Positions 1 through 64,000 of a stretch of 64,000 bases of DNA are shown in pieces; position 1 is the first letter of the stretch, and every line of letters starts with the position of its first letter. Under the pieces are notes generated by a model that saw only the letters and a list, made by a program, of their open reading frames with translations, was not told where the DNA came from and made no database searches. Source of the stretch: a virus; IMG/VR virus record IMGVR_UViG_3300009171_000001, positions 1 to 64,000 of that record; one strand, 5' to 3'. The position numbers were made by a program, and so were the translations under genes.

Positions 1-358
1 TCTCCAATTCAGTATAATCTTCATCCAATAAATCACTGTTTACAATAGTAATTTTGACCATACTTCCTATACCACCATCAAATTCCTCCAACTTAGACTC
101 AAGTAATCTTGTTACATTAGTCACATGTAATGTCAATGTAGGTATATCCCCCTTGCTCGATTCGGTCATCATCTCAAGAGAAAAATTCATAGCCGTATAA
201 AGAATCCCCCCCGTTCCTCCCCTCACTAAATCTTCATTATTCCGTACCAAATGAAACTCTGTATCATCTGGTAAAGTAATATCAAGAAAAGGTAACCAAC
301 AAGATGTTGTTGAACGCAAGTTCTTTTTTGCAATTAAACTGGTTGGTAATTCTTTCAA
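1..358 (-). CDS. Phage tail protein, DUF1833-like (partial, cut by window edge)
   Basis: The reading frame is open from a TTG at 358 to the window edge, giving 119 codons. The start is chosen because AGGAAG lies about 6 nt upstream and the upstream tail gene stops at 360-362, so the two genes abut. The translation follows the DUF1833 plan as I recall it: an LPFLDITLPDD stretch near residue 22, a VRNNEDLVRGG strand, an ILYTAMNFSLEM strand and a PTLTLHVTNVTRLLESKL segment. DUF1833 proteins lie after the tape measure gene in many siphoviruses and are taken to be distal tail parts. The family call rests on remembered motif pattern; no search was possible. Confidence 0.6.
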   Translation of the reverse strand, partial: MKELPTSLIAKKNLRSTTSCWLPFLDITLPDDTEFHLVRNNEDLVRGGTGGILYTAMNFSLEMMTESSKGDIPTLTLHVTNVTRLLESKLEEFDGGIGSMVKITIVNSDLLDEDYTELE

Positions 359-359
359 C

Positions 360-722
360 TCAATCTTCCTCCATTACAATATGAGCAGACCATAAAGTTG
401 GGTCTTCCTCATCCAATCTATATTCTATAGGTTGAGCAAACCGGACTACAAACACATCCTCCACTCCCTGTTTATTTCGTGTCCAATTGAAAGTCTCACC
501 ACCTACTTTGACCGTAACCTCCTCAAAAATCTCCAACAAAGTCTTATCTTCCTCCCCCATCTTATCAACATTAAATTCAAATTTCTTTTTGGCTAATGTA
601 ACCCTACCCCGTGTCATAATTTTGCCATCTTCAGGCGTAGTACGCAAAGTTGGATCAAACACCCTGGTTTCAATATATCCCTGAATAGATACTCCCCTGG
701 ATAATGAAGGAAAATCAGCCAT
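360..722 (-). CDS. Distal/minor tail protein downstream of tape measure
   Basis: This 120-residue protein begins MADFPSLSRG, a start typical of small tail proteins encoded just after the tape measure in siphoviruses. Other matching features are a charged TRGRVTLAKKKFEF strand near residue 40, an FNWTRNKQG motif near residue 79 and a VRFAQPIEY motif near residue 94, followed by a terminal W...I. plan. Its start overlaps the end of the tape measure gene by 8 nt and its stop abuts the DUF1833-like gene, so translation is probably coupled. The likely role is at the tail tip or distal tail. Family membership is inferred from the motif pattern and position. Confidence 0.65.
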   Translation of the reverse strand: MADFPSLSRGVSIQGYIETRVFDPTLRTTPEDGKIMTRGRVTLAKKKFEFNVDKMGEEDKTLLEIFEEVTVKVGGETFNWTRNKQGVEDVFVVRFAQPIEYRLDEEDPTLWSAHIVMEED

Positions 723-3522
723 TGTTTTTCGTTCCTCCCATTACTTGTCTTATTGGGCCGTTGCTTACCAAATCATTTATTACCGTGTCCGTCACCAATG
801 TAACCACCCATTGCTTACCATCAAATTTTGGTGAACCACTTTGCTTGATATTTTGCCCAGTGTTATTATTAATGACTACTGAAGGAGTACGGGATTTATT
901 TGCATCATATTTAGGTATGATTTGTTCTCCCCGTTGAATGATAGCAGGGAATTCATCTGGACGAAAACCACTGTGCAAGCGTGGGAGATAATCTACTGAG
1001 ATACCCTTATGAGCTACACCAGCCATTGCAGGATTTATGTCACCAATCGGTGCGGTTTTAACTGCACCCATCCCACCAAAAAATCCTGGGAAAAAGGATG
1101 TCATCGCAGCAGCCATTTGCCAACGTATCATCATTTGCAATAAATCTGCTATAATTGCACGGGCAAAATCTTGGAAATTGCCCTTACCTTCCATTATCAT
1201 ATCCGTCAAACTTTTACTCGCCCTATCAAAAGTGCTTACCATTATATCACCCAAATTCTGCCAGATATTTTGTGCATCACTGGCCCACTCGCCCATAGTC
1301 GAATGAAATGCTGCTATCCCCCTGCGGCCTTTTAGTAGTTTATCCAAAGCCTCTGTATATTCTTTTACTTTTTCTGTTCGCCTTTCTATTTCCCCACCAT
1401 AAGCATCGGTTGCCTTTGTTTCAAATTCTAATATGGCTGCAGCTCTCTCCCGTGCTTCATTTGTTTTTCCTAACTGGGTATATTCATTTTTGAGAGCATC
1501 TATCATTCTATTTAATTCTCGTTGATTATCTCTTAAAGATGACAAATCCCCTTTTTCACCCCCCCTCTCCAATCCAATTTTTTCCAATTGAGTTTCGATA
1601 GCATCTATATTTTTTTGTATTTCCTGCTCCACCGTTATGGCTGTGCCTTTTTCTACATACTTACCCACAAAAGTATCTAATTGTGTACTCATAGCCTTAA
1701 AATCTTTTTCAAATTGGGTGGCTATGTCTGTACCAAGCATTTTTGCCCGTTCTTTTACCGCCAAAACGGTAGCCTCAGCATAGGTAGGGATTTTTTTGAA
1801 AGTATCAGCAACTACAACACCCACCCCCTTTATATCCTCTTTCAAAGGTCCAATTGCATCTCTGGATTCCACAAAAGCCGCTGCCATTCTCTCCACAATA
1901 CTGCTATCCCAAAATTCCTGATTTGTCATATTCCACAAACGCTCTGCCGCAGCCCCAGTAGCCACTAAATCAGGAATAAATTCTTTCAATTGTTTTGAAC
2001 CTTCCGCTACCATATAATTGATTGGATATTTCCAAAAACCTGCTTGGCCCTTAGCTATTTCCTCATTAGCCTGTTTCCAAGCATTCTTGAACCAATCCAA
2101 AAATGCCGCAGTCTGATCACCCAACCAAGTGTAGAGATGTTGAAAAACTACTTCCAATCCAAGAATAGAATCTTTGAGCTCCGAAAAAGAACCATTCCAA
2201 GCTGCCCGAAATGTATAAGCCAAAACAATCAAAAGTGTGAAGGGATTCAAAAGTCCAAGAACAACAACACCAAGCATACCAAAAATTTTGACAGCCATTA
2301 CCATAGTAATTAAAGCAGGCCCAAGCACCCCTATAATTGCCGCCCATTTAACAATACTACTCCTCATACTCTCATCCATTCCAAACCACACACGGCTCAG
2401 TGTCTTAAGATAATCAGCCACTTTCTCAATGGACGGTGCTAATAATCTACCTACATCACGGCTTAACCAAGTAACATGATGCCATATCATTACTAATTGT
2501 TCTTTGAAGGAGCTTAAATTTATAGCAGCTATTTCTGCTGTTTTTCCCGTCCCTTCTGTAGCTTTCATCAATTGCTCATAAAATTTACGCATCATGTCTG
2601 CTTTACCCAACAGGGGCATAATGACTTGTTGCGAACGGGCTTCAAAACCCAAGGCTTTGAACATTTTCCCAATATCTTCCGTAGATAACTTTTCGGATAT
2701 TTTAGTCAAATCATCTAAAATATCAAACAGATTACGAAATTCCCCTTCAGCATTAAAAACAGATACACCCAATTCGTCCCAAGCCAATCTATTTTCACGA
2801 AAGCCTTGGGTCATAAGCCGTAACATACGCCCAAAAGCTGTACCAGCCTCCTCACCCTTCATATTCTGGGCATGATAAGCAGCCAACACAGCCATACCCT
2901 CTTCCAATTGTATCCCCCAAACTTTCATAGCTTGTCCAGATTCTTCTGTTAAAGCCTTAGCAAACTGAAAAATTTCACCGCTGGCCATAATGTTAGCCTG
3001 AGAGAAATTATCTGTAACACGTCTTATATTTTTCAAAGTCTGAATGGGGTCATCTGTGGACAATCCCAAAGCTCTGAGTGAATCTGCCATAAAAACAGTA
3101 GCTCTGCCAAGGTCAAAAGAACCTGCCACAGCAAATCTCTCTGCCAAGCTAAGCAAATTCAACGATTGCACAGCATCAAATCCCGCTGAACCCAAATGAC
3201 GATAACCCTCAGCCAACTCAGTAGCTGTCATGGATGAACGTAAAGATATTTCCTCCGCATTCCTTGTCATCTTTTCTTTCATTTCATCCGACAAATTCCC
3301 AAACATAGCAAAGGCTTTGGTCATAGCATCTTGAAAGCTGGCGTAAGATTTTACCATCCCAGTCAAAGGGGCAGTTACAGAAATACTTAACCGGCGTCCA
3401 AGACTTTCCAAATCATGGCCCAATCTTTGAAAACGGGATTTGACTGAATCTAAAGTATTTTGCCATTGGGTGGCATCCACTCGTAAATGAGCTACCAAAT
3501 TACCTAAATCAAGCCCTGTCAT
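715..3522 (-). CDS. Tail tape measure protein (TP901-type)
   Basis: This 935-residue protein sets tail length and is probably ejected with the DNA. Residues about 60-330 match the TP901-1-type tape measure core, with an AMTKAFAMFGNLSD start, a GYRHLGSAGFDAVQSLNLL segment and a GTAFGRMLRLMTQG helix. A hydrophobic stretch at about 390-440 contains several possible membrane helices. A long charged coiled-coil region rich in E, K and Q spans about 600-740. The segment near 760-830, with FQDFARAIIADLLQMMIRWQ, resembles the C-terminal domain of lambda-type tape measures. Its start overlaps the stop of the chaperone extension by 4 nt (ATGA). It is the longest gene in the window, as expected for this role. 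Confidence 0.9.
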   Translation of the reverse strand: MTGLDLGNLVAHLRVDATQWQNTLDSVKSRFQRLGHDLESLGRRLSISVTAPLTGMVKSYASFQDAMTKAFAMFGNLSDEMKEKMTRNAEEISLRSSMTATELAEGYRHLGSAGFDAVQSLNLLSLAERFAVAGSFDLGRATVFMADSLRALGLSTDDPIQTLKNIRRVTDNFSQANIMASGEIFQFAKALTEESGQAMKVWGIQLEEGMAVLAAYHAQNMKGEEAGTAFGRMLRLMTQGFRENRLAWDELGVSVFNAEGEFRNLFDILDDLTKISEKLSTEDIGKMFKALGFEARSQQVIMPLLGKADMMRKFYEQLMKATEGTGKTAEIAAINLSSFKEQLVMIWHHVTWLSRDVGRLLAPSIEKVADYLKTLSRVWFGMDESMRSSIVKWAAIIGVLGPALITMVMAVKIFGMLGVVVLGLLNPFTLLIVLAYTFRAAWNGSFSELKDSILGLEVVFQHLYTWLGDQTAAFLDWFKNAWKQANEEIAKGQAGFWKYPINYMVAEGSKQLKEFIPDLVATGAAAERLWNMTNQEFWDSSIVERMAAAFVESRDAIGPLKEDIKGVGVVVADTFKKIPTYAEATVLAVKERAKMLGTDIATQFEKDFKAMSTQLDTFVGKYVEKGTAITVEQEIQKNIDAIETQLEKIGLERGGEKGDLSSLRDNQRELNRMIDALKNEYTQLGKTNEARERAAAILEFETKATDAYGGEIERRTEKVKEYTEALDKLLKGRRGIAAFHSTMGEWASDAQNIWQNLGDIMVSTFDRASKSLTDMIMEGKGNFQDFARAIIADLLQMMIRWQMAAAMTSFFPGFFGGMGAVKTAPIGDINPAMAGVAHKGISVDYLPRLHSGFRPDEFPAIIQRGEQIIPKYDANKSRTPSVVINNNTGQNIKQSGSPKFDGKQWVVTLVTDTVINDLVSNGPIRQVMGGTKNNG

Positions 3523-3890
3523 TTCTCCCCCCTTTTCTTTCTCTTACCAACTAATCCAGTCAAGGCAAAAAAGAATGCTTTTGTACGATTAGCTTTTGTT
3601 TGAGCTACCATAGCAGATTCCTTTTGTTCTGATTCTTTCCTCGGTGGTTCAAATTTCATAATGAAATCGGCCACTTTTACATTTCGCGGTTCTTTTACAT
3701 TACCACGTCTTATCTCAGCTGCAATTTGAGCTAAATAACATCTGGTGACGTCGAAAGCATTTGTTTCCCATTCAAAAAACTTCATCCATAAAACAAACTG
3801 AGAAGCCGATGTTTCCACCTTCACTCTATCCAAAGACATACCCAAACGGGCGGCGAGCTTTAACCAACCAAGCTCGTCGCTGTTCAGGAG
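3519..3890 (-). CDS. Tail assembly chaperone T extension, made by -1 frameshift (GT product)
   Basis: The frame has no early start of its own: it is open from the slippery site at 3890-3896 and reads LLNSDELGWLKLAARLGMSL onward for 123 residues. Joined to the upstream chaperone G it would give a GT fusion of about 241 residues. A TTG at 3845 could start a 108-residue free protein, but the WLKLAARLG segment before it is conserved in style with GT tails of other phages. The C-terminus is lysine-rich (GKRKKRGEK). The place between tail tube and tape measure genes is the classical G/GT position, where the fusion binds the tape measure protein during tail assembly. Confidence 0.8.
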   Translation of the reverse strand, partial: LLNSDELGWLKLAARLGMSLDRVKVETSASQFVLWMKFFEWETNAFDVTRCYLAQIAAEIRRGNVKEPRNVKVADFIMKFEPPRKESEQKESAMVAQTKANRTKAFFFALTGLVGKRKKRGEK

Positions 3891-4243
3891 TTTTTTGCTT
3901 CAATTTCTTGCTTTTCTTGACCTTTCTTATTTAGACCGCTCAACTCCTGAGCCGCATCAAACAAACCAGATAACATAGTAGCTGGCCAGGTTTGTACTAC
4001 GCTAAGGGGGACGGATTTGCCAGATTCATCAAACAAACACAATGGCAAAAGGTGAAGCTCTGGTGTAACGATGTTCATATCAGTAAGCATCAATTTACCA
4101 TCCCCACCAACAGACACCTTACCACCAAGTGCCTCACGCCACTTTTTCTGTCCCGCACCGTTAAGCTCACGGAGCACATAAGTCTTATCATCAATTGTGA
4201 CAGACAGTTCTTTCAAACTGGTTTGAAATACTAAATTGCCCAT
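3884..4243 (-). CDS. Tail assembly chaperone G
   Basis: This 119-residue protein begins MGNLVFQTSLKEL and ends KNS at a stop lying just after a slippery A-AAA-AAC heptamer. It has the features of phage tail chaperones: small, mixed alpha/beta, encoded between the major tail protein and tape measure genes. The residues LRELNGAGQKKWREALG near position 24 resemble tail chaperone N-termini. Most ribosomes would terminate at 3884; a minority would shift -1 into the T frame. G proteins cover the tape measure during tube polymerisation. The role is assigned from position and the frameshift signal; sequence similarity alone would be weak. Confidence 0.8.
   Translation of the reverse strand: MGNLVFQTSLKELSVTIDDKTYVLRELNGAGQKKWREALGGKVSVGGDGKLMLTDMNIVTPELHLLPLCLFDESGKSVPLSVVQTWPATMLSGLFDAAQELSGLNKKGQEKQEIEAKNS
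3890..3896 (-). promoter_or_regulatory. Programmed -1 ribosomal frameshift site (AAAAAAC)
   Basis: On the minus strand the chaperone G frame reads GCA AAA AAC TCC TGA, so the heptamer A-AAA-AAC stands in the canonical X-XXY-YYZ phase. After a one-base slip backward the frame continues CTC CTG AAC AGC without a stop through 3519. Placement six bases before the zero-frame stop is typical of tail chaperone frameshift sites. No strong downstream stem-loop was worked out. Confidence 0.85.
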
Positions 4244-4299
4244 ATCAAAGTCCTTTCCTACAGTCTAACTTATACTTTAACAAGTAAAACAAGCTGTCT

Positions 4300-4321
4300 A
4301 TCGCAAGGCGGGGCTTGCGAT
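4300..4321 (-). terminator. Perfect hairpin downstream of tail tube gene
   Basis: ATCGCAAG at 4300-4307 pairs exactly with CTTGCGAT at 4314-4321 around a 6-nt GC-rich loop. It lies in the 135-bp gap between the tail tube gene and chaperone G. There is no T-run in either direction, so it may be a processing or pausing hairpin instead of an intrinsic terminator; such a site could keep tail tube levels above those of the chaperone. Confidence 0.45.
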
Positions 4322-4378
4322 TACCCTAAAACGTAGGGGATATTACCCTTAACCGAAAATCGGCCCTTAAATCGCATC

Positions 4379-4816
4379 CTATGCAGCTACCTCATAATCT
4401 GGTGCAATCTCATTACCATCATTATCTTGATTGCTACAATGAATCGTACCAGTAGCCGTTGGCATAGTACCTTCAACACACTCACCAGGAGTGAAGTTGT
4501 TGAGCCACCCGTAAAATTCCAATGTTGAACCATCAGAGAACTCGACGAGGATAATTCCATTCACATTAACAATGGAAAGTATCTGGTCGTAGATAGCAGG
4601 GTCATATTGGAAAGTACAGGATGCATCGGTCAATTCAACCAATGCTTTTGGCTGCTTAGTCCTCCACACAGTGTTCCGCATTGTAGTAGTTACATTTGGC
4701 CCACCACCATCAATGCCTGGAGGGGTGACAGATGTTTCTTTCAAAAGAAGCGTCACTCCTGAACCCAAAGCATCGAATGTGATAGTAGTAGGATGTCCAT
4801 CAGTCAAATAACTCAT
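4379..4816 (-). CDS. Major tail tube protein
   Basis: This 145-residue protein contains an IDGGGPNVTTTMRN segment near residue 35, a TKQPKALVELTDASCTFQYDP segment and a GWLNNFTPGECVEGTMPTATGTI stretch near the C-terminus, a pattern I recognise from siphovirus tail tube proteins. Beta-strand-rich composition and the place directly before the chaperone pair agree. It would polymerise as rings around the tape measure. A ribosome binding site (AAAGGAG) precedes the ATG at 4816. The family call depends on recalled pattern plus position. Confidence 0.7.
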   Translation of the reverse strand: MSYLTDGHPTTITFDALGSGVTLLLKETSVTPPGIDGGGPNVTTTMRNTVWRTKQPKALVELTDASCTFQYDPAIYDQILSIVNVNGIILVEFSDGSTLEFYGWLNNFTPGECVEGTMPTATGTIHCSNQDNDGNEIAPDYEVAA

Positions 4817-4829
4817 TATATTACTCCTT

Positions 4830-5816
4830 TCAAAGTTTGGTCAACGAGACCAGAAAATTCATCGAAAACATTTTACGTCGTTTTGTTGTCATTTCCTCCC
4901 CCAACACATTAACACCACCCATTCTCGATATATTATGCAACCGATAAGTTGAACCATCTTTTATTACATCTACATTCACTACAGAATCAAGTTGGTTGGC
5001 AAGTATGTTACATTTAGCCCATCCCGTTTCTTCCGTCAAAGCTCGGAGAATTATCTGAATGCCATAGTGTTGTAAAATAGAACCATCCACCATCCACCGT
5101 CCATCTTTGACAGGGGTAGTATTATAAATTGCCCCTGCATTATCCTTTACCCCTTGCTCATCCCGTAAATAAGAAATATAAAGGGGCCAATCCCCTGCGG
5201 AAGATGGTACTGTCATCAATGCCACACCCGTTAGGTATGTAGCCACCACAGCAGCAGGGGATTCACCTACTACATCATAGGATTCAAGCAAATCAATCAC
5301 CAAATGTACTGGGACAGCATTAGTAGCTGTTATCATAAATCCTACAATATCATTTGCATCAAAATCTTCTTCCTCTGCCCGAAAAACATATTGTCCATTA
5401 CCCAACTCTACAAAATCACCACTTACACTCTCTTGAACCCCACCATCCAAACAACGGTATGCTGTTGGTAATGCCCCTATCAAGCCCAAACTATCATCAA
5501 CATTAATCAATAAGAAAGGTATATCATAAGATATATCTGGTCTGAAAAATTGCATTTGCATTAAGATATGGACGGGCACAGCACCAGTAGCCACAAACAA
5601 AAATCCTGCTGTAAAATTGGCGTTGAAATCACCAGCCACCCCCGCAAACAGATATTGACCATTACCAAGCTCAGATATTGTCCCCTCAACAGCTTCTTGA
5701 ACCCCACCATCTAAGCAACGATAAGCTGTTACCGTTGCTCCGGTCTTGGGTTGACCACCTAATGCATTAACCAAAGCAAAAGGTATGTCGTGTGCTATGT
5801 TCTTTATTACTGGCAT
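4830..5816 (-). CDS. Virion protein with an internal duplication
   Basis: The N-terminal half of this 328-residue protein contains two copies of an approximately 85-residue unit. The first begins at about residue 8 (HDIPFALVNALGG) and the second at about 95 (YDIPFLLINVDDS); both share TAYRCLDGGVQE, ELGNGQY and TxAVPVH motifs. The C-terminal half (about 185-328) is unrelated and not recognised. The gene lies in the tail module and abuts its upstream neighbour without a gap, so a tail or surface-decoration role is likely. No catalytic motif is seen. The beta-rich paired units suggest an adhesin-like or tail-decoration protein; this is inference. Confidence 0.5.
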   Translation of the reverse strand: MPVIKNIAHDIPFALVNALGGQPKTGATVTAYRCLDGGVQEAVEGTISELGNGQYLFAGVAGDFNANFTAGFLFVATGAVPVHILMQMQFFRPDISYDIPFLLINVDDSLGLIGALPTAYRCLDGGVQESVSGDFVELGNGQYVFRAEEEDFDANDIVGFMITATNAVPVHLVIDLLESYDVVGESPAAVVATYLTGVALMTVPSSAGDWPLYISYLRDEQGVKDNAGAIYNTTPVKDGRWMVDGSILQHYGIQIILRALTEETGWAKCNILANQLDSVVNVDVIKDGSTYRLHNISRMGGVNVLGEEMTTKRRKMFSMNFLVSLTKL

Positions 5817-7307
5817 TTATAATCTCATAACCACCGAATTTAATGAACCTGTATTCACCCCCACCAACCATCCAGGTTTTGGCCTCGCAAGCAATATCAA
5901 CGCACCATTTGTTTCTATTTCTATCATTATTGAACCATGTAAAACCTGATATACAACCATTCGTCCTATAACTGAGGTTAAAATATCTATCGAACCTGTC
6001 AACAGTCGTGTTGAATTCATTACACCAGAAACTATTATATCTACAGGAGAAGCCCCCGTCAAGCTCCTATCCCTGGAAATTTCTCCTAAAGTTTCTATTT
6101 GAATTTGAGTTATAGTTAATACACCCCGTTGACGAATTAAATCCCCAAGACAATCTATCCCAATAACCGACATTCCGACAAGGGGTTGAATTTGACCTGC
6201 TACCAAATCACCAACATTTGTAACGGATATATCTATTTGTCCTGTTAGTTTTCTTTCAATTTCAAGATTGCCAACGCTTTCCGTAGCAATACTAACCACA
6301 CCAACTATATTTTTAGCTACTAAAAGTGAACCGGAAATAACCAATCCAATAACCGACATTCCTACAAGTGGAACACTTGCTTTCATTGTTCCATTTGTTG
6401 AAATTGCTACAATTGATTCACCTATCAAATTTCGTTCAATGGACAAACTGGCATTAGCACCCAAATCTATATCTGCTTGTCCTTGTAATTTGGTGATGCG
6501 ATTCAACACACCCGTAGCAGATATTGCTACGTTGATTTGTCCATCAATTTCCCGTTCTATTGAAGATACAGCCGATGAAGAAATGGTAATAGGTGTAGAA
6601 CCAATTACTGTTTTTTGACAAGATAAATCGCCAGAACAACTCAACCCAATATCTATATCTGCAATTAAATCAATGGTGGGTAATAGGTCAAGGTTCTGGA
6701 CGTAGCCTGTCATCCAGTTGGTTACACCGTCGTCGTAACTATTTAGGCCATGAATATACCTAAAATCATTTTGTTGTGCGGAACTATCCGCTATCAATGT
6801 ATCGACTAAATCGCCGCCATCATCATCATAGTTGGTAGTGGCAATATAGGCGGTGTACCTGCCCTTATTAGTAGCTCCACCATCATCATCCCTTGTTATT
6901 CGTATAAAGTATTCTACATTCAGACTCCAACCATAATAAGGGTCTGAACCTACATTAACACCATCTTCCATAACTCTTAATAGAAAATAATCATCACCCC
7001 CACTGTTCCATCGAACGTAAAAATGCACAAAAGATTTACTTGTACTACCTAAATGGCAAGTATCATTTAAGTCATTAGAAAGCAGCCATACGGACGTTGT
7101 CGGAACAGCCGTCCCTGTATTTACTGCTGTTATTTTGAATGAAAACTTATGCTCGAAGTCACCGGAAAAGTAACCTGCTCCCTTATCTTTATAGACGTAG
7201 GAGGTTACGTTTCTTGGAAGTTCAGTATAGTTAATCTTCGCGGCAGCAACGGATATATCCGCCCCTTCATCAACTTCGGTATAAGTAGTAAAATCTTCAA
7301 TCGCCAT
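5817..7307 (-). CDS. Repeat-containing virion surface protein with lectin-like N-terminus
   Basis: Residues 1 to about 210 form a beta-rich region with acidic, glycine-rich loops (DDDGGATNKGRY, YDDDGGDLVD) that looks like a LamG/concanavalin-like jelly roll. From about 212 to the end there are roughly thirteen tandem units of about 20 residues with the pattern L-x-G-x-I-x-I-x(4)-G-x-L, for example LTGQIDISVTNVGDL and LTGSIDILTSVIGRM. Such repeats suggest a beta-solenoid or stacked-strand stalk. The context is the tail module, so a receptor-binding or decoration role is plausible. The fold and role are inferred; the repeats are directly visible. Confidence 0.5.
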   Translation of the reverse strand: MAIEDFTTYTEVDEGADISVAAAKINYTELPRNVTSYVYKDKGAGYFSGDFEHKFSFKITAVNTGTAVPTTSVWLLSNDLNDTCHLGSTSKSFVHFYVRWNSGGDDYFLLRVMEDGVNVGSDPYYGWSLNVEYFIRITRDDDGGATNKGRYTAYIATTNYDDDGGDLVDTLIADSSAQQNDFRYIHGLNSYDDGVTNWMTGYVQNLDLLPTIDLIADIDIGLSCSGDLSCQKTVIGSTPITISSSAVSSIEREIDGQINVAISATGVLNRITKLQGQADIDLGANASLSIERNLIGESIVAISTNGTMKASVPLVGMSVIGLVISGSLLVAKNIVGVVSIATESVGNLEIERKLTGQIDISVTNVGDLVAGQIQPLVGMSVIGIDCLGDLIRQRGVLTITQIQIETLGEISRDRSLTGASPVDIIVSGVMNSTRLLTGSIDILTSVIGRMVVYQVLHGSIMIEIETNGALILLARPKPGWLVGVNTGSLNSVVMRL

Positions 7308-7332
7308 TTACATCTTCTGGACAAACACGATA

Positions 7333-7740
7333 TTATGTACAAGTTATAGCAAGGTCACCAGCATCGAACTGAGCAGTGTCACCATTATCTATTGCTTTCG
7401 GCGTAGTCAACTCACCATAGGCCAGCATATAACCACCATTGTAACTACCACTGGTCATAATAGCAAAATGTGTCACCGTACCCCATGAATCTGTAGCTTT
7501 TGGAAATGTAATTGGATTAGCATTATCAATTTGTCCACCAGCTGCGGCATTCCAATCACCACCTGCGGTAGCCACACGGGCATAAGAACCGCTATTAGGT
7601 ACTTCCGAAATGTAAGCACCAGAACCTGCTTCACTTGGGTCAGCATCACAAAGTGCTATATAAGCCGTAGGCATTGGAAAAGATGTTTTACCTACAATAT
7701 GCTCCAGAATTTTATTTTCCAAATAATCACTTGCACTCAT
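7333..7740 (-). CDS. Conserved phage tail fibre-like/virion protein
   Basis: This 135-residue protein follows a pattern seen in many phages: an N-terminal MSASDYLENKILEHIVG helix, then PTAYIALCDADPSEAGSG, YARV, ITFPKATDSWGTVTHFAIM, YGELTTPKAI and NGDTAQFDAGDLAIT strands. Homologues are commonly labelled tail fibre proteins and occur among structural genes, though their precise place in the virion is unclear to me. It is complete, with a good ribosome binding site (AAAGGAG) upstream of the ATG at 7740. Confidence 0.65.
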   Translation of the reverse strand: MSASDYLENKILEHIVGKTSFPMPTAYIALCDADPSEAGSGAYISEVPNSGSYARVATAGGDWNAAAGGQIDNANPITFPKATDSWGTVTHFAIMTSGSYNGGYMLAYGELTTPKAIDNGDTAQFDAGDLAITCT

Positions 7741-7761
7741 TTGAACTCCTTTCGTTCAACA

Positions 7762-8268
7762 CTATTTCAACAAACTTTCATTTCTAAGTATTCTCAACAA
7801 AGCATCCCTCCCCTCCCTCATCGGCCTTTCCAAAAACTTATATTGCTCCTCTTTCTTACGTGGAAACATACCACCAGCTGCCGTACCCGCTGCCGTCAAA
7901 GGCTTCCATTTTGTCCGTCCACTTTTGAGTTGAACCATTTTACCCGCTGCCGCGATTTCAGCTGCATGCTTGATATTGAATTCTTCCCCATGAGCCAAAT
8001 ATGGATTTTCATGAACGGTTACAGCATAATCAAGTCCTGAACCATAACTTACCACAACATCCGTAGAAAAACCCACCCCAGATACTTTACGGGTATTACC
8101 AGTAGATTTTAATATCCCCAATTGTACTGGTACTATTTTTTGGGATTCCCTAAACAAATATAATCCACATTTCTTCAATCCAGATTCAACCCGTCCAGCA
8201 AGTCTCCTATCAACATTTTTCAGTCGATTCAAAACCTGCTGAACACCTTCTACTTTCACTACAAGCAT
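7762..8268 (-). CDS. HK97 gp10-like tail completion protein
   Basis: This 168-residue protein shows the HK97-gp10 plan: an N-terminal GVQQVLNRLKNVDRRL helix, a basic segment with RESQKIVPVQLGILKSTGNTR (conserved P-V-x-x-G-x-L-K-x-S), a YAVTVHENPYLAH strand, and a C-terminal FLERPMREGRDALLRIL helix. These proteins sit at the head-tail interface or tail terminator. An extra insertion of about 40 residues (near 100-145) carries AAGTAAGGMFPRKKEEQYKFL. Its start overlaps the stop of the head closure gene by one base, consistent with a connector operon. Confidence 0.8.
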   Translation of the reverse strand: MLVVKVEGVQQVLNRLKNVDRRLAGRVESGLKKCGLYLFRESQKIVPVQLGILKSTGNTRKVSGVGFSTDVVVSYGSGLDYAVTVHENPYLAHGEEFNIKHAAEIAAAGKMVQLKSGRTKWKPLTAAGTAAGGMFPRKKEEQYKFLERPMREGRDALLRILRNESLLK

Positions 8269-8633
8269 TATAATACAGCCGTCCTCAAAAATTCAGTGGC
8301 CTTGAAATTTGGATTTTTCAAAAATGCTCTAATTTCATAAGCCCCATCATTTGCTTTTGGGTCATCCAAATATACTACATCATCCAAAGTACCTAACATC
8401 AACACCCCACCAATAGAAACATCCCTGTCAACATACACTTTAGCCCGTGAAATAAAAACATTATCTTGAGCATCTAACACCTCAACCATTTCATCATCCC
8501 ACCTACAATCTATCTCAACAGCATCACCATAAACAGTTTGTCCATAATCGTCCACAGCCTGCCCACCAGTTTCTTCAGAGGCTAATGGCCAATATACTGC
8601 CGTCTGTTTCAACATTCTGGTTAGGATAGACAT
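8268..8633 (-). CDS. Head closure / head-tail stopper-like protein
   Basis: The 121-residue protein has the beta-rich plan of SPP1 gp16 or similar head-closure proteins: an N-terminal LKQTAVYWPLAS strand, YGQTVYGDAVEIDCRWDD, an AKVYVDRDVSIGGVL strand and a final YEIRAFLKNPNFKATEFLRTAVL strand. It lies between the connector and gp10-like genes and overlaps the latter by one base, the usual order in siphovirus head-tail modules. It should seal the portal channel after packaging. The assignment rests mostly on order and overall pattern. Confidence 0.6.
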   Translation of the reverse strand: MSILTRMLKQTAVYWPLASEETGGQAVDDYGQTVYGDAVEIDCRWDDEMVEVLDAQDNVFISRAKVYVDRDVSIGGVLMLGTLDDVVYLDDPKANDGAYEIRAFLKNPNFKATEFLRTAVL

Positions 8634-8636
8634 AAT

Positions 8637-8942
8637 TTATCCTTTTGGACGTTTGTTCACTATCAATTCTTTAACACTTGCAAATCCAGCATCAACTTTC
8701 TTTTCTAACAAATTCAAAGTTGAATCAAATCTCTTCACTGTTTCTGTACAAGTATCTTTGAATTGAACGGTTCTTTGAAGATGTAAAACTTCTTCTCGAA
8801 TACCCGATTGATTTTCATTAACATCCTTACTATTACGTTTAGAAGCAAAAGCAAACGCCTCTTTCACCACAAGAATGGCGATAATACTTCCCACACCCAC
8901 TTGGGTTATAGAATCACTTTGAGCTAACAAATTATTTATCAT
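8637..8942 (-). CDS. Small membrane protein in the connector module, unknown function
   Basis: This 101-residue protein has one predicted membrane segment near residues 16-33 (VGVGSIIAILVVKEAFAF) followed by a charged tail with heptad-like leucines (VLHLQRTVQFKD, LNLLEKKVDAGF) that may form a coiled coil. It is placed between the head closure and connector genes with 3-nt gaps. Holin-like and XhlA-like proteins can have this form, but no decisive motif is present. I do not recognise it; a lysis role is only one possibility. Confidence 0.5.
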   Translation of the reverse strand: MINNLLAQSDSITQVGVGSIIAILVVKEAFAFASKRNSKDVNENQSGIREEVLHLQRTVQFKDTCTETVKRFDSTLNLLEKKVDAGFASVKELIVNKRPKG

Positions 8943-8945
8943 TAA

Positions 8946-9347
8946 TTATTCCTCTTCATCCTCTAAATCAGTACCTAACCAGGAGATACCCGCTGTAATT
9001 TTTGCCCCGTGTTTGGCTTGTACATTTAGTGCTGACAATCCACCAGCACTATCTAATCTCATCACCATTTGGCCGTAACGTGTGTTGTCAAAACCAAGTG
9101 CAATTACACTTTCAAAACTTTCACTAACCGGCCCACCTTTTTCTTGCGTTACCCGAACATCCCTTTGAGCATAAAAGTGGGCTGAAAGCCAAACAGCTAT
9201 CATATTTAATCGAGTGTCGTCATAATCGTCCGTACTACAATGCTCGGTGACCAATACTACTGCAGCAGCAATAAATGGGGCCAAATTTATGGTAGCATCT
9301 ACCTCAATAATTGCTTCCACATCATCAGATGTTACAGATATACTCAT
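8946..9347 (-). CDS. Head-tail connector (DUF4054-like), intact copy
   Basis: This 133-residue protein resembles DUF4054-type connector proteins: an N-terminal TSDDVEAIIEVDATINLAPFI segment, an LVTEHC segment, then LNMIAVWLSAHFYAQRD with the typical L-x-x-H helix. The C-terminus is acidic (DLEDEEE). Its start overlaps the stop of the upstream homing endonuclease by 4 nt (ATGA). Residues 1-50 have a diverged, truncated relative upstream of the endonuclease (10063-10221), matching at 32 of 50 positions. It should bind the portal or head completion ring. Confidence 0.65.
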   Translation of the reverse strand: MSISVTSDDVEAIIEVDATINLAPFIAAAVVLVTEHCSTDDYDDTRLNMIAVWLSAHFYAQRDVRVTQEKGGPVSESFESVIALGFDNTRYGQMVMRLDSAGGLSALNVQAKHGAKITAGISWLGTDLEDEEE

Positions 9348-10063
9348 GCTAATCTCCTCAAACGGTTATATCCATAAACCTTAAACTGTCTAATTCGCTT
9401 TCGTCTTTTTTCACACCATACTTTTGCTGCTAACCATTTGGCTTTGTTTTGAGGATTATTCCAAGCAAATTCAGGTTTCAATTCTATCAAATCCACTTTA
9501 CCATTTGCATAATAAACGAGAAGGTCTGGTATATAAACGTGAATGATTTTCTTCCATACATAAGAAATAGCAACAGGTTCTGTTTTATATTTCATAACCG
9601 TAGATTGCTTTTCTAAAAGCATATACCAATCCCGTTCAAGGTGGGAACGATAATGTAGCTTCTTTTGATTCTTTTGAGAATAAAACCAACCACCCCTTCC
9701 TCGTCCATTATTACTATGTCCTGCCTGAATTCGTTTTATTGCAACTTTCCTCAATTTTGCTTTTTGTTTCTCAGTAAGATGACCACCTTTATTTGCTCCA
9801 GGATGTCCCATAAGCGAATTACTAATTTTCCTTTTCGTCTCATTTGAAGTTATGTGTCCTTTGAGACCTTCACTAATACGCCTCCGCTCATCTACAGATG
9901 GTATTCTTCCAAATGTTTTACTTGGGGGCATAGTTTGAAATCGAATTTTCTGGGCCTTACTCATTTTTCTTTTCTGTTCTGGAGTTCTCTTTTTACCCCG
10001 TAAAGAGGCTGCCCTTCTTGCTATCCAAATATCAGTATGATGTTTTATATGATTGTTGGCCAT
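9344..10063 (-). CDS. Homing endonuclease with NUMOD3 repeats and TnsA-like nuclease domain
   Basis: This 239-residue basic protein begins with at least three NUMOD3-type DNA-binding repeats (LRGKKRTPEQKRKMSKAQ, SVDERRRISEGLKGH, SNETKRKISNSLMGH). Residues about 135-235 form a PD-(D/E)XK nuclease of TnsA type: SHLERDW supplies the first Glu, YIPDLLV the Asp and LIELKPE the E-x-K pair. NUMOD3 proteins are typical of free-standing or intron-encoded homing endonucleases. The gene overlaps the preceding connector fragment (TAATG) and the following intact connector (ATGA), so it sits exactly within a duplicated connector locus. Function is confident; target specificity is inferred from place. Confidence 0.8.
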   Translation of the reverse strand: MANNHIKHHTDIWIARRAASLRGKKRTPEQKRKMSKAQKIRFQTMPPSKTFGRIPSVDERRRISEGLKGHITSNETKRKISNSLMGHPGANKGGHLTEKQKAKLRKVAIKRIQAGHSNNGRGRGGWFYSQKNQKKLHYRSHLERDWYMLLEKQSTVMKYKTEPVAISYVWKKIIHVYIPDLLVYYANGKVDLIELKPEFAWNNPQNKAKWLAAKVWCEKRRKRIRQFKVYGYNRLRRLA

Positions 10064-10221
10064 TAAAATCCTATTAATTCCAGCCGCGTAGCATCATAAT
10101 CATCTGTACTACAATGTTCGGTAACTAAAGCATTAGCTACTTCAATAAATGGAGTTAAACTTATTGTGGCATCCACCTCAATAATTCCACCCACAGCTTC
10201 AGCCGTTGTTCTCACTGCCAT
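10063..10221 (-). pseudogene. Truncated 5' copy of the connector gene
   Basis: A 52-codon frame starting with ATG at 10221 reads MAVRTTAEAVGGIIEVDATI and ends LELIGF at a TAA overlapping the endonuclease ATG. It matches the first 50 residues of the intact connector gene at 8946-9347 in 32 positions, with an identical LVTEHCSTDDYD core, and then breaks off where the endonuclease gene begins. It is too short to make the connector fold. It is either the disrupted native 5' end left by endonuclease insertion or flanking donor DNA carried along. Confidence 0.75.
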
Positions 10222-10233
10222 AATAATTTCCTC

Positions 10234-10863
10234 TTACATTAACTTGCGGACAGATTCCCTCACACCCGATGTTTCCTGTGATTCCTGGAGAATCGCTTTT
10301 GCTACCACCACATCAGTTACAACCGGATTGGCCAACAGAGTATTTACAGAATGAACAAGGCCGGAGCTCACTTTCTTTGCCCGCTTGGCAAGAATAGTCC
10401 CTATTGTTCCAGCAAGAATACCCCCCAGCGTTATCAAAGGGCCAACGGGAGCTGGTATCAGGGGACCAACCTGAGAAGCCGCTTGACCATACAGAATTAA
10501 CTCATCGGCATAGGTTACGTCTTTGTCTTTAAGTTCAAGGAGTTTGGCTTGCCATATATTTATCTGGGCATCAATCTGTGCCTTCTTCTCGGCCACAACC
10601 GTAGCCTGAGCTATAGCATTAGTAAGTAATGCTTGAATCTTCTCCCGTTCAGGCAAGGCCAAATTTGGGTCTGCCAATACCGTCTGCATTTCAATCATCC
10701 CTTGCCGCAAGGTTGTCAACTGCTCAGTCATCGCGGTCGAGGCTTCGTTAGCTTTTGCCACAATACCTTCAAGCAAGTCCAACCGTTCTCTACTGTCTGT
10801 ACCACAACCACCAATAAGCAGAGAAATCATAAGTATAACCATCATTAAATAACAACGCCGCAT
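10234..10863 (-). CDS. Phage-encoded lipoprotein with coiled coil
   Basis: The 209-residue product has a signal peptide of about 20 residues ending in a lipobox (LLIGGC), so Cys20 is probably lipid-modified. Residues about 28-120 are Q/A/E-rich and helical, likely a coiled coil. A glycine-rich hydrophobic segment (GPLITLGGILAGTIGTILA, near 140-160) could insert into a membrane and is followed by basic KRAKK. It overlaps its upstream neighbour by 19 nt. Candidate roles are spanin-like lysis factor or superinfection-exclusion lipoprotein; nothing in the sequence decides between them. Confidence 0.55.
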   Translation of the reverse strand: MRRCYLMMVILMISLLIGGCGTDSRERLDLLEGIVAKANEASTAMTEQLTTLRQGMIEMQTVLADPNLALPEREKIQALLTNAIAQATVVAEKKAQIDAQINIWQAKLLELKDKDVTYADELILYGQAASQVGPLIPAPVGPLITLGGILAGTIGTILAKRAKKVSSGLVHSVNTLLANPVVTDVVVAKAILQESQETSGVRESVRKLM

Positions 10864-11555
10864 AATTCACTTCCTTTCTGTGCATCTTTAGGTTCGTCAT
10901 CTTTTACAACCCTTTGATGCTTAGCCCAAAATTCTTTTGTTCCAATTTTTGGAAATACAATCAAACTACTATCATCTGTCACATTTACTACTGAACAATT
11001 TGGAAACTTTTCCTTCAAATCCCTATTAACATAACCAAACGCTACCAACATTCTGGCATATACATCTTTAGATGGTTTGTCTATCTGAAAATTGTGCCAG
11101 TTAGGATTATTATTATCGTCAAGGTGCATATCAAAACCAAGCAGATATATGTTATTTGCACCGAACAATAAAGCCAAATTGATAGCCGTGGCACCAGAGC
11201 TGGCATTATATCCTAAAGCATCACGATGAAGGCCACGTGTTTGTCGTTGCATAATCTTAATCCACGGTTCATTGCATCCTATCAACTGGTTGCAATTAGT
11301 AACAACAGGACCAGTAAATTTGGCAAGCTCTTCATATACACCAACTCTTGGCTTTTTACCATCGTATAGAAATTTGCGGTCAACAAAAACACATACCTTG
11401 CAAATCTCAGGCCCCAAACGAAAGGCGTTGTTGCAACCTATCGTATTCTCATCCCGTAACAATTCCCAATCAAAGTTACGAAGTGATGGGCCACCACCTA
11501 TGATAAAAGCATCTTGACCTTGCCAAATTGGCTCTGGATTCCACCAATTGACCAT
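10845..11555 (-). CDS. MptE/DUF115-like enzyme of unknown role
   Basis: This 236-residue protein carries motifs of the DUF115/6-hydroxymethylpterin pyrophosphokinase MptE-like superfamily: IIGGGPSLRNFDWELL near the N-terminus, GCNNAFRLG, a GYNASSGATAINLALLFGA segment around residue 117 and IYLLGFDMHLD with an NPNWHNF tail. Members occur in many phages and polysaccharide loci, but their substrates are uncertain. It lies between the capsid and lipoprotein genes, an accessory position. It may act on the host surface or a nucleotide-linked substrate; this is inference. Starts with ATG at 11555, just after the preceding gene. Confidence 0.65.
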   Translation of the reverse strand: MVNWWNPEPIWQGQDAFIIGGGPSLRNFDWELLRDENTIGCNNAFRLGPEICKVCVFVDRKFLYDGKKPRVGVYEELAKFTGPVVTNCNQLIGCNEPWIKIMQRQTRGLHRDALGYNASSGATAINLALLFGANNIYLLGFDMHLDDNNNPNWHNFQIDKPSKDVYARMLVAFGYVNRDLKEKFPNCSVVNVTDDSSLIVFPKIGTKEFWAKHQRVVKDDEPKDAQKGSELCGVVI

Positions 11556-11558
11556 ATT

Positions 11559-12029
11559 TCACTCCAGACGCTCGGTAATAAAATCATTCACCTGAGACCG
11601 TAATATAGGCCCATTTGTGGTCAAGACTTTCCCTTCCTTATCAGTAATAGTGTACTTGTGGTCTTTATACAGTATATGCAAACCCAATGCACGAGCACGT
11701 GTAAATTTCAGAGTGACATCCTTGCCAGGAAGATTAATAATATCCACAGCACCTTGCTTAACTGCTTCCGCAACGGCGGATTCCTTGGGACACGCTCCCG
11801 TGAGGGCCGTTTGTCCCAAGGTTGTATCCGCTTTCGGGAGGAGGCTTTCTGCTTCCTTATCTGTCAAACGCCGAAATTTATTAGAACCAAACAAGGCTAC
11901 CAAATCCTGTTTTGATTCAACTACAGGCTGCTCAAGGTAAATCCTTTCGCCCTGTTCGTTTCTACCCATCACTGTTTGGTATTTTTTTCCCAACTCAGTA
12001 TGGATTCCATGTAGTAACTGAAAATACAT
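11559..12029 (-). CDS. Hypothetical protein downstream of the capsid gene
   Basis: I do not recognise this 156-residue protein. It starts MYFQLLHGIHTELGKKYQTVM, contains a possible beta-rich N-terminal segment (residues 1-45) reminiscent of short virion-linked proteins, a central DKEAESLLPKADTTLG linker and a C-terminal HKYTITDKEGKVLTTNG hairpin-like segment. It follows the major capsid gene after 67 nt, with a clear ribosome binding site (AAAGGAC). A head-tail or capsid accessory role is suggested only by position. Confidence 0.5.
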   Translation of the reverse strand: MYFQLLHGIHTELGKKYQTVMGRNEQGERIYLEQPVVESKQDLVALFGSNKFRRLTDKEAESLLPKADTTLGQTALTGACPKESAVAEAVKQGAVDIINLPGKDVTLKFTRARALGLHILYKDHKYTITDKEGKVLTTNGPILRSQVNDFITERLE

Positions 12030-12096
12030 AATTTGTCCTTTCCTATTTTTTCATAGGTTAAAAACCAATCCAACCTAACAATACTTAGCCCTATTT

Positions 12097-13179
12097 TTAG
12101 CTGGTGCTACCGTGGACGATGCCAGTATTACCATCAATGTCTGCCCGAAGTTGCGGGATGATAATACACATCACCTTGAAATTCTTCAACAAACCACCAT
12201 GGGTGTCCCATTCCAAGGTCATTATATCCATCCCAATAACCATACGGATGGTGCTACTATCCATTTCAAGCAAAATCACATTGTATGTGCTGTCTGCTGT
12301 ATCCAGATAATCCAGTGTACGAACATCGGAAATACCGTCGATTTCCTTAATTCTATTCCGCAATGTCTTGTTGGGATAATTGGTGTTGAAATCATCATCC
12401 AAATACTTATCCCACGCTGAGGAATAATACAGGACAAATGGCCCATAATGTTTAGCATCTTGAGCGGTCTGCTTCATTGCCAGGATTTCAACCAGATGTG
12501 TAGCAGCCGTCCAACCAGTAGCAGTGGGGGATGTAATAGTGTCTGTGAGTCTGCTTGTAAAATTAGCCATCCCATAAATCGTCCCACCACCATAAGCATA
12601 GGAAGATAGACGGCCCAACGTGAGCTTTTCAACCATCTCAGCAACCTTACGACCAGCCAATTCACCCATCGTAGTATCGAGCGGAGCGCCAGACTGACGC
12701 GAGGTTTGAATCTGTCGCAGCGAGAATTGGAAATCCTTATGGATGATTGGAAGGGGCAAGAAAGCCGATTCAAAGACCGGCCTATCATCCGCACCCAACC
12801 GCAAACCATCCATACTAATGGTGGCATCGTTGATGTCACTCATCTTTTGATATTCCAATACGGTTGTACCCATACCATTAGGCACACCATAAGTCAATCC
12901 AGACCCACGCAAATCAGCTACAACCCGCAGACGATTTCTGGCTGCCCGAAGAACCTGGGTGTCCAAATGTAGCCATGCTTCTTTTGTCAATGTGGCCTGT
13001 GTATTGGTGCGGATTGCTTCCAATTTACCGTTTCGATAAACGGTAACATAGGATTGTCCATTCTCCGCAATATACGGACGCAGTACACCTGGGTCCATAT
13101 TACATGCCATCAATTTAGATGCCATGTCTGGATTGCTGGACATGCCATTGAGGATAAAATCTATTTGAGCATTTTGCAT
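12097..13179 (-). CDS. Major capsid protein
   Basis: This 360-residue protein has the size and plan of HK97-fold major capsid proteins of the encapsulin-like type: an N-terminal helical arm, ATLTKEAWLHLDTQVLRAARNRLRVVADLRGSG in the E-loop/spine region (residues about 62-95), DRPVFESAFLPLPIIHKDFQFS near 130-150, a GRKVAEMVEKLTLG helix near 175 and a C-terminal TIRMVIGMDIMTLEWDTHGGLLKNFKVMCIIIPQLRAD strand region. It follows the decoration and protease-scaffold genes in the expected order. It assembles the procapsid shell. Confidence 0.8.
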   Translation of the reverse strand: MQNAQIDFILNGMSSNPDMASKLMACNMDPGVLRPYIAENGQSYVTVYRNGKLEAIRTNTQATLTKEAWLHLDTQVLRAARNRLRVVADLRGSGLTYGVPNGMGTTVLEYQKMSDINDATISMDGLRLGADDRPVFESAFLPLPIIHKDFQFSLRQIQTSRQSGAPLDTTMGELAGRKVAEMVEKLTLGRLSSYAYGGGTIYGMANFTSRLTDTITSPTATGWTAATHLVEILAMKQTAQDAKHYGPFVLYYSSAWDKYLDDDFNTNYPNKTLRNRIKEIDGISDVRTLDYLDTADSTYNVILLEMDSSTIRMVIGMDIMTLEWDTHGGLLKNFKVMCIIIPQLRADIDGNTGIVHGSTS

Positions 13180-13253
13180 TCTAAAGCTCCTTTCAATTAG
13201 TTTTTATTATTTTTTGTTATTTTTTCTGTTGATATCCTTTTGTACAATCTGAT

Positions 13254-13697
13254 TTATGCAATCTGGATGGCCTTGAGTGTGTCTTCTTCCAATGCATCAA
13301 ATTCTGCTTCAGAGGCATCAATGTGACCAACTATATTGTCCAATTCAGTTGAAGTGGACAAATTGGACACAAGAATAACATGTCCTGTACCATCACTGGC
13401 CACCTCTTGCCCAGGGCTACCAGTCTCTCCCGCAAGCATCAACAGGTTAAAAACTGAACCTGGTGACATCACGGCAATGGAAACGATGTCATCTTCAGAA
13501 TAATCTGTATCAACCCCATTACCCTGCAAAGCATCTTCCACAGCTACCATACGCCCGTGTCGGCCACCTTCATTGGAATGAGCTTGTACTTCGCCATCTG
13601 TAGTCATTTCCAAAATCATTCCAGGCTTAATGGTACCAGCAGCCACCGCCTCTTCATGTCGCCAATCACCTTTGTTATGTATTCTACGATATGCCAT
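13254..13697 (-). CDS. Capsid decoration/stabilisation-like protein
   Basis: This 147-residue protein sits between the protease-scaffold and major capsid genes, where decoration proteins are usual. It is beta-rich, with GTIKPGMILEMTTDGEVQAHSNEGG near residue 22, GRMVAVEDALQGNGVDTDYSEDD and a GSVFNLLMLAGETGSPGQEVASDGTGHVIL stretch, a plan like that of small beta-barrel capsid decoration proteins such as lambda gpD-type or related families. It ends with an acidic helix (EAEFDALEEDT). Role inferred from order and fold-like pattern. Confidence 0.6.
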   Translation of the reverse strand: MAYRRIHNKGDWRHEEAVAAGTIKPGMILEMTTDGEVQAHSNEGGRHGRMVAVEDALQGNGVDTDYSEDDIVSIAVMSPGSVFNLLMLAGETGSPGQEVASDGTGHVILVSNLSTSTELDNIVGHIDASEAEFDALEEDTLKAIQIA

Positions 13698-13770
13698 TCT
13701 GCTATCCTTTCAACAAGTATATTTACTGATTTTTATTTACTTTTTCTACTCAGATGAATAAATGAAAGAA

Positions 13771-15600
13771 TTAACTTGCTTTCTTGTCAAAATTCATCGT
13801 GGGCAAAGCCAATGGTTCAACCGGCTTATCATCTGTCCCCGCACCATTCTGACCGAGGAAAATGGGAATCGTTCTGGGTGCTATATTTTCCTCAGTAGCC
13901 AGGTTTGCAATACCCCGCAAATCTTCAACACTTTTCGTTGCCAAATACTCTTTGGTAAATATGTTGCGTTTGTTCGCTGTGATGGCTTCAATGAGATTCT
14001 TACGAACCTCTGCCGCCGTCCTTTTCGCCTCAAGCATCCCTTCCCTCAATGTAAGGGGAGCATTGGCAATATACTCATCTTCAGTCATTGCCTTCGGAGC
14101 GGCTGCCGGTTGAGCATTAGCTACGGGCAGCGGGGCAGCCGGATTTGGTTTGTCTTCCGGCTTGTTGACATCGGGGGACTTGGTCAACTCGGCCACATCT
14201 GCGTGCATATTCGTTAGCACCACTTCATCGAGAGCCATCAACACTGACCGATGCTCCTCAGTCCACGATGTCCTTTCGTTTTCTATGAGTTCATTTACAA
14301 TTTTCTCTTTGTCCATCTTCTTACCTTTCAAAATAGGATTTTCTTTGTTTGTTGACAATGTTATTTCTTTATATGTAACCTGACGCTCAACACTTACCGA
14401 CAAACCTTCCAACCGCACCTGACCTTTATCTATCTTGTAATTTTGTCGGTACAATTTACCATCCTTTTCATAGATGAAATAAGTATCAAACACATCAGTT
14501 ATCCACGCATTATCCTCTTTAGCTATTAAAGCCCCCCGCAACAAGGTTTGTACAGAATCATAACTTATCTCATTCATTATGATAGTTGAAACATTAGTTA
14601 CACCCTTGTACTTAGCCACCCAAGTTTGGGCTTTGCCAAAATCCCACTTATCCCTCTTAAACAAATAGGCTTGCACAATGGTATTACCCTCCCCCTTCAC
14701 ATTTCCTATCACAACTTTGATGCCTTTGAGCTTATTAAGCCAAATCGTTTTGAAACTACCCTCAACAAAAGGACCTGGTTCTTTTTGTTGCATACGGATG
14801 TATTCTTCCGTAACATCCACATCATTCTCTATAATAATCAAATCATCCCCAGATTGATTCATCCTCAATAATCCTGCCCCATCTGCTATCGAGCAAGCAC
14901 CCTTCAAATCTGGCAACACAGCCAAATGGTCTGGTTGTATATTACGGGCTGTCCCGATGTAACTCTCCCCATTCCATTCGCCTGGTGTCCGCTCCAAATC
15001 CATAAACAAGCCGGTTGAGACTTCCATCACCTCATTATTCTCTATCGCCTCAGCCACCCTATTATCCACTGTTCTTATACGGGATGGGTCCAACCATGCT
15101 TCTGCCCCCAACTTTTTACTTTCATCATTGAAAGTAGTTTTCATCAACACCCCAATTTTCCGTGCAGTCAATTCTACAGGGTCACAAGCCGACACACCTA
15201 TCCCATTCCGTTGTGGATGATAAACCACTACAGGTTTGTGATTCCATACAGCTGTCATTTTAGCCAATTCAGCAGCTGGATAGAATATGGGCCCATCACT
15301 ACCATTATGAACCCCTTCCGTTATCATTTGTACCGGCCCCACCAACCAATCCCTATCCTCCATCGAATCATGCCGCACAACAGGTTTCAAATTAGTGACA
15401 ATGTATTGAAACATTTTATTCGCTCCTTGTTGCAGATTCCCTACATAACCCGCTGCATGAGCAGCACGACCTTGAGCATTAGCTTTTTTAGTAGCTCTAC
15501 TACGGGCGGCATCATCTCCACAAGTATAATAATACTTTTTGCCGTGCCCACCCCACTGCTGGAAGCAACCCTTTGCATCTTTACCCGAATGAGTTGGCAT
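13771..15600 (-). CDS. Prohead protease (DUF2213-like) fused to scaffold
   Basis: The 609-residue product appears modular. Residues about 1-65 are a basic lysine/alanine segment (KDAKGCFQQWGGHGKKYYY) of unknown role. Residues about 66-260 match DUF2213-type phage proteases: DWLVGPVQMITEG, NHKPVVVYHP, AEAIENNEVMEVSTGLF and a NIQPDHLAVLPDLKGACS signature containing the conserved H. Residues about 280-400 hold an inserted mixed alpha/beta domain. The end (about 430-609) is alanine-, glutamate- and lysine-rich and helical, as expected for a scaffold that is cut away. It should template and then process the procapsid. The gene precedes the decoration and capsid genes. Confidence 0.7.
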   Translation of the reverse strand: MPTHSGKDAKGCFQQWGGHGKKYYYTCGDDAARSRATKKANAQGRAAHAAGYVGNLQQGANKMFQYIVTNLKPVVRHDSMEDRDWLVGPVQMITEGVHNGSDGPIFYPAAELAKMTAVWNHKPVVVYHPQRNGIGVSACDPVELTARKIGVLMKTTFNDESKKLGAEAWLDPSRIRTVDNRVAEAIENNEVMEVSTGLFMDLERTPGEWNGESYIGTARNIQPDHLAVLPDLKGACSIADGAGLLRMNQSGDDLIIIENDVDVTEEYIRMQQKEPGPFVEGSFKTIWLNKLKGIKVVIGNVKGEGNTIVQAYLFKRDKWDFGKAQTWVAKYKGVTNVSTIIMNEISYDSVQTLLRGALIAKEDNAWITDVFDTYFIYEKDGKLYRQNYKIDKGQVRLEGLSVSVERQVTYKEITLSTNKENPILKGKKMDKEKIVNELIENERTSWTEEHRSVLMALDEVVLTNMHADVAELTKSPDVNKPEDKPNPAAPLPVANAQPAAAPKAMTEDEYIANAPLTLREGMLEAKRTAAEVRKNLIEAITANKRNIFTKEYLATKSVEDLRGIANLATEENIAPRTIPIFLGQNGAGTDDKPVEPLALPTMNFDKKAS

Positions 15601-15811
15601 TCAAAAACACCAAAACAAAAACTTATTATCGGGCAATCCCCTTACCCTTGCTATAAAAGTATATATCAACAAAGATAAAGTCAAGAGAATTTTGAAAAAT
15701 AGGAATGGAATTTTAGGAAAATAAGGAAGTGAAGTGCTTTATCTCTTTGCCATTATTGAACTTACGGGGGAAATAATTAATTAAAAAATTTTCTAATCAT
15801 TGCAAAAATAT

Positions 15812-15904
15812 CAGTCTGGCGGGCAGGTGCATTATGCGTAGTTTGCGCTAATAGGCTCAGACCTGCCACTGTCCATCGCCACTGACCACGCCGCCACCAG
15901 ACTG
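15812..15904 (-). repeat. Intergenic long-loop hairpin, copy 1
   Basis: CAGTCTGG at one end pairs with CCAGACTG at the other around a loop of more than 60 nt; read as minus-strand RNA the stem extends by a G-U and two G-C pairs. It begins directly after the stop of the 53-codon gene at 15909. The adjacent 200 bp down to 15601 is AT-rich, shows no reading frame I can support and contains only the promoter-less leader of the protease gene. Copies 2 and 3 lie at 16095 and 17050. Confidence 0.5.
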
Positions 15905-15908
15905 TTAT

Positions 15909-16070
15909 TTACTTCATAATTTCGAGCATGACTTTTGATGCTTTGCAAACATTTTCAAATGCTCGAATTGCATCGGTTTTGGCATCATAATATACAAGAA
16001 AACGCCGACGAATCTCTTGTTCGCAGTCTGTACCGGCATCTTTAATAAGCACTATTCTAACCTCGTACAT
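15909..16070 (-). CDS. Small hypothetical protein, 53 residues
   Basis: ATG at 16070 follows AAAGGAG at good spacing (an in-frame-shifted ATG 5 nt upstream is less likely). The product reads MYEVRIVLIKDAGTDCEQEI and continues with RRRFLVYYDAKTDAIRAFEN, an alpha/beta pattern with a basic middle. It is bracketed by two copies of a long-loop hairpin element. I do not recognise a family. Its reality is supported by the ribosome binding site and by the hairpin starting immediately after its stop, as for its neighbours. Confidence 0.55.
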   Translation of the reverse strand: MYEVRIVLIKDAGTDCEQEIRRRFLVYYDAKTDAIRAFENVCKASKVMLEIMK

Positions 16071-16094
16071 TTCATTTTCTCCTTTTCAAAAATA

Positions 16095-16182
16095 AGTCTG
16101 GCGGGCAGGATTCGACCGTTTTGACGCTTCATTGGCAGGTCAAAATCCATCGGCAATTTTCCGGTCTTGCCGCCGCCAGACT
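16095..16182 (-). repeat. Intergenic long-loop hairpin, copy 2
   Basis: AGTCTGGCGG at 16095-16104 pairs perfectly with CCGCCAGACT at 16173-16182. The element fills the space between the stop of the 32-codon gene and the ribosome binding site of the 53-codon gene. The stem sequence is nearly the same as in copy 1 while the loop differs, so the stem is what is conserved. Confidence 0.55.
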
Positions 16183-16183
16183 G

Positions 16184-16282
16184 TTATTCTGGTCGAGATG
16201 CCAACCACCAGATAATAAATATTACTATACTTATTGCAACACCTATACTTAGGGGCAACAACAATATGGTTATGTCGCTCAT
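16184..16282 (-). CDS. Single-span membrane peptide, 32 residues
   Basis: ATG at 16282 follows AAAGGAGAATAG. The product begins MSDITILLLPLSIGVAISIV and continues IFIIWWLASRPE, so nearly the whole chain is one hydrophobic helix with a short basic end. It could be a small holin-like, regulatory or host-membrane peptide. It stands alone between the sigma-like gene and hairpin copy 2. No family is recognised; the call rests on the ribosome binding site, hydrophobic pattern and flanking elements. Confidence 0.5.
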   Translation of the reverse strand: MSDITILLLPLSIGVAISIVIFIIWWLASRPE

Positions 16283-16322
16283 TCTATTCTCCTTTTCAAA
16301 AAATTCAGCAGGATTTCCTTAT

Positions 16323-16805
16323 TCAATGTACCACTGTAAAATCTTTAATTTTATTAACTATTTGATTAACCCGCTTACGAATAGTCTCTTTCGAGACACA
16401 ATACTTTCGAGTCAACTCTAACACCGACAACTGGCATATGTACTTATCATAAAGAAGAACAAAATCCTCTGCTGACACACAATCCCGCAATTCGATAAGA
16501 GTAGCATCATCTGTGGTAACTTGTTCTTCAATTTCTTTATGGATTTGTAACTCATTTTCCTTTTGCCAATATCGTGCCATTGCAAAAGCACAATCTAAAT
16601 ACCCATACTTTTTAGCCTCATCCAAATTTTTAGCATATCGCAACATCTTAAACCAACCAACGCCTATCAATTCACCCTTCTCACACTCCTTTCCTACAAT
16701 TCTACAGGCTTTCTTTTCTGCAGCCTCTAACATCCCCCAACAATCAGGATGCCAAAAATTGGACTTATTTCGTAAAGGCCTTCCCTGAGCTCTACGAGTA
16801 ATCAT
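16323..16805 (-). CDS. Sigma-factor-like protein (regions 2 and 4), tentative
   Basis: In this 160-residue protein the stretch at about 45-80 (GELIGVGWFKMLRYAKNLDE, then YGYLDCAFAMARYW) is like sigma-70 region 2, and residues about 125-158 (YICQLSVLELTRKYCVSKETIRKRVNQIV) are like a region 4 helix-turn-helix. Length matches ECF-type factors. The N-terminus contains an HPDCWGM segment. If it works, it would direct host RNA polymerase to phage promoters, and its place among small genes of the structural strand suggests a late role. A plain DNA-binding regulator is the alternative. Confidence 0.5.
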   Translation of the reverse strand: MITRRAQGRPLRNKSNFWHPDCWGMLEAAEKKACRIVGKECEKGELIGVGWFKMLRYAKNLDEAKKYGYLDCAFAMARYWQKENELQIHKEIEEQVTTDDATLIELRDCVSAEDFVLLYDKYICQLSVLELTRKYCVSKETIRKRVNQIVNKIKDFTVVH

Positions 16806-16809
16806 TTGT

Positions 16810-17022
16810 TCATTTTCCTTTTTTAGTTTTCTTGGCTCTTCTTACGGAGGTAGCCATTTCATACATAGTTTTTAAGTCTTTGTAATCAACCACCCAACCA
16901 CCCCTATCCCCGTGTTTCAGTGAAATCCCATCTGTTATACGTCCACATGCATTTGGCCCAGGACTGAATACCAATCTTGATTCGGAATGACCCGCCACGA
17001 TAAAAGTTATGTCTTTCATCAT
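16810..17022 (-). CDS. Small hypothetical protein, 70 residues
   Basis: It starts MMKDITFIVAGHSESRLVFS with AAGGAG about 9 nt upstream of the ATG, contains a glycine-rich RITDGISLKHGDRGGWVVDY segment and a basic C-terminus (SVRRAKKTKKGK). It lies 4 nt upstream of the sigma-like gene, so the two may be co-translated. I do not recognise a family. Confidence 0.5.
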   Translation of the reverse strand: MMKDITFIVAGHSESRLVFSPGPNACGRITDGISLKHGDRGGWVVDYKDLKTMYEMATSVRRAKKTKKGK

Positions 17023-17049
17023 AGTCTAATTCTCCTTGCTCTAAAATAT

Positions 17050-17143
17050 CAGTCTGGTGGGCAGGATTTTATCCCGTTCACTGTGGCCTTTCACAACACG
17101 CTCGATTGCACGTCTGCATTCCGCCGCCGAGGGCCGAGATAGC
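17050..17143 (-). repeat. Intergenic element, copy 3 (degenerate)
   Basis: The plus-strand end CAGTCTGGTGGGCAGG matches copies 1 and 2, and the other end is GC-rich (CCGCCGCCGAGGGCC) but lacks the matching CAGACTG, so the long stem is lost. A short GGATTTTATCC hairpin remains inside. It again fills the space between a stop codon and the next ribosome binding site. Confidence 0.4.
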
Positions 17144-17377
17144 CTATTCGGAAACATGTAACCGAATCGTTAGCACCAACACATTTGGGTCTTCCACTGC
17201 CGGATGAATTGTCTGCCCAACAATCTCAATCCGCACCGTTCCCCCATATTGCATCTCAACAACATTTGGATCAATGGACGGGACTGACCACACCCCAAAC
17301 GGACGTGCTATAATTGTACTAACCACCATCAATGCCAAAACGGCCAAAACCATACATATCAACCTATTTTTTTTCAT
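17144..17377 (-). CDS. Small membrane-anchored or exported protein
   Basis: The 77-residue product begins MKKNRLICMVLAVLALMVVS, a lysine-rich start followed by a hydrophobic stretch that is either a signal peptide or a membrane anchor. The remainder (EMQYGGTVRIEIVGQTIHPA, VLVLTIRLHVSE) is beta-rich and would lie outside the cytoplasm. There is a ribosome binding site (GGAAAGGAAAT) before the ATG at 17377. Not recognised. Confidence 0.5.
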   Translation of the reverse strand: MKKNRLICMVLAVLALMVVSTIIARPFGVWSVPSIDPNVVEMQYGGTVRIEIVGQTIHPAVEDPNVLVLTIRLHVSE

Positions 17378-17431
17378 TTTTATTTCCTTTCCTAAATAAT
17401 CAGGCCAAAATACCTCTTTTTATCAAGAAGA

Positions 17432-17498
17432 AGAAGGTAGCAAGTTATCATCCTTGAATAGTCTATTAGTCTCGTCCCTGACCACCTTGCTACCTTCT
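17432..17498 (-). repeat. Long-loop perfect inverted repeat (13 bp)
   Basis: AGAAGGTAGCAAG at 17432-17444 pairs without mismatch with CTTGCTACCTTCT at 17486-17498 around a 41-nt loop. It is the first of three perfect hairpins in the 274-bp gap 17378-17651. It is too short and lacks the T arm to be a tRNA. Confidence 0.6.
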
Positions 17499-17520
17499 GC
17501 TGCATATAAACTTTTAAGGT

Positions 17521-17546
17521 GTGTGGGGCAAGGGATAGCCCCACAC
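17521..17546 (-). repeat. Perfect hairpin (9 bp stem, 8 nt loop)
   Basis: GTGTGGGGC and GCCCCACAC face each other around AAGGGATA. A GC-rich stem of this kind could terminate or slow transcription leaving the head morphogenesis gene, but no T-run follows on the minus strand. Confidence 0.55.
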
Positions 17547-17571
17547 CCATCTTAGAAAAGGAGACACTTGG

Positions 17572-17590
17572 TAGAACCCACGGTTCTACT
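17572..17590 (-). repeat. Perfect hairpin (8 bp stem, 3 nt loop)
   Basis: GTAGAACC at 17572-17579 pairs with GGTTCTAC at 17583-17590 across a CAC triloop. It lies just downstream, in minus-strand reading, of the promoter-like motif at 17648-17658. Confidence 0.55.
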
Positions 17591-17647
17591 TGTTGTTCCA
17601 CGCCGGAGTTACTAAGCCACCACCGGCTGGGCTCGTTCCCATTATAC

Positions 17648-17658
17648 TATATTATTGC
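17648..17658 (-). promoter_or_regulatory. Promoter-like motif GCAATAATATA
   Basis: The minus strand reads GGCAATAATATAGTATAATG here, the only minus-strand copy I saw of a motif that occurs in six intergenic places on the plus strand. It lies at the end of the head morphogenesis gene and upstream of the small-gene run, so it may start a transcript for those genes. Confidence 0.4.
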
Positions 17659-18539
17659 CTATCGTTTTTCCGTTTTTCCGTTTTTATTTCTGATGGTATC
17701 CAACAACAACGACAATTTGGATGAAGTGGTATTGTCCCCCTTGCCTCTTCCACAGTAAATGTCTCACCTTCCCTCGCACCACACTCTTCACAAACCAAAG
17801 CATCCCCCGCAGTACTCCATTCAGCCATCAATCCCAATTCATCTACTCCCAACATTTGAAATGAATCCAATTGTCCCTCAGCATGTGCATGAATTATTTC
17901 TGTCCTGGCAATCATTCTGGCCCGTGTACGGGACAAACTACCTATGGACTTTCTCATTTCCCTTGCAATCTGTAATGGGGACGCTCCATGCATCAATCCA
18001 TTTATTAAATGAGTACTCAATTGTTGACTCATTGAAGCAGTAATACCCTTCAATTGTTCAAATGAACGTGAACCCAACAATTGCAATTTACTCATCATTT
18101 CCGGTTGAGCAAAAGCCGTCCTCAAAAATTGTTCCCTACTCCCCAAATAGAAATCTGGTTGGGCCGATGCATACAAAATCCTATTAGCATCAATGTATGC
18201 CCTGGTCATACCCCGATGATAAGCAGATTCTATATATTCATATGTCCATGGTCGCCCATATATTCCCTTTCCAGACACGGTCAAAATACCAGCATTGACT
18301 TGATTGGCCAACCAACTTTGGAAAATCTGTAACTTTTGAGGATTAGTAGCAAAAGCATAATGCCCTGTTGCATGAAGGACCAAAGGCTTTTCGGGTTTTT
18401 TCAAACCCAATGAATCTTCCTCTACCAACCATTTCAATATCTGAACATACAACCAATTGAAACGGCGTTTTATTTCCCCCAAGAATTTCCGTTGTAACAA
18501 GGTTGTCCTTGTAGGGTCATGTCTTATGGTTGTTGTCAT
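17652..18539 (-). CDS. Head morphogenesis protein, SPP1 gp7/Mu F-like
   Basis: This 295-residue minor head protein has the signature of the family in its C-terminal 110 residues: SRTRARMIARTEIIHAHAEG, then AEWSTAGDALVCEECGAREG and IPLHPNCRCCWIPSE, including the conserved Cys pair and the H-P-N-C-R-C motif. The N-terminal half is helical and basic. Such proteins enter the procapsid with the portal and aid assembly or DNA ejection. The portal gene lies directly upstream, as usual. Start is the ATG at 18539. Confidence 0.85.
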   Translation of the reverse strand: MTTTIRHDPTRTTLLQRKFLGEIKRRFNWLYVQILKWLVEEDSLGLKKPEKPLVLHATGHYAFATNPQKLQIFQSWLANQVNAGILTVSGKGIYGRPWTYEYIESAYHRGMTRAYIDANRILYASAQPDFYLGSREQFLRTAFAQPEMMSKLQLLGSRSFEQLKGITASMSQQLSTHLINGLMHGASPLQIAREMRKSIGSLSRTRARMIARTEIIHAHAEGQLDSFQMLGVDELGLMAEWSTAGDALVCEECGAREGETFTVEEARGTIPLHPNCRCCWIPSEIKTEKRKNDRQ

Positions 18540-18556
18540 ACGTATCCTTTCAAAAA

Positions 18557-18609
18557 GTAGAAGGCCCGTTGCTTGGGGATTAATTCAAAACGCTTGGCGG
18601 GCCTTCTAC
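18557..18609 (-). repeat. Long-loop perfect inverted repeat (12 bp)
   Basis: GTAGAAGGCCCG at 18557-18568 pairs exactly with CGGGCCTTCTAC at 18598-18609 around a 29-nt loop. It occupies the whole gap between the portal and head morphogenesis genes and could act as an mRNA processing or stability signal setting portal level. Confidence 0.6.
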
Positions 18610-18624
18610 CTAAATTATCTAATC

Positions 18625-20025
18625 TCATTTCTCATTATCACCTTTGTCCTCATCTTCATCCTCATCCTCATCCAATAAATCACCTTGATATTGGGTTCGT
18701 TCCCCCTCAATCATATTCACCTCAGCCTCAGACATCCGGTGAATAGAGGTTAAATAGGAGCGTGGGGGGAGTAAAGCATCTACTCCACCAGCCACATATT
18801 TAGCAAACGCATCAGTCTTTTTCATTGCTATGTCCGCCACATCCATTTCAGTAGGCGATTCCAAATCTGGCCATTTCACCTTATATTCGGTGGGTTTGGG
18901 CAAACAACCCAAAGCAATCAACCTATCAAAAAATGGACGTATTACCAAAGGTGTCAAGTAACTTTCACGACGCCTGGAAATACGGCTGTTATGTACCTTT
19001 TTATCCTGCACCCCCGCCAACTTCCCCTCCTCTGTCCCCATAAATATCCGGTACGGTATTCCCAAAGCCATTGCTATCAACCGCACATGCCACTCCAAAT
19101 GTCCTGATGGGTTGACCGCCTGTGGCTGTAAAGATTTAGCCGATACCCCAGTCAACATCAACCATCGTTGCAAACCCTGCCCCCATAAAAATAATTGGTC
19201 CTTCATACTTTCCTCATCTATTGTAGCCCCCGCCTTTTCCGCCTCTGGGGTCAATTCAAAGGAGTAACCTGGAAAACCACCTTTCCAAAACATTTCACCA
19301 CTACCGCCACTGATTTTCTTAACATCCAATAAATTATTATATACAGGTTTCATCCTGGGTACACCTAACACATCACTGACGGTACGATTATCTACAAGAT
19401 GAATGATGCGGGACCAATGCACTATTTTTTGTTCCGTAGTATTTGTCCCTTCAAACTTGATTTCATATCGGGTTGGAAAACCATAACGTGGATTAGTGGC
19501 AGTGGTTTCACTTTCTTTTATAGTCACCACAGATTGGTCGAATGTTTGTAAAAACAACAACTCCCTTTTTGTATCACCCTTCCCCCCATTAGCCTCAACC
19601 TCCATAACAGGTTCACTCAAGGGTTTGCCATCATTCAAACCCAACAGTATTACCCCAAATTGACCTATACCACTCAACACATCGGCACGGCTGAGATAAT
19701 ACCAGATGGGTAATCGTTTGAATAAAGCATTCACAGCTTTCTCAAATTCCGTCTCCTCTTTATCTTCAATTTCATAAATTTCCGGCAACAACTTCCAACA
19801 TTCCTCCGGCCACACCTCCACCACCCGTTTGGCTAATCCATGTCTATCAAAAAAGCCCTTGTAATCCTCAATTGTCAAATCTGTAGGATATTGACATTCA
19901 GTATCTATATTTCTGGCTGGACTGAGCAAACGCTGTAAAAGCTCCCGCCTCAATGTAACCGCCTCATTCCTAAATACTTGCTGTAATTGTTCATTTGATG
20001 TAACTGGTTTTTGTTCTTCTGCCAT
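18625..20025 (-). CDS. Portal protein (DUF1073-like)
   Basis: The 466-residue protein shows the DUF1073 portal plan: YKGFFDRHGLAKRVVEVWPEECW near residue 55, a SRADVLSGIGQFGVILLGLNDG segment near 110, HWSRIIHLVDNRT near 215, and an LEWHVRLIAMALGIPYRIFMGTEEGKLAG segment near 320. The last 15 residues are nearly all Asp/Glu. It forms the dodecameric channel through which DNA is packaged. Position between large terminase and head morphogenesis genes fits. Complete, with an ATG at 20025 and a ribosome binding site AAAGG. Confidence 0.85.
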   Translation of the reverse strand: MAEEQKPVTSNEQLQQVFRNEAVTLRRELLQRLLSPARNIDTECQYPTDLTIEDYKGFFDRHGLAKRVVEVWPEECWKLLPEIYEIEDKEETEFEKAVNALFKRLPIWYYLSRADVLSGIGQFGVILLGLNDGKPLSEPVMEVEANGGKGDTKRELLFLQTFDQSVVTIKESETTATNPRYGFPTRYEIKFEGTNTTEQKIVHWSRIIHLVDNRTVSDVLGVPRMKPVYNNLLDVKKISGGSGEMFWKGGFPGYSFELTPEAEKAGATIDEESMKDQLFLWGQGLQRWLMLTGVSAKSLQPQAVNPSGHLEWHVRLIAMALGIPYRIFMGTEEGKLAGVQDKKVHNSRISRRRESYLTPLVIRPFFDRLIALGCLPKPTEYKVKWPDLESPTEMDVADIAMKKTDAFAKYVAGGVDALLPPRSYLTSIHRMSEAEVNMIEGERTQYQGDLLDEDEDEDEDKGDNEK

Positions 20026-20036
20026 AATTTAACCTT

Positions 20037-21545
20037 TCAAGAGTACTTTTTGCTTGTCAATCCGTGAAAAATCCCTTTTGATGTCTGCCATCCACCACCA
20101 GCCCTTACAACTGGTTTGCTCAAAAAATTAAAAGCACCACTACTGGCATCTACTTGATCTTTATACTTGCTACGTGGAAAATGCCTCAATTCATCCAGAT
20201 ATTCTTTATTCCATCCCCCTGGCACCATATAAACATTTCCAATGTTGACTTGGGATGCATATGGTTCAGCCCTCATTTCTTTATTACCAGAGGATTGACC
20301 CACTTTATCTACACTTACAGAATACCCAGCCAGATTACGCACAGTCCATACCGCACTATCTTTCCCACCACTCCCAGGCTCTTGCTCCACCCTTATCCTC
20401 ACATCCTTCCCATCCAATTCAGCCACATCCCTAATCTTTCTCTCCCTCTCATCCACCCCCCACTGTCCTTTCACCACATTCAACACCCAATACCTCCCCT
20501 CTTTATCCTTCCCCATCTCCACCCCCGCCGTCCTGGCCCCACCATCTTTAGTACCCGCCTTATCCCAATAACGTAATCTCGTCACCCATTGTATTTTATC
20601 CGGTATTTCAGACAGGACAATCATATTTGTCTTGAACATCATACCACCTTCAGGTATAGGTTTTTGTAATACCTGGCCGGCATAACCATATTCACCCAAC
20701 TGTCTCCACAAATCCTCCAAATACCCCCTGGGCATCTTAACAGGGTCAAGTAATCCATCTTTGTAATATTTTTTCAATTCAGGTGGTTTTACATCATCTG
20801 TTATTTCACCAGGCAAACATATATGTTGGATATCATCCCCACCCATATCCAACAAAGTTTGTGTAGGGTCATCCTGATGCAACCGCTGCATAATGAGGAT
20901 GATAGGGGCAATACGTTTGTAAGTAGCCACCTTTCGTGTAGGCAACGTCCTGGTCATCCATCGGTTCACCGTTTTCAAATCAGCTTCAGATGCACTGCGT
21001 TCAGGGTCAATAGGGTCATCCACAAGCAAAAAATGCCCGTGCATGCCTTGAACCTGCCCCCCCACACCCACCGTGTACCGGCTGCCACCCAATGTATTTT
21101 TGAAATAGCTTTTGACATGCTGATCCTGCCTCAACACAATTTCAGGGTAACAAGCCCTATATTTCTCACTCCATATCAAATCCCTACTTTTCAAAGCCAA
21201 ATCCAACCCTACACTGTCAGTATAACTGGCGGTAATAAATTGTGCACTGGGCATCCGTGTCCACACCCACGCCGGATACATAATACTACAGATGGTACTT
21301 TTAGTTGTGCCAGGGGGGATATTCACTACAATATCACCTTTTTTGGGCAACCTGTTAAAAACCCGCTCAGCAGCAGTTTGTAATACCCCACACAGATATG
21401 ATATATGCCAGTTGTCAATAAATGGCTCACACAGAAAACTTTCAAAGAATTCCACCACAAACCGATAAAAACTACTCCGGCATATACTACCCACCACAGT
21501 GGCTTCATCCAATTCTAATTCATCCAATACACTCATGTCTATCAT
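20037..21545 (-). CDS. terL: Terminase large subunit
   Basis: The 502-residue ATPase-nuclease drives DNA packaging. Walker A is NIPPGTTKST near residue 89, Walker B is GHFLLVDDPIDPE near 172, and a coupling motif follows (IILIMQRLHQDDPT). The nuclease domain starts near residue 315 with LRYWDKAGTKDGGARTAGVEM, giving the first conserved Asp, and continues through VRIRVEQEPGSGGKDS. An internal ATG at 21536 (MSVLDELELD) may be the true start, because nothing like a ribosome binding site was resolved before 21545. Confidence 0.9.
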   Translation of the reverse strand: MIDMSVLDELELDEATVVGSICRSSFYRFVVEFFESFLCEPFIDNWHISYLCGVLQTAAERVFNRLPKKGDIVVNIPPGTTKSTICSIMYPAWVWTRMPSAQFITASYTDSVGLDLALKSRDLIWSEKYRACYPEIVLRQDQHVKSYFKNTLGGSRYTVGVGGQVQGMHGHFLLVDDPIDPERSASEADLKTVNRWMTRTLPTRKVATYKRIAPIILIMQRLHQDDPTQTLLDMGGDDIQHICLPGEITDDVKPPELKKYYKDGLLDPVKMPRGYLEDLWRQLGEYGYAGQVLQKPIPEGGMMFKTNMIVLSEIPDKIQWVTRLRYWDKAGTKDGGARTAGVEMGKDKEGRYWVLNVVKGQWGVDERERKIRDVAELDGKDVRIRVEQEPGSGGKDSAVWTVRNLAGYSVSVDKVGQSSGNKEMRAEPYASQVNIGNVYMVPGGWNKEYLDELRHFPRSKYKDQVDASSGAFNFLSKPVVRAGGGWQTSKGIFHGLTSKKYS

Positions 21546-22140
21546 ATGACAAATCCCAAAAATTTATACGGGATAAAAAATACACCCGATAGAAAATATA
21601 ATAACGGGGTGGGGTAAGCTAAGCTACTGGAAAATATAGGGGATAATAAATGAACGATATATAGTCTATAAAGTAAATCCCAAAAATTGGATGAATATGA
21701 AAAACCCACCCCGATGAATAATAAATAGGGGGTATAGGGGGATAATATCTGGTTGAAGGGGAGTATCAGGAATATCAAGAATAGTACGATATATAGTCTA
21801 TAAAGTAAATCCCAAAAATTTGGTAATAACCGTGGGATGGCCATTACCCCCCCTTTTACCCCCTCCCCCCCTCTATAGCGGGGTCGTCTAAAAATAAATA
21901 TATACTTTATATCCATAATACATCCTATATATACTATCTATACATCTATACTATATATCCTATAATAGTATATACTTTATATCCTGAATATACTTTGTAT
22001 ATACTATATATCTATACTATACTTATATCCTATTCTGGTATATACTATCTATACTTTTCTTATCCATAATACATCCTATATATACTATATATCTATACTA
22101 TACTTATATCCTATTTTGGTATATACTATATATCCTATTT
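21546..22140. repeat. AT-rich direct-repeat region between terminase genes
   Basis: Two direct-repeat families are visible. A 36-bp unit beginning CGATATATAGTCTATAAAG occurs at about 21656 and 21789, with a partial third copy (AAATCCCAAAAATTT) at 21550. A second family occurs at about 21911-22130: blocks starting ATCCATAATACATCCTATAT (21911, 22062) and ATATCTATACTATACTTATA (about 22008 and 22087). A 124-codon minus frame crosses the first family but is made of the repeats and is not accepted as a gene. Place beside the terminase genes suggests a packaging site or replication origin; this is inference. Confidence 0.5.
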
Positions 22141-22926
22141 CTATTCATTACCTGCACCCCCCTCATTATCTATTTTATCGGGTAATAGGGCCACGGGATT
22201 AGGGGATGGTATATTATCTATAACCGTACTATCGATGGCCCGCCGTCTAATAGTTTCTAATATCTTCTCGCGTACATCCATCGGTAACTCGTCTATAACT
22301 ATCCTTCCTTTTATAGTAGTATTTTTATCTATCTCTATTTTCTCCCCGTACCCTCTATCCTTACACTTTGTTTTTAGCCCGTATAGAATCGCCGTTGTAT
22401 CCATCGCTTTTACTAATTTATAAAATTGACTCTCTATAAAATCCTTCTTTATATCCTCTATTTCTTTTACTAACTTACCGAAATCGCCATCGTTATTTAA
22501 CCACTGGTAATACAACCCTCTACTTATCCCGACTTTCCGGCAAGCCTTCGCTATAGAGAAATTATTAGATATTAGGGCGTAGATAAAAAGATATTGATTA
22601 GCTGCTTTCCCCTTATTAGCCAAAAGGCTTTCTATTTTCCCCGTATCCGTCCCCTCTTTATCATACTGATTTATCTTTTCCCAAACGGATTTTAGGTTAT
22701 CGGGTAGCCGATTATAAACATAGTCTTTTATGCTTAGGTTGTTATTAGTTTTTTTCCGTATAGACTTAGCTGTCTTTATAGCCATTCTAATCTTTTTATA
22801 CTTTTTTCTCCATGTTATCAAGGTTGGCTTAGTCACGCCTATAGTTTTGGCTACGGTATTTAAGGTGGCACCATCCTTCACCAAATCGTATATCGTAAAA
22901 ACTAAACTATCGTTCCATTTTGTCAT
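22141..22926 (-). CDS. terS: Terminase small subunit-like protein
   Basis: The 261-residue protein has an N-terminal helix-turn-helix (TLNTVAKTIGVTKPTLITWRK, about residues 20-40) and a second one in the middle (NFSIAKACRKVGISRGLYYQWL, about 122-143), followed by a helical region and AILYGLKTKCKDRGYGEK, a common small-terminase motif. It would bind the packaging site and feed DNA to the large subunit. It is the first gene of the minus block. Its codon choice (many ATA and CGx codons in an AT-rich gene) differs somewhat from the structural genes downstream. Confidence 0.7.
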   Translation of the reverse strand: MTKWNDSLVFTIYDLVKDGATLNTVAKTIGVTKPTLITWRKKYKKIRMAIKTAKSIRKKTNNNLSIKDYVYNRLPDNLKSVWEKINQYDKEGTDTGKIESLLANKGKAANQYLFIYALISNNFSIAKACRKVGISRGLYYQWLNNDGDFGKLVKEIEDIKKDFIESQFYKLVKAMDTTAILYGLKTKCKDRGYGEKIEIDKNTTIKGRIVIDELPMDVREKILETIRRRAIDSTVIDNIPSPNPVALLPDKIDNEGGAGNE

Positions 22927-23219
22927 ATATCTAATTATATCCTATATATCCTATATATTTATACCCTGATTAGGGATTTTTAGAATATACCGTTGAAACC
23001 TGAAAAAGTCAATAGGCAGGTATAGATTTATAGACGGAAAAAAGTAAAATTTCTTAAGATTTTTTGGCCTTAAAATCTTGGTTTTTAGCGTAAAAACGGG
23101 GTTTTCCAAGATTTTTTCGATATACCCTAAAATTTTCTAAAGATTTCTCTCGCCTTAGCCGATAACGTATAGTATAGTATATATAGTATAGGCTATAAAG
23201 TATAGCCTAAGCATATTTG
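22927..23219. promoter_or_regulatory. Divergent intergenic region, AT-rich with hairpins
   Basis: The minus and plus gene blocks diverge here, so early and packaging promoters should lie inside. I see a hairpin AAGATTTT/AAAATCTT (about 23056-23080) followed by a T-run on the plus strand, resembling a terminator, and a perfect 8-bp hairpin TAGGCTAT/ATAGCCTA at about 23189-23209. Tandem TATAGTATA-like runs stand at 23168-23190. No reading frame is convincing and no promoter can be fixed with confidence. Confidence 0.4.
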
Positions 23220-23535
23220 ACAAGTTTATATCGGAGGCCGGGAAGGGCGGATTTTACTACGGGGTAAGATTACGCGGTCGGCCTAAAATACCGGAAGGAA
23301 TCTAAGTCGATACGCTACGGCTTACCTGGAAGTCCCGCTCCCGAAGAGGGCAGGCGGGTATCTAAGGAAACTACGGGTGGACGGCTTCCAGCTCTATTTC
23401 AACCACGCTTCGGCCTCAGGCCCGATAGGGGTTAAAATAGTATCAAGGCTGGCGGCGGGGCAGGGCGATATATCGTAAGGATTTACGGGCAAGCGGGCGA
23501 TACCAAGCAGATTTATCTGCCGGCAAAAGTCCACA
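23220..23535 (+). ncRNA. Candidate structured non-coding RNA (about 315 nt)
   Basis: This stretch is GC-rich inside very AT-rich flanks, has no open frame and folds by eye into many local helices: AGGCCG/CGGCCT (23236/23279), CTGGAAG/CTTCCAG enclosing CCCGC/GCGGG (about 23326-23391), CTATTTCAACC/GGTTAAAATAG (about 23394-23440, one mismatch), CGTAA/TTACG (about 23473-23487) and GCAGA/TCTGC (about 23507-23520). A GCCGG/CCGGC pair could close the whole. The plus strand is chosen because a tRNA-like element and plus genes follow. It is not RNase P RNA, tmRNA or SRP RNA as far as I can see; phage RNAs such as GOLLD or ROOL are possible comparators. Confidence 0.45.
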
Positions 23536-23609
23536 ATATAATATAAGATATATATACTTTATATATATACTTATATTACCAATTCTCCCTTAGAAAGAAA
23601 ATTAGATTA

Positions 23610-23672
23610 GGGCCTAATCGGATTACCCGACAAAATATATCGGGTATAGCGGTTCAACTCCGCTATAGGCTC
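23610..23672 (+). ncRNA. tRNA-like element 1 (no D arm)
   Basis: GGGCCTA at 23610-23616 pairs with TAGGCTC at 23666-23672 as a 7-bp acceptor-like helix. A T arm with AGCGG, loop TTCAACT and CCGCT lies at 23648-23664, and a central stem ACCCGA/TCGGGT at 23625-23645. There is no D arm and only 63 nt, so it is not a usual tRNA. The central stem resembles the hairpin of the pseudoknot elements nearby. It ends about 50 nt before the first early gene. Confidence 0.6.
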
Positions 23673-23725
23673 TTGTGTTTGTAAGTAAAATATCTAATAA
23701 TTATCTTATTTAAGGAGAACAAAAA

Positions 23726-23992
23726 ATGAAAACCGAAACGAAAACCGAAACGAAAATTACGAACGCCGAAAAAAGGGTAATCTTATCCGCTATTCGGGAA
23801 AAGATAAAAATCGCCTCCGATATTCTTTCCGTCGCCACCGTCGAGGAAAATTACGAGGATGAGGTAGTTATCGATGCGATAACGGACGCGGCGTTAATCA
23901 TCGAAATCGCGTATCTTAATTCGCTCGATGACGGCGGAGCGAGGATTCTTTACCCGCCGAAAGACGGGGAGGCCTACCGGAACGGGGAATAA
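23726..23992 (+). CDS. Early hypothetical protein, 88 residues
   Basis: The start has an AAGGAGAACAAAAA leader shared with six other genes nearby. The product is acidic and helical (EKRVILSAIREKIKIASDIL, EENYEDEVVIDAITDAALII) with a KTETKTETK start. It is not recognised. It is the first gene of the plus block, behind tRNA-like element 1, and is followed by pseudoknot element 1. First position and small size suggest an early host-takeover protein, which is inference. Confidence 0.6.
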   Translation: MKTETKTETKITNAEKRVILSAIREKIKIASDILSVATVEENYEDEVVIDAITDAALIIEIAYLNSLDDGGARILYPPKDGEAYRNGE

Positions 23993-24000
23993 AAGTTGAA

Positions 24001-24069
24001 ATACCCGATAATCTATATCGGGTATATATAGGTGAAAAGCGATAACCTATACTGATGAGACTAATCGCT
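24001..24069 (+). ncRNA. Hairpin plus H-type pseudoknot, copy 1
   Basis: Hairpin ATACCCGATA/TATCGGGTAT (24001-24025, 5-nt loop) is followed by stem 1 TATAGGT (24027-24033)/ACCTATA (24045-24051) and stem 2 AGCGAT (24038-24043)/ATCGCT (24064-24069). The stems interleave with loops of 4, 1 and 12 nt, ideal for an H-type pseudoknot. It lies just after the 23726 gene and about 37 nt before the next start codon. Confidence 0.65.
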
Positions 24070-24106
24070 AAAATATCTATTTAATATCTATTTAAGGAGA
24101 ACAAAA

Positions 24107-24382
24107 ATGAGAACGTCGAGAAAAGCTCCGATTATTCAAGTCCGAACTTTGGCCGAAAGGATAATCGAAATTAGCGAAAATCCACTAAGTGAAGCAGATT
24201 TTGAAGGGAAGACGGGACGCTCTCGGAGCGAGGTATTACTATTTTTAGCGAAGACTATCCTAATGGAATTAGAATCCACCGCTAAGTCTCGCCTCTTATA
24301 TATACCCGCTAAGTCAAGCATTGCCGCTAAGTCAAGCATTGCCGCTAAGTCAAGCATTGCCGCTAAGTCAAGCATCCGCTAA
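24107..24382 (+). CDS. Early hypothetical protein with repeat-made C-terminus
   Basis: The 91-residue product has a helical body (TLAERIIEISENPLSEADF, RSEVLLFLAKTILMELEST) and a tail of AAKSSI units encoded by a direct DNA repeat. The tail length therefore depends on repeat number and is likely unimportant for the fold. It begins after the shared leader and its stop overlaps the first bases of tRNA-like element 2. No family is recognised. Confidence 0.5.
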   Translation: MRTSRKAPIIQVRTLAERIIEISENPLSEADFEGKTGRSRSEVLLFLAKTILMELESTAKSRLLYIPAKSSIAAKSSIAAKSSIAAKSSIR

Positions 24383-24384
24383 GT
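24307..24384 (+). repeat. Tandem 18-bp repeat GCTAAGTCAAGCATTGCC
   Basis: Four near-perfect tandem units, the last shortened to GCTAAGTCAAGCATCC, run up to the stop codon of the host gene; each starts with GCTAAGT, a word that is unusually frequent on this strand. The number is expected to vary between relatives through slippage. Confidence 0.85.
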
Positions 24385-24434
24385 CTCCATCTGAAATAGA
24401 GGTCAGATTTATAGGTTCGACTCCTATGGAGACT
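24382..24434 (+). ncRNA. tRNA-like element 2 (no D arm)
   Basis: AGTCTCC at 24382-24388 pairs with GGAGACT at 24428-24434 (extendable to 8 bp), the T arm is ATAGG-TTCGACT-CCTAT, and the central stem is ATCTGA/TCAGAT (24389-24394/24403-24408). Only 53 nt separate the acceptor ends. The 3' flank TTTTGTAAGTAAAATATC is nearly that of element 1. Confidence 0.65.
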
Positions 24435-24481
24435 TTTGTAAGTAAAATATCTAATAATTATCTTATTTAAGGAGAACAAAA

Positions 24482-24817
24482 ATGAAGACCAAAATAAAAG
24501 ACACATTAAGACCATTCACTAAACAGGATGATCGCGTTTTTTGCAGCACTAAAAAACCTTCGGATGGCTCAACACCACTTATCGGCAGGGTCAAGATAAC
24601 AAATTGGCCTGATTCCGATAAAACTGATGGGTGGGATGACTTTGTGACTGTAATAGTGGATGGCCTCGGAGTATGTTTGTGTGGGACAGATGGTGTATTA
24701 ACAAGAGCCATCCCAGATTTTGAAGATGCTAAGGCCATTGCATATTACATTCTCTCCACTCCCACAGATTACATCCAACTGGTAAATAGCGGCAAGTGGG
24801 AATCCATCAATCTGTAG
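24482..24817 (+). CDS. Early hypothetical protein, 111 residues
   Basis: It follows tRNA-like element 2 and the shared leader. The chain begins MKTKIKDTLRPFTKQDDRVF and has a beta-rich middle (DDFVTVIVDGLGVCLCGTDG) and a helical DFEDAKAIAYYILS segment near the end. No family is recognised. Pseudoknot element 2 follows its stop codon by about 24 nt. Confidence 0.6.
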   Translation: MKTKIKDTLRPFTKQDDRVFCSTKKPSDGSTPLIGRVKITNWPDSDKTDGWDDFVTVIVDGLGVCLCGTDGVLTRAIPDFEDAKAIAYYILSTPTDYIQLVNSGKWESINL

Positions 24818-24840
24818 TAAAAACCGCCCGCTAAGTCGAA

Positions 24841-24909
24841 ATACCCGATATAGATTATCGGGTATATATAGGTCAAAGCGATGAACCTATACTGATGAGA
24901 CTAATCGCT
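24841..24909 (+). ncRNA. Hairpin plus H-type pseudoknot, copy 2
   Basis: Hairpin 24841-24865; stem 1 TATAGGT (24867-24873)/ACCTATA (24885-24891); stem 2 AGCGAT (24877-24882)/ATCGCT (24904-24909). Loop 3 is again 12 nt (CTGATGAGACTA). The hairpin loop differs from copy 1 (TAGAT in place of ATCTA) while the stem is kept. Confidence 0.65.
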
Positions 24910-24946
24910 AAAATATCTAATAATTATCTTATTAAGGAGAACAAAA

Positions 24947-25807
24947 ATGAAGACAGTAAAAACAAACCGATTAAGTGAACGTGCTATGCTGGTACACCTG
25001 CGCATTTTGAGATATGCCGGTCATACCAAAGACAATGAAGTAGTTTTGGACGTTTGTTCGCAAAAACAAGCCACTCAGGACAGCGGTGGATGGTACACCT
25101 ATTTGATTCCAAAAAAGGAATTGAGTGGTGTTAATCACGCTGCTTCCCGATGTCGCGAAATCCACAATCACTATACTTTTCCATGGCTGGATGGTGGGAT
25201 GCGGATATTACCATCTTTGTATTTCTTCAAATACCGCGAAGCCATCGCTACGGCCATCGCTGAGTATGATGAGGCAGTTGAGATATTTCTAACCAGATAC
25301 CCAGACATTGTAACTAAGTCCAAGGAACGTCTGGGTCAACTGAACAGAATAATGCCATCGGTGAAGGAGATTCAAAGCAAGTTTGCAGTTTCACACAGCA
25401 TATTTCCACTGCCTGAGACGGAGGACTTCCGTGTCAAATTGGCGGATGAGGAAAAGGAGTCTGTGAAAGCAACAATCACAGACAGTCTCAATGCCACAAT
25501 GACGGCTGCGGTCAGTGCCGTTTGGGGCAAATTAGCCAAGTCTGTGGAAAAGATTGCTGCAGCCACAAAGGACAAAGACAAACAATTTCGCAATGTCCTT
25601 TTCACAAACTTGGTTCAACTGTGTGAGGATTTGCCTCAACTGAATTTTACTAATGACGTCAAATTAGAAGAGGTGAGACAGCACATCTTAACTACGCTGG
25701 CTAAATTCAATCCAGATGATGTTCGTGAAGACAGTCAAAAACGCAAGGCAGCTGCCAAAGCAGCCAAAGACGTTTTGAACAAGATGAAAGATTATGCAAC
25801 TACATAG
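24947..25807 (+). CDS. DUF3150-like protein
   Basis: The 286-residue protein has a GGWYTYLIPKKELSGVNHAASRCREIHNHYTFPWLDGGMRILP region (residues about 45-90) and a long helical C-terminal half (about 160-286, with EEKESVKATITDSLNATM and a final KAAAKAAKDVLNKM). This plan, and the MoxR ATPase plus VWA genes following, match DUF3150 proteins that accompany MoxR-VWA pairs in phages. It may be the substrate or partner of that pair. The family call is by recalled pattern and neighbourhood. Confidence 0.55.
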   Translation: MKTVKTNRLSERAMLVHLRILRYAGHTKDNEVVLDVCSQKQATQDSGGWYTYLIPKKELSGVNHAASRCREIHNHYTFPWLDGGMRILPSLYFFKYREAIATAIAEYDEAVEIFLTRYPDIVTKSKERLGQLNRIMPSVKEIQSKFAVSHSIFPLPETEDFRVKLADEEKESVKATITDSLNATMTAAVSAVWGKLAKSVEKIAAATKDKDKQFRNVLFTNLVQLCEDLPQLNFTNDVKLEEVRQHILTTLAKFNPDDVREDSQKRKAAAKAAKDVLNKMKDYATT

Positions 25808-25817
25808 CGTGTTCTCC

Positions 25818-25867
25818 GACCACCGCAGGTTTCAGGCCGTTAATGGGTTCAAACCCCATCGGTGGTC
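25818..25867 (+). ncRNA. tRNA-like element 3 (no D arm)
   Basis: GACCACC at 25818-25824 pairs with GGTGGTC at 25861-25867 (8 bp counting G25825-C25860). The T arm is ATGGG-TTCAAAC-CCCAT at 25843-25859, with a textbook T loop. The central part (25826-25842) does not form as clear a stem as in elements 1 and 2. The 3' flank TTGTGTTTGTA is shared with element 1. Confidence 0.6.
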
Positions 25868-25919
25868 TTGTGTTTGTATGTAAAATATCTAATAATTATC
25901 TTATTTAAGGAGAACAAAA

Positions 25920-26159
25920 ATGAACCTGCAAGAAATTAAAAGCCGAGTTGAGGCACTAAAAGCCTCTCTGAAAATTGATGCTGTCGATGCCATTTATGAA
26001 GACAGCTTTGCGCTCGGCTATTTTGGCAATCAAATCCAGCATGAAATTGCCGGCCACGAAGGTTGCTTTGCCTATGCTCGTACATCGAGCAAAGCTCGCA
26101 TCGAGGCGATTGTAAACATGCTTGTGAATGAAGGAGAATGTTTGGCCAAAAAAGACTAA
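25920..26159 (+). CDS. Early hypothetical protein, 79 residues
   Basis: Begins MNLQEIKSRVEALKASLKID after the shared leader; the middle has YFGNQIQHEIAGHEGCFAYAR and the end is helical (SKARIEAIVNMLVNEGE). The H-E-x-x-G-H like segment is not a good zinc site. It lies between tRNA-like element 3 and pseudoknot copy 3, in front of the MoxR gene. No family is recognised. Confidence 0.55.
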   Translation: MNLQEIKSRVEALKASLKIDAVDAIYEDSFALGYFGNQIQHEIAGHEGCFAYARTSSKARIEAIVNMLVNEGECLAKKD

Positions 26160-26165
26160 GTCGAA

Positions 26166-26233
26166 ATACCCGATATAGAATATCGGGTATCTACGGATAA
26201 AAGCGATAATCCGTATCGAAAAGACTAATCGCT
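26166..26233 (+). ncRNA. Hairpin plus H-type pseudoknot, copy 3 (covarying stem)
   Basis: Hairpin 26166-26190 is unchanged in stem, but stem 1 is TACGGAT (26192-26198)/ATCCGTA (26209-26215): three base pairs differ from copy 1 and all three are compensated. Stem 2 AGCGAT/ATCGCT (26202-26207/26228-26233) is kept. Loop 3 is 12 nt with a different sequence (TCGAAAAGACTA). This copy is the best evidence that the pseudoknot is real. Confidence 0.7.
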
Positions 26234-26270
26234 AAAATATCTAATAAATATCTTAAAAAGGAGAACAAAA

Positions 26271-27257
26271 ATGAATGCTAAACAAATGAAAGTTGTACTG
26301 ACTAAGTGCATCAAAAACGGTTTGCCCGTGCTTATCAAAGGAGCGCCAGGTGTTGGCAAGTCTGATGTCGTGACGCAAGTAGCTGCTGAATTGAAGATGG
26401 ATTTAATCATCAGCCATCCAGTGGTAAGTGACCCGACAGACTTCAAAGGTCTGCCAGGGATTGTGGATGGCAAAGCTGAATTTTTGCCGTTTGGTGATTT
26501 GCGCTCGCTAATTCAAGCCAAAAAGCCAACAATTGCTTTCTTGGATGATTTGGGCCAAGCACCAGCCGCAGTACAAGCTGCAGCAATGCAACTAATCCTT
26601 GCTCGCCGAGTGAATGGACATAAAGTGAGTGACAAGGTGGTATTTATTGCCGCCACTAATCGACGGCAAGACAGGGCTGGTGTAACAGGCATCCTTGAAC
26701 CTGTTAAGTCCAGATTTGCCACCATCATTGAGTTGACACCAGATTTAGACAGCTGGTCTGAGTGGGCGTTGGCTAATGATGTTCCACCGCAGATTTTGGG
26801 CTTTTTGAATTTTCGCCCAAATTTGCTTTGCACCAATGAAGCAACAGCCGATATTGTGAACCATCCGTGCCCACGTACTTGGGCTTTTGCAAGCAAATTA
26901 ATCCAAATTGATTTGACGGATATACAAAGTCTGGCTGGAGCTTTGGGCGAAGGTTGTGCGGTTGAGTTTGTGGGATTTATGCGAGTGTTCGACAGTTTGC
27001 CGAACATTCAAACAATCCTATTAGACCCAGAAAATACCACCATCCCAAATGAACCTGCCGCTATGTATGCTGTGGTGTCCGCCTTGGTTAATCGAGTGTC
27101 CGACAAGACATTCAAAGCCATAGTTACATATGCTGACCGTTTGCCAGCTGATTTTGGCACGCTGCTAATCCGTGATTGTGTTAAGTCCAATCCAAACATT
27201 CAAAACACTGCTGCTTTTGGTCAATGGGCCATCAAGCACGCTAATTTGCTAATATGA
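26271..27257 (+). CDS. MoxR-type AAA+ ATPase
   Basis: The 328-residue ATPase shows Walker A GAPGVGKSD near residue 24, Walker B TIAFLDDLGQAP near 85, sensor 1 VFIAATNRRQDRAGV near 125 and an arginine-bearing EPVKSRFATIIEL segment near 145. MoxR ATPases work as chaperones with VWA-domain partners, and such a partner is encoded next. The stop overlaps or abuts the next gene start. Function in the phage is unknown; remodelling of a host or phage complex with the VWA protein is inferred. Preceded by pseudoknot copy 3 and the shared leader. Confidence 0.85.
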   Translation: MNAKQMKVVLTKCIKNGLPVLIKGAPGVGKSDVVTQVAAELKMDLIISHPVVSDPTDFKGLPGIVDGKAEFLPFGDLRSLIQAKKPTIAFLDDLGQAPAAVQAAAMQLILARRVNGHKVSDKVVFIAATNRRQDRAGVTGILEPVKSRFATIIELTPDLDSWSEWALANDVPPQILGFLNFRPNLLCTNEATADIVNHPCPRTWAFASKLIQIDLTDIQSLAGALGEGCAVEFVGFMRVFDSLPNIQTILLDPENTTIPNEPAAMYAVVSALVNRVSDKTFKAIVTYADRLPADFGTLLIRDCVKSNPNIQNTAAFGQWAIKHANLLI

Positions 27258-27265
27258 GGTGTACA

Positions 27266-28372
27266 ATGAATGCTATGGAAATTATGACTAAGGCCAGAAC
27301 TCACTTGTTGCTTGACCATCCATTTTTTGGATGCTTGGCCATGCGATTAAGTCTGGTTGAGGACAATCAGTTTGAAACAGCGGGGACAGATGGCAAGGAA
27401 TTGAGATTCAATTCACAATTCATTCAATCATTACGATTGAATCAAGTGGTTGGATTGTTTGCTCACGAGGTTATGCACTTGGCTTTGGGGCACAACTGGC
27501 GGCAAGGCACACGTGAACATGAACGGTGGAACAACGCTGGCGATTACGCCATCAATTCCAATCTTGTCCGCACTGGGATTCACCTGCCGGATGGTGCTTT
27601 GATTGCTTATCAGTTTGACAAAATGAGTGCAGAAGAAATTTACACTTATCTTCCGTCCAATCCAAACCAAAATCAAAGCTCCGGCTCAAGCCAAACGTCT
27701 GATCCAGGTGGTTGCGGGGCAGTATTACCCACACCCAATGATTCTCAACTGGATGAGACTAAGGCAGAGTGGAAGACAGCAGTGGCTCAAGCCATACAAT
27801 TTGCTGGCATCGGTAATTTGCCTGCGGATTTGGCTCGCCAATTACAATCGGTGATTGACCCATCGTTGCCATGGTATGTATTGCTGCGTGATTTTGTAGA
27901 ACGCTCAGCGCGCAACGATTTCACTTGGCAAAGGCCAAATGCTCGCTACATCAATCAAGGCATTGTTCTGCCAGGATTGATTAGTGAAGAGTTGCCTGAA
28001 GTGATTGTGGCTGTTGATACCAGTGGCTCAATTAGTCAAGCCCAATTGGATTCTTTTGCGGCTGAGGCCAGTGCGGTGCTTAGTGCTTACAAAACAACAA
28101 TCCGTGTGATATATTGCGACAACGAAGTACAAGGCGAGCAAATCTATCAAACAGATGATTTGCCCATCCACTTATCACCGAAAGGTGGTGGCGGGACAAA
28201 GTTTGACCCTGTGTTCCGCTATGTAAACGAGAATGGATATACACCATCCTGCGTGATATATCTGACGGATTTGTTGGGGCCCACACCCCAATGTGAGCCA
28301 GAATGCCCTGTACTTTGGGTAAGTACAAAGCCAGGCAAAATGCCCTTTGGTACAGTGATTCAACTGAATTGA
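27266..28372 (+). CDS. VWA-like metallopeptidase-domain protein (DUF2201-like)
   Basis: The chosen ATG at 27266 has GAGGT 6 nt upstream; an ATG at 27254 overlapping the previous stop is possible. Residues about 40-85 hold a zincin-like motif HEVMHLALGH followed by HERWNNAGDYAIN, as in DUF2201 N-terminal domains. Residues about 240-365 form a VWA-like domain with a metal-ion site (VAVDTSGSIS) and YLTDLLG. A linker rich in S, Q and P separates them. It should pair with the upstream MoxR ATPase. The joint role in infection is not known. Confidence 0.8.
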   Translation: MNAMEIMTKARTHLLLDHPFFGCLAMRLSLVEDNQFETAGTDGKELRFNSQFIQSLRLNQVVGLFAHEVMHLALGHNWRQGTREHERWNNAGDYAINSNLVRTGIHLPDGALIAYQFDKMSAEEIYTYLPSNPNQNQSSGSSQTSDPGGCGAVLPTPNDSQLDETKAEWKTAVAQAIQFAGIGNLPADLARQLQSVIDPSLPWYVLLRDFVERSARNDFTWQRPNARYINQGIVLPGLISEELPEVIVAVDTSGSISQAQLDSFAAEASAVLSAYKTTIRVIYCDNEVQGEQIYQTDDLPIHLSPKGGGGTKFDPVFRYVNENGYTPSCVIYLTDLLGPTPQCEPECPVLWVSTKPGKMPFGTVIQLN

Positions 28373-28380
28373 ATGTCGAA

Positions 28381-28447
28381 ATACCCGATAATCTATATCG
28401 GGTATATATAGGCTAAGGCGATAACCTATACTGATGAGACAATCGCT
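28381..28447 (+). ncRNA. Hairpin plus H-type pseudoknot, copy 4
   Basis: Hairpin 28381-28405; stem 1 TATAGG (28407-28412)/CCTATA (28425-28430); stem 2 GGCGAT (28417-28422)/ATCGCT (28442-28447), where the A-U pair of other copies is a G-U. Loop 3 is 11 nt. It precedes the 28484 gene and follows directly on the VWA gene. Confidence 0.65.
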
Positions 28448-28483
28448 AAAATATCTAATAAATATCTTAAAAGGAGAACAAAA

Positions 28484-28690
28484 ATGGAACTATGGACTAA
28501 AACACGATGGACTCGCTTGCGAAAGAAATCGAAAATAATTCAAACGGGTGGGATTGAAGGTTCACAAATTTACAATCTCATAATCGAAACACCCGAAGGC
28601 AAACACCTGGCTGGAGACTTGATATGGGATGGGTGGGCAGAGCTTGTGCAAGTCTGGACGCCAACACCACAAGAATACAAGCAAACGTAA
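28484..28690 (+). CDS. Small hypothetical protein, 68 residues
   Basis: Starts MELWTKTRWTRLRKKSKIIQ behind pseudoknot copy 4 and the shared leader; a basic N-terminus is followed by a beta-rich segment (IYNLIIETPEGKHLAGDLIW) and a tryptophan-rich end. The segment resembles small phage proteins that bind nucleic acid, but no family is recognised. Confidence 0.55.
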   Translation: MELWTKTRWTRLRKKSKIIQTGGIEGSQIYNLIIETPEGKHLAGDLIWDGWAELVQVWTPTPQEYKQT

Positions 28691-28708
28691 GGAGAACCAA
28701 AATACATC

Positions 28709-28738
28709 CGCTAAGGCTCGCTAAGGCTCGCTAAGGCT
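28709..28738 (+). repeat. Tandem 10-bp repeat CGCTAAGGCT (three copies)
   Basis: Three exact tandem units lie between the 28484 gene and the ribosome binding site of the sigma-like gene. Each contains GCTAAG, the same word that heads the 18-bp repeat at 24307 and is over-represented on this strand. Confidence 0.85.
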
Positions 28739-28761
28739 AACATTTTTTAAGGAGAACAAAA

Positions 28762-29268
28762 ATGAACAACAATAATATAGAAATGACGTATTGTGATTGT
28801 GTTGATTTGATACGCAAAACAGTTTGGGATTTCATCGCTAAGTACAACAAACATCCCGATGAGTTTGATGAACTGATGAGTCAGGCTAATGAATACTTTA
28901 TGACCGCATACAACACGCATGATAAAACGCGAAGCTCATTTACCACGTGGTTGAGGGTAAGGGTATGGTACGGATTAGTGATGGCTAATGGCAAAGAAAT
29001 GAAACACACTCGCAATCAATCCCGTCCACCACGCCCAACAAATCATCAAGACAACATAGGATTATTGGATTTGATAGACAGTTTGAATGAGGATGCCAAA
29101 AATCTAATCTTGCTGGTACGAAGTGTGCCAGCAGATTTGGACCAGCTGTTTCATCGTGCACACCGCAAACCCGCACGCAAGTATGTCTTTCAATACTTGA
29201 AAGATTGTGGATGGACGCGGAGTGAGATATTGAATGCTTTTTCAAGTTTGAAATGCCTATTACAATAA
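28762..29268 (+). CDS. Sigma-factor-like protein, early region (tentative)
   Basis: In this 168-residue protein residues about 32-75 (DEFDELMSQANEYFMTAY, then FTTWLRVRVWYGLV) read like sigma region 2, with the typical F-x-T-W-L helix. The C-terminal 60 residues (LLDLIDSLNEDAKNLILLVR and KDCGWTRSEILNAFSSLK) could be a diverged region 4 helix-turn-helix. The link is a basic, proline-rich segment. It follows an AAGGAGAACAAAAATG start. If active, it could act at middle or late promoters. Identification is by pattern only. Confidence 0.5.
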   Translation: MNNNNIEMTYCDCVDLIRKTVWDFIAKYNKHPDEFDELMSQANEYFMTAYNTHDKTRSSFTTWLRVRVWYGLVMANGKEMKHTRNQSRPPRPTNHQDNIGLLDLIDSLNEDAKNLILLVRSVPADLDQLFHRAHRKPARKYVFQYLKDCGWTRSEILNAFSSLKCLLQ

Positions 29269-29282
29269 AAAAGGGGGACAAA

Positions 29283-29453
29283 ATGGAAACCGACAAGAAG
29301 GAACAAATTGTTTATCTACATATTTGCTTTTTTTGTAACAAACGCTGGTGGACACCTAACAAAGTTGCTAATTGTCCCAAATGTTCCCATCAGCATATTT
29401 GGTTCAGGGGGACAAGTAAAATAGTTGATGTAAAAATGGAGGTACAAAAATGA
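29283..29453 (+). CDS. Small zinc-ribbon protein
   Basis: Start ATG 29283 is chosen for AAGGGGG 6 nt upstream. The 56-residue product carries two Cys pairs (HICFFCNKRW and ANCPKCSHQH), spaced as in a zinc ribbon, and is otherwise basic. It is likely a small nucleic-acid or protein-binding factor. Its stop overlaps the next start by 4 nt. Confidence 0.6.
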   Translation: METDKKEQIVYLHICFFCNKRWWTPNKVANCPKCSHQHIWFRGTSKIVDVKMEVQK

Positions 29454-29692
29454 CTTCATTAAACCGACCAGTTAAGCGTACAAACGCTGGGATGGTGCGT
29501 GAAGGCGGTAAGATGAGGGCCATTATCATTACCATCCGGCCACCTAATATTATTGGATTCAGGGCAAAGGGATGTCACAAGGAGTATCAACTGACTACAG
29601 AGGCTTGTTACATTATGGCTGTACGAGCCCAGGTATTGGATTTACAAAAACAAAAGAAACTCAAAAGAAGACACAAAGGAGAACAAAAATGA
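29450..29692 (+). CDS. Small basic hypothetical protein, 80 residues
   Basis: Begins MTSLNRPVKRTNAGMVREGG, has a beta-rich MRAIIITIRPPNIIGFRAKG segment and a basic C-terminal helix (LQKQKKLKRRHKGEQK). The ribosome binding site for the next gene (AAAGGAG) lies inside its last codons. Members of this kind are common in phage early regions; no function is recognised. Confidence 0.55.
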   Translation: MTSLNRPVKRTNAGMVREGGKMRAIIITIRPPNIIGFRAKGCHKEYQLTTEACYIMAVRAQVLDLQKQKKLKRRHKGEQK

Positions 29693-30246
29693 AAAACATA
29701 TCAAAAAATTGTAAACAGGAGGGGACAATAATCTCCAAAGCACTCGAACCTTTGGCAGTAGAAGCAAGGAAATATAAGACAGTAGAGGAATTTGAGGAAA
29801 AATTATGGGAGATAAAACAATGGGGCGAACAAAGACATAGAACGTCCGGTTTTCCTCAATTAAGCGCAATGCCTGGAGAAGAGGAACGATACAATAAGTG
29901 GTATGAAAATTTATCACCAGAAAAGAAGGCATTAGAAGATTTATACGTTTCTTATAGAAACGTTCCCAATAGGGGAATTACCATATCAGATTTTTACAAG
30001 CAAGCCAAGCAAGCCCCTGCGCCAGAGGGGATAATTAAAGTAGGTGATACAATCACAAATGGAATGGTACGTGGCAAGGTTATTGGTGAAGGCTCTATCA
30101 AATTTGGCAAAAGTCCATTGCCTGCCTACAAAGTCAAAATCCTCACCGGCCATGAAAAAGGTACAATTTCATTGATGATTAAAACCGACTCAAAGTTAGT
30201 ATCAAATGATGCCTTTGTACAGCAGTACGGCAGAAAGAAGAAATGA
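29689..30246 (+). CDS. Hypothetical protein, 185 residues
   Basis: Start ATG 29689 follows AAAGGAGAACAAAA. The N-terminal 120 residues are helical and charged (KYKTVEEFEEKLWEIKQWGE, RYNKWYENLSPEKKALEDLY) and the C-terminal 60 form a beta-rich module (IIKVGDTITNGMVRGKVIGE, YKVKILTGHEKGTISLMIK) reminiscent of small SH3-like barrels. It overlaps the truncated helicase fragment by 4 nt. Not recognised. Confidence 0.55.
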   Translation: MKNISKNCKQEGTIISKALEPLAVEARKYKTVEEFEEKLWEIKQWGEQRHRTSGFPQLSAMPGEEERYNKWYENLSPEKKALEDLYVSYRNVPNRGITISDFYKQAKQAPAPEGIIKVGDTITNGMVRGKVIGEGSIKFGKSPLPAYKVKILTGHEKGTISLMIKTDSKLVSNDAFVQQYGRKKK

Positions 30247-30359
30247 CCAAACTATATCCATTTCAAAAACGTGGTGTCCGCCAAATAATCCGATTTGGTG
30301 GACGTGTGTTGTTGATAAAATATAAAATATCTCTTGACCTTTTCCTATACCCATTATAG
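30243..30359 (+). pseudogene. Truncated 5' copy of the SNF2 helicase gene
   Basis: A 38-codon frame starts MTKLYPFQKRGVRQIIRFGG and matches the start of the intact helicase (MTKLFSYQKESVRQIIRFKG) at 17 of the first 24 positions; it then diverges (LLIKYKIS) just before the helicase Walker A motif and stops. It overlaps the upstream gene by ATGA, as an active gene would. The break lies about 75 nt before the endonuclease gene's ATG-bearing leader. It mirrors the truncated connector copy at 10063-10221. Confidence 0.75.
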
Positions 30360-30408
30360 TATTGGGTTTTGGTAAAAAGAACATTCATTATTAGAAAGGA
30401 ACAAAAAG

Positions 30409-30939
30409 ATGCCAAGAGGTATTTATCCAAGGACAAAAAATCAATTGAAAAATGCGAAGAAAAATCTTGCAATGGGTCGTACTCCCAAAGCACGAGAAAA
30501 AGCAAGACAAAAAATGATTGAGAAGGCAAAAAATATAGAATGGAGAAAGTTAGTATCAGAACAAACTAAAAAGGCCATGCATCAACCAAACATACGAAAA
30601 AACCACCTGAGAGGACTGTTCAAAGCAAGAGCAAAATATGGTATCAATTTTAAGGGAGGTAATGGACAAAAGCCAACCCCTATTATAGAATTAGCTAACA
30701 AATTATTTAGTCAATGTGGATTTGAAAGAGAATATGTAATAGAAACAAAAATAATAAAACAAAACTTTGAAAATATACCAGATTCATATAAAGCTGATTT
30801 TTGTAATCCCAAACAAAAGTTGATAATAGAAATGGATGGACCTTGCCATCGGCCCAGGAAACAAAGAAAACTGGATAGAAAAAAGACAAAAGTATTAAAA
30901 GCTCTTGGTTGGCGGGTTGTGAGGTTGAAACATCAATGA
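30409..30939 (+). CDS. Homing endonuclease-like protein, VSR/DUF559-type nuclease
   Basis: The 176-residue basic protein has an N-terminal region rich in NUMOD3-like basic repeats (RTPKAREKARQKMIEKAKN, SEQTKKAMHQPNIRKNHLRG) and a C-terminal VSR/DUF559-like nuclease: SYKADFCNPKQKLIIEMDG supplies Asp and Glu, then H-R-P-R-K and KTKVLKALGWRVVRLKHQ. It overlaps the intact helicase start by 4 nt and lies after a truncated helicase 5' end. The arrangement argues for homing into the helicase gene. Function is confident, activity unknown. Confidence 0.75.
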   Translation: MPRGIYPRTKNQLKNAKKNLAMGRTPKAREKARQKMIEKAKNIEWRKLVSEQTKKAMHQPNIRKNHLRGLFKARAKYGINFKGGNGQKPTPIIELANKLFSQCGFEREYVIETKIIKQNFENIPDSYKADFCNPKQKLIIEMDGPCHRPRKQRKLDRKKTKVLKALGWRVVRLKHQ

Positions 30940-32288
30940 CAAAATTATTTTCGTACCAAAAAGAATCTGTAAGACAGATCATACGGTTCAAAGGAAGAAC
31001 TTTACTTGCGTTAGAAATGGGTTTGGGTAAGACTTTAGTGGCTCTGTCTTATCTTCGACAACAAACGGGGACAATCCCTGCGATGGTTGTCTGTCCTGCA
31101 TCGGCTAAGTGGGTATGGAAAAACGAAATCAAGAAACATACCCACTTCAAAAGTCAGATTCTAAATGGCAAATCGCCCAGGCCCATCCAATGCAAAGACA
31201 TAACCATTATAAACTATGATATTTTACCACAATGGAAAGATGTTTTGAAAGGGATGAATCATCCTACAATGATATTAGATGAGTGCCAATACATCAAATC
31301 CTGGCAGGCCAAGCGCACTAAGGCTGTGATAAGTCTGGGCCGAAACAAACCTCACATCCTTGCGTTAAGTGGTACACCTTTGACTAATAGGCCAAAGGAA
31401 TTATATAATGTATTACATTTGTTGTTGCCTGAAAGGTTCACCTCATTTGTCCCATATGCTTGGCGGTTTTGTAACAGACGGATAACACCTTGGGGATGGG
31501 ATGATAATGGGGCAAGCCATTTGGATGAGTTGCATAATATACTCAAAGAGACATGTATGATTAGGCGTTGCAAAAAACAAGTGTTGTCTGAATTACCGGA
31601 CAAACAACGCAGTGTAATTTTGTTGCCTGTTAATCTGACCGAATATCGTAGGGCTGAAGATGATTTTATCAACTGGTTAGCTGAGCAGGATGTCGCTAAG
31701 GCTGAAAAAGCTAAGCAAGCAGAGGCTTTGGTCCAATTGGGTTATTTGAAACGATTGGCCGCTAAGTTGAAGATGAAAGCAGTGATGGAATGGATGGATG
31801 ACTATTTTGAATCAACTGACGCTAAGTTGGTTGTTTTTGCATATCATAAATCCATAATCCAAACTTTGCATCAACAATACAAAAAATTCAGTGTGGTATT
31901 AGATGGGAGGACATCTCAGGCGGGAAGGATACAAAGCATCCAAAAATTTCAAGAGGATAAACAAACCCGTTTGTTTATAGGTCAGTTAATTGCAGCAGGC
32001 ACAGCTATTACCCTGACCGCAGCATCGACAGCCGCGTTTGTAGAATTAGATTGGGTGCCAAGCAACCATATACAAGCAGAGGACAGGTTGCATCGTATAG
32101 GTCAAAAAGCCCATACCCAAATATATTATATAGTTAGTAAAGATACTATTGAAGAAGATTTGTGTAATATAATTCAAAAGAAAGCAAAAACGATTACATC
32201 TGTATTAGATGGTCGAAAAAGAAAAGATGAATTAAATATCTTTGATAAATTGAAGAACATTATTTATGAAAGGAAAAACAATGGATAA
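30936..32288 (+). CDS. SNF2-type DNA helicase/translocase
   Basis: The ATG at 30936 is chosen because it matches the start of the truncated relative upstream and forms ATGA with the endonuclease stop. The 450-residue protein has motif I EMGLGKTLVALSYL near residue 32, motif II ILDECQYIKSWQAK near 112, motif III LALSGTPLTNRPKELYN near 150 and a C-terminal helicase lobe with TRLFIGQLIAAGTAITLTAA and EDRLHRIGQKAHTQIYYIV, the typical motifs V-VI of SNF2 enzymes. It probably acts in replication, repair or recombination. Confidence 0.9.
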   Translation: MTKLFSYQKESVRQIIRFKGRTLLALEMGLGKTLVALSYLRQQTGTIPAMVVCPASAKWVWKNEIKKHTHFKSQILNGKSPRPIQCKDITIINYDILPQWKDVLKGMNHPTMILDECQYIKSWQAKRTKAVISLGRNKPHILALSGTPLTNRPKELYNVLHLLLPERFTSFVPYAWRFCNRRITPWGWDDNGASHLDELHNILKETCMIRRCKKQVLSELPDKQRSVILLPVNLTEYRRAEDDFINWLAEQDVAKAEKAKQAEALVQLGYLKRLAAKLKMKAVMEWMDDYFESTDAKLVVFAYHKSIIQTLHQQYKKFSVVLDGRTSQAGRIQSIQKFQEDKQTRLFIGQLIAAGTAITLTAASTAAFVELDWVPSNHIQAEDRLHRIGQKAHTQIYYIVSKDTIEEDLCNIIQKKAKTITSVLDGRKRKDELNIFDKLKNIIYERKNNG

Positions 32289-32460
32289 CAAGCCAAAAAA
32301 ATCAGACCAGACAATGTCAACTATTTTCATCAAGAGCATCCCACGTACACTAAAAAGTAGTTTCAAAGCATACTGTGCCAGACGGGATAAATCGATGACA
32401 CAAGTCTTGCTCCGGTTTATGCGGGATAGTGTGACCAAGAATGAACCTGCAAGTAAATAA
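32281..32460 (+). CDS. Ribbon-helix-helix (Arc-like) regulator
   Basis: The start ATG 32281 overlaps the helicase end. The 59-residue product contains TIFIKSIPRTLKSSFKAYCA and RRDKSMTQVLLRFMRDSV, the strand-helix-helix plan of Arc/CopG repressors. It would bind DNA as a dimer, probably as a phage regulator. A GCTCCGGAGC palindrome follows the stop and could be its operator or a hairpin. Confidence 0.65.
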   Translation: MDNKPKKSDQTMSTIFIKSIPRTLKSSFKAYCARRDKSMTQVLLRFMRDSVTKNEPASK

Positions 32461-32507
32461 GCTCCGGAGCGGTCTTTGTTTTTGCCGAGGCTAAAAAGGC
32501 GTCCAAG

Positions 32508-33377
32508 ATGAAATTCATCGATATACTTGAAGAAAATAATATCCCTACAGCACCACAGGGACATCATCATCGGACACAAGGATGGATACAATTTGATTGT
32601 CCATTTTGTGGGCGGGATAGTGGACGATTCCATATGGGATATAATCTGGGTGGGGGGTTTGCTAATTGCTGGCGGTGTGGCCCCCATTCACTTTATCAAA
32701 TCCTGCAGGAATTGACAGGGTTACACCACAACAAAATAAAATCCATAATCTCACAATTGGATGAAGTTGTAATGGAGGATGAGGAGAAAATACATCACAC
32801 CCTCATCCTCCCCTCCCACTTAGGCCCACTTGGTACAACCCATATAAGATATATCAACAAACGCCATCTACATCATCTTGACTTGGAACGATTATGGCAA
32901 GTGCAGGGCATAGGGTTTTTTGGCAGATTGAAATGGCGGTTGTTCATACCTATAATCTACAAAGGACGGATGGTCAGTTGGACTACACGTACCATTGGTG
33001 AAACAGGATTGAGATATATTAGTGCTCAACCTGGACAAGAATTAATGCCACACAAGACCTTGTTGTATGGACAAGATTATGTAAGGCATACCGTCATTGT
33101 TGTGGAAGGGCCGATGGATGTTTGGGCTATTGGACCTGGGGCTGTGGCTACATTTGGGACGGCTTATACCAAAAGTCAGGTGGCTAAGTTGATAGAAATT
33201 CCACGCCGTATTGTTTGTTATGACAATGAACCAGAGGCTCAAAAACAGGCCCAAAAACTCTGCAACGAATTGGGGGGATTTGGGGGTGAAACTATCAATG
33301 TTGTTTTGAATAGCAAAGACCCAGGTGAAGCAAAACCGGCTGAATTAAATCTATTAAGAACATTTTTAGAAAGATGA
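32508..33377 (+). CDS. DNA primase (zinc-binding and TOPRIM domains)
   Basis: The 289-residue protein begins with a zinc domain (FDCPFCGRDSGRFHMGYNLGGGFANCWRCG, two Cys pairs near residues 27-58) and has a TOPRIM-like C-terminal half: VIVVEGPMDVWAIGPGAVATFGT near 196 supplies the conserved Glu, and RRIVCYDNEPEAQKQAQKL near 234 the Asp-containing motif. It should prime lagging-strand synthesis with the DnaB-like helicase encoded downstream. No fused helicase domain is present, unlike T7 gp4. Confidence 0.85.
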   Translation: MKFIDILEENNIPTAPQGHHHRTQGWIQFDCPFCGRDSGRFHMGYNLGGGFANCWRCGPHSLYQILQELTGLHHNKIKSIISQLDEVVMEDEEKIHHTLILPSHLGPLGTTHIRYINKRHLHHLDLERLWQVQGIGFFGRLKWRLFIPIIYKGRMVSWTTRTIGETGLRYISAQPGQELMPHKTLLYGQDYVRHTVIVVEGPMDVWAIGPGAVATFGTAYTKSQVAKLIEIPRRIVCYDNEPEAQKQAQKLCNELGGFGGETINVVLNSKDPGEAKPAELNLLRTFLER

Positions 33378-33415
33378 ACAAACAAAGACACAATGTTTTG
33401 AAAGGAGAACAACAA

Positions 33416-33631
33416 ATGAACGAAGCACCAGAAAGAATATGGCGACCGGCGAAGAGTCAACGATTTAAGGGCAAACTGCTTGATACTGATATTGAGTACA
33501 TCCGAGTCGATATAGCCAAAGCCGAGAGCGAGCGATTGAGAGGATTACTATTACAATGTATTCCAGCCTTACGAGAATCCAAAAGAGACGTAACGCTTTT
33601 ACCGGAAGTTGAAATAGCTACAATGTTTTGA
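33416..33631 (+). CDS. Small conserved phage protein, 71 residues
   Basis: ATG 33416 follows AAAGGAGAACAAC. The product starts MNEAPERIWRPAKSQRFKGK, includes a YIRVDIAKAESERLRGLLLQ segment, and belongs to a type of small phage protein with an N-E-A-P-E-x-I-W start and a Y-I-R-x-D core whose role I do not know. Longer starts upstream lack a ribosome binding site. Confidence 0.6.
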   Translation: MNEAPERIWRPAKSQRFKGKLLDTDIEYIRVDIAKAESERLRGLLLQCIPALRESKRDVTLLPEVEIATMF

Positions 33632-33645
33632 AAGGAAAATGAAAA

Positions 33646-34320
33646 ATGTTTATCTGTCGAGAATGTTGGGGCGTGAAACGCGATGGTTTTTCCACCACGA
33701 TTTATGCGACTTGCGATTTATGCAACAAAGAAACAGTGTGCAACGACATAGCTTACGGTTTGGTCCCTTCAGATATTTTGGTCAGATACCGTACTGTGGT
33801 AAGAGACGAACTCGTATGTAAACTTCAAGCTGAGAACGCGCGGCTCAAAGAGAAACTCGTCCAGAAGATGAAAATCATATGTTTGTTAAGTATTATTGGA
33901 CTTTGTTTAAGTATTATTGGACTTTGTTTGATGGGTGGATGTACCAAAGCTCAATGGGAAAGATGGAATGACCCTTTTGCTACTCAGAGGGAATGGGAAA
34001 ATAGCCGGATGATGGAAACATTCCGGATAAGAGCGATGGAAGAAGAGGCACGGGATTTGAAATGTAGCAAACCCTATTTGAACATAGAAAAGGCCATTCA
34101 AAATAGTGAAATCAAAGTAGGAATGTCCCAAAGGGAAGTTTTCAACCTATATGGAAGGCCCATCGGGGATAGTTATACTGGAGATTGCATAAATAGTAGT
34201 GTTGGGGTTTGGGGTGTATATGAACAAGTCACATACACCAGATATCAAGGCCCAGACTATAATCGTAAATACATCTATCTGTATTTTGACAATTATGCAC
34301 TCACCGGATGGCAAGATTGA
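33646..34320 (+). CDS. Zinc-finger/lipoprotein/BamE-like composite protein
   Basis: The first 45 residues hold Cys pairs (MFICRECWG, ATCDLCNKE), then a short coiled coil (ENARLKEKLVQ), then at about residue 72 a new signal-like segment (MKIICLLSIIGLCLSIIGLC) with a lipobox LMGGC. The rest is periplasm-like, with a helical part and an IKVGMSQREVFNLYGRPIGD motif near 165 typical of SmpA/BamE-like domains. The frame is open throughout, so it is either one odd protein or a zinc-finger gene fused to a lipoprotein gene whose own start (ATG 33871 region) is still usable. A lipoprotein of this kind could block superinfection or aid lysis. Confidence 0.5.
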   Translation: MFICRECWGVKRDGFSTTIYATCDLCNKETVCNDIAYGLVPSDILVRYRTVVRDELVCKLQAENARLKEKLVQKMKIICLLSIIGLCLSIIGLCLMGGCTKAQWERWNDPFATQREWENSRMMETFRIRAMEEEARDLKCSKPYLNIEKAIQNSEIKVGMSQREVFNLYGRPIGDSYTGDCINSSVGVWGVYEQVTYTRYQGPDYNRKYIYLYFDNYALTGWQD

Positions 34321-34372
34321 AAAAGAAAAATTTTTAGAAAATTAAAAGATTTTTCTTTACCTAAAACCGTAT

Positions 34373-34387
34373 GGGCAATAATATATA
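34373..34387 (+). promoter_or_regulatory. Promoter-like motif GGGCAATAATATATA
   Basis: TAATAT lies 17 nt after TTTACC (a weak -35-like hexamer). The motif recurs upstream of other genes in this block and here precedes a terminator-like hairpin and the initiator gene. Confidence 0.4.
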
Positions 34388-34463
34388 CGGCGTTCGCAGT
34401 ACAAAAACAAAGTTAGAATAGAAGCAAAAAGGTAAAAGTGGTATCTTATTATTTTTGACTATG

Positions 34464-34511
34464 GCCGCCCATTGTAGCTTCTATTTTAATAGGCGAACTA
34501 CAATGGGCGGC
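34464..34511 (+). terminator. 14-bp perfect hairpin followed by T-run
   Basis: GCCGCCCATTGTAG at 34464-34477 pairs exactly with CTACAATGGGCGGC at 34498-34511 around a 20-nt loop; GTTTTTATT follows. This is terminator-like, but it stands between a promoter-like motif and the initiator gene, so it may attenuate transcription into the replication genes. Confidence 0.65.
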
Positions 34512-34536
34512 GTTTTTATTGGAAAAGGTATATAGG

Positions 34537-35382
34537 ATGACAAAACAAAAACCCTACCAGACAAAAGACTACAAAAAGCATCCCCCTGTTATTAACATAA
34601 CCAAAACAACTATGGATATTTTGAAGGAGAGAGAAAAAAGTGGGGAATTAATGGGATTATATATATGGTATTGTTATGTAACTATTTGGCAGAATACCAC
34701 GACCATTTGGGCTGGAGTAAAATATATGAGTGCCTTGACCAAATGGTCTATGGAAAAGATACGACAATTGAGGAAAATTTTGTTAGATATTGGTTTGATT
34801 GAAGATGTACAAAATCGAGAGGAAGGCGGAAATTTTGGCAGACGATATGTACGTGTGCATTACATATCCGCACTCTCAACCACCGTCGTACCGAAAACCC
34901 GTAGTACGGCAAACCGTAGTGCTAAGTACTTAGTAAGAGATAAGAAGTGCTTAGGAATAAATAACTATCGTCAGCCACAAAAAGTGGCTGGTATAAATAA
35001 TAAAAATTCTTTGGTAGGAAAAGACAACTCATTCATTACCCGCCATGCTGAGAAATTACAAAGATTACTTAATATCCGTAGTAGATACCACCCTGTTACA
35101 ATAGCCACCTGGTCCAAACAAATATCTTATTTACTTCATCATGATAATATATCACCCAAACGATATGCCCGTGTAATTCGATGGTACTTGAAAAACAAAG
35201 ATACCTATGACTATTGTCCCCAAATTCGTAAGGCCACCGATTTGGTGGACAAATTCTTAACCATAGAACAAATGATGAAAAAACAAACCAAAGTCAAGCA
35301 TAAAGAAGACAACATACATTACCATGATGATCCAGACCCACGTAAGGCAGGATATTTTGATGATAGTTTGGGGGATGACTAA
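34537..35382 (+). CDS. Replication initiator-like protein (winged helix)
   Basis: The ATG at 34537 (TATAGG ahead) is preferred to an upstream TTG. The 281-residue protein has an N-terminal winged helix region (about residues 15-100; IWAGVKYMSALTKWSMEKIRQLRKILLDIGLIEDV), a lysine-rich linker and a C-terminal helical part (AEKLQRLLNIRSRY, RYARVIRWYLKNKD). Such a plan next to a DnaB-like helicase gene suggests an initiator or helicase loader. No origin iterons were found inside the gene. Assigned by position and helix-turn-helix pattern. Confidence 0.55.
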   Translation: MTKQKPYQTKDYKKHPPVINITKTTMDILKEREKSGELMGLYIWYCYVTIWQNTTTIWAGVKYMSALTKWSMEKIRQLRKILLDIGLIEDVQNREEGGNFGRRYVRVHYISALSTTVVPKTRSTANRSAKYLVRDKKCLGINNYRQPQKVAGINNKNSLVGKDNSFITRHAEKLQRLLNIRSRYHPVTIATWSKQISYLLHHDNISPKRYARVIRWYLKNKDTYDYCPQIRKATDLVDKFLTIEQMMKKQTKVKHKEDNIHYHDDPDPRKAGYFDDSLGDD

Positions 35383-35384
35383 TC

Positions 35385-36770
35385 GTGAAGATACAGCACC
35401 AAACATTTGATGAGGAGCGGGTGGTGTTGATAGGCATGATAGTAGATAAAACTGTTTTGGGTAGAATATCAACCAAATGGCAGCCACCCATGTTTTTATC
35501 ACCACATGCTAACAAGGTGGGTCAATGGTGTATAGATTATTTTCATCAATATGAAAAAGCCCCAGGCCGACACATTCAATCCCTATATGAAAGTTGGGCT
35601 GTTGATAGTCGAAACAAAGACAGTACAGAAATAATAGGTTCATTTCTTGACAGTCTAAACAAACAATATAAAAGGCTGTCCCAAGATAGCAATAGTCAAT
35701 ATGTAGTGGATTTGGCTGCCAAGCATTTTAATCGGGTGAAGTTGAATCAACTGACAGATGCTATAAGTGGGGATTTAATTCAAGGTAAGACAGACAAAGC
35801 TGTAAGCAGAGCTTTGAATTACCATAAGGTGGAAATGGGTGTGGGTGAGGGGATTAAGGTTTTTCAAGATAAGGATGTTATATGTGAGGCGTTTGAAGAG
35901 AGTCATGAACCATTGATAAAGTACACAGATGGATTGGGTAAGTTTTTTGGGGATACATTAGAGCGGGATGGATTCATAGCATTTCAAGGCCCAGAAAAAC
36001 GCGGCAAATCTTTTTGGTTGTTAGATGTGGCATTTCGAGCGGTGATTCAAAAACGCCGTGTAGCCTTTTTTGAGTGTGGGGATTTAAGCCGCAATCAAAT
36101 AATGAGACGATTTATGGTACGAGTATCACGCCAACCGCTATATCCTTGCGATGTACGTTACCCATTGTCTATCAAACACAAACCCAAACGACCACCAATT
36201 ATCCGTACAAAACATAAACATTACAAAAAGGGATTGACTTGGCGGGCATCCTATAAAGCGTGTAGGATGATTACCAAACACCGCAAACTCAAGGATGCTT
36301 TACGATTATCCGTTCATTTTAATGATACTTTGAATGTTGAAGGTATTAGGGGGATGTTGGAGGAGTGGGAGAGGGATGGGTGGATACCGGATGTGATTGT
36401 GATAGATTATGCCGATATTCTCAATATGGACCATACGGGTTTGGAGGGGCGGGATAGGATAGATTACACGTGGAAACAATTGAGACGGTTGAGCCAGGAA
36501 AGACACTGCCTTGTGGTAACAGCCACCCAAACAGCTGCACGTGGATATGATGTATTGACACAAAGCCAAAAACATTTTAGTGAAGACAAGCGTAAAAATG
36601 CCCACGTGACTGGGATGGTGGGATTGAATCAGACGGTGAAGGAGAAAGAAAAGGGTATTATGAGGCTCAATTGGATTGAGTTGCGTGAAGGGTGGTATAG
36701 CGAACGGCAATGTTGTTATGTAGCCACTTGTTTTGAGTTAGCTAATATGGCTGTGAAAAGTTGTTTCTAA
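35385..36770 (+). CDS. DnaB-like replicative helicase
   Basis: GTG at 35385 is the start; the initiator gene ends two bases before. The 461-residue protein shows an N-terminal helical domain and a RecA-type core: Walker A FQGPEKRGKSFWLLD near residue 205, FECGDLSRNQIMRRFM near 235, Walker B PDVIVIDYADILN near 335, and a LSQERHCLVVTATQTAARG motif near 370 followed by HVTGMVGLNQTVKEK. It should unwind DNA ahead of the split DNA polymerase and work with the primase at 32508. Confidence 0.8.
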   Translation: MKIQHQTFDEERVVLIGMIVDKTVLGRISTKWQPPMFLSPHANKVGQWCIDYFHQYEKAPGRHIQSLYESWAVDSRNKDSTEIIGSFLDSLNKQYKRLSQDSNSQYVVDLAAKHFNRVKLNQLTDAISGDLIQGKTDKAVSRALNYHKVEMGVGEGIKVFQDKDVICEAFEESHEPLIKYTDGLGKFFGDTLERDGFIAFQGPEKRGKSFWLLDVAFRAVIQKRRVAFFECGDLSRNQIMRRFMVRVSRQPLYPCDVRYPLSIKHKPKRPPIIRTKHKHYKKGLTWRASYKACRMITKHRKLKDALRLSVHFNDTLNVEGIRGMLEEWERDGWIPDVIVIDYADILNMDHTGLEGRDRIDYTWKQLRRLSQERHCLVVTATQTAARGYDVLTQSQKHFSEDKRKNAHVTGMVGLNQTVKEKEKGIMRLNWIELREGWYSERQCCYVATCFELANMAVKSCF

Positions 36771-36780
36771 AATGAGATGA

Positions 36781-36791
36781 ACAATAATATA
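36781..36791 (+). promoter_or_regulatory. Promoter-like motif ACAATAATATA
   Basis: TAATAT lies 18 nt after TTGTTT, which ends the helicase gene. It may start the transcript carrying the duplicated RNA-like element at 36831 and the small gene at 36974. Confidence 0.4.
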
Positions 36792-36830
36792 GTGAAGAAA
36801 GGTGATTAAGTGCTATTAGATTACCCTATA

Positions 36831-36951
36831 AAACCGTCGAATCTATTGCTACCGCAAGCTACAGCCTGCGAAGTACTTGCGGGAGGTATAAAACCCCGTA
36901 CTTTTAATAATCGCCTGTCTAATCGTCGCACGGTAGTAGATTCACAAATAG
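36831..36951 (+). ncRNA. Duplicated structured element, copy A
   Basis: This non-coding stretch shares with a region at 60656-60767 the words GCTACAGCCTGYG (36858-36870) and a 31-bp block beginning CCCGTACTTTTAATAATCGC (36895-36925), then CACGGT. Stems visible: GAATCTA/TAGATTC (36839-36845/36937-36943) continuing as CTACC/GGTAG after a bulge, and CCGCAAG/CTTGCGG. A minus-strand frame of 64 codons overlaps it but length differences between copies break a shared frame. I do not recognise a riboswitch class. Confidence 0.5.
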
Positions 36952-36973
36952 AATTGATGAAAGGAGATTGAAA

Positions 36974-37135
36974 ATGAGAACGTGGGAAGATTTTGTTGAA
37001 GATATGATAAGTCAAGGCCGGTCATTGAGACAAATATATGCAGTTTGTTTGGGTACGCATTGGTGGGATAATTGTCAGGAGATAATGGATAGGGCCAGAC
37101 AGTTGAGAAAATTTTTCAAAAAACCGAAAAAATAA
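36974..37135 (+). CDS. Small hypothetical protein, 53 residues
   Basis: ATG 36974 follows AAAGGAG. The product reads MRTWEDFVEDMISQGRSLRQ and continues with WWDNCQEIMDRARQLRKFF, a helical, basic protein with a possible helix-turn-helix-like SLRQIYAVCLGTHWW turn. It lies between the duplicated element and the promoter-like motif at 37158. Not recognised. Confidence 0.55.
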   Translation: MRTWEDFVEDMISQGRSLRQIYAVCLGTHWWDNCQEIMDRARQLRKFFKKPKK

Positions 37136-37157
37136 TCATTGAATTACAAGATGATTA

Positions 37158-37168
37158 GCAATAATATA
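37158..37168 (+). promoter_or_regulatory. Promoter-like motif GCAATAATATA with -35-like TTGAAT
   Basis: TTGAAT at about 37139 stands 17 nt before TAATAT, the best sigma-70-like spacing among copies of this motif. It precedes the gene at 37217 by about 50 nt. Confidence 0.5.
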
Positions 37169-37216
37169 ACAGTGAAACATATTTATCAACTTTTTATGAT
37201 ATGAAAGGACAAGAAA

Positions 37217-37768
37217 ATGGCAAAGGTAATGAAAGTAGAAAAGAGTAAGGCTGTGGCTTTGTTTGTGGCGATGGGCTTCAAGACTGCCGGAAAGTGGGAT
37301 GCTGAAAAGCTGACCGAAAAGATTAACCTGATTGAGGATGCCCCAGAAAAGCCGCTGGAGGATGAGGCTTTGGATGGCCTTTTGGATGAAATCCTGGGGG
37401 CAGCGGGGGACATCGTGGTTGTGGACGACGAGGCCGAGGGTGACGAAGAGGAAGAGCCTGAGGCCGATGATGAGGATGAAAAGCCCAAAAAGGGCAAAAA
37501 GGACAAAAAGGCAAAGGCAACCAAAAAGCCTGTGAAGAAGAACCTGAACCGAATCCACGCCGTCACGGACATTTTGAGAAAGCTGAAGAAGAGTGGTGCT
37601 ACAGCTGAGGACATCATCAAAGCAGCGGATGATGCCTATGTTGCAGATGGTGGCAACAGCAATCTGAAAGAAGCCGGATACAGCACTCACAGGGTCATTC
37701 AGGTAATGGAACGGCTTGGGATGGTGTCTGTGGAAGATGGTAAAGTCCGTCCGGTCAATCCTGTCTAA
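37217..37768 (+). CDS. Acidic/basic linker protein with C-terminal helical domain
   Basis: The 183-residue protein starts with an MAKVMKVEKSKAVALFVAMG helix, has an acidic run (about 77-96; EAEGDEEEEPEADDEDE) followed by a lysine run (about 97-117; KPKKGKKDKKAKATKKP) and a C-terminal helical domain (about 120-183; AVTDILRKLKKSGATAEDII). The DNA encoding the start of the lysine run is the same over about 30 bp as the end of the SSB-like gene at 52715. Its function is not known; a DNA- or RNA-binding role fits the composition. Confidence 0.6.
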   Translation: MAKVMKVEKSKAVALFVAMGFKTAGKWDAEKLTEKINLIEDAPEKPLEDEALDGLLDEILGAAGDIVVVDDEAEGDEEEEPEADDEDEKPKKGKKDKKAKATKKPVKKNLNRIHAVTDILRKLKKSGATAEDIIKAADDAYVADGGNSNLKEAGYSTHRVIQVMERLGMVSVEDGKVRPVNPV

Positions 37769-37788
37769 ACAGCACAGCGGGGATTTTG

Positions 37789-38844
37789 ATGAAACGATAC
37801 CAAAGTGCAATTGGGGTAAGGGGTGATTGTTTATATTGCCCCTTGCCTTTGTCTATTGATACCTATTGGAATTGTGAACCTGATTGTTATCATTGTTATA
37901 GCCGCCGCCTTAATCGGATATGGGGGATGGATTTGCGGCCTGCTGACCCTGATGCTATCGCCCACAAATTACATAATGGATTGAAATGCAAAAATCCACG
38001 TAGTAGTTTGGCTTGGGCTTTATATCATAAGAAAACCTTGCGGGTGGGAAATCGTACAGACCCATATCAACCAGCTGAATTGAAACATCAAGTTACTCAT
38101 CAGGTATTAAATATCTTGATTGATTTGAAATGGACGTTTGTTATTCAAACGCGATTTACAAATAATATGTCTAATGATGAAGAGGCCATACTCAAAGCAA
38201 AGGATAAACAACTCATTACTTTGCTGCCCATTATTAGTCCAGGGGGGGAGTGGGATAGGACTGTTTTGGAAAAAGGGGCAACACCATCAATTCATAGCCG
38301 ATTACAAATCATCCGTCGATATATCAAAAAAGGTGTGCCTGTAGGTGTGGGGGGTGAACCTTTCATTCCTGGTTTGCATACGCCTAAAATGTTTGAAGAT
38401 ACTTTGAAGTCATTAAAATCAGTAGGGGTAAAAAGTTATAATACATATAATTTGCATTTCAACGACCATGTAGCCAAACAACTGGTTGGTATTGGATTAG
38501 ATATTGAAAGGATTTGGCATTATAATCAGGACAAACAATGGCGTCCAATTTTGCATAGGTTGTGCGAAATGGCTGATAGGCTGGGGATAGTATTGGGTTG
38601 CCCGGACTTTGTCAACGTACCGTACAGTTATACAACAAAATCTAACACTTGCTGCGGTATATCGGTAACAAACCCCAGCCGATTTAACACAGACACTTGG
38701 CGAAGGTTGTTGATGGATGGGAAAAAACCAGGATGGGTGTTGAAAAAGACGTGGGAGGGGATTGGGAATAAGGAGATGGGATGGAAAATCTTGTTTGGCA
38801 AACCGTGTGAATTTTATACGATGAAAGATGCAGGGATTATATGA
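37789..38844 (+). CDS. Radical SAM protein, SPL-like (first)
   Basis: Start at ATG 37789. The 351-residue protein has a radical SAM cysteine triad CEPDCYHC near residue 30, inside GDCLYCPLPLSIDTYWN, plus two extra Cys (DCLYC) just before it. The rest follows COG1533/SPL-like proteins: LRVGNRTDPYQPAE, LKWTFVIQTRFTNN, HSRLQIIRRYIKKGVPVGVGGEPFIPG. Spore photoproduct lyase relatives act on nucleic acid or peptides. It overlaps the next gene by 4 nt. In context, it may take part in modification of phage DNA; no direct proof. Confidence 0.75.
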   Translation: MKRYQSAIGVRGDCLYCPLPLSIDTYWNCEPDCYHCYSRRLNRIWGMDLRPADPDAIAHKLHNGLKCKNPRSSLAWALYHKKTLRVGNRTDPYQPAELKHQVTHQVLNILIDLKWTFVIQTRFTNNMSNDEEAILKAKDKQLITLLPIISPGGEWDRTVLEKGATPSIHSRLQIIRRYIKKGVPVGVGGEPFIPGLHTPKMFEDTLKSLKSVGVKSYNTYNLHFNDHVAKQLVGIGLDIERIWHYNQDKQWRPILHRLCEMADRLGIVLGCPDFVNVPYSYTTKSNTCCGISVTNPSRFNTDTWRRLLMDGKKPGWVLKKTWEGIGNKEMGWKILFGKPCEFYTMKDAGII

Positions 38845-39560
38845 AAAGAAGAAAAGACCGGATATTACCAAAAGATAAATGGAAATTTGATGATGCTGTT
38901 GCTAATTGTTTTGATAATATGTTGGAACGTAGCATACCTCAATATGAAGTAATGAGGAAGGCGGTTGTTGATATTGCTTGTGAATTTCAATCGGATAATA
39001 CTTGCATTATGGATTTGGGAACGTCTTTGGGGGGGAGTTTATCTCCTCTGATAGAAAAGTTTGGAAATAGAAATCATTATGTAGGGATGGAAATGTCTAT
39101 TCCCATGATTGAAAAAGCGAATCGAAGATTTGAAAAAGAGGTAAAAGAGGGGTATGTAATAATAAAAGAACATGATTTAAGAAAAGGGGTGCCCCAATCC
39201 CCCACGTGCATTGCTATGTCTATATTGACAATTCAATTTACACCAATAGAATATCGTCCTCATATCATTAGTTCTGTTTTTGAAACACTAATATCTGGTG
39301 GGGTTTTCATTTTGGTAGAGAAGATATTGGGTCAGACAAGTCATATAGATAAGTTGATGACCAAATTGTACTATAATATGAAAGGCAAGGCTGGGTATTC
39401 TCAAAAACAGATAGAGAGAAAACGATTGAGTTTAGAAGGAGTGTTGGTGCCTGTGACGGCTAAGTGGAATGAAGAGCTTTTGTGTTGGGCTGGATTCAAA
39501 GAGGTGGAATGTTTCTGGCGATGGATGAACTTTGCGGGATGGGTGGGGATAAAAAGATGA
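38841..39560 (+). CDS. SAM-dependent methyltransferase (Rossmann), first
   Basis: The 239-residue protein starts MKRRKDRILPKDKWKFDDAV and has motif I CIMDLGTSLGGSLSPLIEKFG near residue 56, an acidic end-of-strand-2 motif (YVGMEMS), and a motif IV region (CIAMSILTIQFTPIEYRPHI) with the pattern of TehB/CmoA-like small-molecule or tRNA methyltransferases. A GVFILVEKILG strand follows. The stop overlaps the next methyltransferase by ATGA. Substrate unknown; probably part of the same pathway as the flanking radical SAM genes. Confidence 0.7.
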   Translation: MKRRKDRILPKDKWKFDDAVANCFDNMLERSIPQYEVMRKAVVDIACEFQSDNTCIMDLGTSLGGSLSPLIEKFGNRNHYVGMEMSIPMIEKANRRFEKEVKEGYVIIKEHDLRKGVPQSPTCIAMSILTIQFTPIEYRPHIISSVFETLISGGVFILVEKILGQTSHIDKLMTKLYYNMKGKAGYSQKQIERKRLSLEGVLVPVTAKWNEELLCWAGFKEVECFWRWMNFAGWVGIKR

Positions 39561-40300
39561 AAGATTTATGGATATGTCAAAAATGGAAGATGAAAAATGT
39601 GGGGAGCACTTTGTCGGAAATTATCGAAGTGGGAGGAAAGAGGACTGTCTGGCATGAACATAGAATTAAACACCTAAGTGAAAATGTATGGTGTTTATAT
39701 CAAGCACTTCAAATAGTGGGGGGTGTAAAATCAGTGATAGACCTTTGTGCTGGAATAGGATTGTGGGCGAAGGTGATAGAACAGGAAATAAAACCTTTGC
39801 GATTGACTTTGATAGATTTGGATTATGCTTGTTGTGAAAGATTGAAAACACAATTTCCAACAGCTGATGTTCTCTCAGATAATTATTGGAACATATCTTG
39901 TAGAGGTTATGATTTAGTTTGTATGGATGTTACTATTAGCACGGCTCATAGGATATTTGATAATAATCCTGATATTCCATTAATGAAAGTGTTGGGGGAA
40001 GGAGTTACTTGGATCATAATATCGGATTGTGCTGCCCCTAAATTACACCTCAACAAAAAATCTTATGAAAATGTACTTAAAGGTGAAATTGATTCTTATG
40101 AAGACTACATAAGATTATATTCAAAAAGACTTTTGAACAAAACAGGAAAATCCATTCATACCGTTTTTCTAAGTGGCGGTTCTAAACGTCCACATTCAAG
40201 TTACTTTTTAATCAAAAATGATGCGAGAGATTTTGAGATTAAAAGGGTAGAGAATGTTCCTGAATCTTCTTTTTATCGGGGGGATTTATTGAATGATTAA
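39557..40300 (+). CDS. Methyltransferase-like Rossmann protein, second
   Basis: Start ATG 39557 (overlap ATGA) is preferred to an internal-frame ATG upstream. The 247-residue protein has SVIDLCAGIGLWAKVIEQEI (motif I) near residue 58 and LTLIDLDYACCERLKTQF (motif II) near 82, DLVCMDVTISTAHRIF near 115 replacing the usual motif IV, and a C-terminal half with GKSIHTVFLSGGSKRPHSS. Lack of a clear NPPY motif argues against an adenine methyltransferase. It overlaps the PLP enzyme gene by 8 nt. Confidence 0.6.
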   Translation: MKDLWICQKWKMKNVGSTLSEIIEVGGKRTVWHEHRIKHLSENVWCLYQALQIVGGVKSVIDLCAGIGLWAKVIEQEIKPLRLTLIDLDYACCERLKTQFPTADVLSDNYWNISCRGYDLVCMDVTISTAHRIFDNNPDIPLMKVLGEGVTWIIISDCAAPKLHLNKKSYENVLKGEIDSYEDYIRLYSKRLLNKTGKSIHTVFLSGGSKRPHSSYFLIKNDARDFEIKRVENVPESSFYRGDLLND

Positions 40301-41144
40301 AATTGATACTCCCGTAGAAAGTCACTATATAAAGGGGAGGGAGATTTGGGTGAAAAGAGAAGATTTATGCACCCAAATCCCAGGCCCACCTTTTAGCAAA
40401 TGTCGGGGATTGTATCCTCATATGAAAAGGTTGCGGGATGAAGAGAAAGTACATATAGTGGGTTATGTTGAAACACCCATATCAATGGCTGGATGGGGTG
40501 TGGCTTGGTGTGCTAAGGCTTTGGGAATGACTGCGGTAATATATGAACCCCAATATAAACATGGCGCACCAAAAATGTTGATTAAGCATAAACAACATTG
40601 GGAAAAGTTTGGAGTGATAATCGAACATATCCCAGCAGGCATGACTTGTATTAATCAACACATAGCCAAAAAACATTTGTTGAAAAAATACGGTGCCAAA
40701 ACACATTTGTTACCCATAGGGATACCTTCAATAGAAACGGTGGAAGAAACAGCTGCCGAATGGCGGAGGACAATATACCAATATGGTAAATTTGAAAATG
40801 TTATCGTTCCTGTAGGCAGTGGTACCATTTGTGCAGGTGTATTAAAGGGGATGTTACCTGAAGATGGGTGTTTGACTGGAGTAATGGTTTATTCTAAAAA
40901 CATTCCAAAAAAATTCAAATCCATTTGTAATAAAGCGGGCAAACAAAATCTTCCCTTGTTAGAAAACAATCTTAATTTTAGATTGATTGATCCTGGATGG
41001 AGTTATACAGAAATGGCAACCATACAAGCACCATTCCCTTGCCACCGATATTATGATTTGAAAGGCTGGCAGTGGTTATTAGAAATGTTGCCTACAATGA
41101 AAGATAGAGTGTTGTTTTGGAATATAGGCTCAGAAGGTCAATAA
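40293..41144 (+). CDS. PLP-dependent enzyme, fold type II (ACC deaminase/desulfhydrase-like)
   Basis: The 283-residue protein has the fold-II start VKREDLCTQIPGPPFSKCRGLYPHMK with Lys in FSKCR as likely PLP lysine, a GYVETPISMAGWGVAWCAKALGM segment near residue 55, and a phosphate-binding loop VIVPVGSGTICAGVLKGM near 172. The asparagine usually following the Lys-adjacent Gly-Asn pair is not seen, so reaction type is uncertain. PLP enzymes with radical SAM and methyltransferase genes occur in thymidine hypermodification loci of some phages, which is the basis of the pathway guess. Confidence 0.65.
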   Translation: MIKIDTPVESHYIKGREIWVKREDLCTQIPGPPFSKCRGLYPHMKRLRDEEKVHIVGYVETPISMAGWGVAWCAKALGMTAVIYEPQYKHGAPKMLIKHKQHWEKFGVIIEHIPAGMTCINQHIAKKHLLKKYGAKTHLLPIGIPSIETVEETAAEWRRTIYQYGKFENVIVPVGSGTICAGVLKGMLPEDGCLTGVMVYSKNIPKKFKSICNKAGKQNLPLLENNLNFRLIDPGWSYTEMATIQAPFPCHRYYDLKGWQWLLEMLPTMKDRVLFWNIGSEGQ

Positions 41145-41154
41145 GCAATAATAT
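41145..41154 (+). promoter_or_regulatory. Promoter-like motif GCAATAATAT
   Basis: The motif begins just after the PLP enzyme stop and ends 33 nt before the second radical SAM gene, separating the modification-like cluster into two transcripts if it is a promoter. Confidence 0.35.
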
Positions 41155-41187
41155 CTTATACGGTTAAGTTAATAGGATTTTATTTTA

Positions 41188-42615
41188 ATGAATTACTACG
41201 AGTTGAGAAAAGCTGTGGCTCAAGTCATCCCGCATAGTCACCGGATTACGGGGGAGAGGATGAGAGTACGGGCGGTGAAAGAAAAGGGACGCAAAAGTGG
41301 ATATGCTGAGTACAAATTGTCTCAACAGGAGTGGGTAAAACAAGAGCGGTTGTTAAATGTAGATGAAGTGAGTAGTTTTATTGAAGTTAGTTGCAGGGCA
41401 CAGGCTTGCCCAATGCCATTAAACATCGACATTTGGGATGGATTGATTTGTCCCTACAATTGTTGTTATTGTTTTGCTAATAGTTTTAGGGCATCTTTGT
41501 ACACAGCATTTTTTGATAATAGCAAAACTATGGGTATGCGGCATTGTAACACTGCTAAGTACAAAAAGGATTTGGACAAACTATTCCTTCAATATCGTGG
41601 TAAAAATTCTCATGACATAAACAATCCTGTTGCTAAGGCTATAGCTATAGGAATACCTATACGATTTGGCATCCGGTTTGAGGATTTTTTGAAGCAAGAG
41701 GAGAAAAGCGGGGTGAGTTTGGAAATGTTGAAATACCTTGCTAAGTGCAAATATCCTTTGATGGTCAATACCAAGTCTGTATTGATAGGTCATGAAGAAT
41801 ATGTTCATGCATTAAGTCATAACAAAGGCAAAACGGCAGTACATATCACTTTAATAAGTAGTAACAATGGTTTGTTGAAGGCTTTAGAACCTGGGGCACC
41901 ATCCTATGAGGATAGAATAGGGGCTATGAAAAATTTGGTGTCTGCTGGGGTGAGGGTAGTAGCCAGGATTGAACCGTGGATGCCTTTTGTGAATGACGAC
42001 CCTGACCATACCGAAAAATATATGCAAGATTTGAAAGATATTGGGGTAAAACATTTGACCTTTGATACATACTCCTACAGCGCCAACAATCCAGGTATTG
42101 CCCAGGCTTTCCGAAATCTCAATATGGATTGGGATAGGATTTTCTCCATGGGTTGTGAAAGTCAAGGTTTTGGCAGCATCCTGTTAGGTTACTATATGAA
42201 ATTGTGGCAAGACAAAGGATTTCATTGTTCAACTTTCGATATGGGTAATATGCCCACTAATTCTCAATCTATCTGTTGTGAAGTGGGGGATTTGTTTGAA
42301 ACTACGGGTGGCTTTAATTACGGTTGTACTGTGATGGCTGCCAGATATATCATTGGTAAAAAAGGTTCATCGGTAAGTTGGGGGGAATTTTGTGCCCATG
42401 TAAATAAACATGGTGGATTTTTGTCCAAAGCCTTAAAAGATGAAGTATTATTGTTATGGGACTTTTTGGGTAAAGATGCTTATAGTCATGGTTGGAGTGC
42501 GGGGATGGAAATAGATGGGTGTGATGAAAATGGACATATGGTGTGGAAATATAATTCCGATTTAGATTTTCGTCAAGATTTGTTAAAAGGAGTAGGCATT
42601 GAGTTACAAAGCTAA
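41188..42615 (+). CDS. Radical SAM protein, SPL-like (second)
   Basis: The 475-residue protein has the triad CPYNCCYC near residue 90, preceded by CRAQACPMPLNIDIWDGLI, closely resembling the first radical SAM protein's CPLPLSIDTYWN. A long central part has FGIRFEDFLKQEEKSG and YPLMVNTKSVLIGHEEYV, and RVVARIEPWMPFVNDDPD matches the SPL-like core strand pattern; the C-terminal 150 residues are extra, with Cys-containing SQSICCEVGDLFETTGGFNYGC that may bind a second cluster. The two radical SAM proteins are likely paralogues with different roles. Confidence 0.75.
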   Translation: MNYYELRKAVAQVIPHSHRITGERMRVRAVKEKGRKSGYAEYKLSQQEWVKQERLLNVDEVSSFIEVSCRAQACPMPLNIDIWDGLICPYNCCYCFANSFRASLYTAFFDNSKTMGMRHCNTAKYKKDLDKLFLQYRGKNSHDINNPVAKAIAIGIPIRFGIRFEDFLKQEEKSGVSLEMLKYLAKCKYPLMVNTKSVLIGHEEYVHALSHNKGKTAVHITLISSNNGLLKALEPGAPSYEDRIGAMKNLVSAGVRVVARIEPWMPFVNDDPDHTEKYMQDLKDIGVKHLTFDTYSYSANNPGIAQAFRNLNMDWDRIFSMGCESQGFGSILLGYYMKLWQDKGFHCSTFDMGNMPTNSQSICCEVGDLFETTGGFNYGCTVMAARYIIGKKGSSVSWGEFCAHVNKHGGFLSKALKDEVLLLWDFLGKDAYSHGWSAGMEIDGCDENGHMVWKYNSDLDFRQDLLKGVGIELQS

Positions 42616-43309
42616 TAAACGCATTGAAGATATATTTGCTCATGCGGTAGCATTACAACAAAATGGACGTATGCGCAATACTATATATTGTAGAAAAAAT
42701 TATATTTATATCTTGAATCAAGATGATACAATTTTGCTACGATTTTGTTTAAGGCTCAGTGAGGTAGTATTTGCTCATCCAGTATCTTTTTATGCTAATG
42801 ATTATGATAGCAACAAGTTTTATGAAGAGGATGGAAAAATCCATTTTGTAATTGAAAATGAATTTCATCAAAGAATCAAACAATGTGGGACACCTAAGCG
42901 AAATCCCTTGCAGGTTCATAAATTATTTCAACAAATAAAACCGTTGATGGAAAATGCTGTGGATATAGGGGAATCTCTATTAGGATTTCTTGATGAGGAT
43001 TTGACCCATATAGAATTTTCTGCTTCAAAAGGCAAACTCAAGATTGTCCAACGTAATATCTATACAGGTTCAATAATAACCATCCAGGAAAAAACAGGGC
43101 AAGAACAAGGATTGGTACAAATATCCCCCCATCTAAAAGATTTTGTCCCAATAGCTATTCGTACCAAAGATTTTTTAGCCTTGTTTAGTTTTGCCAATAT
43201 TGTATCCTTTTGTTTTGGTGATCATTATATATGGGTAGAAAATAAAGACCATAAAATACCTTTTATGGGTATAATAGGATTATGTAGATATAATGAGTTG
43301 CAAGGATGA
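42599..43309 (+). CDS. Sliding-clamp-like protein (partial similarity)
   Basis: Start is TTG at 42599, justified by AAAAGGAGTAGGCA in front, inside the last codons of the radical SAM gene. The 236-residue product has beta-rich segments and an end region (FVPIAIRTKDFLALFSFANI, FCFGDHYIWVENKDHKIPFM) reminiscent of the last domain of beta clamps. It may be a diverged clamp domain or an unrelated beta protein. The other clamp-like gene is at 45038. Confidence in function is low. Confidence 0.4.
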   Translation: MSYKANKRIEDIFAHAVALQQNGRMRNTIYCRKNYIYILNQDDTILLRFCLRLSEVVFAHPVSFYANDYDSNKFYEEDGKIHFVIENEFHQRIKQCGTPKRNPLQVHKLFQQIKPLMENAVDIGESLLGFLDEDLTHIEFSASKGKLKIVQRNIYTGSIITIQEKTGQEQGLVQISPHLKDFVPIAIRTKDFLALFSFANIVSFCFGDHYIWVENKDHKIPFMGIIGLCRYNELQG

Positions 43310-44181
43310 AAGATTTGTTGGGACAACCCATTTCTCTTAAATTGCGTGAGAGGTATGTTGAACCACCTTTCACAGTTTTATCCACTTACTCTTCCTTTTG
43401 GATAAATCGACGGCGACAATGGTTGCGTTTGGGCATTCAAAGTGAATTGGGACGGACAAGTTCTACATTTAGTGGAGGATTGCCTAATTTCATAACCAAA
43501 ACCAAAAAATCAAAAAGTTTGAAACAACGTACTTCTATTTTTGATCCAGTTTTGTGTGAATTAATATATCAGTGGTTTTGTTTTGAAAATGGAAAAGTGT
43601 TGGACCCATTTGCGGGTGGAAGTGTGCGGGGGATTGTAGCGGGATATTTGGGTTATCCCTATGTTGGGATAGAATTGAGTGAACCCCAAGTAAAAGCTAA
43701 TGAGAAACAGGCCCATCATATTCTATCATCAAACATAAAAACATATCCACAATGGATAGTGGGGGATGCTGAAACCGTTTTGCCCACATTAAAAGAAAAA
43801 GTATCACTAATTTTTTCCTGTCCACCTTATATGAATTTGGAAAAGTTTAGTAATCATCCAGAGGATTTGAGTAATATGGATGATGAGCATTTTATTGCTA
43901 AATATAACCGGATTATACAATATGCCTGCAAATTGTTAAAACCAAATGGTTTTGCTTGTTTTGTGGTGGGGGATTTGCGAGATAAAAAAGGATATTTCAA
44001 AGATTTCCCCATGATAACTAAGCAGGCTTTTTATGGGTGTGGTTTGAAATTGTACAATGAAGCTATTTTGTTAAACAGTTTGGGTAGTGCTGCTATACGG
44101 GCTAAGTGTCAGTTTGATAGAGGGAGAAAGTTGGTGAAGGTACATCAAACAGTTCTGGTTTTCAAAAAGGTAAAGGATTGA
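43306..44181 (+). CDS. DNA methyltransferase (SPPY-type)
   Basis: The 291-residue protein has FDPVLCELIYQWFCFENGKVLDPFAGGSVRGIVAGYLGYPYVGIELS (residues about 80-125), giving the D-P-F-A-G-G motif, and IFSCPPYMNLEKFSNHPEDLSNM near 168, an S-C-P-P-Y catalytic motif. The N-terminal ERYVEPPFTVLSTYSSFWINRRRQWLRLGIQSELG is the well-known phage methylase start. It likely methylates an exocyclic amine of C or A in phage DNA. It follows the clamp-like gene with a 4-nt overlap. Confidence 0.8.
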   Translation: MKDLLGQPISLKLRERYVEPPFTVLSTYSSFWINRRRQWLRLGIQSELGRTSSTFSGGLPNFITKTKKSKSLKQRTSIFDPVLCELIYQWFCFENGKVLDPFAGGSVRGIVAGYLGYPYVGIELSEPQVKANEKQAHHILSSNIKTYPQWIVGDAETVLPTLKEKVSLIFSCPPYMNLEKFSNHPEDLSNMDDEHFIAKYNRIIQYACKLLKPNGFACFVVGDLRDKKGYFKDFPMITKQAFYGCGLKLYNEAILLNSLGSAAIRAKCQFDRGRKLVKVHQTVLVFKKVKD

Positions 44182-44183
44182 TT

Positions 44184-44339
44184 ATGGGTGGCAAAAGTCG
44201 CAAATCAGGCGGTATTAGTAAAACACTGGTTCAACGTCTATCCCGTGAACATCGACAAAATCAAAAGGTGAAAAAAGATGAACGAATATCTACAAGCAGT
44301 GGAAAAAGCCGGTCAAAACCCCAACTTTTGGATGAGTGA
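44184..44339 (+). CDS. Small basic protein downstream of the methyltransferase
   Basis: The 51-codon frame starts MGGKSRKSGGISKTLVQRLS two bases after the methyltransferase stop and overlaps the next gene by about 60 nt in another frame. Basic proteins with this M-G-G-K-S-R-K start follow phage methyltransferase genes, but their role is unknown to me. A ribosome binding site (AAAGGA) is inside the previous gene. Confidence 0.5.
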   Translation: MGGKSRKSGGISKTLVQRLSREHRQNQKVKKDERISTSSGKSRSKPQLLDE

Positions 44340-45054
44340 AGAATACATCCAAAAAGCTAATTTGGTTTGGGTATATGAAAATGAACTTTTAGGATATAAA
44401 ATGAATCCAAAAGATGATGAATGGTTTTTTCCACCTATTGATAAAGATAGACAATTTGATTTGAAAAGGAACATTTTCTGCGGATTTGTTTTATCAGATT
44501 CAGATTGTGAGGAAGGTTCATTTTTGGATTTTCAATTTTTCTACAATCCCCCAGCATTTCTATCAATGCAAGGTAGTCATTGGGATGTGTTTCGTAAAAA
44601 CATTCGCAAAATTCCCAAACGTACCAAAGGTGAATTAATATATAAACCAATTTGTGGAAAAAGTTATTCTCAAGAAATATCCCAACTGATAATTGAGTGG
44701 TCTGACAGAATGGGAGAAGTGCAAGACCATATAGTTTGTATCAAATATGCTTTGAGTGGATGCAATCGTTGGGGTTTGTTTTTGGAAAACCAATTGATAG
44801 GATTAAATGTTTGGGATGAAAATTTTAAGTATATCAATTTTCGTTATTGTATAGATAATGGGATGCCTTTTCTACAAGAATATCTCCGTTATCGTTTTTA
44901 TCTTCGTATTATGCATATTCAAAAGTGGGTAAATGATGGTGGTGTTTTAGATAATGCTGGATTAAAACGGTTCAAAGAAAAACTGAACCCTATAACTATA
45001 GGAAAAGTTTGTCAATATAAAGGAAAGGATATGATTTATGCAAGTAGTACGTGA
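44278..45054 (+). CDS. GNAT/DUF2156-like acyltransferase (tentative)
   Basis: The 258-residue protein has SHWDVFRKNIRKIPKRTKGE near residue 102 and ends with HIQKWVNDGGVLDNAGLKRFKEKLNP, a motif frequent at the end of DUF2156-like GNAT folds. Middle strands (RWGLFLENQLIGLNVWDENF, INFRYCIDNGMPFLQEYLRY) suit the acetyl-CoA fold. It overlaps the clamp gene by 17 nt. Next to methyltransferase and radical SAM genes, it could acylate a modified base. The call rests on motif memory. Confidence 0.45.
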   Translation: MNEYLQAVEKAGQNPNFWMSEEYIQKANLVWVYENELLGYKMNPKDDEWFFPPIDKDRQFDLKRNIFCGFVLSDSDCEEGSFLDFQFFYNPPAFLSMQGSHWDVFRKNIRKIPKRTKGELIYKPICGKSYSQEISQLIIEWSDRMGEVQDHIVCIKYALSGCNRWGLFLENQLIGLNVWDENFKYINFRYCIDNGMPFLQEYLRYRFYLRIMHIQKWVNDGGVLDNAGLKRFKEKLNPITIGKVCQYKGKDMIYASST

Positions 45055-46060
45055 ACAATTAAACAAAGAATTGAAAGCTGTTATGGCCGGATTATCCCCA
45101 CAAGAAACAATTGAACAAAGTGATTGTTTTGTTTTTCAAGATGGTAAGGTGATAACATTTAACGATGAGATTGCTTGTCATTCACCTTGTTGCTTACCCA
45201 TCACAGGGGCCATAAAAGCTACCAAGTTGTTGGGGATGATAGAACAATGGCCGGAAGATAATATCGAATTTGAAGTGGAAAAGGACAAACTCAAATTCCA
45301 AGGGAGAAATCGGCATGGTTATTTTGTTATGCAAAAACAAATTACTTTGCCTATTAAGGATATTGAAGTGGCGGGTAAATGGAATAAACTGCCTGAAGAT
45401 TTTCTAACAGCCGTATCTCTAATAGAAAAGAGCGCCAGTCATGATGAAACCAAGTTGCAATTTACCTGTTTGCATTTATCCAGCCAATGGATAGAATCCA
45501 GTGATGGTTTTCAAGCTGGACGATATTCTATGAAGTTGCCTTTTTGTAAATCCCTTTTACTTCATAAAAAAATAGTCAGATGGTTAGGTGAAATAAATGC
45601 CAATCAAATGAATGAAACCTTACATTGGATTCATTTTCGCAACAGTGAAGAAAAGGATATGATAATCAGTTGTCGCAAACGGGACCAAGGTCAAAATTAT
45701 CCCAGTGATGCATTGACGGATATATTCAAAACAAAAGGTACACCTATAAAACTACCCAAAAACTTGAAAAATCTGACAAACCGTCTTAAAGTATTTTTGG
45801 ATGAGGCGAATGTAATTCAATCATCTTTGATTATTCAATTGAACAAAAACCGCATATATATTACAGGTAGTGGAACGTATGGTGCTCAAACGGAGAGAGC
45901 TAAAATTTGTTATGATGGAAAGCCCTTCAAATTTAATATCAATCCTGAATTATTACAGGAATTTAGTACACAACATGATGAATGTATGATTTCTGACAAA
46001 AATATAAAAATACGAAAAGGGAATTATCAATTTGTATCTTGTTTGTGGCTGACTGAATGA
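45038..46060 (+). CDS. DNA polymerase III beta-like sliding clamp
   Basis: The 340-residue protein has beta-clamp-like organisation: an N-terminal MQVVREQLNKELKAVMAGLS helix-strand, a domain with QSDCFVFQDGKVITFNDEIA near 23, an LHLSSQWIESSDGFQAGRYS motif near 146 resembling the S-D-G-x-R motif of DnaN, and a final IYITGSGTYGAQTERAKICY region. The length fits a three-domain monomer. It is encoded just before the polymerase exonuclease half, so it probably serves as its processivity factor. Confidence 0.65.
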   Translation: MQVVREQLNKELKAVMAGLSPQETIEQSDCFVFQDGKVITFNDEIACHSPCCLPITGAIKATKLLGMIEQWPEDNIEFEVEKDKLKFQGRNRHGYFVMQKQITLPIKDIEVAGKWNKLPEDFLTAVSLIEKSASHDETKLQFTCLHLSSQWIESSDGFQAGRYSMKLPFCKSLLLHKKIVRWLGEINANQMNETLHWIHFRNSEEKDMIISCRKRDQGQNYPSDALTDIFKTKGTPIKLPKNLKNLTNRLKVFLDEANVIQSSLIIQLNKNRIYITGSGTYGAQTERAKICYDGKPFKFNINPELLQEFSTQHDECMISDKNIKIRKGNYQFVSCLWLTE

Positions 46061-47274
46061 TGCACGGTTTTCTTCTCAATACTAATACAGATAACCGAAT
46101 AGGTTTGGCTCATAATCCACAATGTGGTAGTTGTGGTTTGGCCCGCAAGTGCAAATCCCCTAAGATGAAATATACTGGTAAGGGGGAGAGGAAAATACTC
46201 ATTGTGGGGGAGGCTCCTGGGGTGGAAGAAGATAAAGTCAATGAACAATTTGTGGGTAAGGCTGGCAAACGATTGAAGCAAGAGTTGAAAAGGCAGGGTG
46301 TAGATTTATTTAGGGATTGTTGGAAAACCAACGCCATACGTTGCCGCCCACCAGAAAACAAAAAGCCCGATAACAAGCAAATTGCCTATTGTCGGCCAGC
46401 TTTGTTTTCCGAAATAGAACAACTCAAGCCTATTTCTATCTTGTTATTTGGTAATGTGGCGGCTAAGTCTGTGCTTGGTCATTTGTGGGATAATAGTGAA
46501 GGTTATGAAATGTCCACTTGGACAGATTGGTTGATACCTAATCGCAAACCCAATAGTTGGATTAGTGTTCACTATCATCCATCGTATTTAGAGCGACAGG
46601 GGGATGGTTTGTTGGATTTATTGTTTCAGCGGCATTTGAAACGGGCGTTGAAAAAGACAGAACGCCCGTGGGATAAAATCCCTAATTATGAAAATGATAT
46701 TGATATATTATATACACCCAAAACAATTATCCCTTGCATTCAGGGATTGATAAATTGGGGGGAACCAATTGCTTTTGATTATGAAACCAATTGTCTCAAA
46801 CCAGAATATGAGGGGGCAGAAATTGTTAGTTGTTCTATTTGTTGGGGGGAAGATGGGGAAGATAAGGTAATAGCCTTCCCCTGGATGAAAGAAATCCTAA
46901 AAGCAATGGATTTGTTGCTCAAAAGTCCTGTCCCAAAAATAGCCAGCAATATGAAATTTGAGGAGCGGTGGACAAAATATGTATTTGGACATCCTGTAAA
47001 GAATTGGGCGTGGGATACAATGCTGGCTGCCCATACTTTGAATAATAATGGCGGTGTAACTGGTTTGAAATTCCAAGCATTTACCCGTTTGGGTCAACCC
47101 CCATATGATAAACACATTGAATCTTATTTGAAACCTGCCCGCAAGCAATACTTGAATAGAATACGAGAAATACCATTGAAGGATTTGCTCTTGTATAATG
47201 GGATGGATTCATTATGTGAGTACCTTGTAATGCAAAAACAAAAGAAAATCGTAATGAAAGGACACAATCCTTGA
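46057..47274 (+). CDS. DNA polymerase N-terminal half: UDG-like plus 3'-5' exonuclease domains
   Basis: Residues about 17-195 look like a family 4/5 uracil-DNA glycosylase: four Cys (CGSCGLARKC and further), KILIVGEAPGVEEDKVNEQFVGKAG, KTNAIRCRPPENKKPDN and the H-P-S motif VHYHPSYL. Residues about 220-400 form a DnaQ-type exonuclease: IAFDYETNCLKP (D-x-E), KIASNMKFEERW and LLLYNGMDSLCEYLVM. The frame then ends where family A polymerases would continue into the palm, at an HNH gene. A UDG-like domain is also found on phage SPO1's polymerase as far as I recall. Confidence 0.75.
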   Translation: MMHGFLLNTNTDNRIGLAHNPQCGSCGLARKCKSPKMKYTGKGERKILIVGEAPGVEEDKVNEQFVGKAGKRLKQELKRQGVDLFRDCWKTNAIRCRPPENKKPDNKQIAYCRPALFSEIEQLKPISILLFGNVAAKSVLGHLWDNSEGYEMSTWTDWLIPNRKPNSWISVHYHPSYLERQGDGLLDLLFQRHLKRALKKTERPWDKIPNYENDIDILYTPKTIIPCIQGLINWGEPIAFDYETNCLKPEYEGAEIVSCSICWGEDGEDKVIAFPWMKEILKAMDLLLKSPVPKIASNMKFEERWTKYVFGHPVKNWAWDTMLAAHTLNNNGGVTGLKFQAFTRLGQPPYDKHIESYLKPARKQYLNRIREIPLKDLLLYNGMDSLCEYLVMQKQKKIVMKGHNP

Positions 47275-47600
47275 AGGTATTAAAAGTTCAAGATTGTGAA
47301 GTGTTATTAGATGATTATGATTGGTTACGATTATGTCGAATCAAATGGAAAATCCGAACACCCAAAGATGGGGCTAAGTATATTTGTTGTAACAAATGGG
47401 TTACTTTACAAGATGGTTGTAGGGCAAAAAAAACTATCTATCTACACCGAGCTATTTCTTGTCCGCCGTATGGATTAGATTTGCCACCTGATATTGAAGT
47501 ACATCATAAAAATAGTAATCCCTTGGATAATCAACAATGTAATTTGGAACGGTTAAATCGAGTTGCTCATGGTAAAATGACACGGAATAATCATCAATGA
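47271..47600 (+). CDS. HNH homing endonuclease inserted between polymerase halves
   Basis: Start TTG at 47271 overlaps the exonuclease stop (TTGA) and its stop overlaps the polymerase start (ATGA). The 109-residue protein has the HNH_3 pattern IYLHRAISCPP, DIEVHHKNSNPLDNQQCNLERL with catalytic H-H and N residues, and a preceding DDYDWLRLCRIKWKI segment typical of phage HNH proteins. No splicing motifs of an intein and no intron sequence flank it. It therefore divides the polymerase gene instead of interrupting it. Confidence 0.8.
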   Translation: MKVLKVQDCEVLLDDYDWLRLCRIKWKIRTPKDGAKYICCNKWVTLQDGCRAKKTIYLHRAISCPPYGLDLPPDIEVHHKNSNPLDNQQCNLERLNRVAHGKMTRNNHQ

Positions 47601-48982
47601 TAAAAGCCACCACACAAGATGCTTATAGATTGCTTCATGAAGGCTTATTAGTTATGGCTGAAATGGAGGCGAACGGAATCTGTGTAGATGTAGATTATAT
47701 AAAACGGACACAAAGAAAAATAGATGTTCGTATTAAGTATCTTACTGAACAGTTGCAAGAAGATAAGATATACAGGGTATGGAAAAAGACATTTGGTTGG
47801 AAGACGAAACTTGGCAGCCGAGCGCAATTAGCTAATGTATTGTTTGATAAAATGGGAATACGTTCGGAGAGACAAACTAATACACGACAGGCGGCTGATG
47901 CAGAGGCTTTAGAGGGATTGAACATACCATTTGTTAAACAATATCTACATATCGAAAAGTTGAAGAAAGCCCGCAGTACATATCTTGCTAATATCCTGTA
48001 TGAAACGGTAAATGGATTTATTCATCCCAATTTTAATTTGCATATTGCAAGAACTTTTAGAGGTTCATCTGACCATCCCAATTTTCAGAATATACCTATG
48101 CGGGATGTTCTCATCAAAAAGTTAATAAGACGTAGTTTTATTGCTCGGCCAGGACATTGCTTGGTTGACTTGGACTTCAAGGGCAGTGAAGTCAACGCAG
48201 CCAGTTGGTATCATAAAGACCCAGTGATGCTAAAATATATTGCTACTAATCCAGGCAAGATGCATTTTGATGCCGCTAAACAAATCTACAAGTTGCCCAG
48301 CAAATTGATGACGCCAGAAATACGATATTGTGCAAAGAATAAGTTTGTATTCCCTCAATTTTATGGTGATTGGTGGTTAAGTTGTGCACACAATTTATGG
48401 AATGCTATTGATAGGATGAAATTGAAAACCGCTAATGGCATCCCATTGAAAGAATGGCTTGAAAGAAAGGGCATAGTATGTTTGGGGACAGGTGATACAA
48501 AAAATATAAATCCTAAATCTTTTGAAGCCCATTTGAAGGAGGTAGAATATGACTTTTGGCATAATCGTTTTGCTGTATATCAAGAATGGAAAGAAGAGTG
48601 GTGGGAACAATATCAAGAACGTGGGTGGTTTCAAATGTTATCGGGTTTTAGGGTGTCGGGATATTTGAATCGTAAAGAGGTCATCAATTATCCAGTACAA
48701 GGTACAGCATTTCATGCTTTGCTTTGGTGTCTCATTCGTATTAGCCAATTGTTAAAAAAGTATAATATGAAAACAAAACTGGTTGGGCAAATCCATGATG
48801 ATGCTGTGAGTGATGTACCGGAAAAGGAGTTAAGCAATTATATAGAAATAGCATTAGATGTAATTATGGTACAGTTGAAAAAACATTGGCATTGGATAAT
48901 CACGCCCATGCAAGTGGAGATTGAGACAACTGAAATAGGTGGTTCGTGGTATGGTAAAAAGGAATACAAAATTACCAATTAA
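47597..48982 (+). CDS. DNA polymerase family A, C-terminal polymerase half
   Basis: The 461-residue protein starts TTQDAYRLLHEGLLVMAEME and has family A motif A CLVDLDFKGSEVNAASWYH near 195, an atypical O-helix/motif B region with IRYCAKNKFVFPQFYGDWWL near 245, KEVINYPVQGTAFHALLW near 365 and motif C LVGQIHDDAVSDVPEKE near 396. Asp residues in motifs A and C are present, so catalysis is plausible. The N-terminal exonuclease is encoded by the separate 46057 gene, so function would need assembly of the two halves. Confidence 0.8.
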   Translation: MIKATTQDAYRLLHEGLLVMAEMEANGICVDVDYIKRTQRKIDVRIKYLTEQLQEDKIYRVWKKTFGWKTKLGSRAQLANVLFDKMGIRSERQTNTRQAADAEALEGLNIPFVKQYLHIEKLKKARSTYLANILYETVNGFIHPNFNLHIARTFRGSSDHPNFQNIPMRDVLIKKLIRRSFIARPGHCLVDLDFKGSEVNAASWYHKDPVMLKYIATNPGKMHFDAAKQIYKLPSKLMTPEIRYCAKNKFVFPQFYGDWWLSCAHNLWNAIDRMKLKTANGIPLKEWLERKGIVCLGTGDTKNINPKSFEAHLKEVEYDFWHNRFAVYQEWKEEWWEQYQERGWFQMLSGFRVSGYLNRKEVINYPVQGTAFHALLWCLIRISQLLKKYNMKTKLVGQIHDDAVSDVPEKELSNYIEIALDVIMVQLKKHWHWIITPMQVEIETTEIGGSWYGKKEYKITN

Positions 48983-49616
48983 TCAAATCATCTGCGGTGA
49001 TTGTAGAGAAATCATCAAGGATTGGCCAGATGGATGTATTGACTTAATCCTTACTGACCCACCGTATGGTATTGATTATGCAAAGATTCAAGGGACAAGG
49101 CCCAATGAGAAAAAGAGAAAAGTGTTTGAAGGTGATAAAATTCCAATAGATATGACCTTTTTGTTTAATCGGCCCGAACCTAAAATCATTTTTGGTGCAA
49201 ACAACTTTTGGAAACAAATACCTACACGTGGTCGATGGTTATGTTGGGACAAAAGAACAAAAATAAGTGCTGATAAGACTCTGGGCTCGCCATTTGAATT
49301 AGCTTGGATAAATCGAGAACACGGTTATAATAGAATCTATCGTGTGATGCATGGAGGTGTTATTAATAATGACCAGTATTATGGCGAAAGAAAAAGATGG
49401 CATCCAACACAAAAGCCCATCAATTTAATGAGATTGATATTGGAAGATTTTAGCAAACCCAACGACATAATCCTTGACCCATTTTGTGGTAGTGGTACTA
49501 CCTGTATAGCCGCCGCCTTAATAGGCCGTCGATACATTGGTATTGATATTGATGAACAGTATTGTGAAATAAGTAGGAAAAGAATTAAACGAATAACAAG
49601 TGGGATGTTAATATGA
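48951..49616 (+). CDS. DNA methyltransferase (DPPY type)
   Basis: ATG 48951 lies inside the polymerase end; a GTG at 48939 is less likely. The 221-residue protein has the motif IV LILTDPPYGIDYAK near 35, GRWLCWDKRTK near 98, the recurring HPTQKPINLMRLIL near 148 and DPFCGSGTTCIAAALIGRRYIGIDID near 175 (motif I). This order is typical of beta-class adenine or cytosine N-methyltransferases. It may protect phage DNA or regulate packaging. Its stop forms ATGA with the next gene. Confidence 0.85.
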   Translation: MVKRNTKLPINQIICGDCREIIKDWPDGCIDLILTDPPYGIDYAKIQGTRPNEKKRKVFEGDKIPIDMTFLFNRPEPKIIFGANNFWKQIPTRGRWLCWDKRTKISADKTLGSPFELAWINREHGYNRIYRVMHGGVINNDQYYGERKRWHPTQKPINLMRLILEDFSKPNDIILDPFCGSGTTCIAAALIGRRYIGIDIDEQYCEISRKRIKRITSGMLI

Positions 49617-49957
49617 GTTGGTGGATTAGTCTAAGAGATTCTCAAGGTGATTATCTGGAAACAGATACTATTTGTTGCGAAGGTGGTACGCAAGTTGTAG
49701 GTGGTACGAGTGAAGCAGTATTGAATGTTACCTACAACTATGGCAAACATTTTTGCTTTCCAAAACTTCAAGGATTGACAGCCATAGAAGCCAAACCCAT
49801 TTTATCTGAAGCAATTAAACAACTTAAAGATGACACCGATGAAGATTATTGGAAAGCTACGGAAGGCAATGCCAAGCGAGCTATACAAACTCTGTTGGAT
49901 TTTTGCGAATTTGCTATCCGTACCAACCGGACAGATGCAAAGTTTGTAGTGAACTAA
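49613..49957 (+). CDS. Conserved phage protein of unknown function, 114 residues
   Basis: Begins MSWWISLRDSQGDYLETDTI, then GGTQVVGGTSEAVLNVTYNY and TEGNAKRAIQTLLDFCEFA. These segments match a family of small phage proteins with an EGGT..G...A.LNVTYNY motif that I know from siphovirus replication regions, without a known function. It lies between the methyltransferase and clamp loader genes, with a 4-nt overlap upstream. Confidence 0.6.
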   Translation: MSWWISLRDSQGDYLETDTICCEGGTQVVGGTSEAVLNVTYNYGKHFCFPKLQGLTAIEAKPILSEAIKQLKDDTDEDYWKATEGNAKRAIQTLLDFCEFAIRTNRTDAKFVVN

Positions 49958-49971
49958 AAGGAGATGATGCA

Positions 49972-50889
49972 ATGATGGAATTGTACCGTAAATATCGCCC
50001 GACACGTTTGAAGGATGTTTTGGGACAACCTGAAGCTGTAAACATTCTTCGCAAGAAAATCAAAAGTGAATCCGTACCCCACGCCATCTTATTTCATGGC
50101 CCCCCAGGTACGGGCAAAACCACCTTAGCACGTATAATAGCTAAGCACGTTAAGTGTAGTGATTATGATTTGCAAGAAAAGAATACTGCCGATTATAGGG
50201 GGATTGATAGTATTAGGGAAATCCGCAATAGTGTAAATCAAGCACCTATGAGTGGTGAATCCCGCGTATGGATATTAGATGAAGTACATAAGGCTACTAA
50301 TGATGCCCAAAATGCAATGCTCAAATTATTAGAAGAGCCACCTGACCATGTTTATTTTATCTTGTGCACTACTGACCCCCAAAAACTACTTTCAACCATC
50401 CTACAGCGGTGTACTGTTATCCGTTTGTTACCCATCCCGTTTGAAGATATTAGGGATATAGTAAAGAATGTTTGTCATCAAGAAAATATCAAATTATCGA
50501 AAAAGGTTTTTGAGCGGCTGATAGAATATGCGGAAGGTTCTGCCCGTGAAGCCCTACAAATCCTGGACAAAATATATCAATTGGAAGATGAACGGGAACA
50601 ATTAGATGCTATTGAAAAAGCATCTGTCAAAACTCAAGCTATCACTATTGCCAGGATGTTGTTGAATACAAAAACAAAATGGAAACAAATATCCCCTATT
50701 TTGAAAGAATTAGAAAATGAGGATGCTGAACAAATCCGATATATGATATTGGGTTATGGACGGGCAGTTTTGTTAAGTAAAGATACCCCACGGGCATTCA
50801 GAATGATTGAATCATTCCGTGATAATTTTTATGATAGCAAATTTAGTGGTGTGGTGGCAGCTTGTTATGAGGTGATTCAAGGTGGATAA
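49972..50889 (+). CDS. Clamp loader subunit, DnaX/RFC-like AAA+ ATPase
   Basis: ATG 49972 follows AAAAGGAG; an upstream extension in the same frame overlaps the previous gene and is not accepted. The 305-residue protein has LYRKYRPTRLKDVLGQPEAV, Walker A HGPPGTGKTTLARI near 47, Walker B VWILDEVHKATND near 100, and YFILCTTDPQKLLSTILQRC (sensor 1 and Arg finger region) near 132, then SAREALQILDKIYQL. It should load the clamp(s) encoded at 45038 (and possibly 42599). Only one loader subunit gene is visible here. Confidence 0.85.
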   Translation: MMELYRKYRPTRLKDVLGQPEAVNILRKKIKSESVPHAILFHGPPGTGKTTLARIIAKHVKCSDYDLQEKNTADYRGIDSIREIRNSVNQAPMSGESRVWILDEVHKATNDAQNAMLKLLEEPPDHVYFILCTTDPQKLLSTILQRCTVIRLLPIPFEDIRDIVKNVCHQENIKLSKKVFERLIEYAEGSAREALQILDKIYQLEDEREQLDAIEKASVKTQAITIARMLLNTKTKWKQISPILKELENEDAEQIRYMILGYGRAVLLSKDTPRAFRMIESFRDNFYDSKFSGVVAACYEVIQGG

Positions 50890-50913
50890 ATTAACGGGTT
50901 GTTAGAAAACAAT

Positions 50914-50927
50914 GGGCAATAATATAG
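50914..50927 (+). promoter_or_regulatory. Promoter-like motif GGGCAATAATATAG
   Basis: It lies in the short gap after the clamp loader gene, about 25 nt before the next ATG. A TTGTTA stands 15 nt ahead of TAATAT. Confidence 0.4.
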
Positions 50928-50949
50928 TAAAAGGAAAGGTTTATTTTTT

Positions 50950-51420
50950 ATGAATAAAAGTGAACAAAAAGAATTTGAAGGTTTGTTAGATATTGATAAG
51001 ACACGATTGGATGAGGAATGTGAAAGACAACCATATCTTGTTTGGGAATATGGCCGTATGTCAGCTAAGGCTCTGCGGGATGTAGATGATGCTTTGTCTA
51101 ATCTCAAATTGGTTGAAGCTGATGTAGATGCGGCTGTAAGGGATGCCCCTGCTAAATTTGGGCTGGACAAGATAAATGAAACTGCTATCAAACGTGCTAT
51201 TTTACGCAGCGAGGAGTTTCAGGAGGCTCAAGAACAATTGAATAAGGCAAAATACCGAGTGAATGTTCTTGAAGCAGCTAATAGGTCATTGGATCATCGT
51301 AGAACATCCTTAACAATGTTGGACAAACAAGATGAACGTGGTTACTTTGCCCGCCCCACACAAAAGGTACGGACAGATACCGGCAAATCACCTCATCGCA
51401 AAACTTTGAAAAAGCAATAA
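50950..51420 (+). CDS. Coiled-coil phage protein, possible recombination mediator
   Basis: The 156-residue protein is mostly helical: LLDIDKTRLDEECERQPYLV, ALSNLKLVEADVDAAVRDAP, KFGLDKINETAIKRAILRSE, LNKAKYRVNVLEAANRSLDH, then a basic tail. This series is like a family next to SSB and RecA genes in many phages that is sometimes compared with T4 UvsY. It probably helps load the RecA-like recombinase on SSB-coated DNA. Family likeness is from memory; the genomic neighbourhood supports it. Confidence 0.55.
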   Translation: MNKSEQKEFEGLLDIDKTRLDEECERQPYLVWEYGRMSAKALRDVDDALSNLKLVEADVDAAVRDAPAKFGLDKINETAIKRAILRSEEFQEAQEQLNKAKYRVNVLEAANRSLDHRRTSLTMLDKQDERGYFARPTQKVRTDTGKSPHRKTLKKQ

Positions 51421-51421
51421 T

Positions 51422-51595
51422 ATGAACAACCCAGTAAATGATATTATTACTTTTGGAATAATTGTAGTAGTATTACCTATTTTGACTTATTTCATAGTCA
51501 AATTTGGTGCGGCAGGTTATTATAGTGCTAAGCGTATATGGGATAAATCATCCCAAAATGATAGTAAAGATGAACAAGATGAAATAAAGGAGTAG
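51422..51595 (+). CDS. Small membrane protein, 57 residues
   Basis: Starts at ATG 51422 directly after the previous stop. One hydrophobic helix (IITFGIIVVVLPILTYFIV, residues 8-26) is followed by a charged cytoplasmic tail (KSSQNDSKDEQDEIKE). The terminal codons carry the AAAGGAG site of the SSB-like gene. Role unknown; it is translated with its neighbours in a tight operon. Confidence 0.55.
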   Translation: MNNPVNDIITFGIIVVVLPILTYFIVKFGAAGYYSAKRIWDKSSQNDSKDEQDEIKE

Positions 51596-51599
51596 TAGT

Positions 51600-52745
51600 A
51601 TGAGCAGACAAAGTAAGAAACGTGAAAAGAGAAGTGTGGCCGGAGCAACGGCTAAAAGGAGGGAGAAGGCTGGACAGGGATTTTCTGATATGTTCAACTT
51701 TCCCAAAGGGACGGAAACCTTTGGTATAGATTCCTCCGGTGTCAAACGTATCGACATTGTGCCTTACGTGGTAGGCAAAGGCAACCCCAATGCGGAAGAT
51801 GGGGCTTTTTATTGGGAGAGGACGTTCTTTGCTCATCGTGGCATCGGGGTGAACAACGATTGGGTTGTGTGTCCTGCCCGCACGGTTAAAAAGCCTTGTC
51901 CAATTTGTGAGTTGGCTGCCAAGATGCAAAAGGATGCTGATGCTGATGAGGATGCAGTCAAAGCTCTCTCCCCCAGCAAACGCATGCTTGTAAATGTACG
52001 CGACCTCAAGAAAGACCCTGACAAAGTAAAAGTCTGGCATGTATCTCATTGGTACTTTGGCAAGGCTCTTGATGAAGCACTCGCATCGGCGTATGAAGAC
52101 CACGAAGACAACATGGACAATTTCTGCGACCCTGAAGGTGGTCATTATCTCAAGTGTATGGCTGAGACTGGTTGGGAGGGGCAAGGTTATCAAATTGCCC
52201 GTGTGGACTTCGTTCCGCGTAAAGAGGATTTGACTGATGAAATCCTTGAAAAAGCAGTATGCCTCGATGACGCACTCAATATCAAGAGCTATGAGGAAAT
52301 AAAAGAAATGCTTTATGCGGGGGAAGATGAAGATGAAAAGCCGGCAAAAAAGTCCAAATCTAAATCGGACGATGATGATGAGGACGATGAGGATGAGGAT
52401 GAAAAGCCGGCAAAAAAGTCCAAATCTAAATCCAAATCAAAGGATGATGATGATGAAGATGATGACGAAGAGGCCGATGATGATGATGATGATGATGATG
52501 AAGATGATGATGATGATGATGATGAAGAGGCCGATGATGATGATGAAGAGGCCGATGACGAGGACGATGAGGATGAAAAGCCGGCAAAAAAGCCCAAGCC
52601 CAAGCCCAAATCCAAATCCAAATCTAAATCTAAATTAGATGATGATGAGGAGGAGGAGGAAGACGAGGAGGACGACGATACCGAAGACGAGGACGATGAT
52701 TGGGATGATGATGAGGATGAAAAGCCCAAAAAGGGCAAAAAGTAA
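51600..52745 (+). CDS. SSB-like protein with extreme acidic/basic C-terminal tail
   Basis: Residues 1 to about 240 resemble gp32-type single-strand DNA-binding proteins: a basic start (SRQSKKREKRSVAGATAKRR), YWERTFFAHRGIGVNNDWVVCPA, a Cys cluster CPICELAAKM near 99 that may bind zinc, KVWHVSHWYFGKALDEAL. The rest (about 140 residues) alternates blocks of D/E with KPAKKSKSK-like basic blocks, far longer than the acidic tails of known SSBs. The DNA has internal repeats GATGAAAAGCCGGCAAAAAA (three copies). It should protect single strands and recruit replication partners. Confidence 0.65.
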   Translation: MSRQSKKREKRSVAGATAKRREKAGQGFSDMFNFPKGTETFGIDSSGVKRIDIVPYVVGKGNPNAEDGAFYWERTFFAHRGIGVNNDWVVCPARTVKKPCPICELAAKMQKDADADEDAVKALSPSKRMLVNVRDLKKDPDKVKVWHVSHWYFGKALDEALASAYEDHEDNMDNFCDPEGGHYLKCMAETGWEGQGYQIARVDFVPRKEDLTDEILEKAVCLDDALNIKSYEEIKEMLYAGEDEDEKPAKKSKSKSDDDDEDDEDEDEKPAKKSKSKSKSKDDDDEDDDEEADDDDDDDDEDDDDDDDEEADDDDEEADDEDDEDEKPAKKPKPKPKSKSKSKSKLDDDEEEEEDEEDDDTEDEDDDWDDDEDEKPKKGKK

Positions 52746-52760
52746 ATTCTCTTAAATTTT

Positions 52761-52825
52761 GGTGGGCAGGTACATTAAACAGTAACTATTGGGTCTGGTT
52801 TGATTGCCTAAAAATCCTGCCCACC
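52761..52825 (+). terminator. Long-loop hairpin after the SSB-like gene
   Basis: GGTGGGCAGG at 52761-52770 pairs with CCTGCCCACC at 52816-52825, followed by TATTTTTG. The stem word GGYGGGCAGG is shared with hairpin copies 1-3 on the minus strand. It may terminate part of the transcript before the recombinase gene. Confidence 0.55.
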
Positions 52826-52847
52826 TATTTTTGACTTCCAGGTAAAT

Positions 52848-53894
52848 ATGAAAACTGAAGAAATAAAACGACGCTTGAAACATCGTAAAGAAAACAAAGA
52901 ATTGACTGCCGGTGATTTTGTAAGTACCGGCAGTTCAATGCTCAATCTTGCCTGTACAGACAACCCAAACAAAGGCTTTGCTAAGGGATATTACTACCTA
53001 TTAGTTGGCACAAGCCAATCGGGCAAAACCTTTTTATCGTTGACCTGTTTGGCAGAGGCTACACGTAATCCCTGTTTTCAGAATCATCAATTCATTTATG
53101 ATGATGTGGAACGGGGAGCTTTAATGGACATCGAAAAGTTTTTTGGCAAGGCGGTAAAAGAAAGGTTGAAGGTCATTCATTCTCATACTATAGAGGAGTT
53201 TTATTATCGGTTGGACAATCTTGCCAAAAAGGGCAAACCATTTATTTATATATTGGATTCTATGGATGGTTTGACCAGCCAGGCAGAGCTCAAGAAATTT
53301 GGTCAGCAAAAGAAAGCATATCGAGAGGAGCGTGAAGCACCTGGTAGTTATGGGGATGGCAAGGCAAAAATCAATAGTCAAAATTTGCGATGTGTCCTCA
53401 ATCCACTTCAAGAAACAGGTAGCATACTCATCATTATAAATCAAACACGGGACAAATTGACGGGTTTTGGGGGTAAGACACGGAGTGGGGGGAATGCCTT
53501 ACAATTCTATGCTTGTTTAGAAATATGGAGTGATGTTAAGAAACATATCACCAAAGTGTACAAAGGCAAACCACGGGCTCAGGGTGTATTGTGTACTTTG
53601 CGGGTGAAAAAGAACCGATTCAAAGGCAAAGACAGGATGATTGAAATACCCATCTATTATAGTTATGGTATAGATGATGTGGGTTCCTGCATAGATTATT
53701 TGGTGAGTGAAAAACATTGGAAAAAACGGGATGGGAGTATCATAGCCCCTGAATTTGATTTCAAAGGCAAACGTAATAGCCTCATTCAACATATAATCAA
53801 TAATAATATGGAAAAAGATTTGGGGGAGGTGGTGATGGATGCTTGGCAGGAAATAGAGAGGGCAATTGATATAAAAAGAAAACCAAGATATTGA
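52848..53894 (+). CDS. RecA/UvsX-like recombinase
   Basis: The 348-residue protein has Walker A LVGTSQSGKTFLSL near residue 52, a Walker-B-like FIYILDSMDGLTSQ near 128, an L2-like stretch with ILIIINQTRDKLTGFGGKTRSGGNALQFYACLEIW near 193, and the order seen in UvsX-type phage recombinases. The catalytic Glu after Walker A is not obvious. It should promote strand exchange with the SSB-like and mediator proteins just upstream. Confidence 0.8.
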   Translation: MKTEEIKRRLKHRKENKELTAGDFVSTGSSMLNLACTDNPNKGFAKGYYYLLVGTSQSGKTFLSLTCLAEATRNPCFQNHQFIYDDVERGALMDIEKFFGKAVKERLKVIHSHTIEEFYYRLDNLAKKGKPFIYILDSMDGLTSQAELKKFGQQKKAYREEREAPGSYGDGKAKINSQNLRCVLNPLQETGSILIIINQTRDKLTGFGGKTRSGGNALQFYACLEIWSDVKKHITKVYKGKPRAQGVLCTLRVKKNRFKGKDRMIEIPIYYSYGIDDVGSCIDYLVSEKHWKKRDGSIIAPEFDFKGKRNSLIQHIINNNMEKDLGEVVMDAWQEIERAIDIKRKPRY

Positions 53895-53917
53895 CGGATA
53901 GTAAAAAGGATTTTTTG

Positions 53918-54082
53918 ATGGACAAGGATAGAATTATCAGGATATTAGAATGGATGATATATTCCCTCAAAGTATATTATACCAACGCTTTTGGGGATGA
54001 GGATTTACCAGACGATCAAATCAACTGGAGTCCTGAAATGAAAGAGGCTATGGATGTATTGGAGGAGTTGAAAAGGGAATGA
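53918..54082 (+). CDS. Small hypothetical protein, 54 residues
   Basis: ATG 53918 has AAAAGGA ahead; a TTG overlapping the recombinase stop is the alternative start. The product is helical (RIIRILEWMIYSLKVYYTNA, SPEMKEAMDVLEELKRE) and acidic. The stop forms ATGA with the exonuclease gene. Not recognised. Confidence 0.55.
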   Translation: MDKDRIIRILEWMIYSLKVYYTNAFGDEDLPDDQINWSPEMKEAMDVLEELKRE

Positions 54083-54921
54083 ACCAACGTCATCTCATTC
54101 TTGATAGTAACTACCTGGCCCATCGTGCTAAGTATGTGTTTGGTAATTTGTCTGACAAAGGCTCTGCTACGGGTGTTATATATGGATTTCTAAAAGATTT
54201 GTTGATATTAAGAGATAAGTTTCAAACCAACCATTTTGTGTTTTGTTGGGACCATCCATTTTCCAAACGCCAAAATTTGTTACCTGCATATAAACAGCAT
54301 CGAGAGAAAGAGTTTGATAGTAAAGAGGAGCAGGAGTTTGAATTAGAATTTCAAAGACAAATTATTGCATTGCGAGATACTTATTTACCTATCATCGGAT
54401 TTTGTAATATCTTTTGGCAAGTGGGATATGAAGCTGATGATATAATTGCTATGGTTTGTAAAAATCTCAATCCTGCTACAGAAGAAGGAATTATAGTAAC
54501 AGCAGACCAGGATTTATATCAACTCCTTCGGATAAATATCACTTGGTATAATCCGAGAACAAAAGAACATTTGAATGTTTCTAAATTCAAAAAGAAATAT
54601 GGTATCAAACCTAAACAATGGATAAAAGTCAAAGCTATTGCTGGTTGTCATAGTGATAATGTACCTGGTGTGCCAGGTGTGGGTGAGAAAACTGCTATCA
54701 AGTATTTGCGGGGTGAATTGAATCCCTCTTACAAAACATATCAAGCCATTAAAAATCATTGGCAAGATATTGTGCTACGAAATCGGCCTTTGGTAGAATT
54801 ACCTTTGAATGGTACAATATCCCGTAGTCTAAAAGAAGCAGACAATGTGACACAAGAGGGTTGGAACGAAGTTACTAAAGCATTGGGAATGAAAAGCATA
54901 CGGTACAAAAATATAATGTGA
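54079..54921 (+). CDS. 5'-3' exonuclease (flap endonuclease/RNase H-like)
   Basis: The 280-residue protein has the PIN/FEN plan: HLILDSNYLAHRA with the first Asp, FVFCWDHPFSKRQNLLPAYKQHR near 55, VGYEADDIIAMVCKNL near 116 (catalytic acidic pair), GIIVTADQDLYQLL near 140, and a helix-hairpin-helix HSDNVPGVPGVGEKTAIKYL near 191. It removes RNA primers and flaps. As the split family A polymerase lacks this domain, the gene supplies it in trans. Confidence 0.85.
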   Translation: MNQRHLILDSNYLAHRAKYVFGNLSDKGSATGVIYGFLKDLLILRDKFQTNHFVFCWDHPFSKRQNLLPAYKQHREKEFDSKEEQEFELEFQRQIIALRDTYLPIIGFCNIFWQVGYEADDIIAMVCKNLNPATEEGIIVTADQDLYQLLRINITWYNPRTKEHLNVSKFKKKYGIKPKQWIKVKAIAGCHSDNVPGVPGVGEKTAIKYLRGELNPSYKTYQAIKNHWQDIVLRNRPLVELPLNGTISRSLKEADNVTQEGWNEVTKALGMKSIRYKNIM

Positions 54922-54931
54922 AAGGAAAAAG

Positions 54932-55228
54932 ATGTTTATCACAAAGATGCCCATCACAGGTAATTTCAAAATCAGTTTTCAAAGACAGGATAGTCACATT
55001 AGAGGGAAAGTAGATACTTTGTGTGAAATTCGTCGGATCAATTCAGAAAATTCACTCATTTCGTCTGCAACAGCACATCTTCATCCTAAAGATAAATATG
55101 ACAAAGTTAAGGGTAAGAAAGTTGCTTTAACCAAAGCACTTGCCAAATGTCTTCTTTTTGACAAGATAGACCGAGGATGTTTTTGGCTGGATTTTCGGCA
55201 TTGGGTAAATAGTTGGAAGGCAAAATAA
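54932..55228 (+). CDS. Conserved small phage protein, 98 residues
   Basis: Starts MFITKMPITGNFKISFQRQD and has a LHPKDKYDKVKGKKVALTKALAKC motif near residue 50, seen in phage proteins of several groups as a regulatory or inhibitor-like module (D-K-x-x-K-x-x-G-R/K-K-x-A-L-x-x-A-L). Function is unknown. It overlaps the nuclease start by one base (TAATG). Confidence 0.55.
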   Translation: MFITKMPITGNFKISFQRQDSHIRGKVDTLCEIRRINSENSLISSATAHLHPKDKYDKVKGKKVALTKALAKCLLFDKIDRGCFWLDFRHWVNSWKAK

Positions 55229-55824
55229 TGAAAACCAAGCGTAAAGGCAGAGGAATGAAAAAAGGCTCTGCATTTGAAAGAGAGATTTGCAAACAACTAA
55301 GTTTGTGGTGGACGGGTAGTGAACGAGATGATGTGTTTTGGCGGACCAGTGGTAGTGGGGCCAGGGCCAAAACCAGGGCTAAGACTGGCGGACAAACCTT
55401 TGGTCAATACGGGGATGTTCAAGCTACTGACCCAATAGGCCAACCACTTTTGGATTTATTCTCTATTGAAATCAAACGTGGTTATAGTAAAGCAACCTTG
55501 TCTGATTTTGTGGATAGCAAACAAAAAGCCAAACCCCAACTACAAAAGTTTTTGGAGCAGACAATAAAAGACAGCCAGCTAAAAGGGGGAATGTGTAGTT
55601 GGATGTTATTAGTAAAACGGGATTACAAAAACACTCTTCTTTTTACCCCCTACAACCCCTTCAAAATAATGACCTCCTATCAAGATAAACAAAAAACCGA
55701 AATGGGGTGTGTGTTATTAAAATGTAAATTATTAGGTATAAAACAAACCATACTCATTTGTAGTTTGGACTGGTTTTTCAAACGGATAACTTCAAAGGAT
55801 ATTAAACATTATGAAAAAGGGTAG
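55228..55824 (+). CDS. PD-(D/E)XK nuclease, Holliday junction resolvase-like
   Basis: ATG 55228 overlaps the previous stop (TAATG). The 198-residue protein has KGSAFEREICKQLSLWW (conserved Glu), WRTSGSGARAKTRAKTGG, QYGDVQATD (catalytic Asp), and LFSIEIKRGYSKA (E-x-K), as in Hjc-like or phage resolvase-like nucleases. The rest is basic with FLEQTIKDSQLKGGMCSWML. Next to recombinase and exonuclease genes it may resolve joint molecules before packaging. Confidence 0.7.
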   Translation: MKTKRKGRGMKKGSAFEREICKQLSLWWTGSERDDVFWRTSGSGARAKTRAKTGGQTFGQYGDVQATDPIGQPLLDLFSIEIKRGYSKATLSDFVDSKQKAKPQLQKFLEQTIKDSQLKGGMCSWMLLVKRDYKNTLLFTPYNPFKIMTSYQDKQKTEMGCVLLKCKLLGIKQTILICSLDWFFKRITSKDIKHYEKG

Positions 55825-55948
55825 ATACAAAGGTAATGAATTTGATACTTTATTGCTGTGTCCTAATTGTGGGGAGCGTACATTGCGACGGAAAAGAAAA
55901 AAGCGAACCTGGATTTGTCCACTTTGTAAATATAGGGAAGAGAGATAA
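55811..55948 (+). CDS. Small zinc-ribbon protein, 45 residues
   Basis: The frame starts MKKGRYKGNEFDTLLLCPNC and ends WICPLCKYREER, with two C-P-x-C pairs separated by a basic stretch, a classical zinc ribbon. It overlaps the end of the nuclease gene by 14 nt. Likely binds nucleic acid or RNA polymerase; unproven. Confidence 0.6.
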   Translation: MKKGRYKGNEFDTLLLCPNCGERTLRRKRKKRTWICPLCKYREER

Positions 55949-56007
55949 CAATGAAAATTCCAATTCAAACTGAAAGGTTCGAGGCCAACCGATAAAGGAC
56001 TGACTGA

Positions 56008-56193
56008 ATGACAGATAAAGATTATCGCAATATGATGGAGGAATTACTTGCACAAGATTCCGGTTTGACGGCTTGGGAAATAGATTTTCTCGATAGTTTG
56101 TGCAACAAGGGCTTTCAGAACGAAGAATACTGGCATTTTACCGAGAAACAGTTGGCTTGCTTTGAAAAGATTTACAATAGGATTTTCAGATGA
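56008..56193 (+). CDS. Small conserved phage protein, 61 residues
   Basis: Begins MTDKDYRNMMEELLAQDSGL and continues TAWEIDFLDSLCNKGFQNEEYW, a helical acidic protein of a type common near phage replication genes. A short direct repeat (ACTGAATGACAGATAAAG-like) occurs before and after it. Between 55949 and 56307 I otherwise see only possible peptides of 14 and 22 codons (55951-55995 and 56213-56281) that I do not count as genes. Confidence 0.55.
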   Translation: MTDKDYRNMMEELLAQDSGLTAWEIDFLDSLCNKGFQNEEYWHFTEKQLACFEKIYNRIFR

Positions 56194-56306
56194 CAGATAA
56201 AGGAATGACTGAATGAAGCGTATCTGCATATCAAAAACTAACACAATGTCCCCCAGCGACAAAATCAGATATAAAGAATAAATTTAACAAAACGATGTAA
56301 ACCATT

Positions 56307-56531
56307 ATGATATCATCAGATAATATATCCCGCAAACAAGCCCGCAAACTTGTCAAATTATTAGAACGATGGACCAGAGCAGATGTAATGAGCCGTCTGG
56401 GACAGTTTGACAATTTGGAATATCTGGATTATGCCCAACATAAAATAGATTATGAAGATAAAATACGAAAAATGTTATTTGATACTTCAAACTTTGCAGA
56501 GTTAGCAAAACTGTGGGGTATTAGAAAATAG
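56307..56531 (+). CDS. Small hypothetical protein, 74 residues
   Basis: The helical, basic product reads MISSDNISRKQARKLVKLLE and ends FAELAKLWGIRK. The frame ends at a TAG; one base back, the -1 frame encodes a SEC-C-like tail (next entry), so the natural protein may be longer. A ribosome binding site is not evident before the ATG; TTG or upstream codons may be used. Not recognised. Confidence 0.45.
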   Translation: MISSDNISRKQARKLVKLLERWTRADVMSRLGQFDNLEYLDYAQHKIDYEDKIRKMLFDTSNFAELAKLWGIRK

Positions 56532-56602
56532 CCAGGAATGAACCTTGCCCTTGTGGTAGCGGTAAAAAGTTCAAAAAGTATTATTGGCTTGAAGCAATAT
56601 AA
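56528..56602 (+). other. SEC-C-like tail in the -1 frame of the preceding gene
   Basis: From 56528 the frame reads IARNEPCPCGSGKKFKKYYW and stops at 56602. PCPCGSGKKFKK is the SEC-C core; the usual terminal Cys or His pair is replaced by Tyr-Tyr. The frame has no start codon of its own, because a TAG stands at 56522-56524. It would join the 74-residue protein if ribosomes slip back one base at AGA-AAA-TAG, or if the gene has suffered an indel. Confidence 0.5.
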
Positions 56603-56617
56603 TGAAAAAATGGATAA

Positions 56618-56629
56618 GCAATAATATAT
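56618..56629 (+). promoter_or_regulatory. Promoter-like motif GCAATAATATA
   Basis: It lies 20 nt before the 3D-domain protein ATG at 56649, in a 46-nt gap. No convincing -35 is seen at this copy. Confidence 0.35.
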
Positions 56630-56648
56630 AGAAAGGATTAATCGAAAA

Positions 56649-57188
56649 ATGAAAAACGAATCGCCCATACATATAACCATCCCATTTTGGGGTTTGTTAC
56701 TTTCTTTGGTTGTATTTTTCTTTGTAGGATTAGGCATTCCCGTAGTTATTAATACGAGCAAACCACTCTTGACCGGAATCGAGACCGAACCCAATCTTCT
56801 CTCCACTCCTCCTTTTCATCAAAAAGGGCAAAGTCTCGATTCCATTATTACTAATCCCAACCCTATCAACATAAAATCCCTGGGCAAATATACAGTAACC
56901 GCCTATTGTCCTTGTGAGAAATGTTGTGGGGTTTGGGCCACTAAACCAGGCCCAAGAGTTACTGCTAATGGACATAGTATTGAACCTAATGACCGTTTTG
57001 TAGCAGCACCAAAAAACATGCCTTTCAAAACAAAGTTGATTATTGAAGGGTACACAGATGGTTTGGTTTTTGTATATGACAGGGGAGGGGCCATCAAAAA
57101 CAAAAAACTTGATGTATTTTTTCCTACTCATCAAGAGGCATTAAATTGGGGTGTCAAAGAGATTGAAGTGTTTGAGGTGAAAGAATAA
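56649..57188 (+). CDS. Membrane-anchored 3D-domain cell-wall protein
   Basis: Residues about 10-36 are a membrane helix (FWGLLLSLVVFFFVGLGIPV). Residues about 85-177 form a 3D domain: YTVTAYCPCEKCCGVWATKPGPRVTANG, RFVAAPKNMPFKTKL, VFVYDRGGAIKNKKLDVFFPTHQEAL with the three Asp-containing motifs. 3D domains occur in lytic transglycosylase-like and resuscitation-factor-like enzymes. It may open the cell wall at lysis or during infection. Its stop overlaps the next ATG by one base. Confidence 0.7.
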   Translation: MKNESPIHITIPFWGLLLSLVVFFFVGLGIPVVINTSKPLLTGIETEPNLLSTPPFHQKGQSLDSIITNPNPINIKSLGKYTVTAYCPCEKCCGVWATKPGPRVTANGHSIEPNDRFVAAPKNMPFKTKLIIEGYTDGLVFVYDRGGAIKNKKLDVFFPTHQEALNWGVKEIEVFEVKE

Positions 57189-57652
57189 TGTGGCCATATA
57201 GGGGAAGACGATTAGATAACGGTGAGTGGGCCTATGGCTATTATCTGGTGGTAGAAAGCCGTAGTTTTATTTGGAATGGTTATCATGAGGCAAGTAGATG
57301 TGGTGAAGATTCTTGCATACACCTGTCTTTCTATAACAGCCTTATTGAGGTTGACCCTGCCACAGTGGGCCAGTCCACCGGCAAGAGGGACTGCAAGCGG
57401 ACGGCGGAATATCCAGAGGGGCAGGAGATATATAAGGGAGATAAACTTAGAGACGACACGGGCGAAATCGGGATTGTTCGGTTCGGAGAGTTGCCCCTGG
57501 ATAAATCAGGTGATTGTGTGTGTCGTTATTTGACGTTTTATGTCGAATGTCTTGGCAAATTAGGCCAAGCACCGTTTTATGCTTGTGTAGATATAGGCGA
57601 TTGGATGGAGGTTATCGGCACAATCCACGACAAGGAGAAGGAACAATACTAA
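57188..57652 (+). CDS. YopX-family protein
   Basis: The 154-residue protein shows the YopX plan: RGRRLDNGEWAYGYYLVVES near the start, SLIEVDPATVGQSTGKRD near 55, EIYKGDKLRDDTGEIGIVRF near 80 and DWMEVIGTIHDKEKEQ at the end. YopX proteins are frequent in phages of Firmicutes and others, with unknown function. The SbcC-N ribosome binding site lies inside the last codons, so translation is likely coupled. Confidence 0.7.
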   Translation: MWPYRGRRLDNGEWAYGYYLVVESRSFIWNGYHEASRCGEDSCIHLSFYNSLIEVDPATVGQSTGKRDCKRTAEYPEGQEIYKGDKLRDDTGEIGIVRFGELPLDKSGDCVCRYLTFYVECLGKLGQAPFYACVDIGDWMEVIGTIHDKEKEQY

Positions 57653-58536
57653 CCAAACTTCAAATCCGCAACTTTCGCAAACATAAGCGATTAGATGTCC
57701 CCTTGTCCCGTATTACTACTATACGTGGGGCAAGTGGGGCGGGCAAGAGTGCTTTGATAGGAGCATTCAAATGGTTAGCCCTCAATCAACCGGCTGGTGA
57801 TGGATTCATCAATTGGGAGGCAAGACAAGCAGCAATCCGCTTACATGTAGATGGTCATGACATCCGCCGCAAACGTGGCCCCACAGACAATAAATATCAA
57901 CTAGATGGGAAAACTTTCAAAGCATTTGGTCCAAATGTACCTGCCCCCATAATAGATATATTAAACATAAACCATCTAAATTTTCAACAGCAACATATAG
58001 GCCCATTTTGGTTCAGAGAAACAGCTGGTGAAGTATCCCGTCAATTAAATACCATTATCAATTTAGACTTGATAGACAGCACCTTAGCCAACTTAGGCAA
58101 ACGTCAACGACAAGCCCAATATCAAATCAAAGATACTCAACAACGAATATCTACTGCAACTCAACAAAAGGCTTCCTTACGATTCATTTTGATATTAGAT
58201 AAAAAGCTGATTGCTCTGGAAGATCAACAAACTCAACTTGTTGAGGATAATCATACAATAAATGTATTATCCGGTTTGATTGAACAAGGTAAATTATATG
58301 AAATAGCAAGCAGTCAAACCATCCCCAATATCCAACCATTATTAACCCTTCATGAGCAATGGAAAGTTCAACAAACATCCTATAAACGATTGAACCAACT
58401 ATATGAACAGGCAAAAGATTATGAAGAAAGTTTTATTCAATTGGGCAATAATATAGATAAGGATGAACAAAAACTGAAACATATGTTGGGTAAACAATGT
58501 CCTTTGTGTGGTAGTATTTTAGGAAAAGCAAAATGA
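57646..58536 (+). CDS. SbcC/Rad50-like ATPase, N-terminal half ending at the zinc hook
   Basis: The best start is ATA at 57646, with AGGAG ending 8 nt before it and no ATG, GTG or TTG nearby; the 296-residue product then begins ILTKLQIRNFRKHKRLDVPL. Walker A is GASGAGKSALIGAF near residue 28, followed by a coiled coil (GKRQRQAQYQIKDTQQRIST and later). The protein ends LGKQCPLCGSILGKAK, i.e. just past a C-P-x-C zinc hook. Signature and Walker B are missing here and are encoded at 59732. It overlaps the SbcD-like gene by 4 nt. Confidence 0.75.
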   Translation: MLTKLQIRNFRKHKRLDVPLSRITTIRGASGAGKSALIGAFKWLALNQPAGDGFINWEARQAAIRLHVDGHDIRRKRGPTDNKYQLDGKTFKAFGPNVPAPIIDILNINHLNFQQQHIGPFWFRETAGEVSRQLNTIINLDLIDSTLANLGKRQRQAQYQIKDTQQRISTATQQKASLRFILILDKKLIALEDQQTQLVEDNHTINVLSGLIEQGKLYEIASSQTIPNIQPLLTLHEQWKVQQTSYKRLNQLYEQAKDYEESFIQLGNNIDKDEQKLKHMLGKQCPLCGSILGKAK

Positions 58537-59516
58537 AAATGGCCTCAGCACAACAAATCTATCCCATAGCCATATGTACTGCGGACTGGCATCTATCTCA
58601 CAATCCCCCTATTTTCCGTTCTGCCGAACCAAATTGGTATGCTGCTATGCAAAGAGTCTTGGAGGAAATAGTCAAGTTATCTGTAACTTTTGATGGCCCA
58701 ATTTTGTGTGCTGGGGATATGTTTCACAAATGGAATAGCCCCCCAGAATTGATAAATTTTGCTATGAGAAGGCCCAATCGGGGCAAAACATTGGCGATAG
58801 CAGGTCAACATGATTTACCCAATCATAATTTTAATGAGATAGAACGGAGTGCTTATTGGACTTTGTGTTATGGAAATGCCATCCATCATATAGATGCTAA
58901 AATACCATCAAATTGGGGGGAGATGAAAATTTATGGATTCTCATATGGCTCTCCTTTGAAACCCTTACCAAAAGAGAAAGTATCTAATAAATTGATAAAT
59001 GTAGCCCTTGTTCATGATTATGTATGGACAGCAGCAGCTGGATGCTCTTATCCCCATGCTCCAAAGAACAAGGAAATCAAAAATCAATCACATAGCAAAC
59101 ATCTTATTAATGGTAAGTATTATGGATATGATGTAATTGTCTATGGGGATAATCACCGAGGATTCAAAAGGCAAATAGGTGAAACTGTCATTTTTAATTG
59201 TGGTACTTTAATGCGCCGCAATTCGGACGAAATAAATTATTGTCCACAAGTGGGTTTGCTTATGTCTGACGGTTCGGTGGAAATTCATCTTTTAGATATA
59301 TCTCAAGACAAATGTTTGCCAGTGGAGGAGGCTAAAGTTGCTGAACGAGAAGATGAATTAAATATGGAGAAATTGGCAGCGGAGCTACACCAGTTGGGCT
59401 CATCTGCTTTAGATTTTGCCGCCGCCCTTGAATCCTATTGTGAGGCTAATAGTATAAAGGAATCAGTGAAAAAGATTTTGCTTGAGGCTATGAATACAGA
59501 TGAAAGACCTGACTGA
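58533..59516 (+). CDS. SbcD/Mre11-like metallophosphoesterase
   Basis: The 327-residue protein has the metallophosphoesterase motifs AICTADWHLS (D-x-H), ILCAGDMFHKWN (G-D), TLAIAGQHDLPNHN (G-x-H-D, with Gln for the usual Asn), INVALVHDYVW and VIVYGDNHRGFKR (G-D-x-H). The C-terminus is acidic and helical, probably the site binding the Rad50-like partner. It lies between the two ATPase halves, as though the three pieces form one nuclease complex for DNA ends or recombination. Confidence 0.8.
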   Translation: MKMASAQQIYPIAICTADWHLSHNPPIFRSAEPNWYAAMQRVLEEIVKLSVTFDGPILCAGDMFHKWNSPPELINFAMRRPNRGKTLAIAGQHDLPNHNFNEIERSAYWTLCYGNAIHHIDAKIPSNWGEMKIYGFSYGSPLKPLPKEKVSNKLINVALVHDYVWTAAAGCSYPHAPKNKEIKNQSHSKHLINGKYYGYDVIVYGDNHRGFKRQIGETVIFNCGTLMRRNSDEINYCPQVGLLMSDGSVEIHLLDISQDKCLPVEEAKVAEREDELNMEKLAAELHQLGSSALDFAAALESYCEANSIKESVKKILLEAMNTDERPD

Positions 59517-59748
59517 CCAACTGCTGGAAATCAAACGTAATGTTGAGCGGATGAAACAAAATAAGGAACAAGCCTGTGGTGCTTTGAGCCAGGTGATGAA
59601 ACAAATACGGGCAGAATTCAAATGTGAAAATTTGGATGATGCGGAAGAACTATTATCCAAAATGAAAAAACAATTGAAACAAGACAAAGAACAATTGGAA
59701 AAATCGGTTATTGTATTAAAACGGGAGTTGGATGAACATGCTTCTTGA
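59500..59748 (+). CDS. Coiled-coil piece of the split Rad50-like protein
   Basis: The 82-residue protein is an uninterrupted heptad helix (LLEIKRNVERMKQNKEQACG, LLSKMKKQLKQDKEQLEKSV) and overlaps both neighbours by 17 nt, in other frames. It sits where the descending coil after the hook should be, so it likely supplies part of that coil; alternatively it is a separate regulator. Confidence 0.6.
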   Translation: MKDLTDQLLEIKRNVERMKQNKEQACGALSQVMKQIRAEFKCENLDDAEELLSKMKKQLKQDKEQLEKSVIVLKRELDEHAS

Positions 59749-60310
59749 TGCCTTACGCTCCAAAATCAACACTATCAAAGGGCAATACATCACAGCCAAA
59801 TCCCTGTTGCAAAGTGAGACTGAAAATTTACAAAGGATAGAACAGGAACAAGGTTACATAGAGCATGCCTTACAAATAGCTCAAAGTGTAGCCCAAACTA
59901 TACAACAACAAGCCCATGAGAAGATTGCCCGCGTAGTATCTGCCTGTTTACAAACGGTCTTTTATGACCAGGATTATACATTTAAGATACGGTTTGAACG
60001 CAAACGTAAAAAGACAGAGGCCAAGTTGTTACTTATCAAGGATGGCCACGAAATAGAAAATCCAATGGAAGAAGATAGTGGTGGGGTGGTAGATGTATCT
60101 GCTTTCGCTTTGCAATTATCGGCCTTAATGCTGAGCAAACCACCTGTCCGCCGTCTATTTGTTATGGATGAACCGTTCAAATATGTTAGTGCCGAATATC
60201 GGGATAATGTACGACAAATGTTAGAAAAACTGGCTGAGGATTTTGATGTGCAATTTTTGATGGTTACGCATATTGAAGAATTGATGACAGGAGAGGAAAT
60301 ACAATTATGA
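59732..60310 (+). CDS. SbcC/Rad50-like ATPase, C-terminal half
   Basis: The 192-residue protein begins with a coiled coil (LQSETENLQRIEQEQGYIEH) and carries the ABC-ATPase C-lobe: FKIRFERKRKKTEAKLLLIK, signature-like MEEDSGGVVDVSAFALQLSALML near 113, Walker B RRLFVMDEPFKYVS near 141 with catalytic Glu, and a switch-like QFLMVTHIEELM. Together with 57646 it would form a full ATPase head. Its start uses ATG within the coil gene. Confidence 0.75.
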   Translation: MNMLLDALRSKINTIKGQYITAKSLLQSETENLQRIEQEQGYIEHALQIAQSVAQTIQQQAHEKIARVVSACLQTVFYDQDYTFKIRFERKRKKTEAKLLLIKDGHEIENPMEEDSGGVVDVSAFALQLSALMLSKPPVRRLFVMDEPFKYVSAEYRDNVRQMLEKLAEDFDVQFLMVTHIEELMTGEEIQL

Positions 60311-60555
60311 AAAAACCATTTGTACCTGATGAATATGCTCATATTGTGAAATTGATACTTCCTACTGTGATAGAATTAGCTGAAGAACGGGATGGTTTGG
60401 TTGCTGATGAGGAGACTTGTAGAATAATATATTACTGTTTGGGTACTGGATTTTCGTTGGGTATGGCCTATAATCAAACAGATAAAACCAAACCTTGGGA
60501 GCTGAGAGTGTATGAAGCCTTAGAGATAGTCAAATCAGGAAAATTGAATTCATAA
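60307..60555 (+). CDS. Small hypothetical protein, 82 residues
   Basis: It overlaps the ATPase half by 4 nt, begins MKKPFVPDEYAHIVKLILPT and has helical, acidic segments (ELAEERDGLVADEETCRIIY, RVYEALEIVKSGKL). The last gene of the plus block; no family is recognised. A long-loop hairpin follows its stop. Confidence 0.55.
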   Translation: MKKPFVPDEYAHIVKLILPTVIELAEERDGLVADEETCRIIYYCLGTGFSLGMAYNQTDKTKPWELRVYEALEIVKSGKLNS

Positions 60556-60559
60556 AAGG

Positions 60560-60618
60560 TGGGGTGTGTCATTGGTTGGGCTAAGGTCTTTTCGGAAAGG
60601 ACACCAAAACACACCCCA
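60560..60618 (+). terminator. Long-loop hairpin at end of plus block
   Basis: TGGGGTGTGT at 60560-60569 pairs exactly with ACACACCCCA at 60609-60618. It directly follows the last plus-strand gene, where convergent transcripts meet. No T-run is present. Confidence 0.5.
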
Positions 60619-60655
60619 TTACGCATACCACTGGAGAAACACACCTAAAGTAATC

Positions 60656-60767
60656 TATATAGCCGTTAAATTCGTTTCTACGCACGCTACAGCCTGTGTA
60701 TTTCCCCCGAGTAGGGGGGGAAACCCGTACTTTTAATAATCGCCTGTCTAATCGCACGGTGGTGGTT
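60656..60767 (+). ncRNA. Duplicated structured element, copy B
   Basis: It repeats copy A (36831) in GCTACAGCCTGTG (60686-60698) and in the block beginning CCCGTACTTTTAATAATCGC (60724-60754) plus CACGGT. Its internal hairpin differs: TTTCCCCC/GGGGGAAA at 60701-60723. GCCGT at 60662 can pair with ACGGT at 60756. It lies between convergent gene blocks; the rest of the gap 60556-60788 shows no gene. Confidence 0.5.
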
Positions 60768-60788
60768 TTTTGCAATTCCATAGAAATA

Positions 60789-61388
60789 TCACGTTTTCCT
60801 TTTCATACCTACCCGCAAATTACCATTATGAATCCTAACTGTGCGGGATGCCTGGTAATGTACGATGATTGGACTTTTTATATATTTCATCTTATCCATA
60901 ATCTTACAGTATTCGCCTGGCAACAATTCAAAATCCTTTTTCAACACAGCCTCCAAATGTTTTTGGTCCCATATTTTAGGTTGCTCTTTACACAGCTTCT
61001 CCCATTGTTCTACAATAGCAAAAACTTTTGGACTATTACGAAAATAAACCGTGCCACTCAATAATTCTGGTATCCAATCAGCCTTATTATATTCCTTACC
61101 ATCATATACATAAGCAGCAACATCACAGGATAGATTATCAAACAAAATAGGATATGCAAAGAACTCAGCATCACAATCCACCCAAACAATGTTTGTTTCA
61201 GGAAATTTTAATAACATATTCTTTACGAAGGTTGGCTTATATCCAGTATTTTTCTGCCAATTCCCCAAACTTTCAATCCCCTCTACATGATAAGGTATAT
61301 TGAATTTTTGAAGGGATTGAACAAATTTTTGGGCCTTCCCTTCATATATGGTATTGTGGGTGTAATAAGAGACAATTAGATAACTCAT
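60789..61388 (-). CDS. Glycosyltransferase-like protein (GT-A, DxD motif)
   Basis: The 199-residue protein begins MSYLIVSYYTHNTIYEGKAQ and has NIVWVDCDAEFFAYP (D-C-D, a DxD-type motif) near 68, WIPELLSGTVYFRNSPKVFA near 104 and IIVHYQASRTVRI near 172. This is like small nucleotide-sugar transferases. It overlaps the next glycosyltransferase gene by 4 nt. It may decorate the virion, phage DNA or host surface. Confidence 0.65.
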   Translation of the reverse strand: MSYLIVSYYTHNTIYEGKAQKFVQSLQKFNIPYHVEGIESLGNWQKNTGYKPTFVKNMLLKFPETNIVWVDCDAEFFAYPILFDNLSCDVAAYVYDGKEYNKADWIPELLSGTVYFRNSPKVFAIVEQWEKLCKEQPKIWDQKHLEAVLKKDFELLPGEYCKIMDKMKYIKSPIIVHYQASRTVRIHNGNLRVGMKRKT

Positions 61389-62263
61389 ACAACCTCAAAA
61401 ATCTCTGCATATTTTTTTGCTACTTTGGTTATATCATGATTTTGAACAGCAAATTCCCTCGCCTCTTTTTTCATCCGTTCATATAATTCTTTATCCTTGC
61501 TCATCCATATCATTCTCTCCTGTACCTCCCGTATATTTTTCTCTACAAGGAATCCTTGTTTCCCATCTATTAGGGCGTGACTATGAAATCCAACTTTTGT
61601 AATAATAACGGGAATGCCGCAGGCCAAAGCCTCTGTCACGACATTAGAACATCCCTCACCATCACTCAATAAGATGAGACAGTGGATTTTGTTATAGAAT
61701 TCACTAACCATCTTATCTGCTGATAATTGGTTCACCCCATATATTACATTGAATTGAGCAACTTCATTAAGAAGTTCTTTGATGGCTGCCTGATACACAT
61801 TCCATCCCTTGTAAATAGAGTACGCACCAGATATGTTACCCGCAAACCCAAATGTGAATATGTTGGATTGTTTGCTATAATCCGGCTTATAGTATTCCAA
61901 ATCAACTCCATTTGTCTGCATGATGACATTCTGATTGTATTTTGAAGCCTTATCAAAAAGCATCTTATTTGTACAGATAATCCCAGACACCTGAGACAAT
62001 TTACTTTTGTCTGAATCAGTCAATGCCCGCATGCTATCCAGGACGGATATGACTTTATGAAAATCTGAATACATATAAAAACTCAAAGGATTCATTGCCA
62101 CAATAATATCCATTTTTGGAGTGATCAAATCGGCCTGTTCCCGATTAGTAGAAACGGTATAAATAAAATGATGTTCATATTGTGGCATTTGAGTAGCCAA
62201 GGCTTTTGCATTCACATCATATGCCCATCCAGGCTCATCACTAATCCATAAAACCTTTTTCAT
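61385..62263 (-). CDS. Glycosyltransferase, GT-B (group 1) type
   Basis: The 292-residue protein has a GT-B architecture: KKVLWISDEPGWAYDVNAKA at the start, FTFGFAGNISGAYSIYKGW near 135 and the diagnostic SDGEGCSNVVTEALACGIPVIITKVGFHSHALIDGKQGFLVE region (E-x(7)-E type) near 200. It is encoded between two other glycosyltransferases with 4-nt overlaps, so they form one operon for a short glycan or related transfer. Confidence 0.8.
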   Translation of the reverse strand: MKKVLWISDEPGWAYDVNAKALATQMPQYEHHFIYTVSTNREQADLITPKMDIIVAMNPLSFYMYSDFHKVISVLDSMRALTDSDKSKLSQVSGIICTNKMLFDKASKYNQNVIMQTNGVDLEYYKPDYSKQSNIFTFGFAGNISGAYSIYKGWNVYQAAIKELLNEVAQFNVIYGVNQLSADKMVSEFYNKIHCLILLSDGEGCSNVVTEALACGIPVIITKVGFHSHALIDGKQGFLVEKNIREVQERMIWMSKDKELYERMKKEAREFAVQNHDITKVAKKYAEIFEVV

Positions 62264-62967
62264 AATCTCTTTTCCTTAATAATTGTATGAGATAATGCTC
62301 TTTGATTGGCAAGAGCAAAAATATCAATTCCATCTTGTCTTGGGGCAATACTTGACCCTACACGCCGAGTGTACAAAACTTCACAACACACCCATCCTTT
62401 GTAAAATTGTTGAATCCGCCGACAGTAATTATATGACTCCCCATGAAACGTGCCAAGGTCATAATATCCTATTTTATTAAAAACCTCACGGGTGAACATT
62501 ATAGAGGCATCTATCATACAATGAGTATAAGGATAAATCTTCTCCAAATCCTCATTAGTACATCTACAATGGGTATCGACATAGTGAATTATTGGATTGC
62601 CTTTGATATCAATAGAATTACCCCAACAACCCACAAAACCAACTCCCTTTTCAAACAAATGTAATTGTTTTTCCAACCGCATCGGATGACTTATATCATC
62701 ACCATCCATCCTAACAATAAAATCACCCCTAACTAAGTCAAGACAATCATTCAATCGGGTAGTTAATCCCTCATTTTTATCACTTCGATATGCCCTTATC
62801 CGAGAGTCTTGGCATGATTGTATTTTACCAAGTACGGGCTCAGTCGAACCATCATCCATAATAATGAATTCAAAATCCGTCTCCGTTTGATTAAGAATAC
62901 TTTCAATAGCTTCTCCCAAAAAACGGATTCCATTATACACAGGCATTATCACGGATATTTTAGGCAT
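62260..62967 (-). CDS. Glycosyltransferase family 2
   Basis: The 235-residue protein is a typical GT2: ISVIMPVYNGIRFLGEAIESILNQTETDFEFIIMDDGSTE (residues 4-43), RAYRSDKNEGLTTRLNDCL, and FIVRMDGDDISHPMRLEKQL (D-G-D-D). The C-terminus has YTHCMIDASIMFTREVFNKIGYYD. It should transfer a sugar from an NDP-sugar and lies in the glycan operon. Confidence 0.85.
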   Translation of the reverse strand: MPKISVIMPVYNGIRFLGEAIESILNQTETDFEFIIMDDGSTEPVLGKIQSCQDSRIRAYRSDKNEGLTTRLNDCLDLVRGDFIVRMDGDDISHPMRLEKQLHLFEKGVGFVGCWGNSIDIKGNPIIHYVDTHCRCTNEDLEKIYPYTHCMIDASIMFTREVFNKIGYYDLGTFHGESYNYCRRIQQFYKGWVCCEVLYTRRVGSSIAPRQDGIDIFALANQRALSHTIIKEKRL

Positions 62968-62970
62968 ATA

Positions 62971-64000
62971 TTATCTCATATAATAAACTGTTGATTTTCT
63001 CAGAATCGCCCGATTGTTATGTAATAACTCATAAGCATTTGGTTCCGCCATACCAACAGCCATAGCACTCAGATATTCTACATTTTCATTTTGGATATTG
63101 ATAGATTTCAAAAACTCTTGCATATCCGGTATAAAATAAGACAACCAACAACAAGACAATCCGATTGATTCACAATAGAGCAACATATTTTGAATAGTTG
63201 CAGCAATATCTTGAAACTTCAACACTTCCCATGCAGGATTTTTATGCTGAAAATTAACCGTCTGCGGTTCACCAAAATCATAACCAACAAAAATAATAGC
63301 TGGTGGAAAGCACGATGTGTACTTATGCTTGGCATAAATACTTGCTAATATCTTTTTGTCTGTAACTATCTTAAATCTTATACATTGTGAATTTGCACCG
63401 GAGGGGGCATCTATCCCAATTTGAATGATATCATTCAAAACATTATTTGGGATTATAGTTGGCCTCCATTTTCTAATTGTTCTCCTATGATAAATAACAT
63501 CTTTAACCATATTCAGATTTGGAACAACCCCAGTATGAATTACGGATGAAATTGTTTGGTAGTATAATGCAATAGCTTTGGACGGATTATAGGTGAAGGG
63601 TTTTGAAATGTTTTGAAGACTTTTAGAAAAAGAGGAAACATCCATACATATGGAAGTATTTGTATCCAGATATTTGTACCAATAGGTTGAACTGATGATT
63701 TTATGATTTATGGTAGGAAATGCTATACAAGGTGTCCCCGCTACACCAGCAAATACCGTACCATGAAATCTATCAGTTACCACCAACCGATAGTGGGAGA
63801 TATGGTCCAATAATTCTGGCAACTTTTTGTCGATGTTAAGAATTGGTTTTCGATTACCATCAACATGCCCCTCAGTATCTATAATATCAACCTTTGAATC
63901 TATATCCTTACATTGTTTGATAACATCTTGTTTTTGCATTTTCAGCCAATCTTCTTTGTCCTCACGGAAAATACAAAGGATACCTTGTCTATCATACTTT
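62971..64000 (-). CDS. Polysaccharide pyruvyl transferase-nitroreductase fusion (partial)
   Basis: The frame is open to the window edge, so the start lies outside. From the edge, GILCIFREDKEDW and then HYRLVVTDRFHGTVFAGVAGTPCIAFP (D-R-F-H-G) identify the C-terminal part of a polysaccharide pyruvyl transferase. About 170 residues before the end a nitroreductase-like domain starts: IYHRRTIRKWRPTIIPNNVL, APSGANSQCIRFKIV and LKFQDIAATIQNMLLYCESIGLSCCWLSYF. The nitroreductase should bind FMN. The pair would act on surface glycan, but why a redox domain is attached is unclear. Confidence 0.8.
   Translation of the reverse strand, partial: KYDRQGILCIFREDKEDWLKMQKQDVIKQCKDIDSKVDIIDTEGHVDGNRKPILNIDKKLPELLDHISHYRLVVTDRFHGTVFAGVAGTPCIAFPTINHKIISSTYWYKYLDTNTSICMDVSSFSKSLQNISKPFTYNPSKAIALYYQTISSVIHTGVVPNLNMVKDVIYHRRTIRKWRPTIIPNNVLNDIIQIGIDAPSGANSQCIRFKIVTDKKILASIYAKHKYTSCFPPAIIFVGYDFGEPQTVNFQHKNPAWEVLKFQDIAATIQNMLLYCESIGLSCCWLSYFIPDMQEFLKSINIQNENVEYLSAMAVGMAEPNAYELLHNNRAILRKSTVYYMR

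What the first reader, a model, noticed from the sequence alone, without database searches (positions are those of the whole stretch)
23610..28483. Alternating RNA modules in front of successive early genes with one shared leader
The order is tRNA-like, gene, pseudoknot, gene, tRNA-like, gene, pseudoknot, gene, tRNA-like, gene, pseudoknot, two coupled genes, pseudoknot, gene. All seven run into the same leader (AAAATATCTAATAATTATCT, then AAGGAGAACAAAAATG). tRNA-like element 1 also carries the ACCCGA/TCGGGT arm of the pseudoknot hairpin, so the two families share parts. The regular alternation suggests a system that cuts a long transcript into gene-size units with defined, structured 5' ends.
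Basis: inference. Interest (0 to 1): 0.85.

Follow-up and report, generated by a model that had tools for sequence, protein, structure and literature searches.

The report
Ribozymes and mini-tRNAs punctuate phage operon
In this phage almost every early gene is preceded by either a self-cutting hammerhead ribozyme or a stripped-down tRNA shape, and relatives carry the same or other cut-like signals at the same gene borders, so the phage most likely cuts one long RNA into separate messages with a standard start.

Summary
Seven RNA modules (T-H-T-H-T-H-H) stand 42-54 nt before seven early genes, and all run into one leader. The four "pseudoknots" (H1-H4) are type II hammerhead ribozymes with the known loop I/tail pseudoknot. 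A covariance model built only from other phages finds exactly these four in the window (E 1e-7 to 1.5e-4) and nothing else up to E=5. H3 has an altered core and may be weak or dead. The three tRNA-like elements (T1-T3) keep acceptor stem and T-arm but lack a D-arm; they are not tRNAs by ARAGORN or Rfam, and resemble the acceptor/T-arm model substrates of RNase P. In 0.97 Mb of relatives, 15 of 15 hammerheads and 8 of 8 minimal T elements are in sense and just upstream of a ribosome site plus start codon. Relatives L113 and L135 mix both classes; L073 has only hammerheads; L077 has RNase III-like hairpins; L075 repeats a promoter-like block; L074 has nothing. So "one cut signal per gene" recurs, strict alternation does not. 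Hammerhead arrays around phage genes were known; I found no report of their interchange with minimal tRNA-like elements. No cleavage was measured.

The parts
23610..23672 (+). T1, tRNA-like element: acceptor GGGCCTA/TAGGCTC, hairpin TACCCGA/TCGGGTA in place of the D/anticodon arms, T-arm TAGCGG-TTCAACT-CCGCTA
   Evidence: descriptor; MFE is exactly this three-way junction, z -4.3; no ARAGORN or Rfam tRNA call
23687..23725 (+). shared leader 1 (AAAATATCTAATAATTATCTTATTTAAGGAGAACAAAAA)
23726..23992 (+). gene, 88 aa, no Pfam match
23994..24062 (+). H1, type II hammerhead; predicted cut after 24026; loop I AGCGAT pairs with tail ATCGCT
   Evidence: E 2.8e-6
24070..24106 (+). shared leader 2
24107..24382 (+). 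gene, 91 aa, no Pfam match
24383..24433 (+). T2, tRNA-like element: GTCTCC/GGAGAC (extends to AAGTCTCC/GGAGACTT), middle hairpin ATCTGA/TCAGAT, T-arm ATAGG-TTCGACT-CCTAT
   Evidence: MFE as drawn, z -2.9
24444..24481 (+). shared leader 3
24482..24817 (+). gene, 111 aa, no Pfam match
24834..24902 (+). H2, type II hammerhead; predicted cut after 24866; loop I/tail pseudoknot
   Evidence: E 1.4e-7; MFE is the hammerhead fold
24910..24946 (+). shared leader 4
24947..25807 (+). gene, 286 aa; distant relatives in cultured cyanophages, one annotated DUF3150
25818..25867 (+). T3, tRNA-like element: acceptor GACCACCG/CGGTGGTC, T-arm ATGGG-TTCAAAC-CCCAT, 17-nt linker without a clear arm; GTTCTCC just 5' is complementary to the ribosome site
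   Evidence: note the MFE of T3 alone does not show the T-arm
25882..25919 (+). shared leader 5
25920..26159 (+). gene, 79 aa, no Pfam match
26159..26226 (+). H3, variant type II hammerhead; core TCGAAAA for CTGATGA (C3U with G8A, U4C, U7A); would cut after 26191; stems kept with compensatory changes; may be weak or inactive
   Evidence: (E 1.5e-4)
26234..26270 (+). shared leader 6
26271..27257 (+). gene, 328 aa, AAA ATPase
   Evidence: AAA_5, 7e-8
27254..28372 (+). gene, DUF2201 metallopeptidase-like/VWA protein overlapping the ATPase gene (better start probably 27266)
   Evidence: (1e-48, 9e-30)
28374..28441 (+). H4, type II hammerhead; predicted cut after 28406; stem II TGTC/GACA against AGTC/GACT in H2 (compensatory)
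   Evidence: E 1.9e-6
28448..28483 (+). shared leader 7
28484..28690 (+). gene, 68 aa, no Pfam match

Best explanation
The early transcript is punctuated by two interchangeable classes of intercistronic cleavage element. H1, H2 and H4 (and perhaps H3) are type II hammerhead ribozymes that cut themselves after U-A (24026, 24866, 28406) or U-C (26191). T1-T3 are minimal tRNA-like substrates that host RNase P most likely cuts at the 5' side of the acceptor stem; RNase Z may also cut on the 3' side. Each cut gives a single-gene mRNA (or the coupled ATPase/VWA pair) whose 5' end is a stable hairpin without a triphosphate, followed by the same AT-rich leader and strong ribosome site; after hammerhead cleavage the upstream mRNA ends in the stem III hairpin. 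Shown here: positions, hammerhead membership by core, topology and covariation, tRNA-like form, and recurrence in relatives. Inferred: that cleavage happens in infection, that RNase P (and Z) act on T, and that the benefit is standard, separately stable and translatable messages.
For: Type II order (stem II-GAAA-stem III-UH-stem I-CUGAUGA-stem II) with a 6-bp loop I/tail pseudoknot in H1, H2 and H4; 0 in 30 shuffles. A model from 16 hammerheads of other phages finds the four window elements and nothing else up to E=5; 99.5% of cells paired, covariation 0.76 against 0.23 shuffled. Perreault et al. 2011 (PMC3088659) describe this pseudoknotted type II form and hammerheads flanking prophage genes, with cleavage shown in vitro and, for one array, in E. 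coli. In 0.97 Mb of relatives 15/15 hammerheads and 8/8 minimal T elements lie in sense within 75 nt of a ribosome site plus start; shuffles give about 2 T hits per set, 1 of 18 so placed. Mixed arrays in L113 and L135. The border between the 286-aa-type gene and the ATPase gene carries H (L073), T (L113, L114, L115), T-gene-H (window), or a strong hairpin (L076, L077). Acceptor + T-arm hairpins are cleaved by E. coli RNase P RNA (PMC11143913). Seven of eight T elements have G1-C72 and none has CCA.
Against: No cleavage was measured. H3 departs from the hammerhead core. Rfam's own type II model does not score the window elements. The window's T elements fall below every tRNA model; T3's isolated MFE hides its T-arm. 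They lack 3' RCCA, which helps bacterial RNase P. L074 carries the same genes without elements. The host, and so its RNase P/Z, is unknown. The T descriptor was written after seeing T1-T3.
Confidence: 0.72

Rival explanations
1. The hammerheads cut, but the T elements are not RNase P/Z substrates: they are stable 5' structures (or tRNA mimics bound by some protein) that protect or regulate the message.
For: T elements lack CCA, D-arm and anticodon arm; T1-T3 fall below all tRNA models. Cleavage of such forms is known only from model substrates.
Against: The intact T-loop TTCRANY, acceptor + T-stem stack and G1-C72 are the features RNase P reads; T elements occupy the same borders as hammerheads and hairpins in relatives.
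Confidence: 0.3
2. The shared leader is a repeated phage promoter; the structures upstream are terminators or insulators of separate transcripts.
For: Relative L075 does have a repeated promoter-like block before its genes; the leader is AT-rich and near-identical before each gene.
Against: Promoter-like and terminator-like sites are at shuffle level across 22900-28800 (10 against 12.7; 6 against 5.0) and only one promoter-like match overlaps a leader. Hammerhead cores and T-loops are not needed in terminators; no terminator-type T-run follows the stems. Unknown phage promoters cannot be excluded.
Confidence: 0.1
3. The elements are selfish or neutral repeats: one ribozyme-leader module duplicated with small genes, plus decayed tRNA genes, without a role for cleavage.
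For: Within the window the H modules are near-copies; modules travel with small unknown genes; phages often gain tRNAs (general knowledge).
Against: Stems keep pairing through compensatory changes (stem I TATAGGT/ACCTATA against TACGGAT/ATCCGTA; stem II AGTC/GACT against TGTC/GACA). The 33-54-nt spacing in most relatives and sense-only placement, and unrelated element sequences at the same borders, argue for function.
Confidence: 0.12

Closest known systems
Type II hammerhead ribozymes in phage/prophage gene arrays (Perreault et al. 2011, PMC3088659)
   Same: Same fold, core and loop I/tail pseudoknot; multiple copies flank single genes or short gene blocks; the same processing role was proposed.
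   Different: Here every copy runs into one shared leader, they are interleaved with tRNA-like elements, and H3 is a core variant. AT-rich stems put the window's copies outside Rfam's Hammerhead_II model.
RNase P model substrates (acceptor stem + T-stem/loop; McClain, Guerrier-Takada and Altman, cited in PMC11143913)
   Same: Acceptor stem stacked on an intact T-arm, no D-arm; G1-C72 in seven of eight elements.
   Different: Those are synthetic and carry a 3' CCA; these are natural, embedded in mRNA, with a linker hairpin and no CCA. Cleavage untested.
tRNA punctuation of polycistronic RNA (mitochondria; general knowledge) and RNase P processing of a bacterial polycistronic mRNA (Alifano et al. 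1994, cited in PMC11143913)
   Same: tRNA-shaped signals between genes, or RNase P, define mRNA ends.
   Different: Not functional tRNAs; mixed with ribozymes; each followed by a standard ribosome-binding leader.
RNase III processing of phage T7 early mRNA (general knowledge)
   Same: An early polycistronic phage RNA is cut between genes at hairpins; relative L077 has hairpins of that kind at the same borders.
   Different: No such hairpins in the window; there the cut is self-catalysed or tRNA-like.
freshwater-2 RNA motif (Rfam RF02980)
   Same: Hairpins followed by an AAGGAGAA...AAATG ribosome site.
   Different: Window matches are 25-27 bits against a 49.9-bit cut-off; its consensus lacks the hammerhead core.

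Membership tests
Type II hammerhead ribozyme | Permuted order: open stem II, hairpins III and I | tested here: met
   H1, H2, H4 by strict descriptor; H3 by relaxed descriptor
Type II hammerhead ribozyme | Core CUGANGA and GAAA, A15.1-U16.1, H17 not G (H1, H2, H4) | tested here: met
   perfect in H1, H2 and H4
Type II hammerhead ribozyme | Core CUGANGA (H3) | tested here: not met
   H3 reads UCGAAAA. U3-A8 is reported in nature with in vitro activity (PMC3088659); C4 also occurs in both hammerheads of L135. H3 is therefore called a hammerhead variant, not a canonical member
Type II hammerhead ribozyme | Pseudoknot of loop I with tail 3' of stem II | tested here: met
   AGCGAT or GGCGAT with ATCGCT, 6 bp, in H1, H2 and H4; the same strings are present in H3
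Type II hammerhead ribozyme | Matched by a covariance model built from other members | tested here: met
   R1 (16 non-window members): E 1.4e-7, 1.9e-6, 2.8e-6, 1.5e-4
Type II hammerhead ribozyme | Rfam RF02276 score over cut-off | tested here: not met
   No match in the window record; relative L073 29-35 bits, cut-off 37; L046 and L065 pass. A limit of the library model's sensitivity, not a structural feature
Type II hammerhead ribozyme | Self-cleavage after H17 | not testable with these tools
   needs a transcription assay
tRNA | Acceptor stem and T-arm with TTCRANY loop | tested here: met
   T1-T3
tRNA | D-arm, anticodon arm, ARAGORN or Rfam cut-off | tested here: not met
   the T elements of L114 and L113 score sub-threshold (22 and 19 bits, cut-off 29)
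RNase P substrate of acceptor/T-arm type | About 12-bp acceptor/T stack, intact T-loop, G1-C72 | tested here: met
RNase P substrate of acceptor/T-arm type | 3' RCCA | tested here: not met
   U73-U74 in T1-T3; helpful rather than strictly required, and its absence suits RNase Z (general knowledge)
RNase P substrate of acceptor/T-arm type | Cleavage by the enzyme | not testable with these tools
   needs an enzyme assay
freshwater-2 RNA (RF02980) | Score over gathering cut-off | tested here: not met
   26.5 and 25.2 bits against 49.9

The most novel reading that the evidence does not exclude
A phage lineage keeps one cut signal per early gene while swapping the chemistry freely: self-cleaving ribozyme, minimal tRNA-like RNase P substrate, RNase III-type hairpin, or (without cutting) a promoter block per gene. 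Natural minimal RNase P substrates would then be a phage mRNA punctuation mark that tRNA finders miss, and for T1 and T3 the cut would also free a ribosome site that the uncut RNA hides.
Probability: 0.5. Interest if true: 0.85.

Novelty: new variant of a known kind. Interest (0 to 1): 0.72.

Why it matters
The function of bacterial and phage hammerheads has been a proposal since 2011. Finding them exchanged, at the same gene borders, with other likely cleavage signals is comparative evidence that cutting between genes is what is selected, and it gives short native fragments on which to test it. It would also add stripped-down tRNA shapes as a class of mRNA processing signal that standard tRNA and Rfam searches do not report.

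Tried and rejected
Genuine tRNA genes: rejected. Known Rfam cis-element: only sub-threshold freshwater-2. Strict alternation as the conserved unit: rejected by L073, L113, L135 and L074. Sigma-70-type promoters in the leaders: at shuffle level. Release of the ribosome site by cleavage as a general mechanism: in folding it holds only for T1 (opening cost 5.4 to 1.4 kcal/mol) and T3 (4.5 to 1.5), not for T2, L113 or most hammerheads (H2 changes modestly, 2.8 to 1.7); the script stopped with an error at later relatives, and its H3 cut was one base off. Strong structure in the 23215-23545 stretch: z only -1.0. DNA similarity in cultured phages: none. Cultured relative Planktothrix phage Pag-Yong1 has the related genes but neither element in the stretch read. 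Genome collection scan with the 286-aa alignment: no relative. Two protein alignment attempts failed on coordinates.
Full report
WHAT IS THERE. The window is part of a 73.8-kb virus record, a tailed phage with a terminase gene. Divergent from the small and large terminase genes runs an early operon. Its first seven module-bearing starts are each preceded by an RNA module and an AT-rich leader. The AT-rich leader is limited to these seven genes; the following genes have the ribosome site only.

THE 'PSEUDOKNOTS' ARE TYPE II HAMMERHEADS. H2 reads AGTC-GAAA-[stem III]-U-A-[stem I with a loop holding AGCGAU]-CUGAUGA-GACU-AAUCGCU. This is the permuted type II order: open stem II, hairpins III and I, and the loop I/tail pseudoknot (AGCGAU with AUCGCU) described for this class (PMC3088659). 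A strict descriptor finds H1, H2 and H4 and nothing in 30 shuffles. Rfam's Hammerhead_II model misses them, although it recognises the hammerheads of relative L073 at 29-35 bits and some of L046 and L065 above cut-off. I therefore built a model from 16 hammerheads of other phages only. It finds the four window elements with E 1.4e-7 to 1.5e-4 and nothing else up to E=5. Covariation in that set is strong and stays so in the alignment that includes the window's copies (that alignment is fitted to the model). Predicted cuts are after 24026, 24866 and 28406.

H3 (26159-26226) keeps all stems, with compensatory changes in stem I, but reads UCGAAAA for CUGAUGA. Three of its four changes are mild or attested: U3 with A8 replaces the C3-G8 pair, a natural variant whose activity was shown in vitro (PMC3088659), and position 7 is free. 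The fourth, C4, also occurs in both hammerheads of L135. Whether H3 cuts is open.

THE tRNA-LIKE ELEMENTS. T1-T3 have an acceptor stem, an intact T-arm with loop TTCRANY, and either a single hairpin (T1, T2) or a short linker (T3) in place of D- and anticodon arms. ARAGORN and the Rfam tRNA model do not report them. In relatives the same minimal form occurs in L113, L123, L129 and L135 (twice); L114 and L115 have longer forms. The tRNA model sees those of L114 and L113 below cut-off, which suggests descent from tRNA (inference). Seven of eight minimal forms begin with G1-C72, and none carries CCA. E. coli RNase P RNA cleaves hairpins made of just acceptor stem, T-stem and T-loop (PMC11143913), so RNase P cleavage is the most economical reading. 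It was not tested.

POSITION IS THE STRONGEST STATISTIC. In 968 kb of window and relatives, known duplicate contigs removed, 15 of 15 hammerheads and 8 of 8 minimal T elements lie in sense within 75 nt upstream of a ribosome site plus start codon. Eight shuffled sets gave 18 T hits in all, one so placed, and one hammerhead hit, not so placed. The T descriptor was drawn up on T1-T3, so the five T elements of relatives are the independent part. With gene calls, most elements end 33-54 nt before the start.

COMPARISON OF RELATIVES. The triad 286-aa gene, AAA ATPase and DUF2201/VWA gene, in the closest relatives next to divergent terminase genes, defines the group. The border between the 286-aa gene and the ATPase gene holds: T3-gene-H3 (window); H (L073); T-gene-leader (L113); T directly (L114, L115); a long hairpin with an internal loop (L076, L077; z about -5 to -6); a repeated promoter-like block (L075); or nothing (L074). 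L073 has hammerheads before three successive genes and after the VWA gene, each running into that phage's own shared leader. L113 mixes H, H and T; L135 mixes T, T, H and H. So each of these phages has its own standard leader and usually one cut-like signal per gene, while the class and order of signals change.

MECHANISM. Most likely the early RNA is cut once before each gene. Hammerhead cleavage leaves a 5'-OH message starting with the stem I hairpin and an upstream message ending in the stem III hairpin; RNase P cleavage leaves a 5'-monophosphate message starting with the closed acceptor/T stack. All then share the same leader. Shown: elements, positions, conservation. Inferred: cleavage in infection, RNase P/Z action, and benefit. 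A secondary effect may hold for T1 and T3: sequences just 5' of them (UUCUCC at 23583 and 25812) pair with the ribosome site in the uncut RNA, and cutting lowers the opening cost from 5.4 to 1.4 and from 4.5 to 1.5 kcal/mol; the other modules show little or no such effect.

NOVELTY. Hammerhead arrays around prophage genes and the idea of mRNA processing are known (PMC3088659). In the open-access library I found no account of natural minimal tRNA-like elements used interchangeably with hammerheads; absence there is not proof, since most subscription papers are not held. I rate it a new variant of a known kind.

Noticed in passing
window 23215-23545: GC-rich noncoding stretch at the head of the operon between a promoter-like AT region and T1; folding is only slightly better than shuffled (z -1.0) and Rfam has no match. 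L073 (about 5940-6000) and L074 (about 6640-6710) share a conserved noncoding motif GTCCAGGTGYCGGTAGGGCTAATGGAGAAGC at the same place.
   Followed up: partly
L077 4240-8000; L076 7918-7960: Long hairpins with a small internal loop before successive early genes (z -5 to -7), like RNase III processing sites, followed by that phage's shared leader and, in L077, tandem 15-nt repeats AAAGACGAATCGATT.
   Followed up: partly
L075 4200-4390, 5300-5470, 6460-6630: A promoter-like block (CTAGTATATACCGATATACTAATATA...) repeated before the 286-aa, ATPase and VWA genes instead of any cleavage element.
   Followed up: no
L135 3559-3612 and 3858-3916: Two hammerheads with core CCGATGA (U4C), a natural core variant present twice in one phage.
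   Followed up: partly
window 24304-24375 and 28707-28737: Short tandem repeats CCGCTAAGTCAAGCATTG (inside the 3' end of the 91-aa gene) and GCTAAGGCTC; a related string CGCTAAGTC abuts T2 and H2.
   Followed up: no
window 28762-29268: Gene with a weak sigma-70 region 2 match (below Pfam cut-off), a possible phage sigma factor right after the punctuated genes.
   Followed up: no
L203, L208, L215, L046, L065: Further viral contigs with two to five type II hammerheads in a row; the minimal T descriptor found nothing in them.
   Followed up: partly
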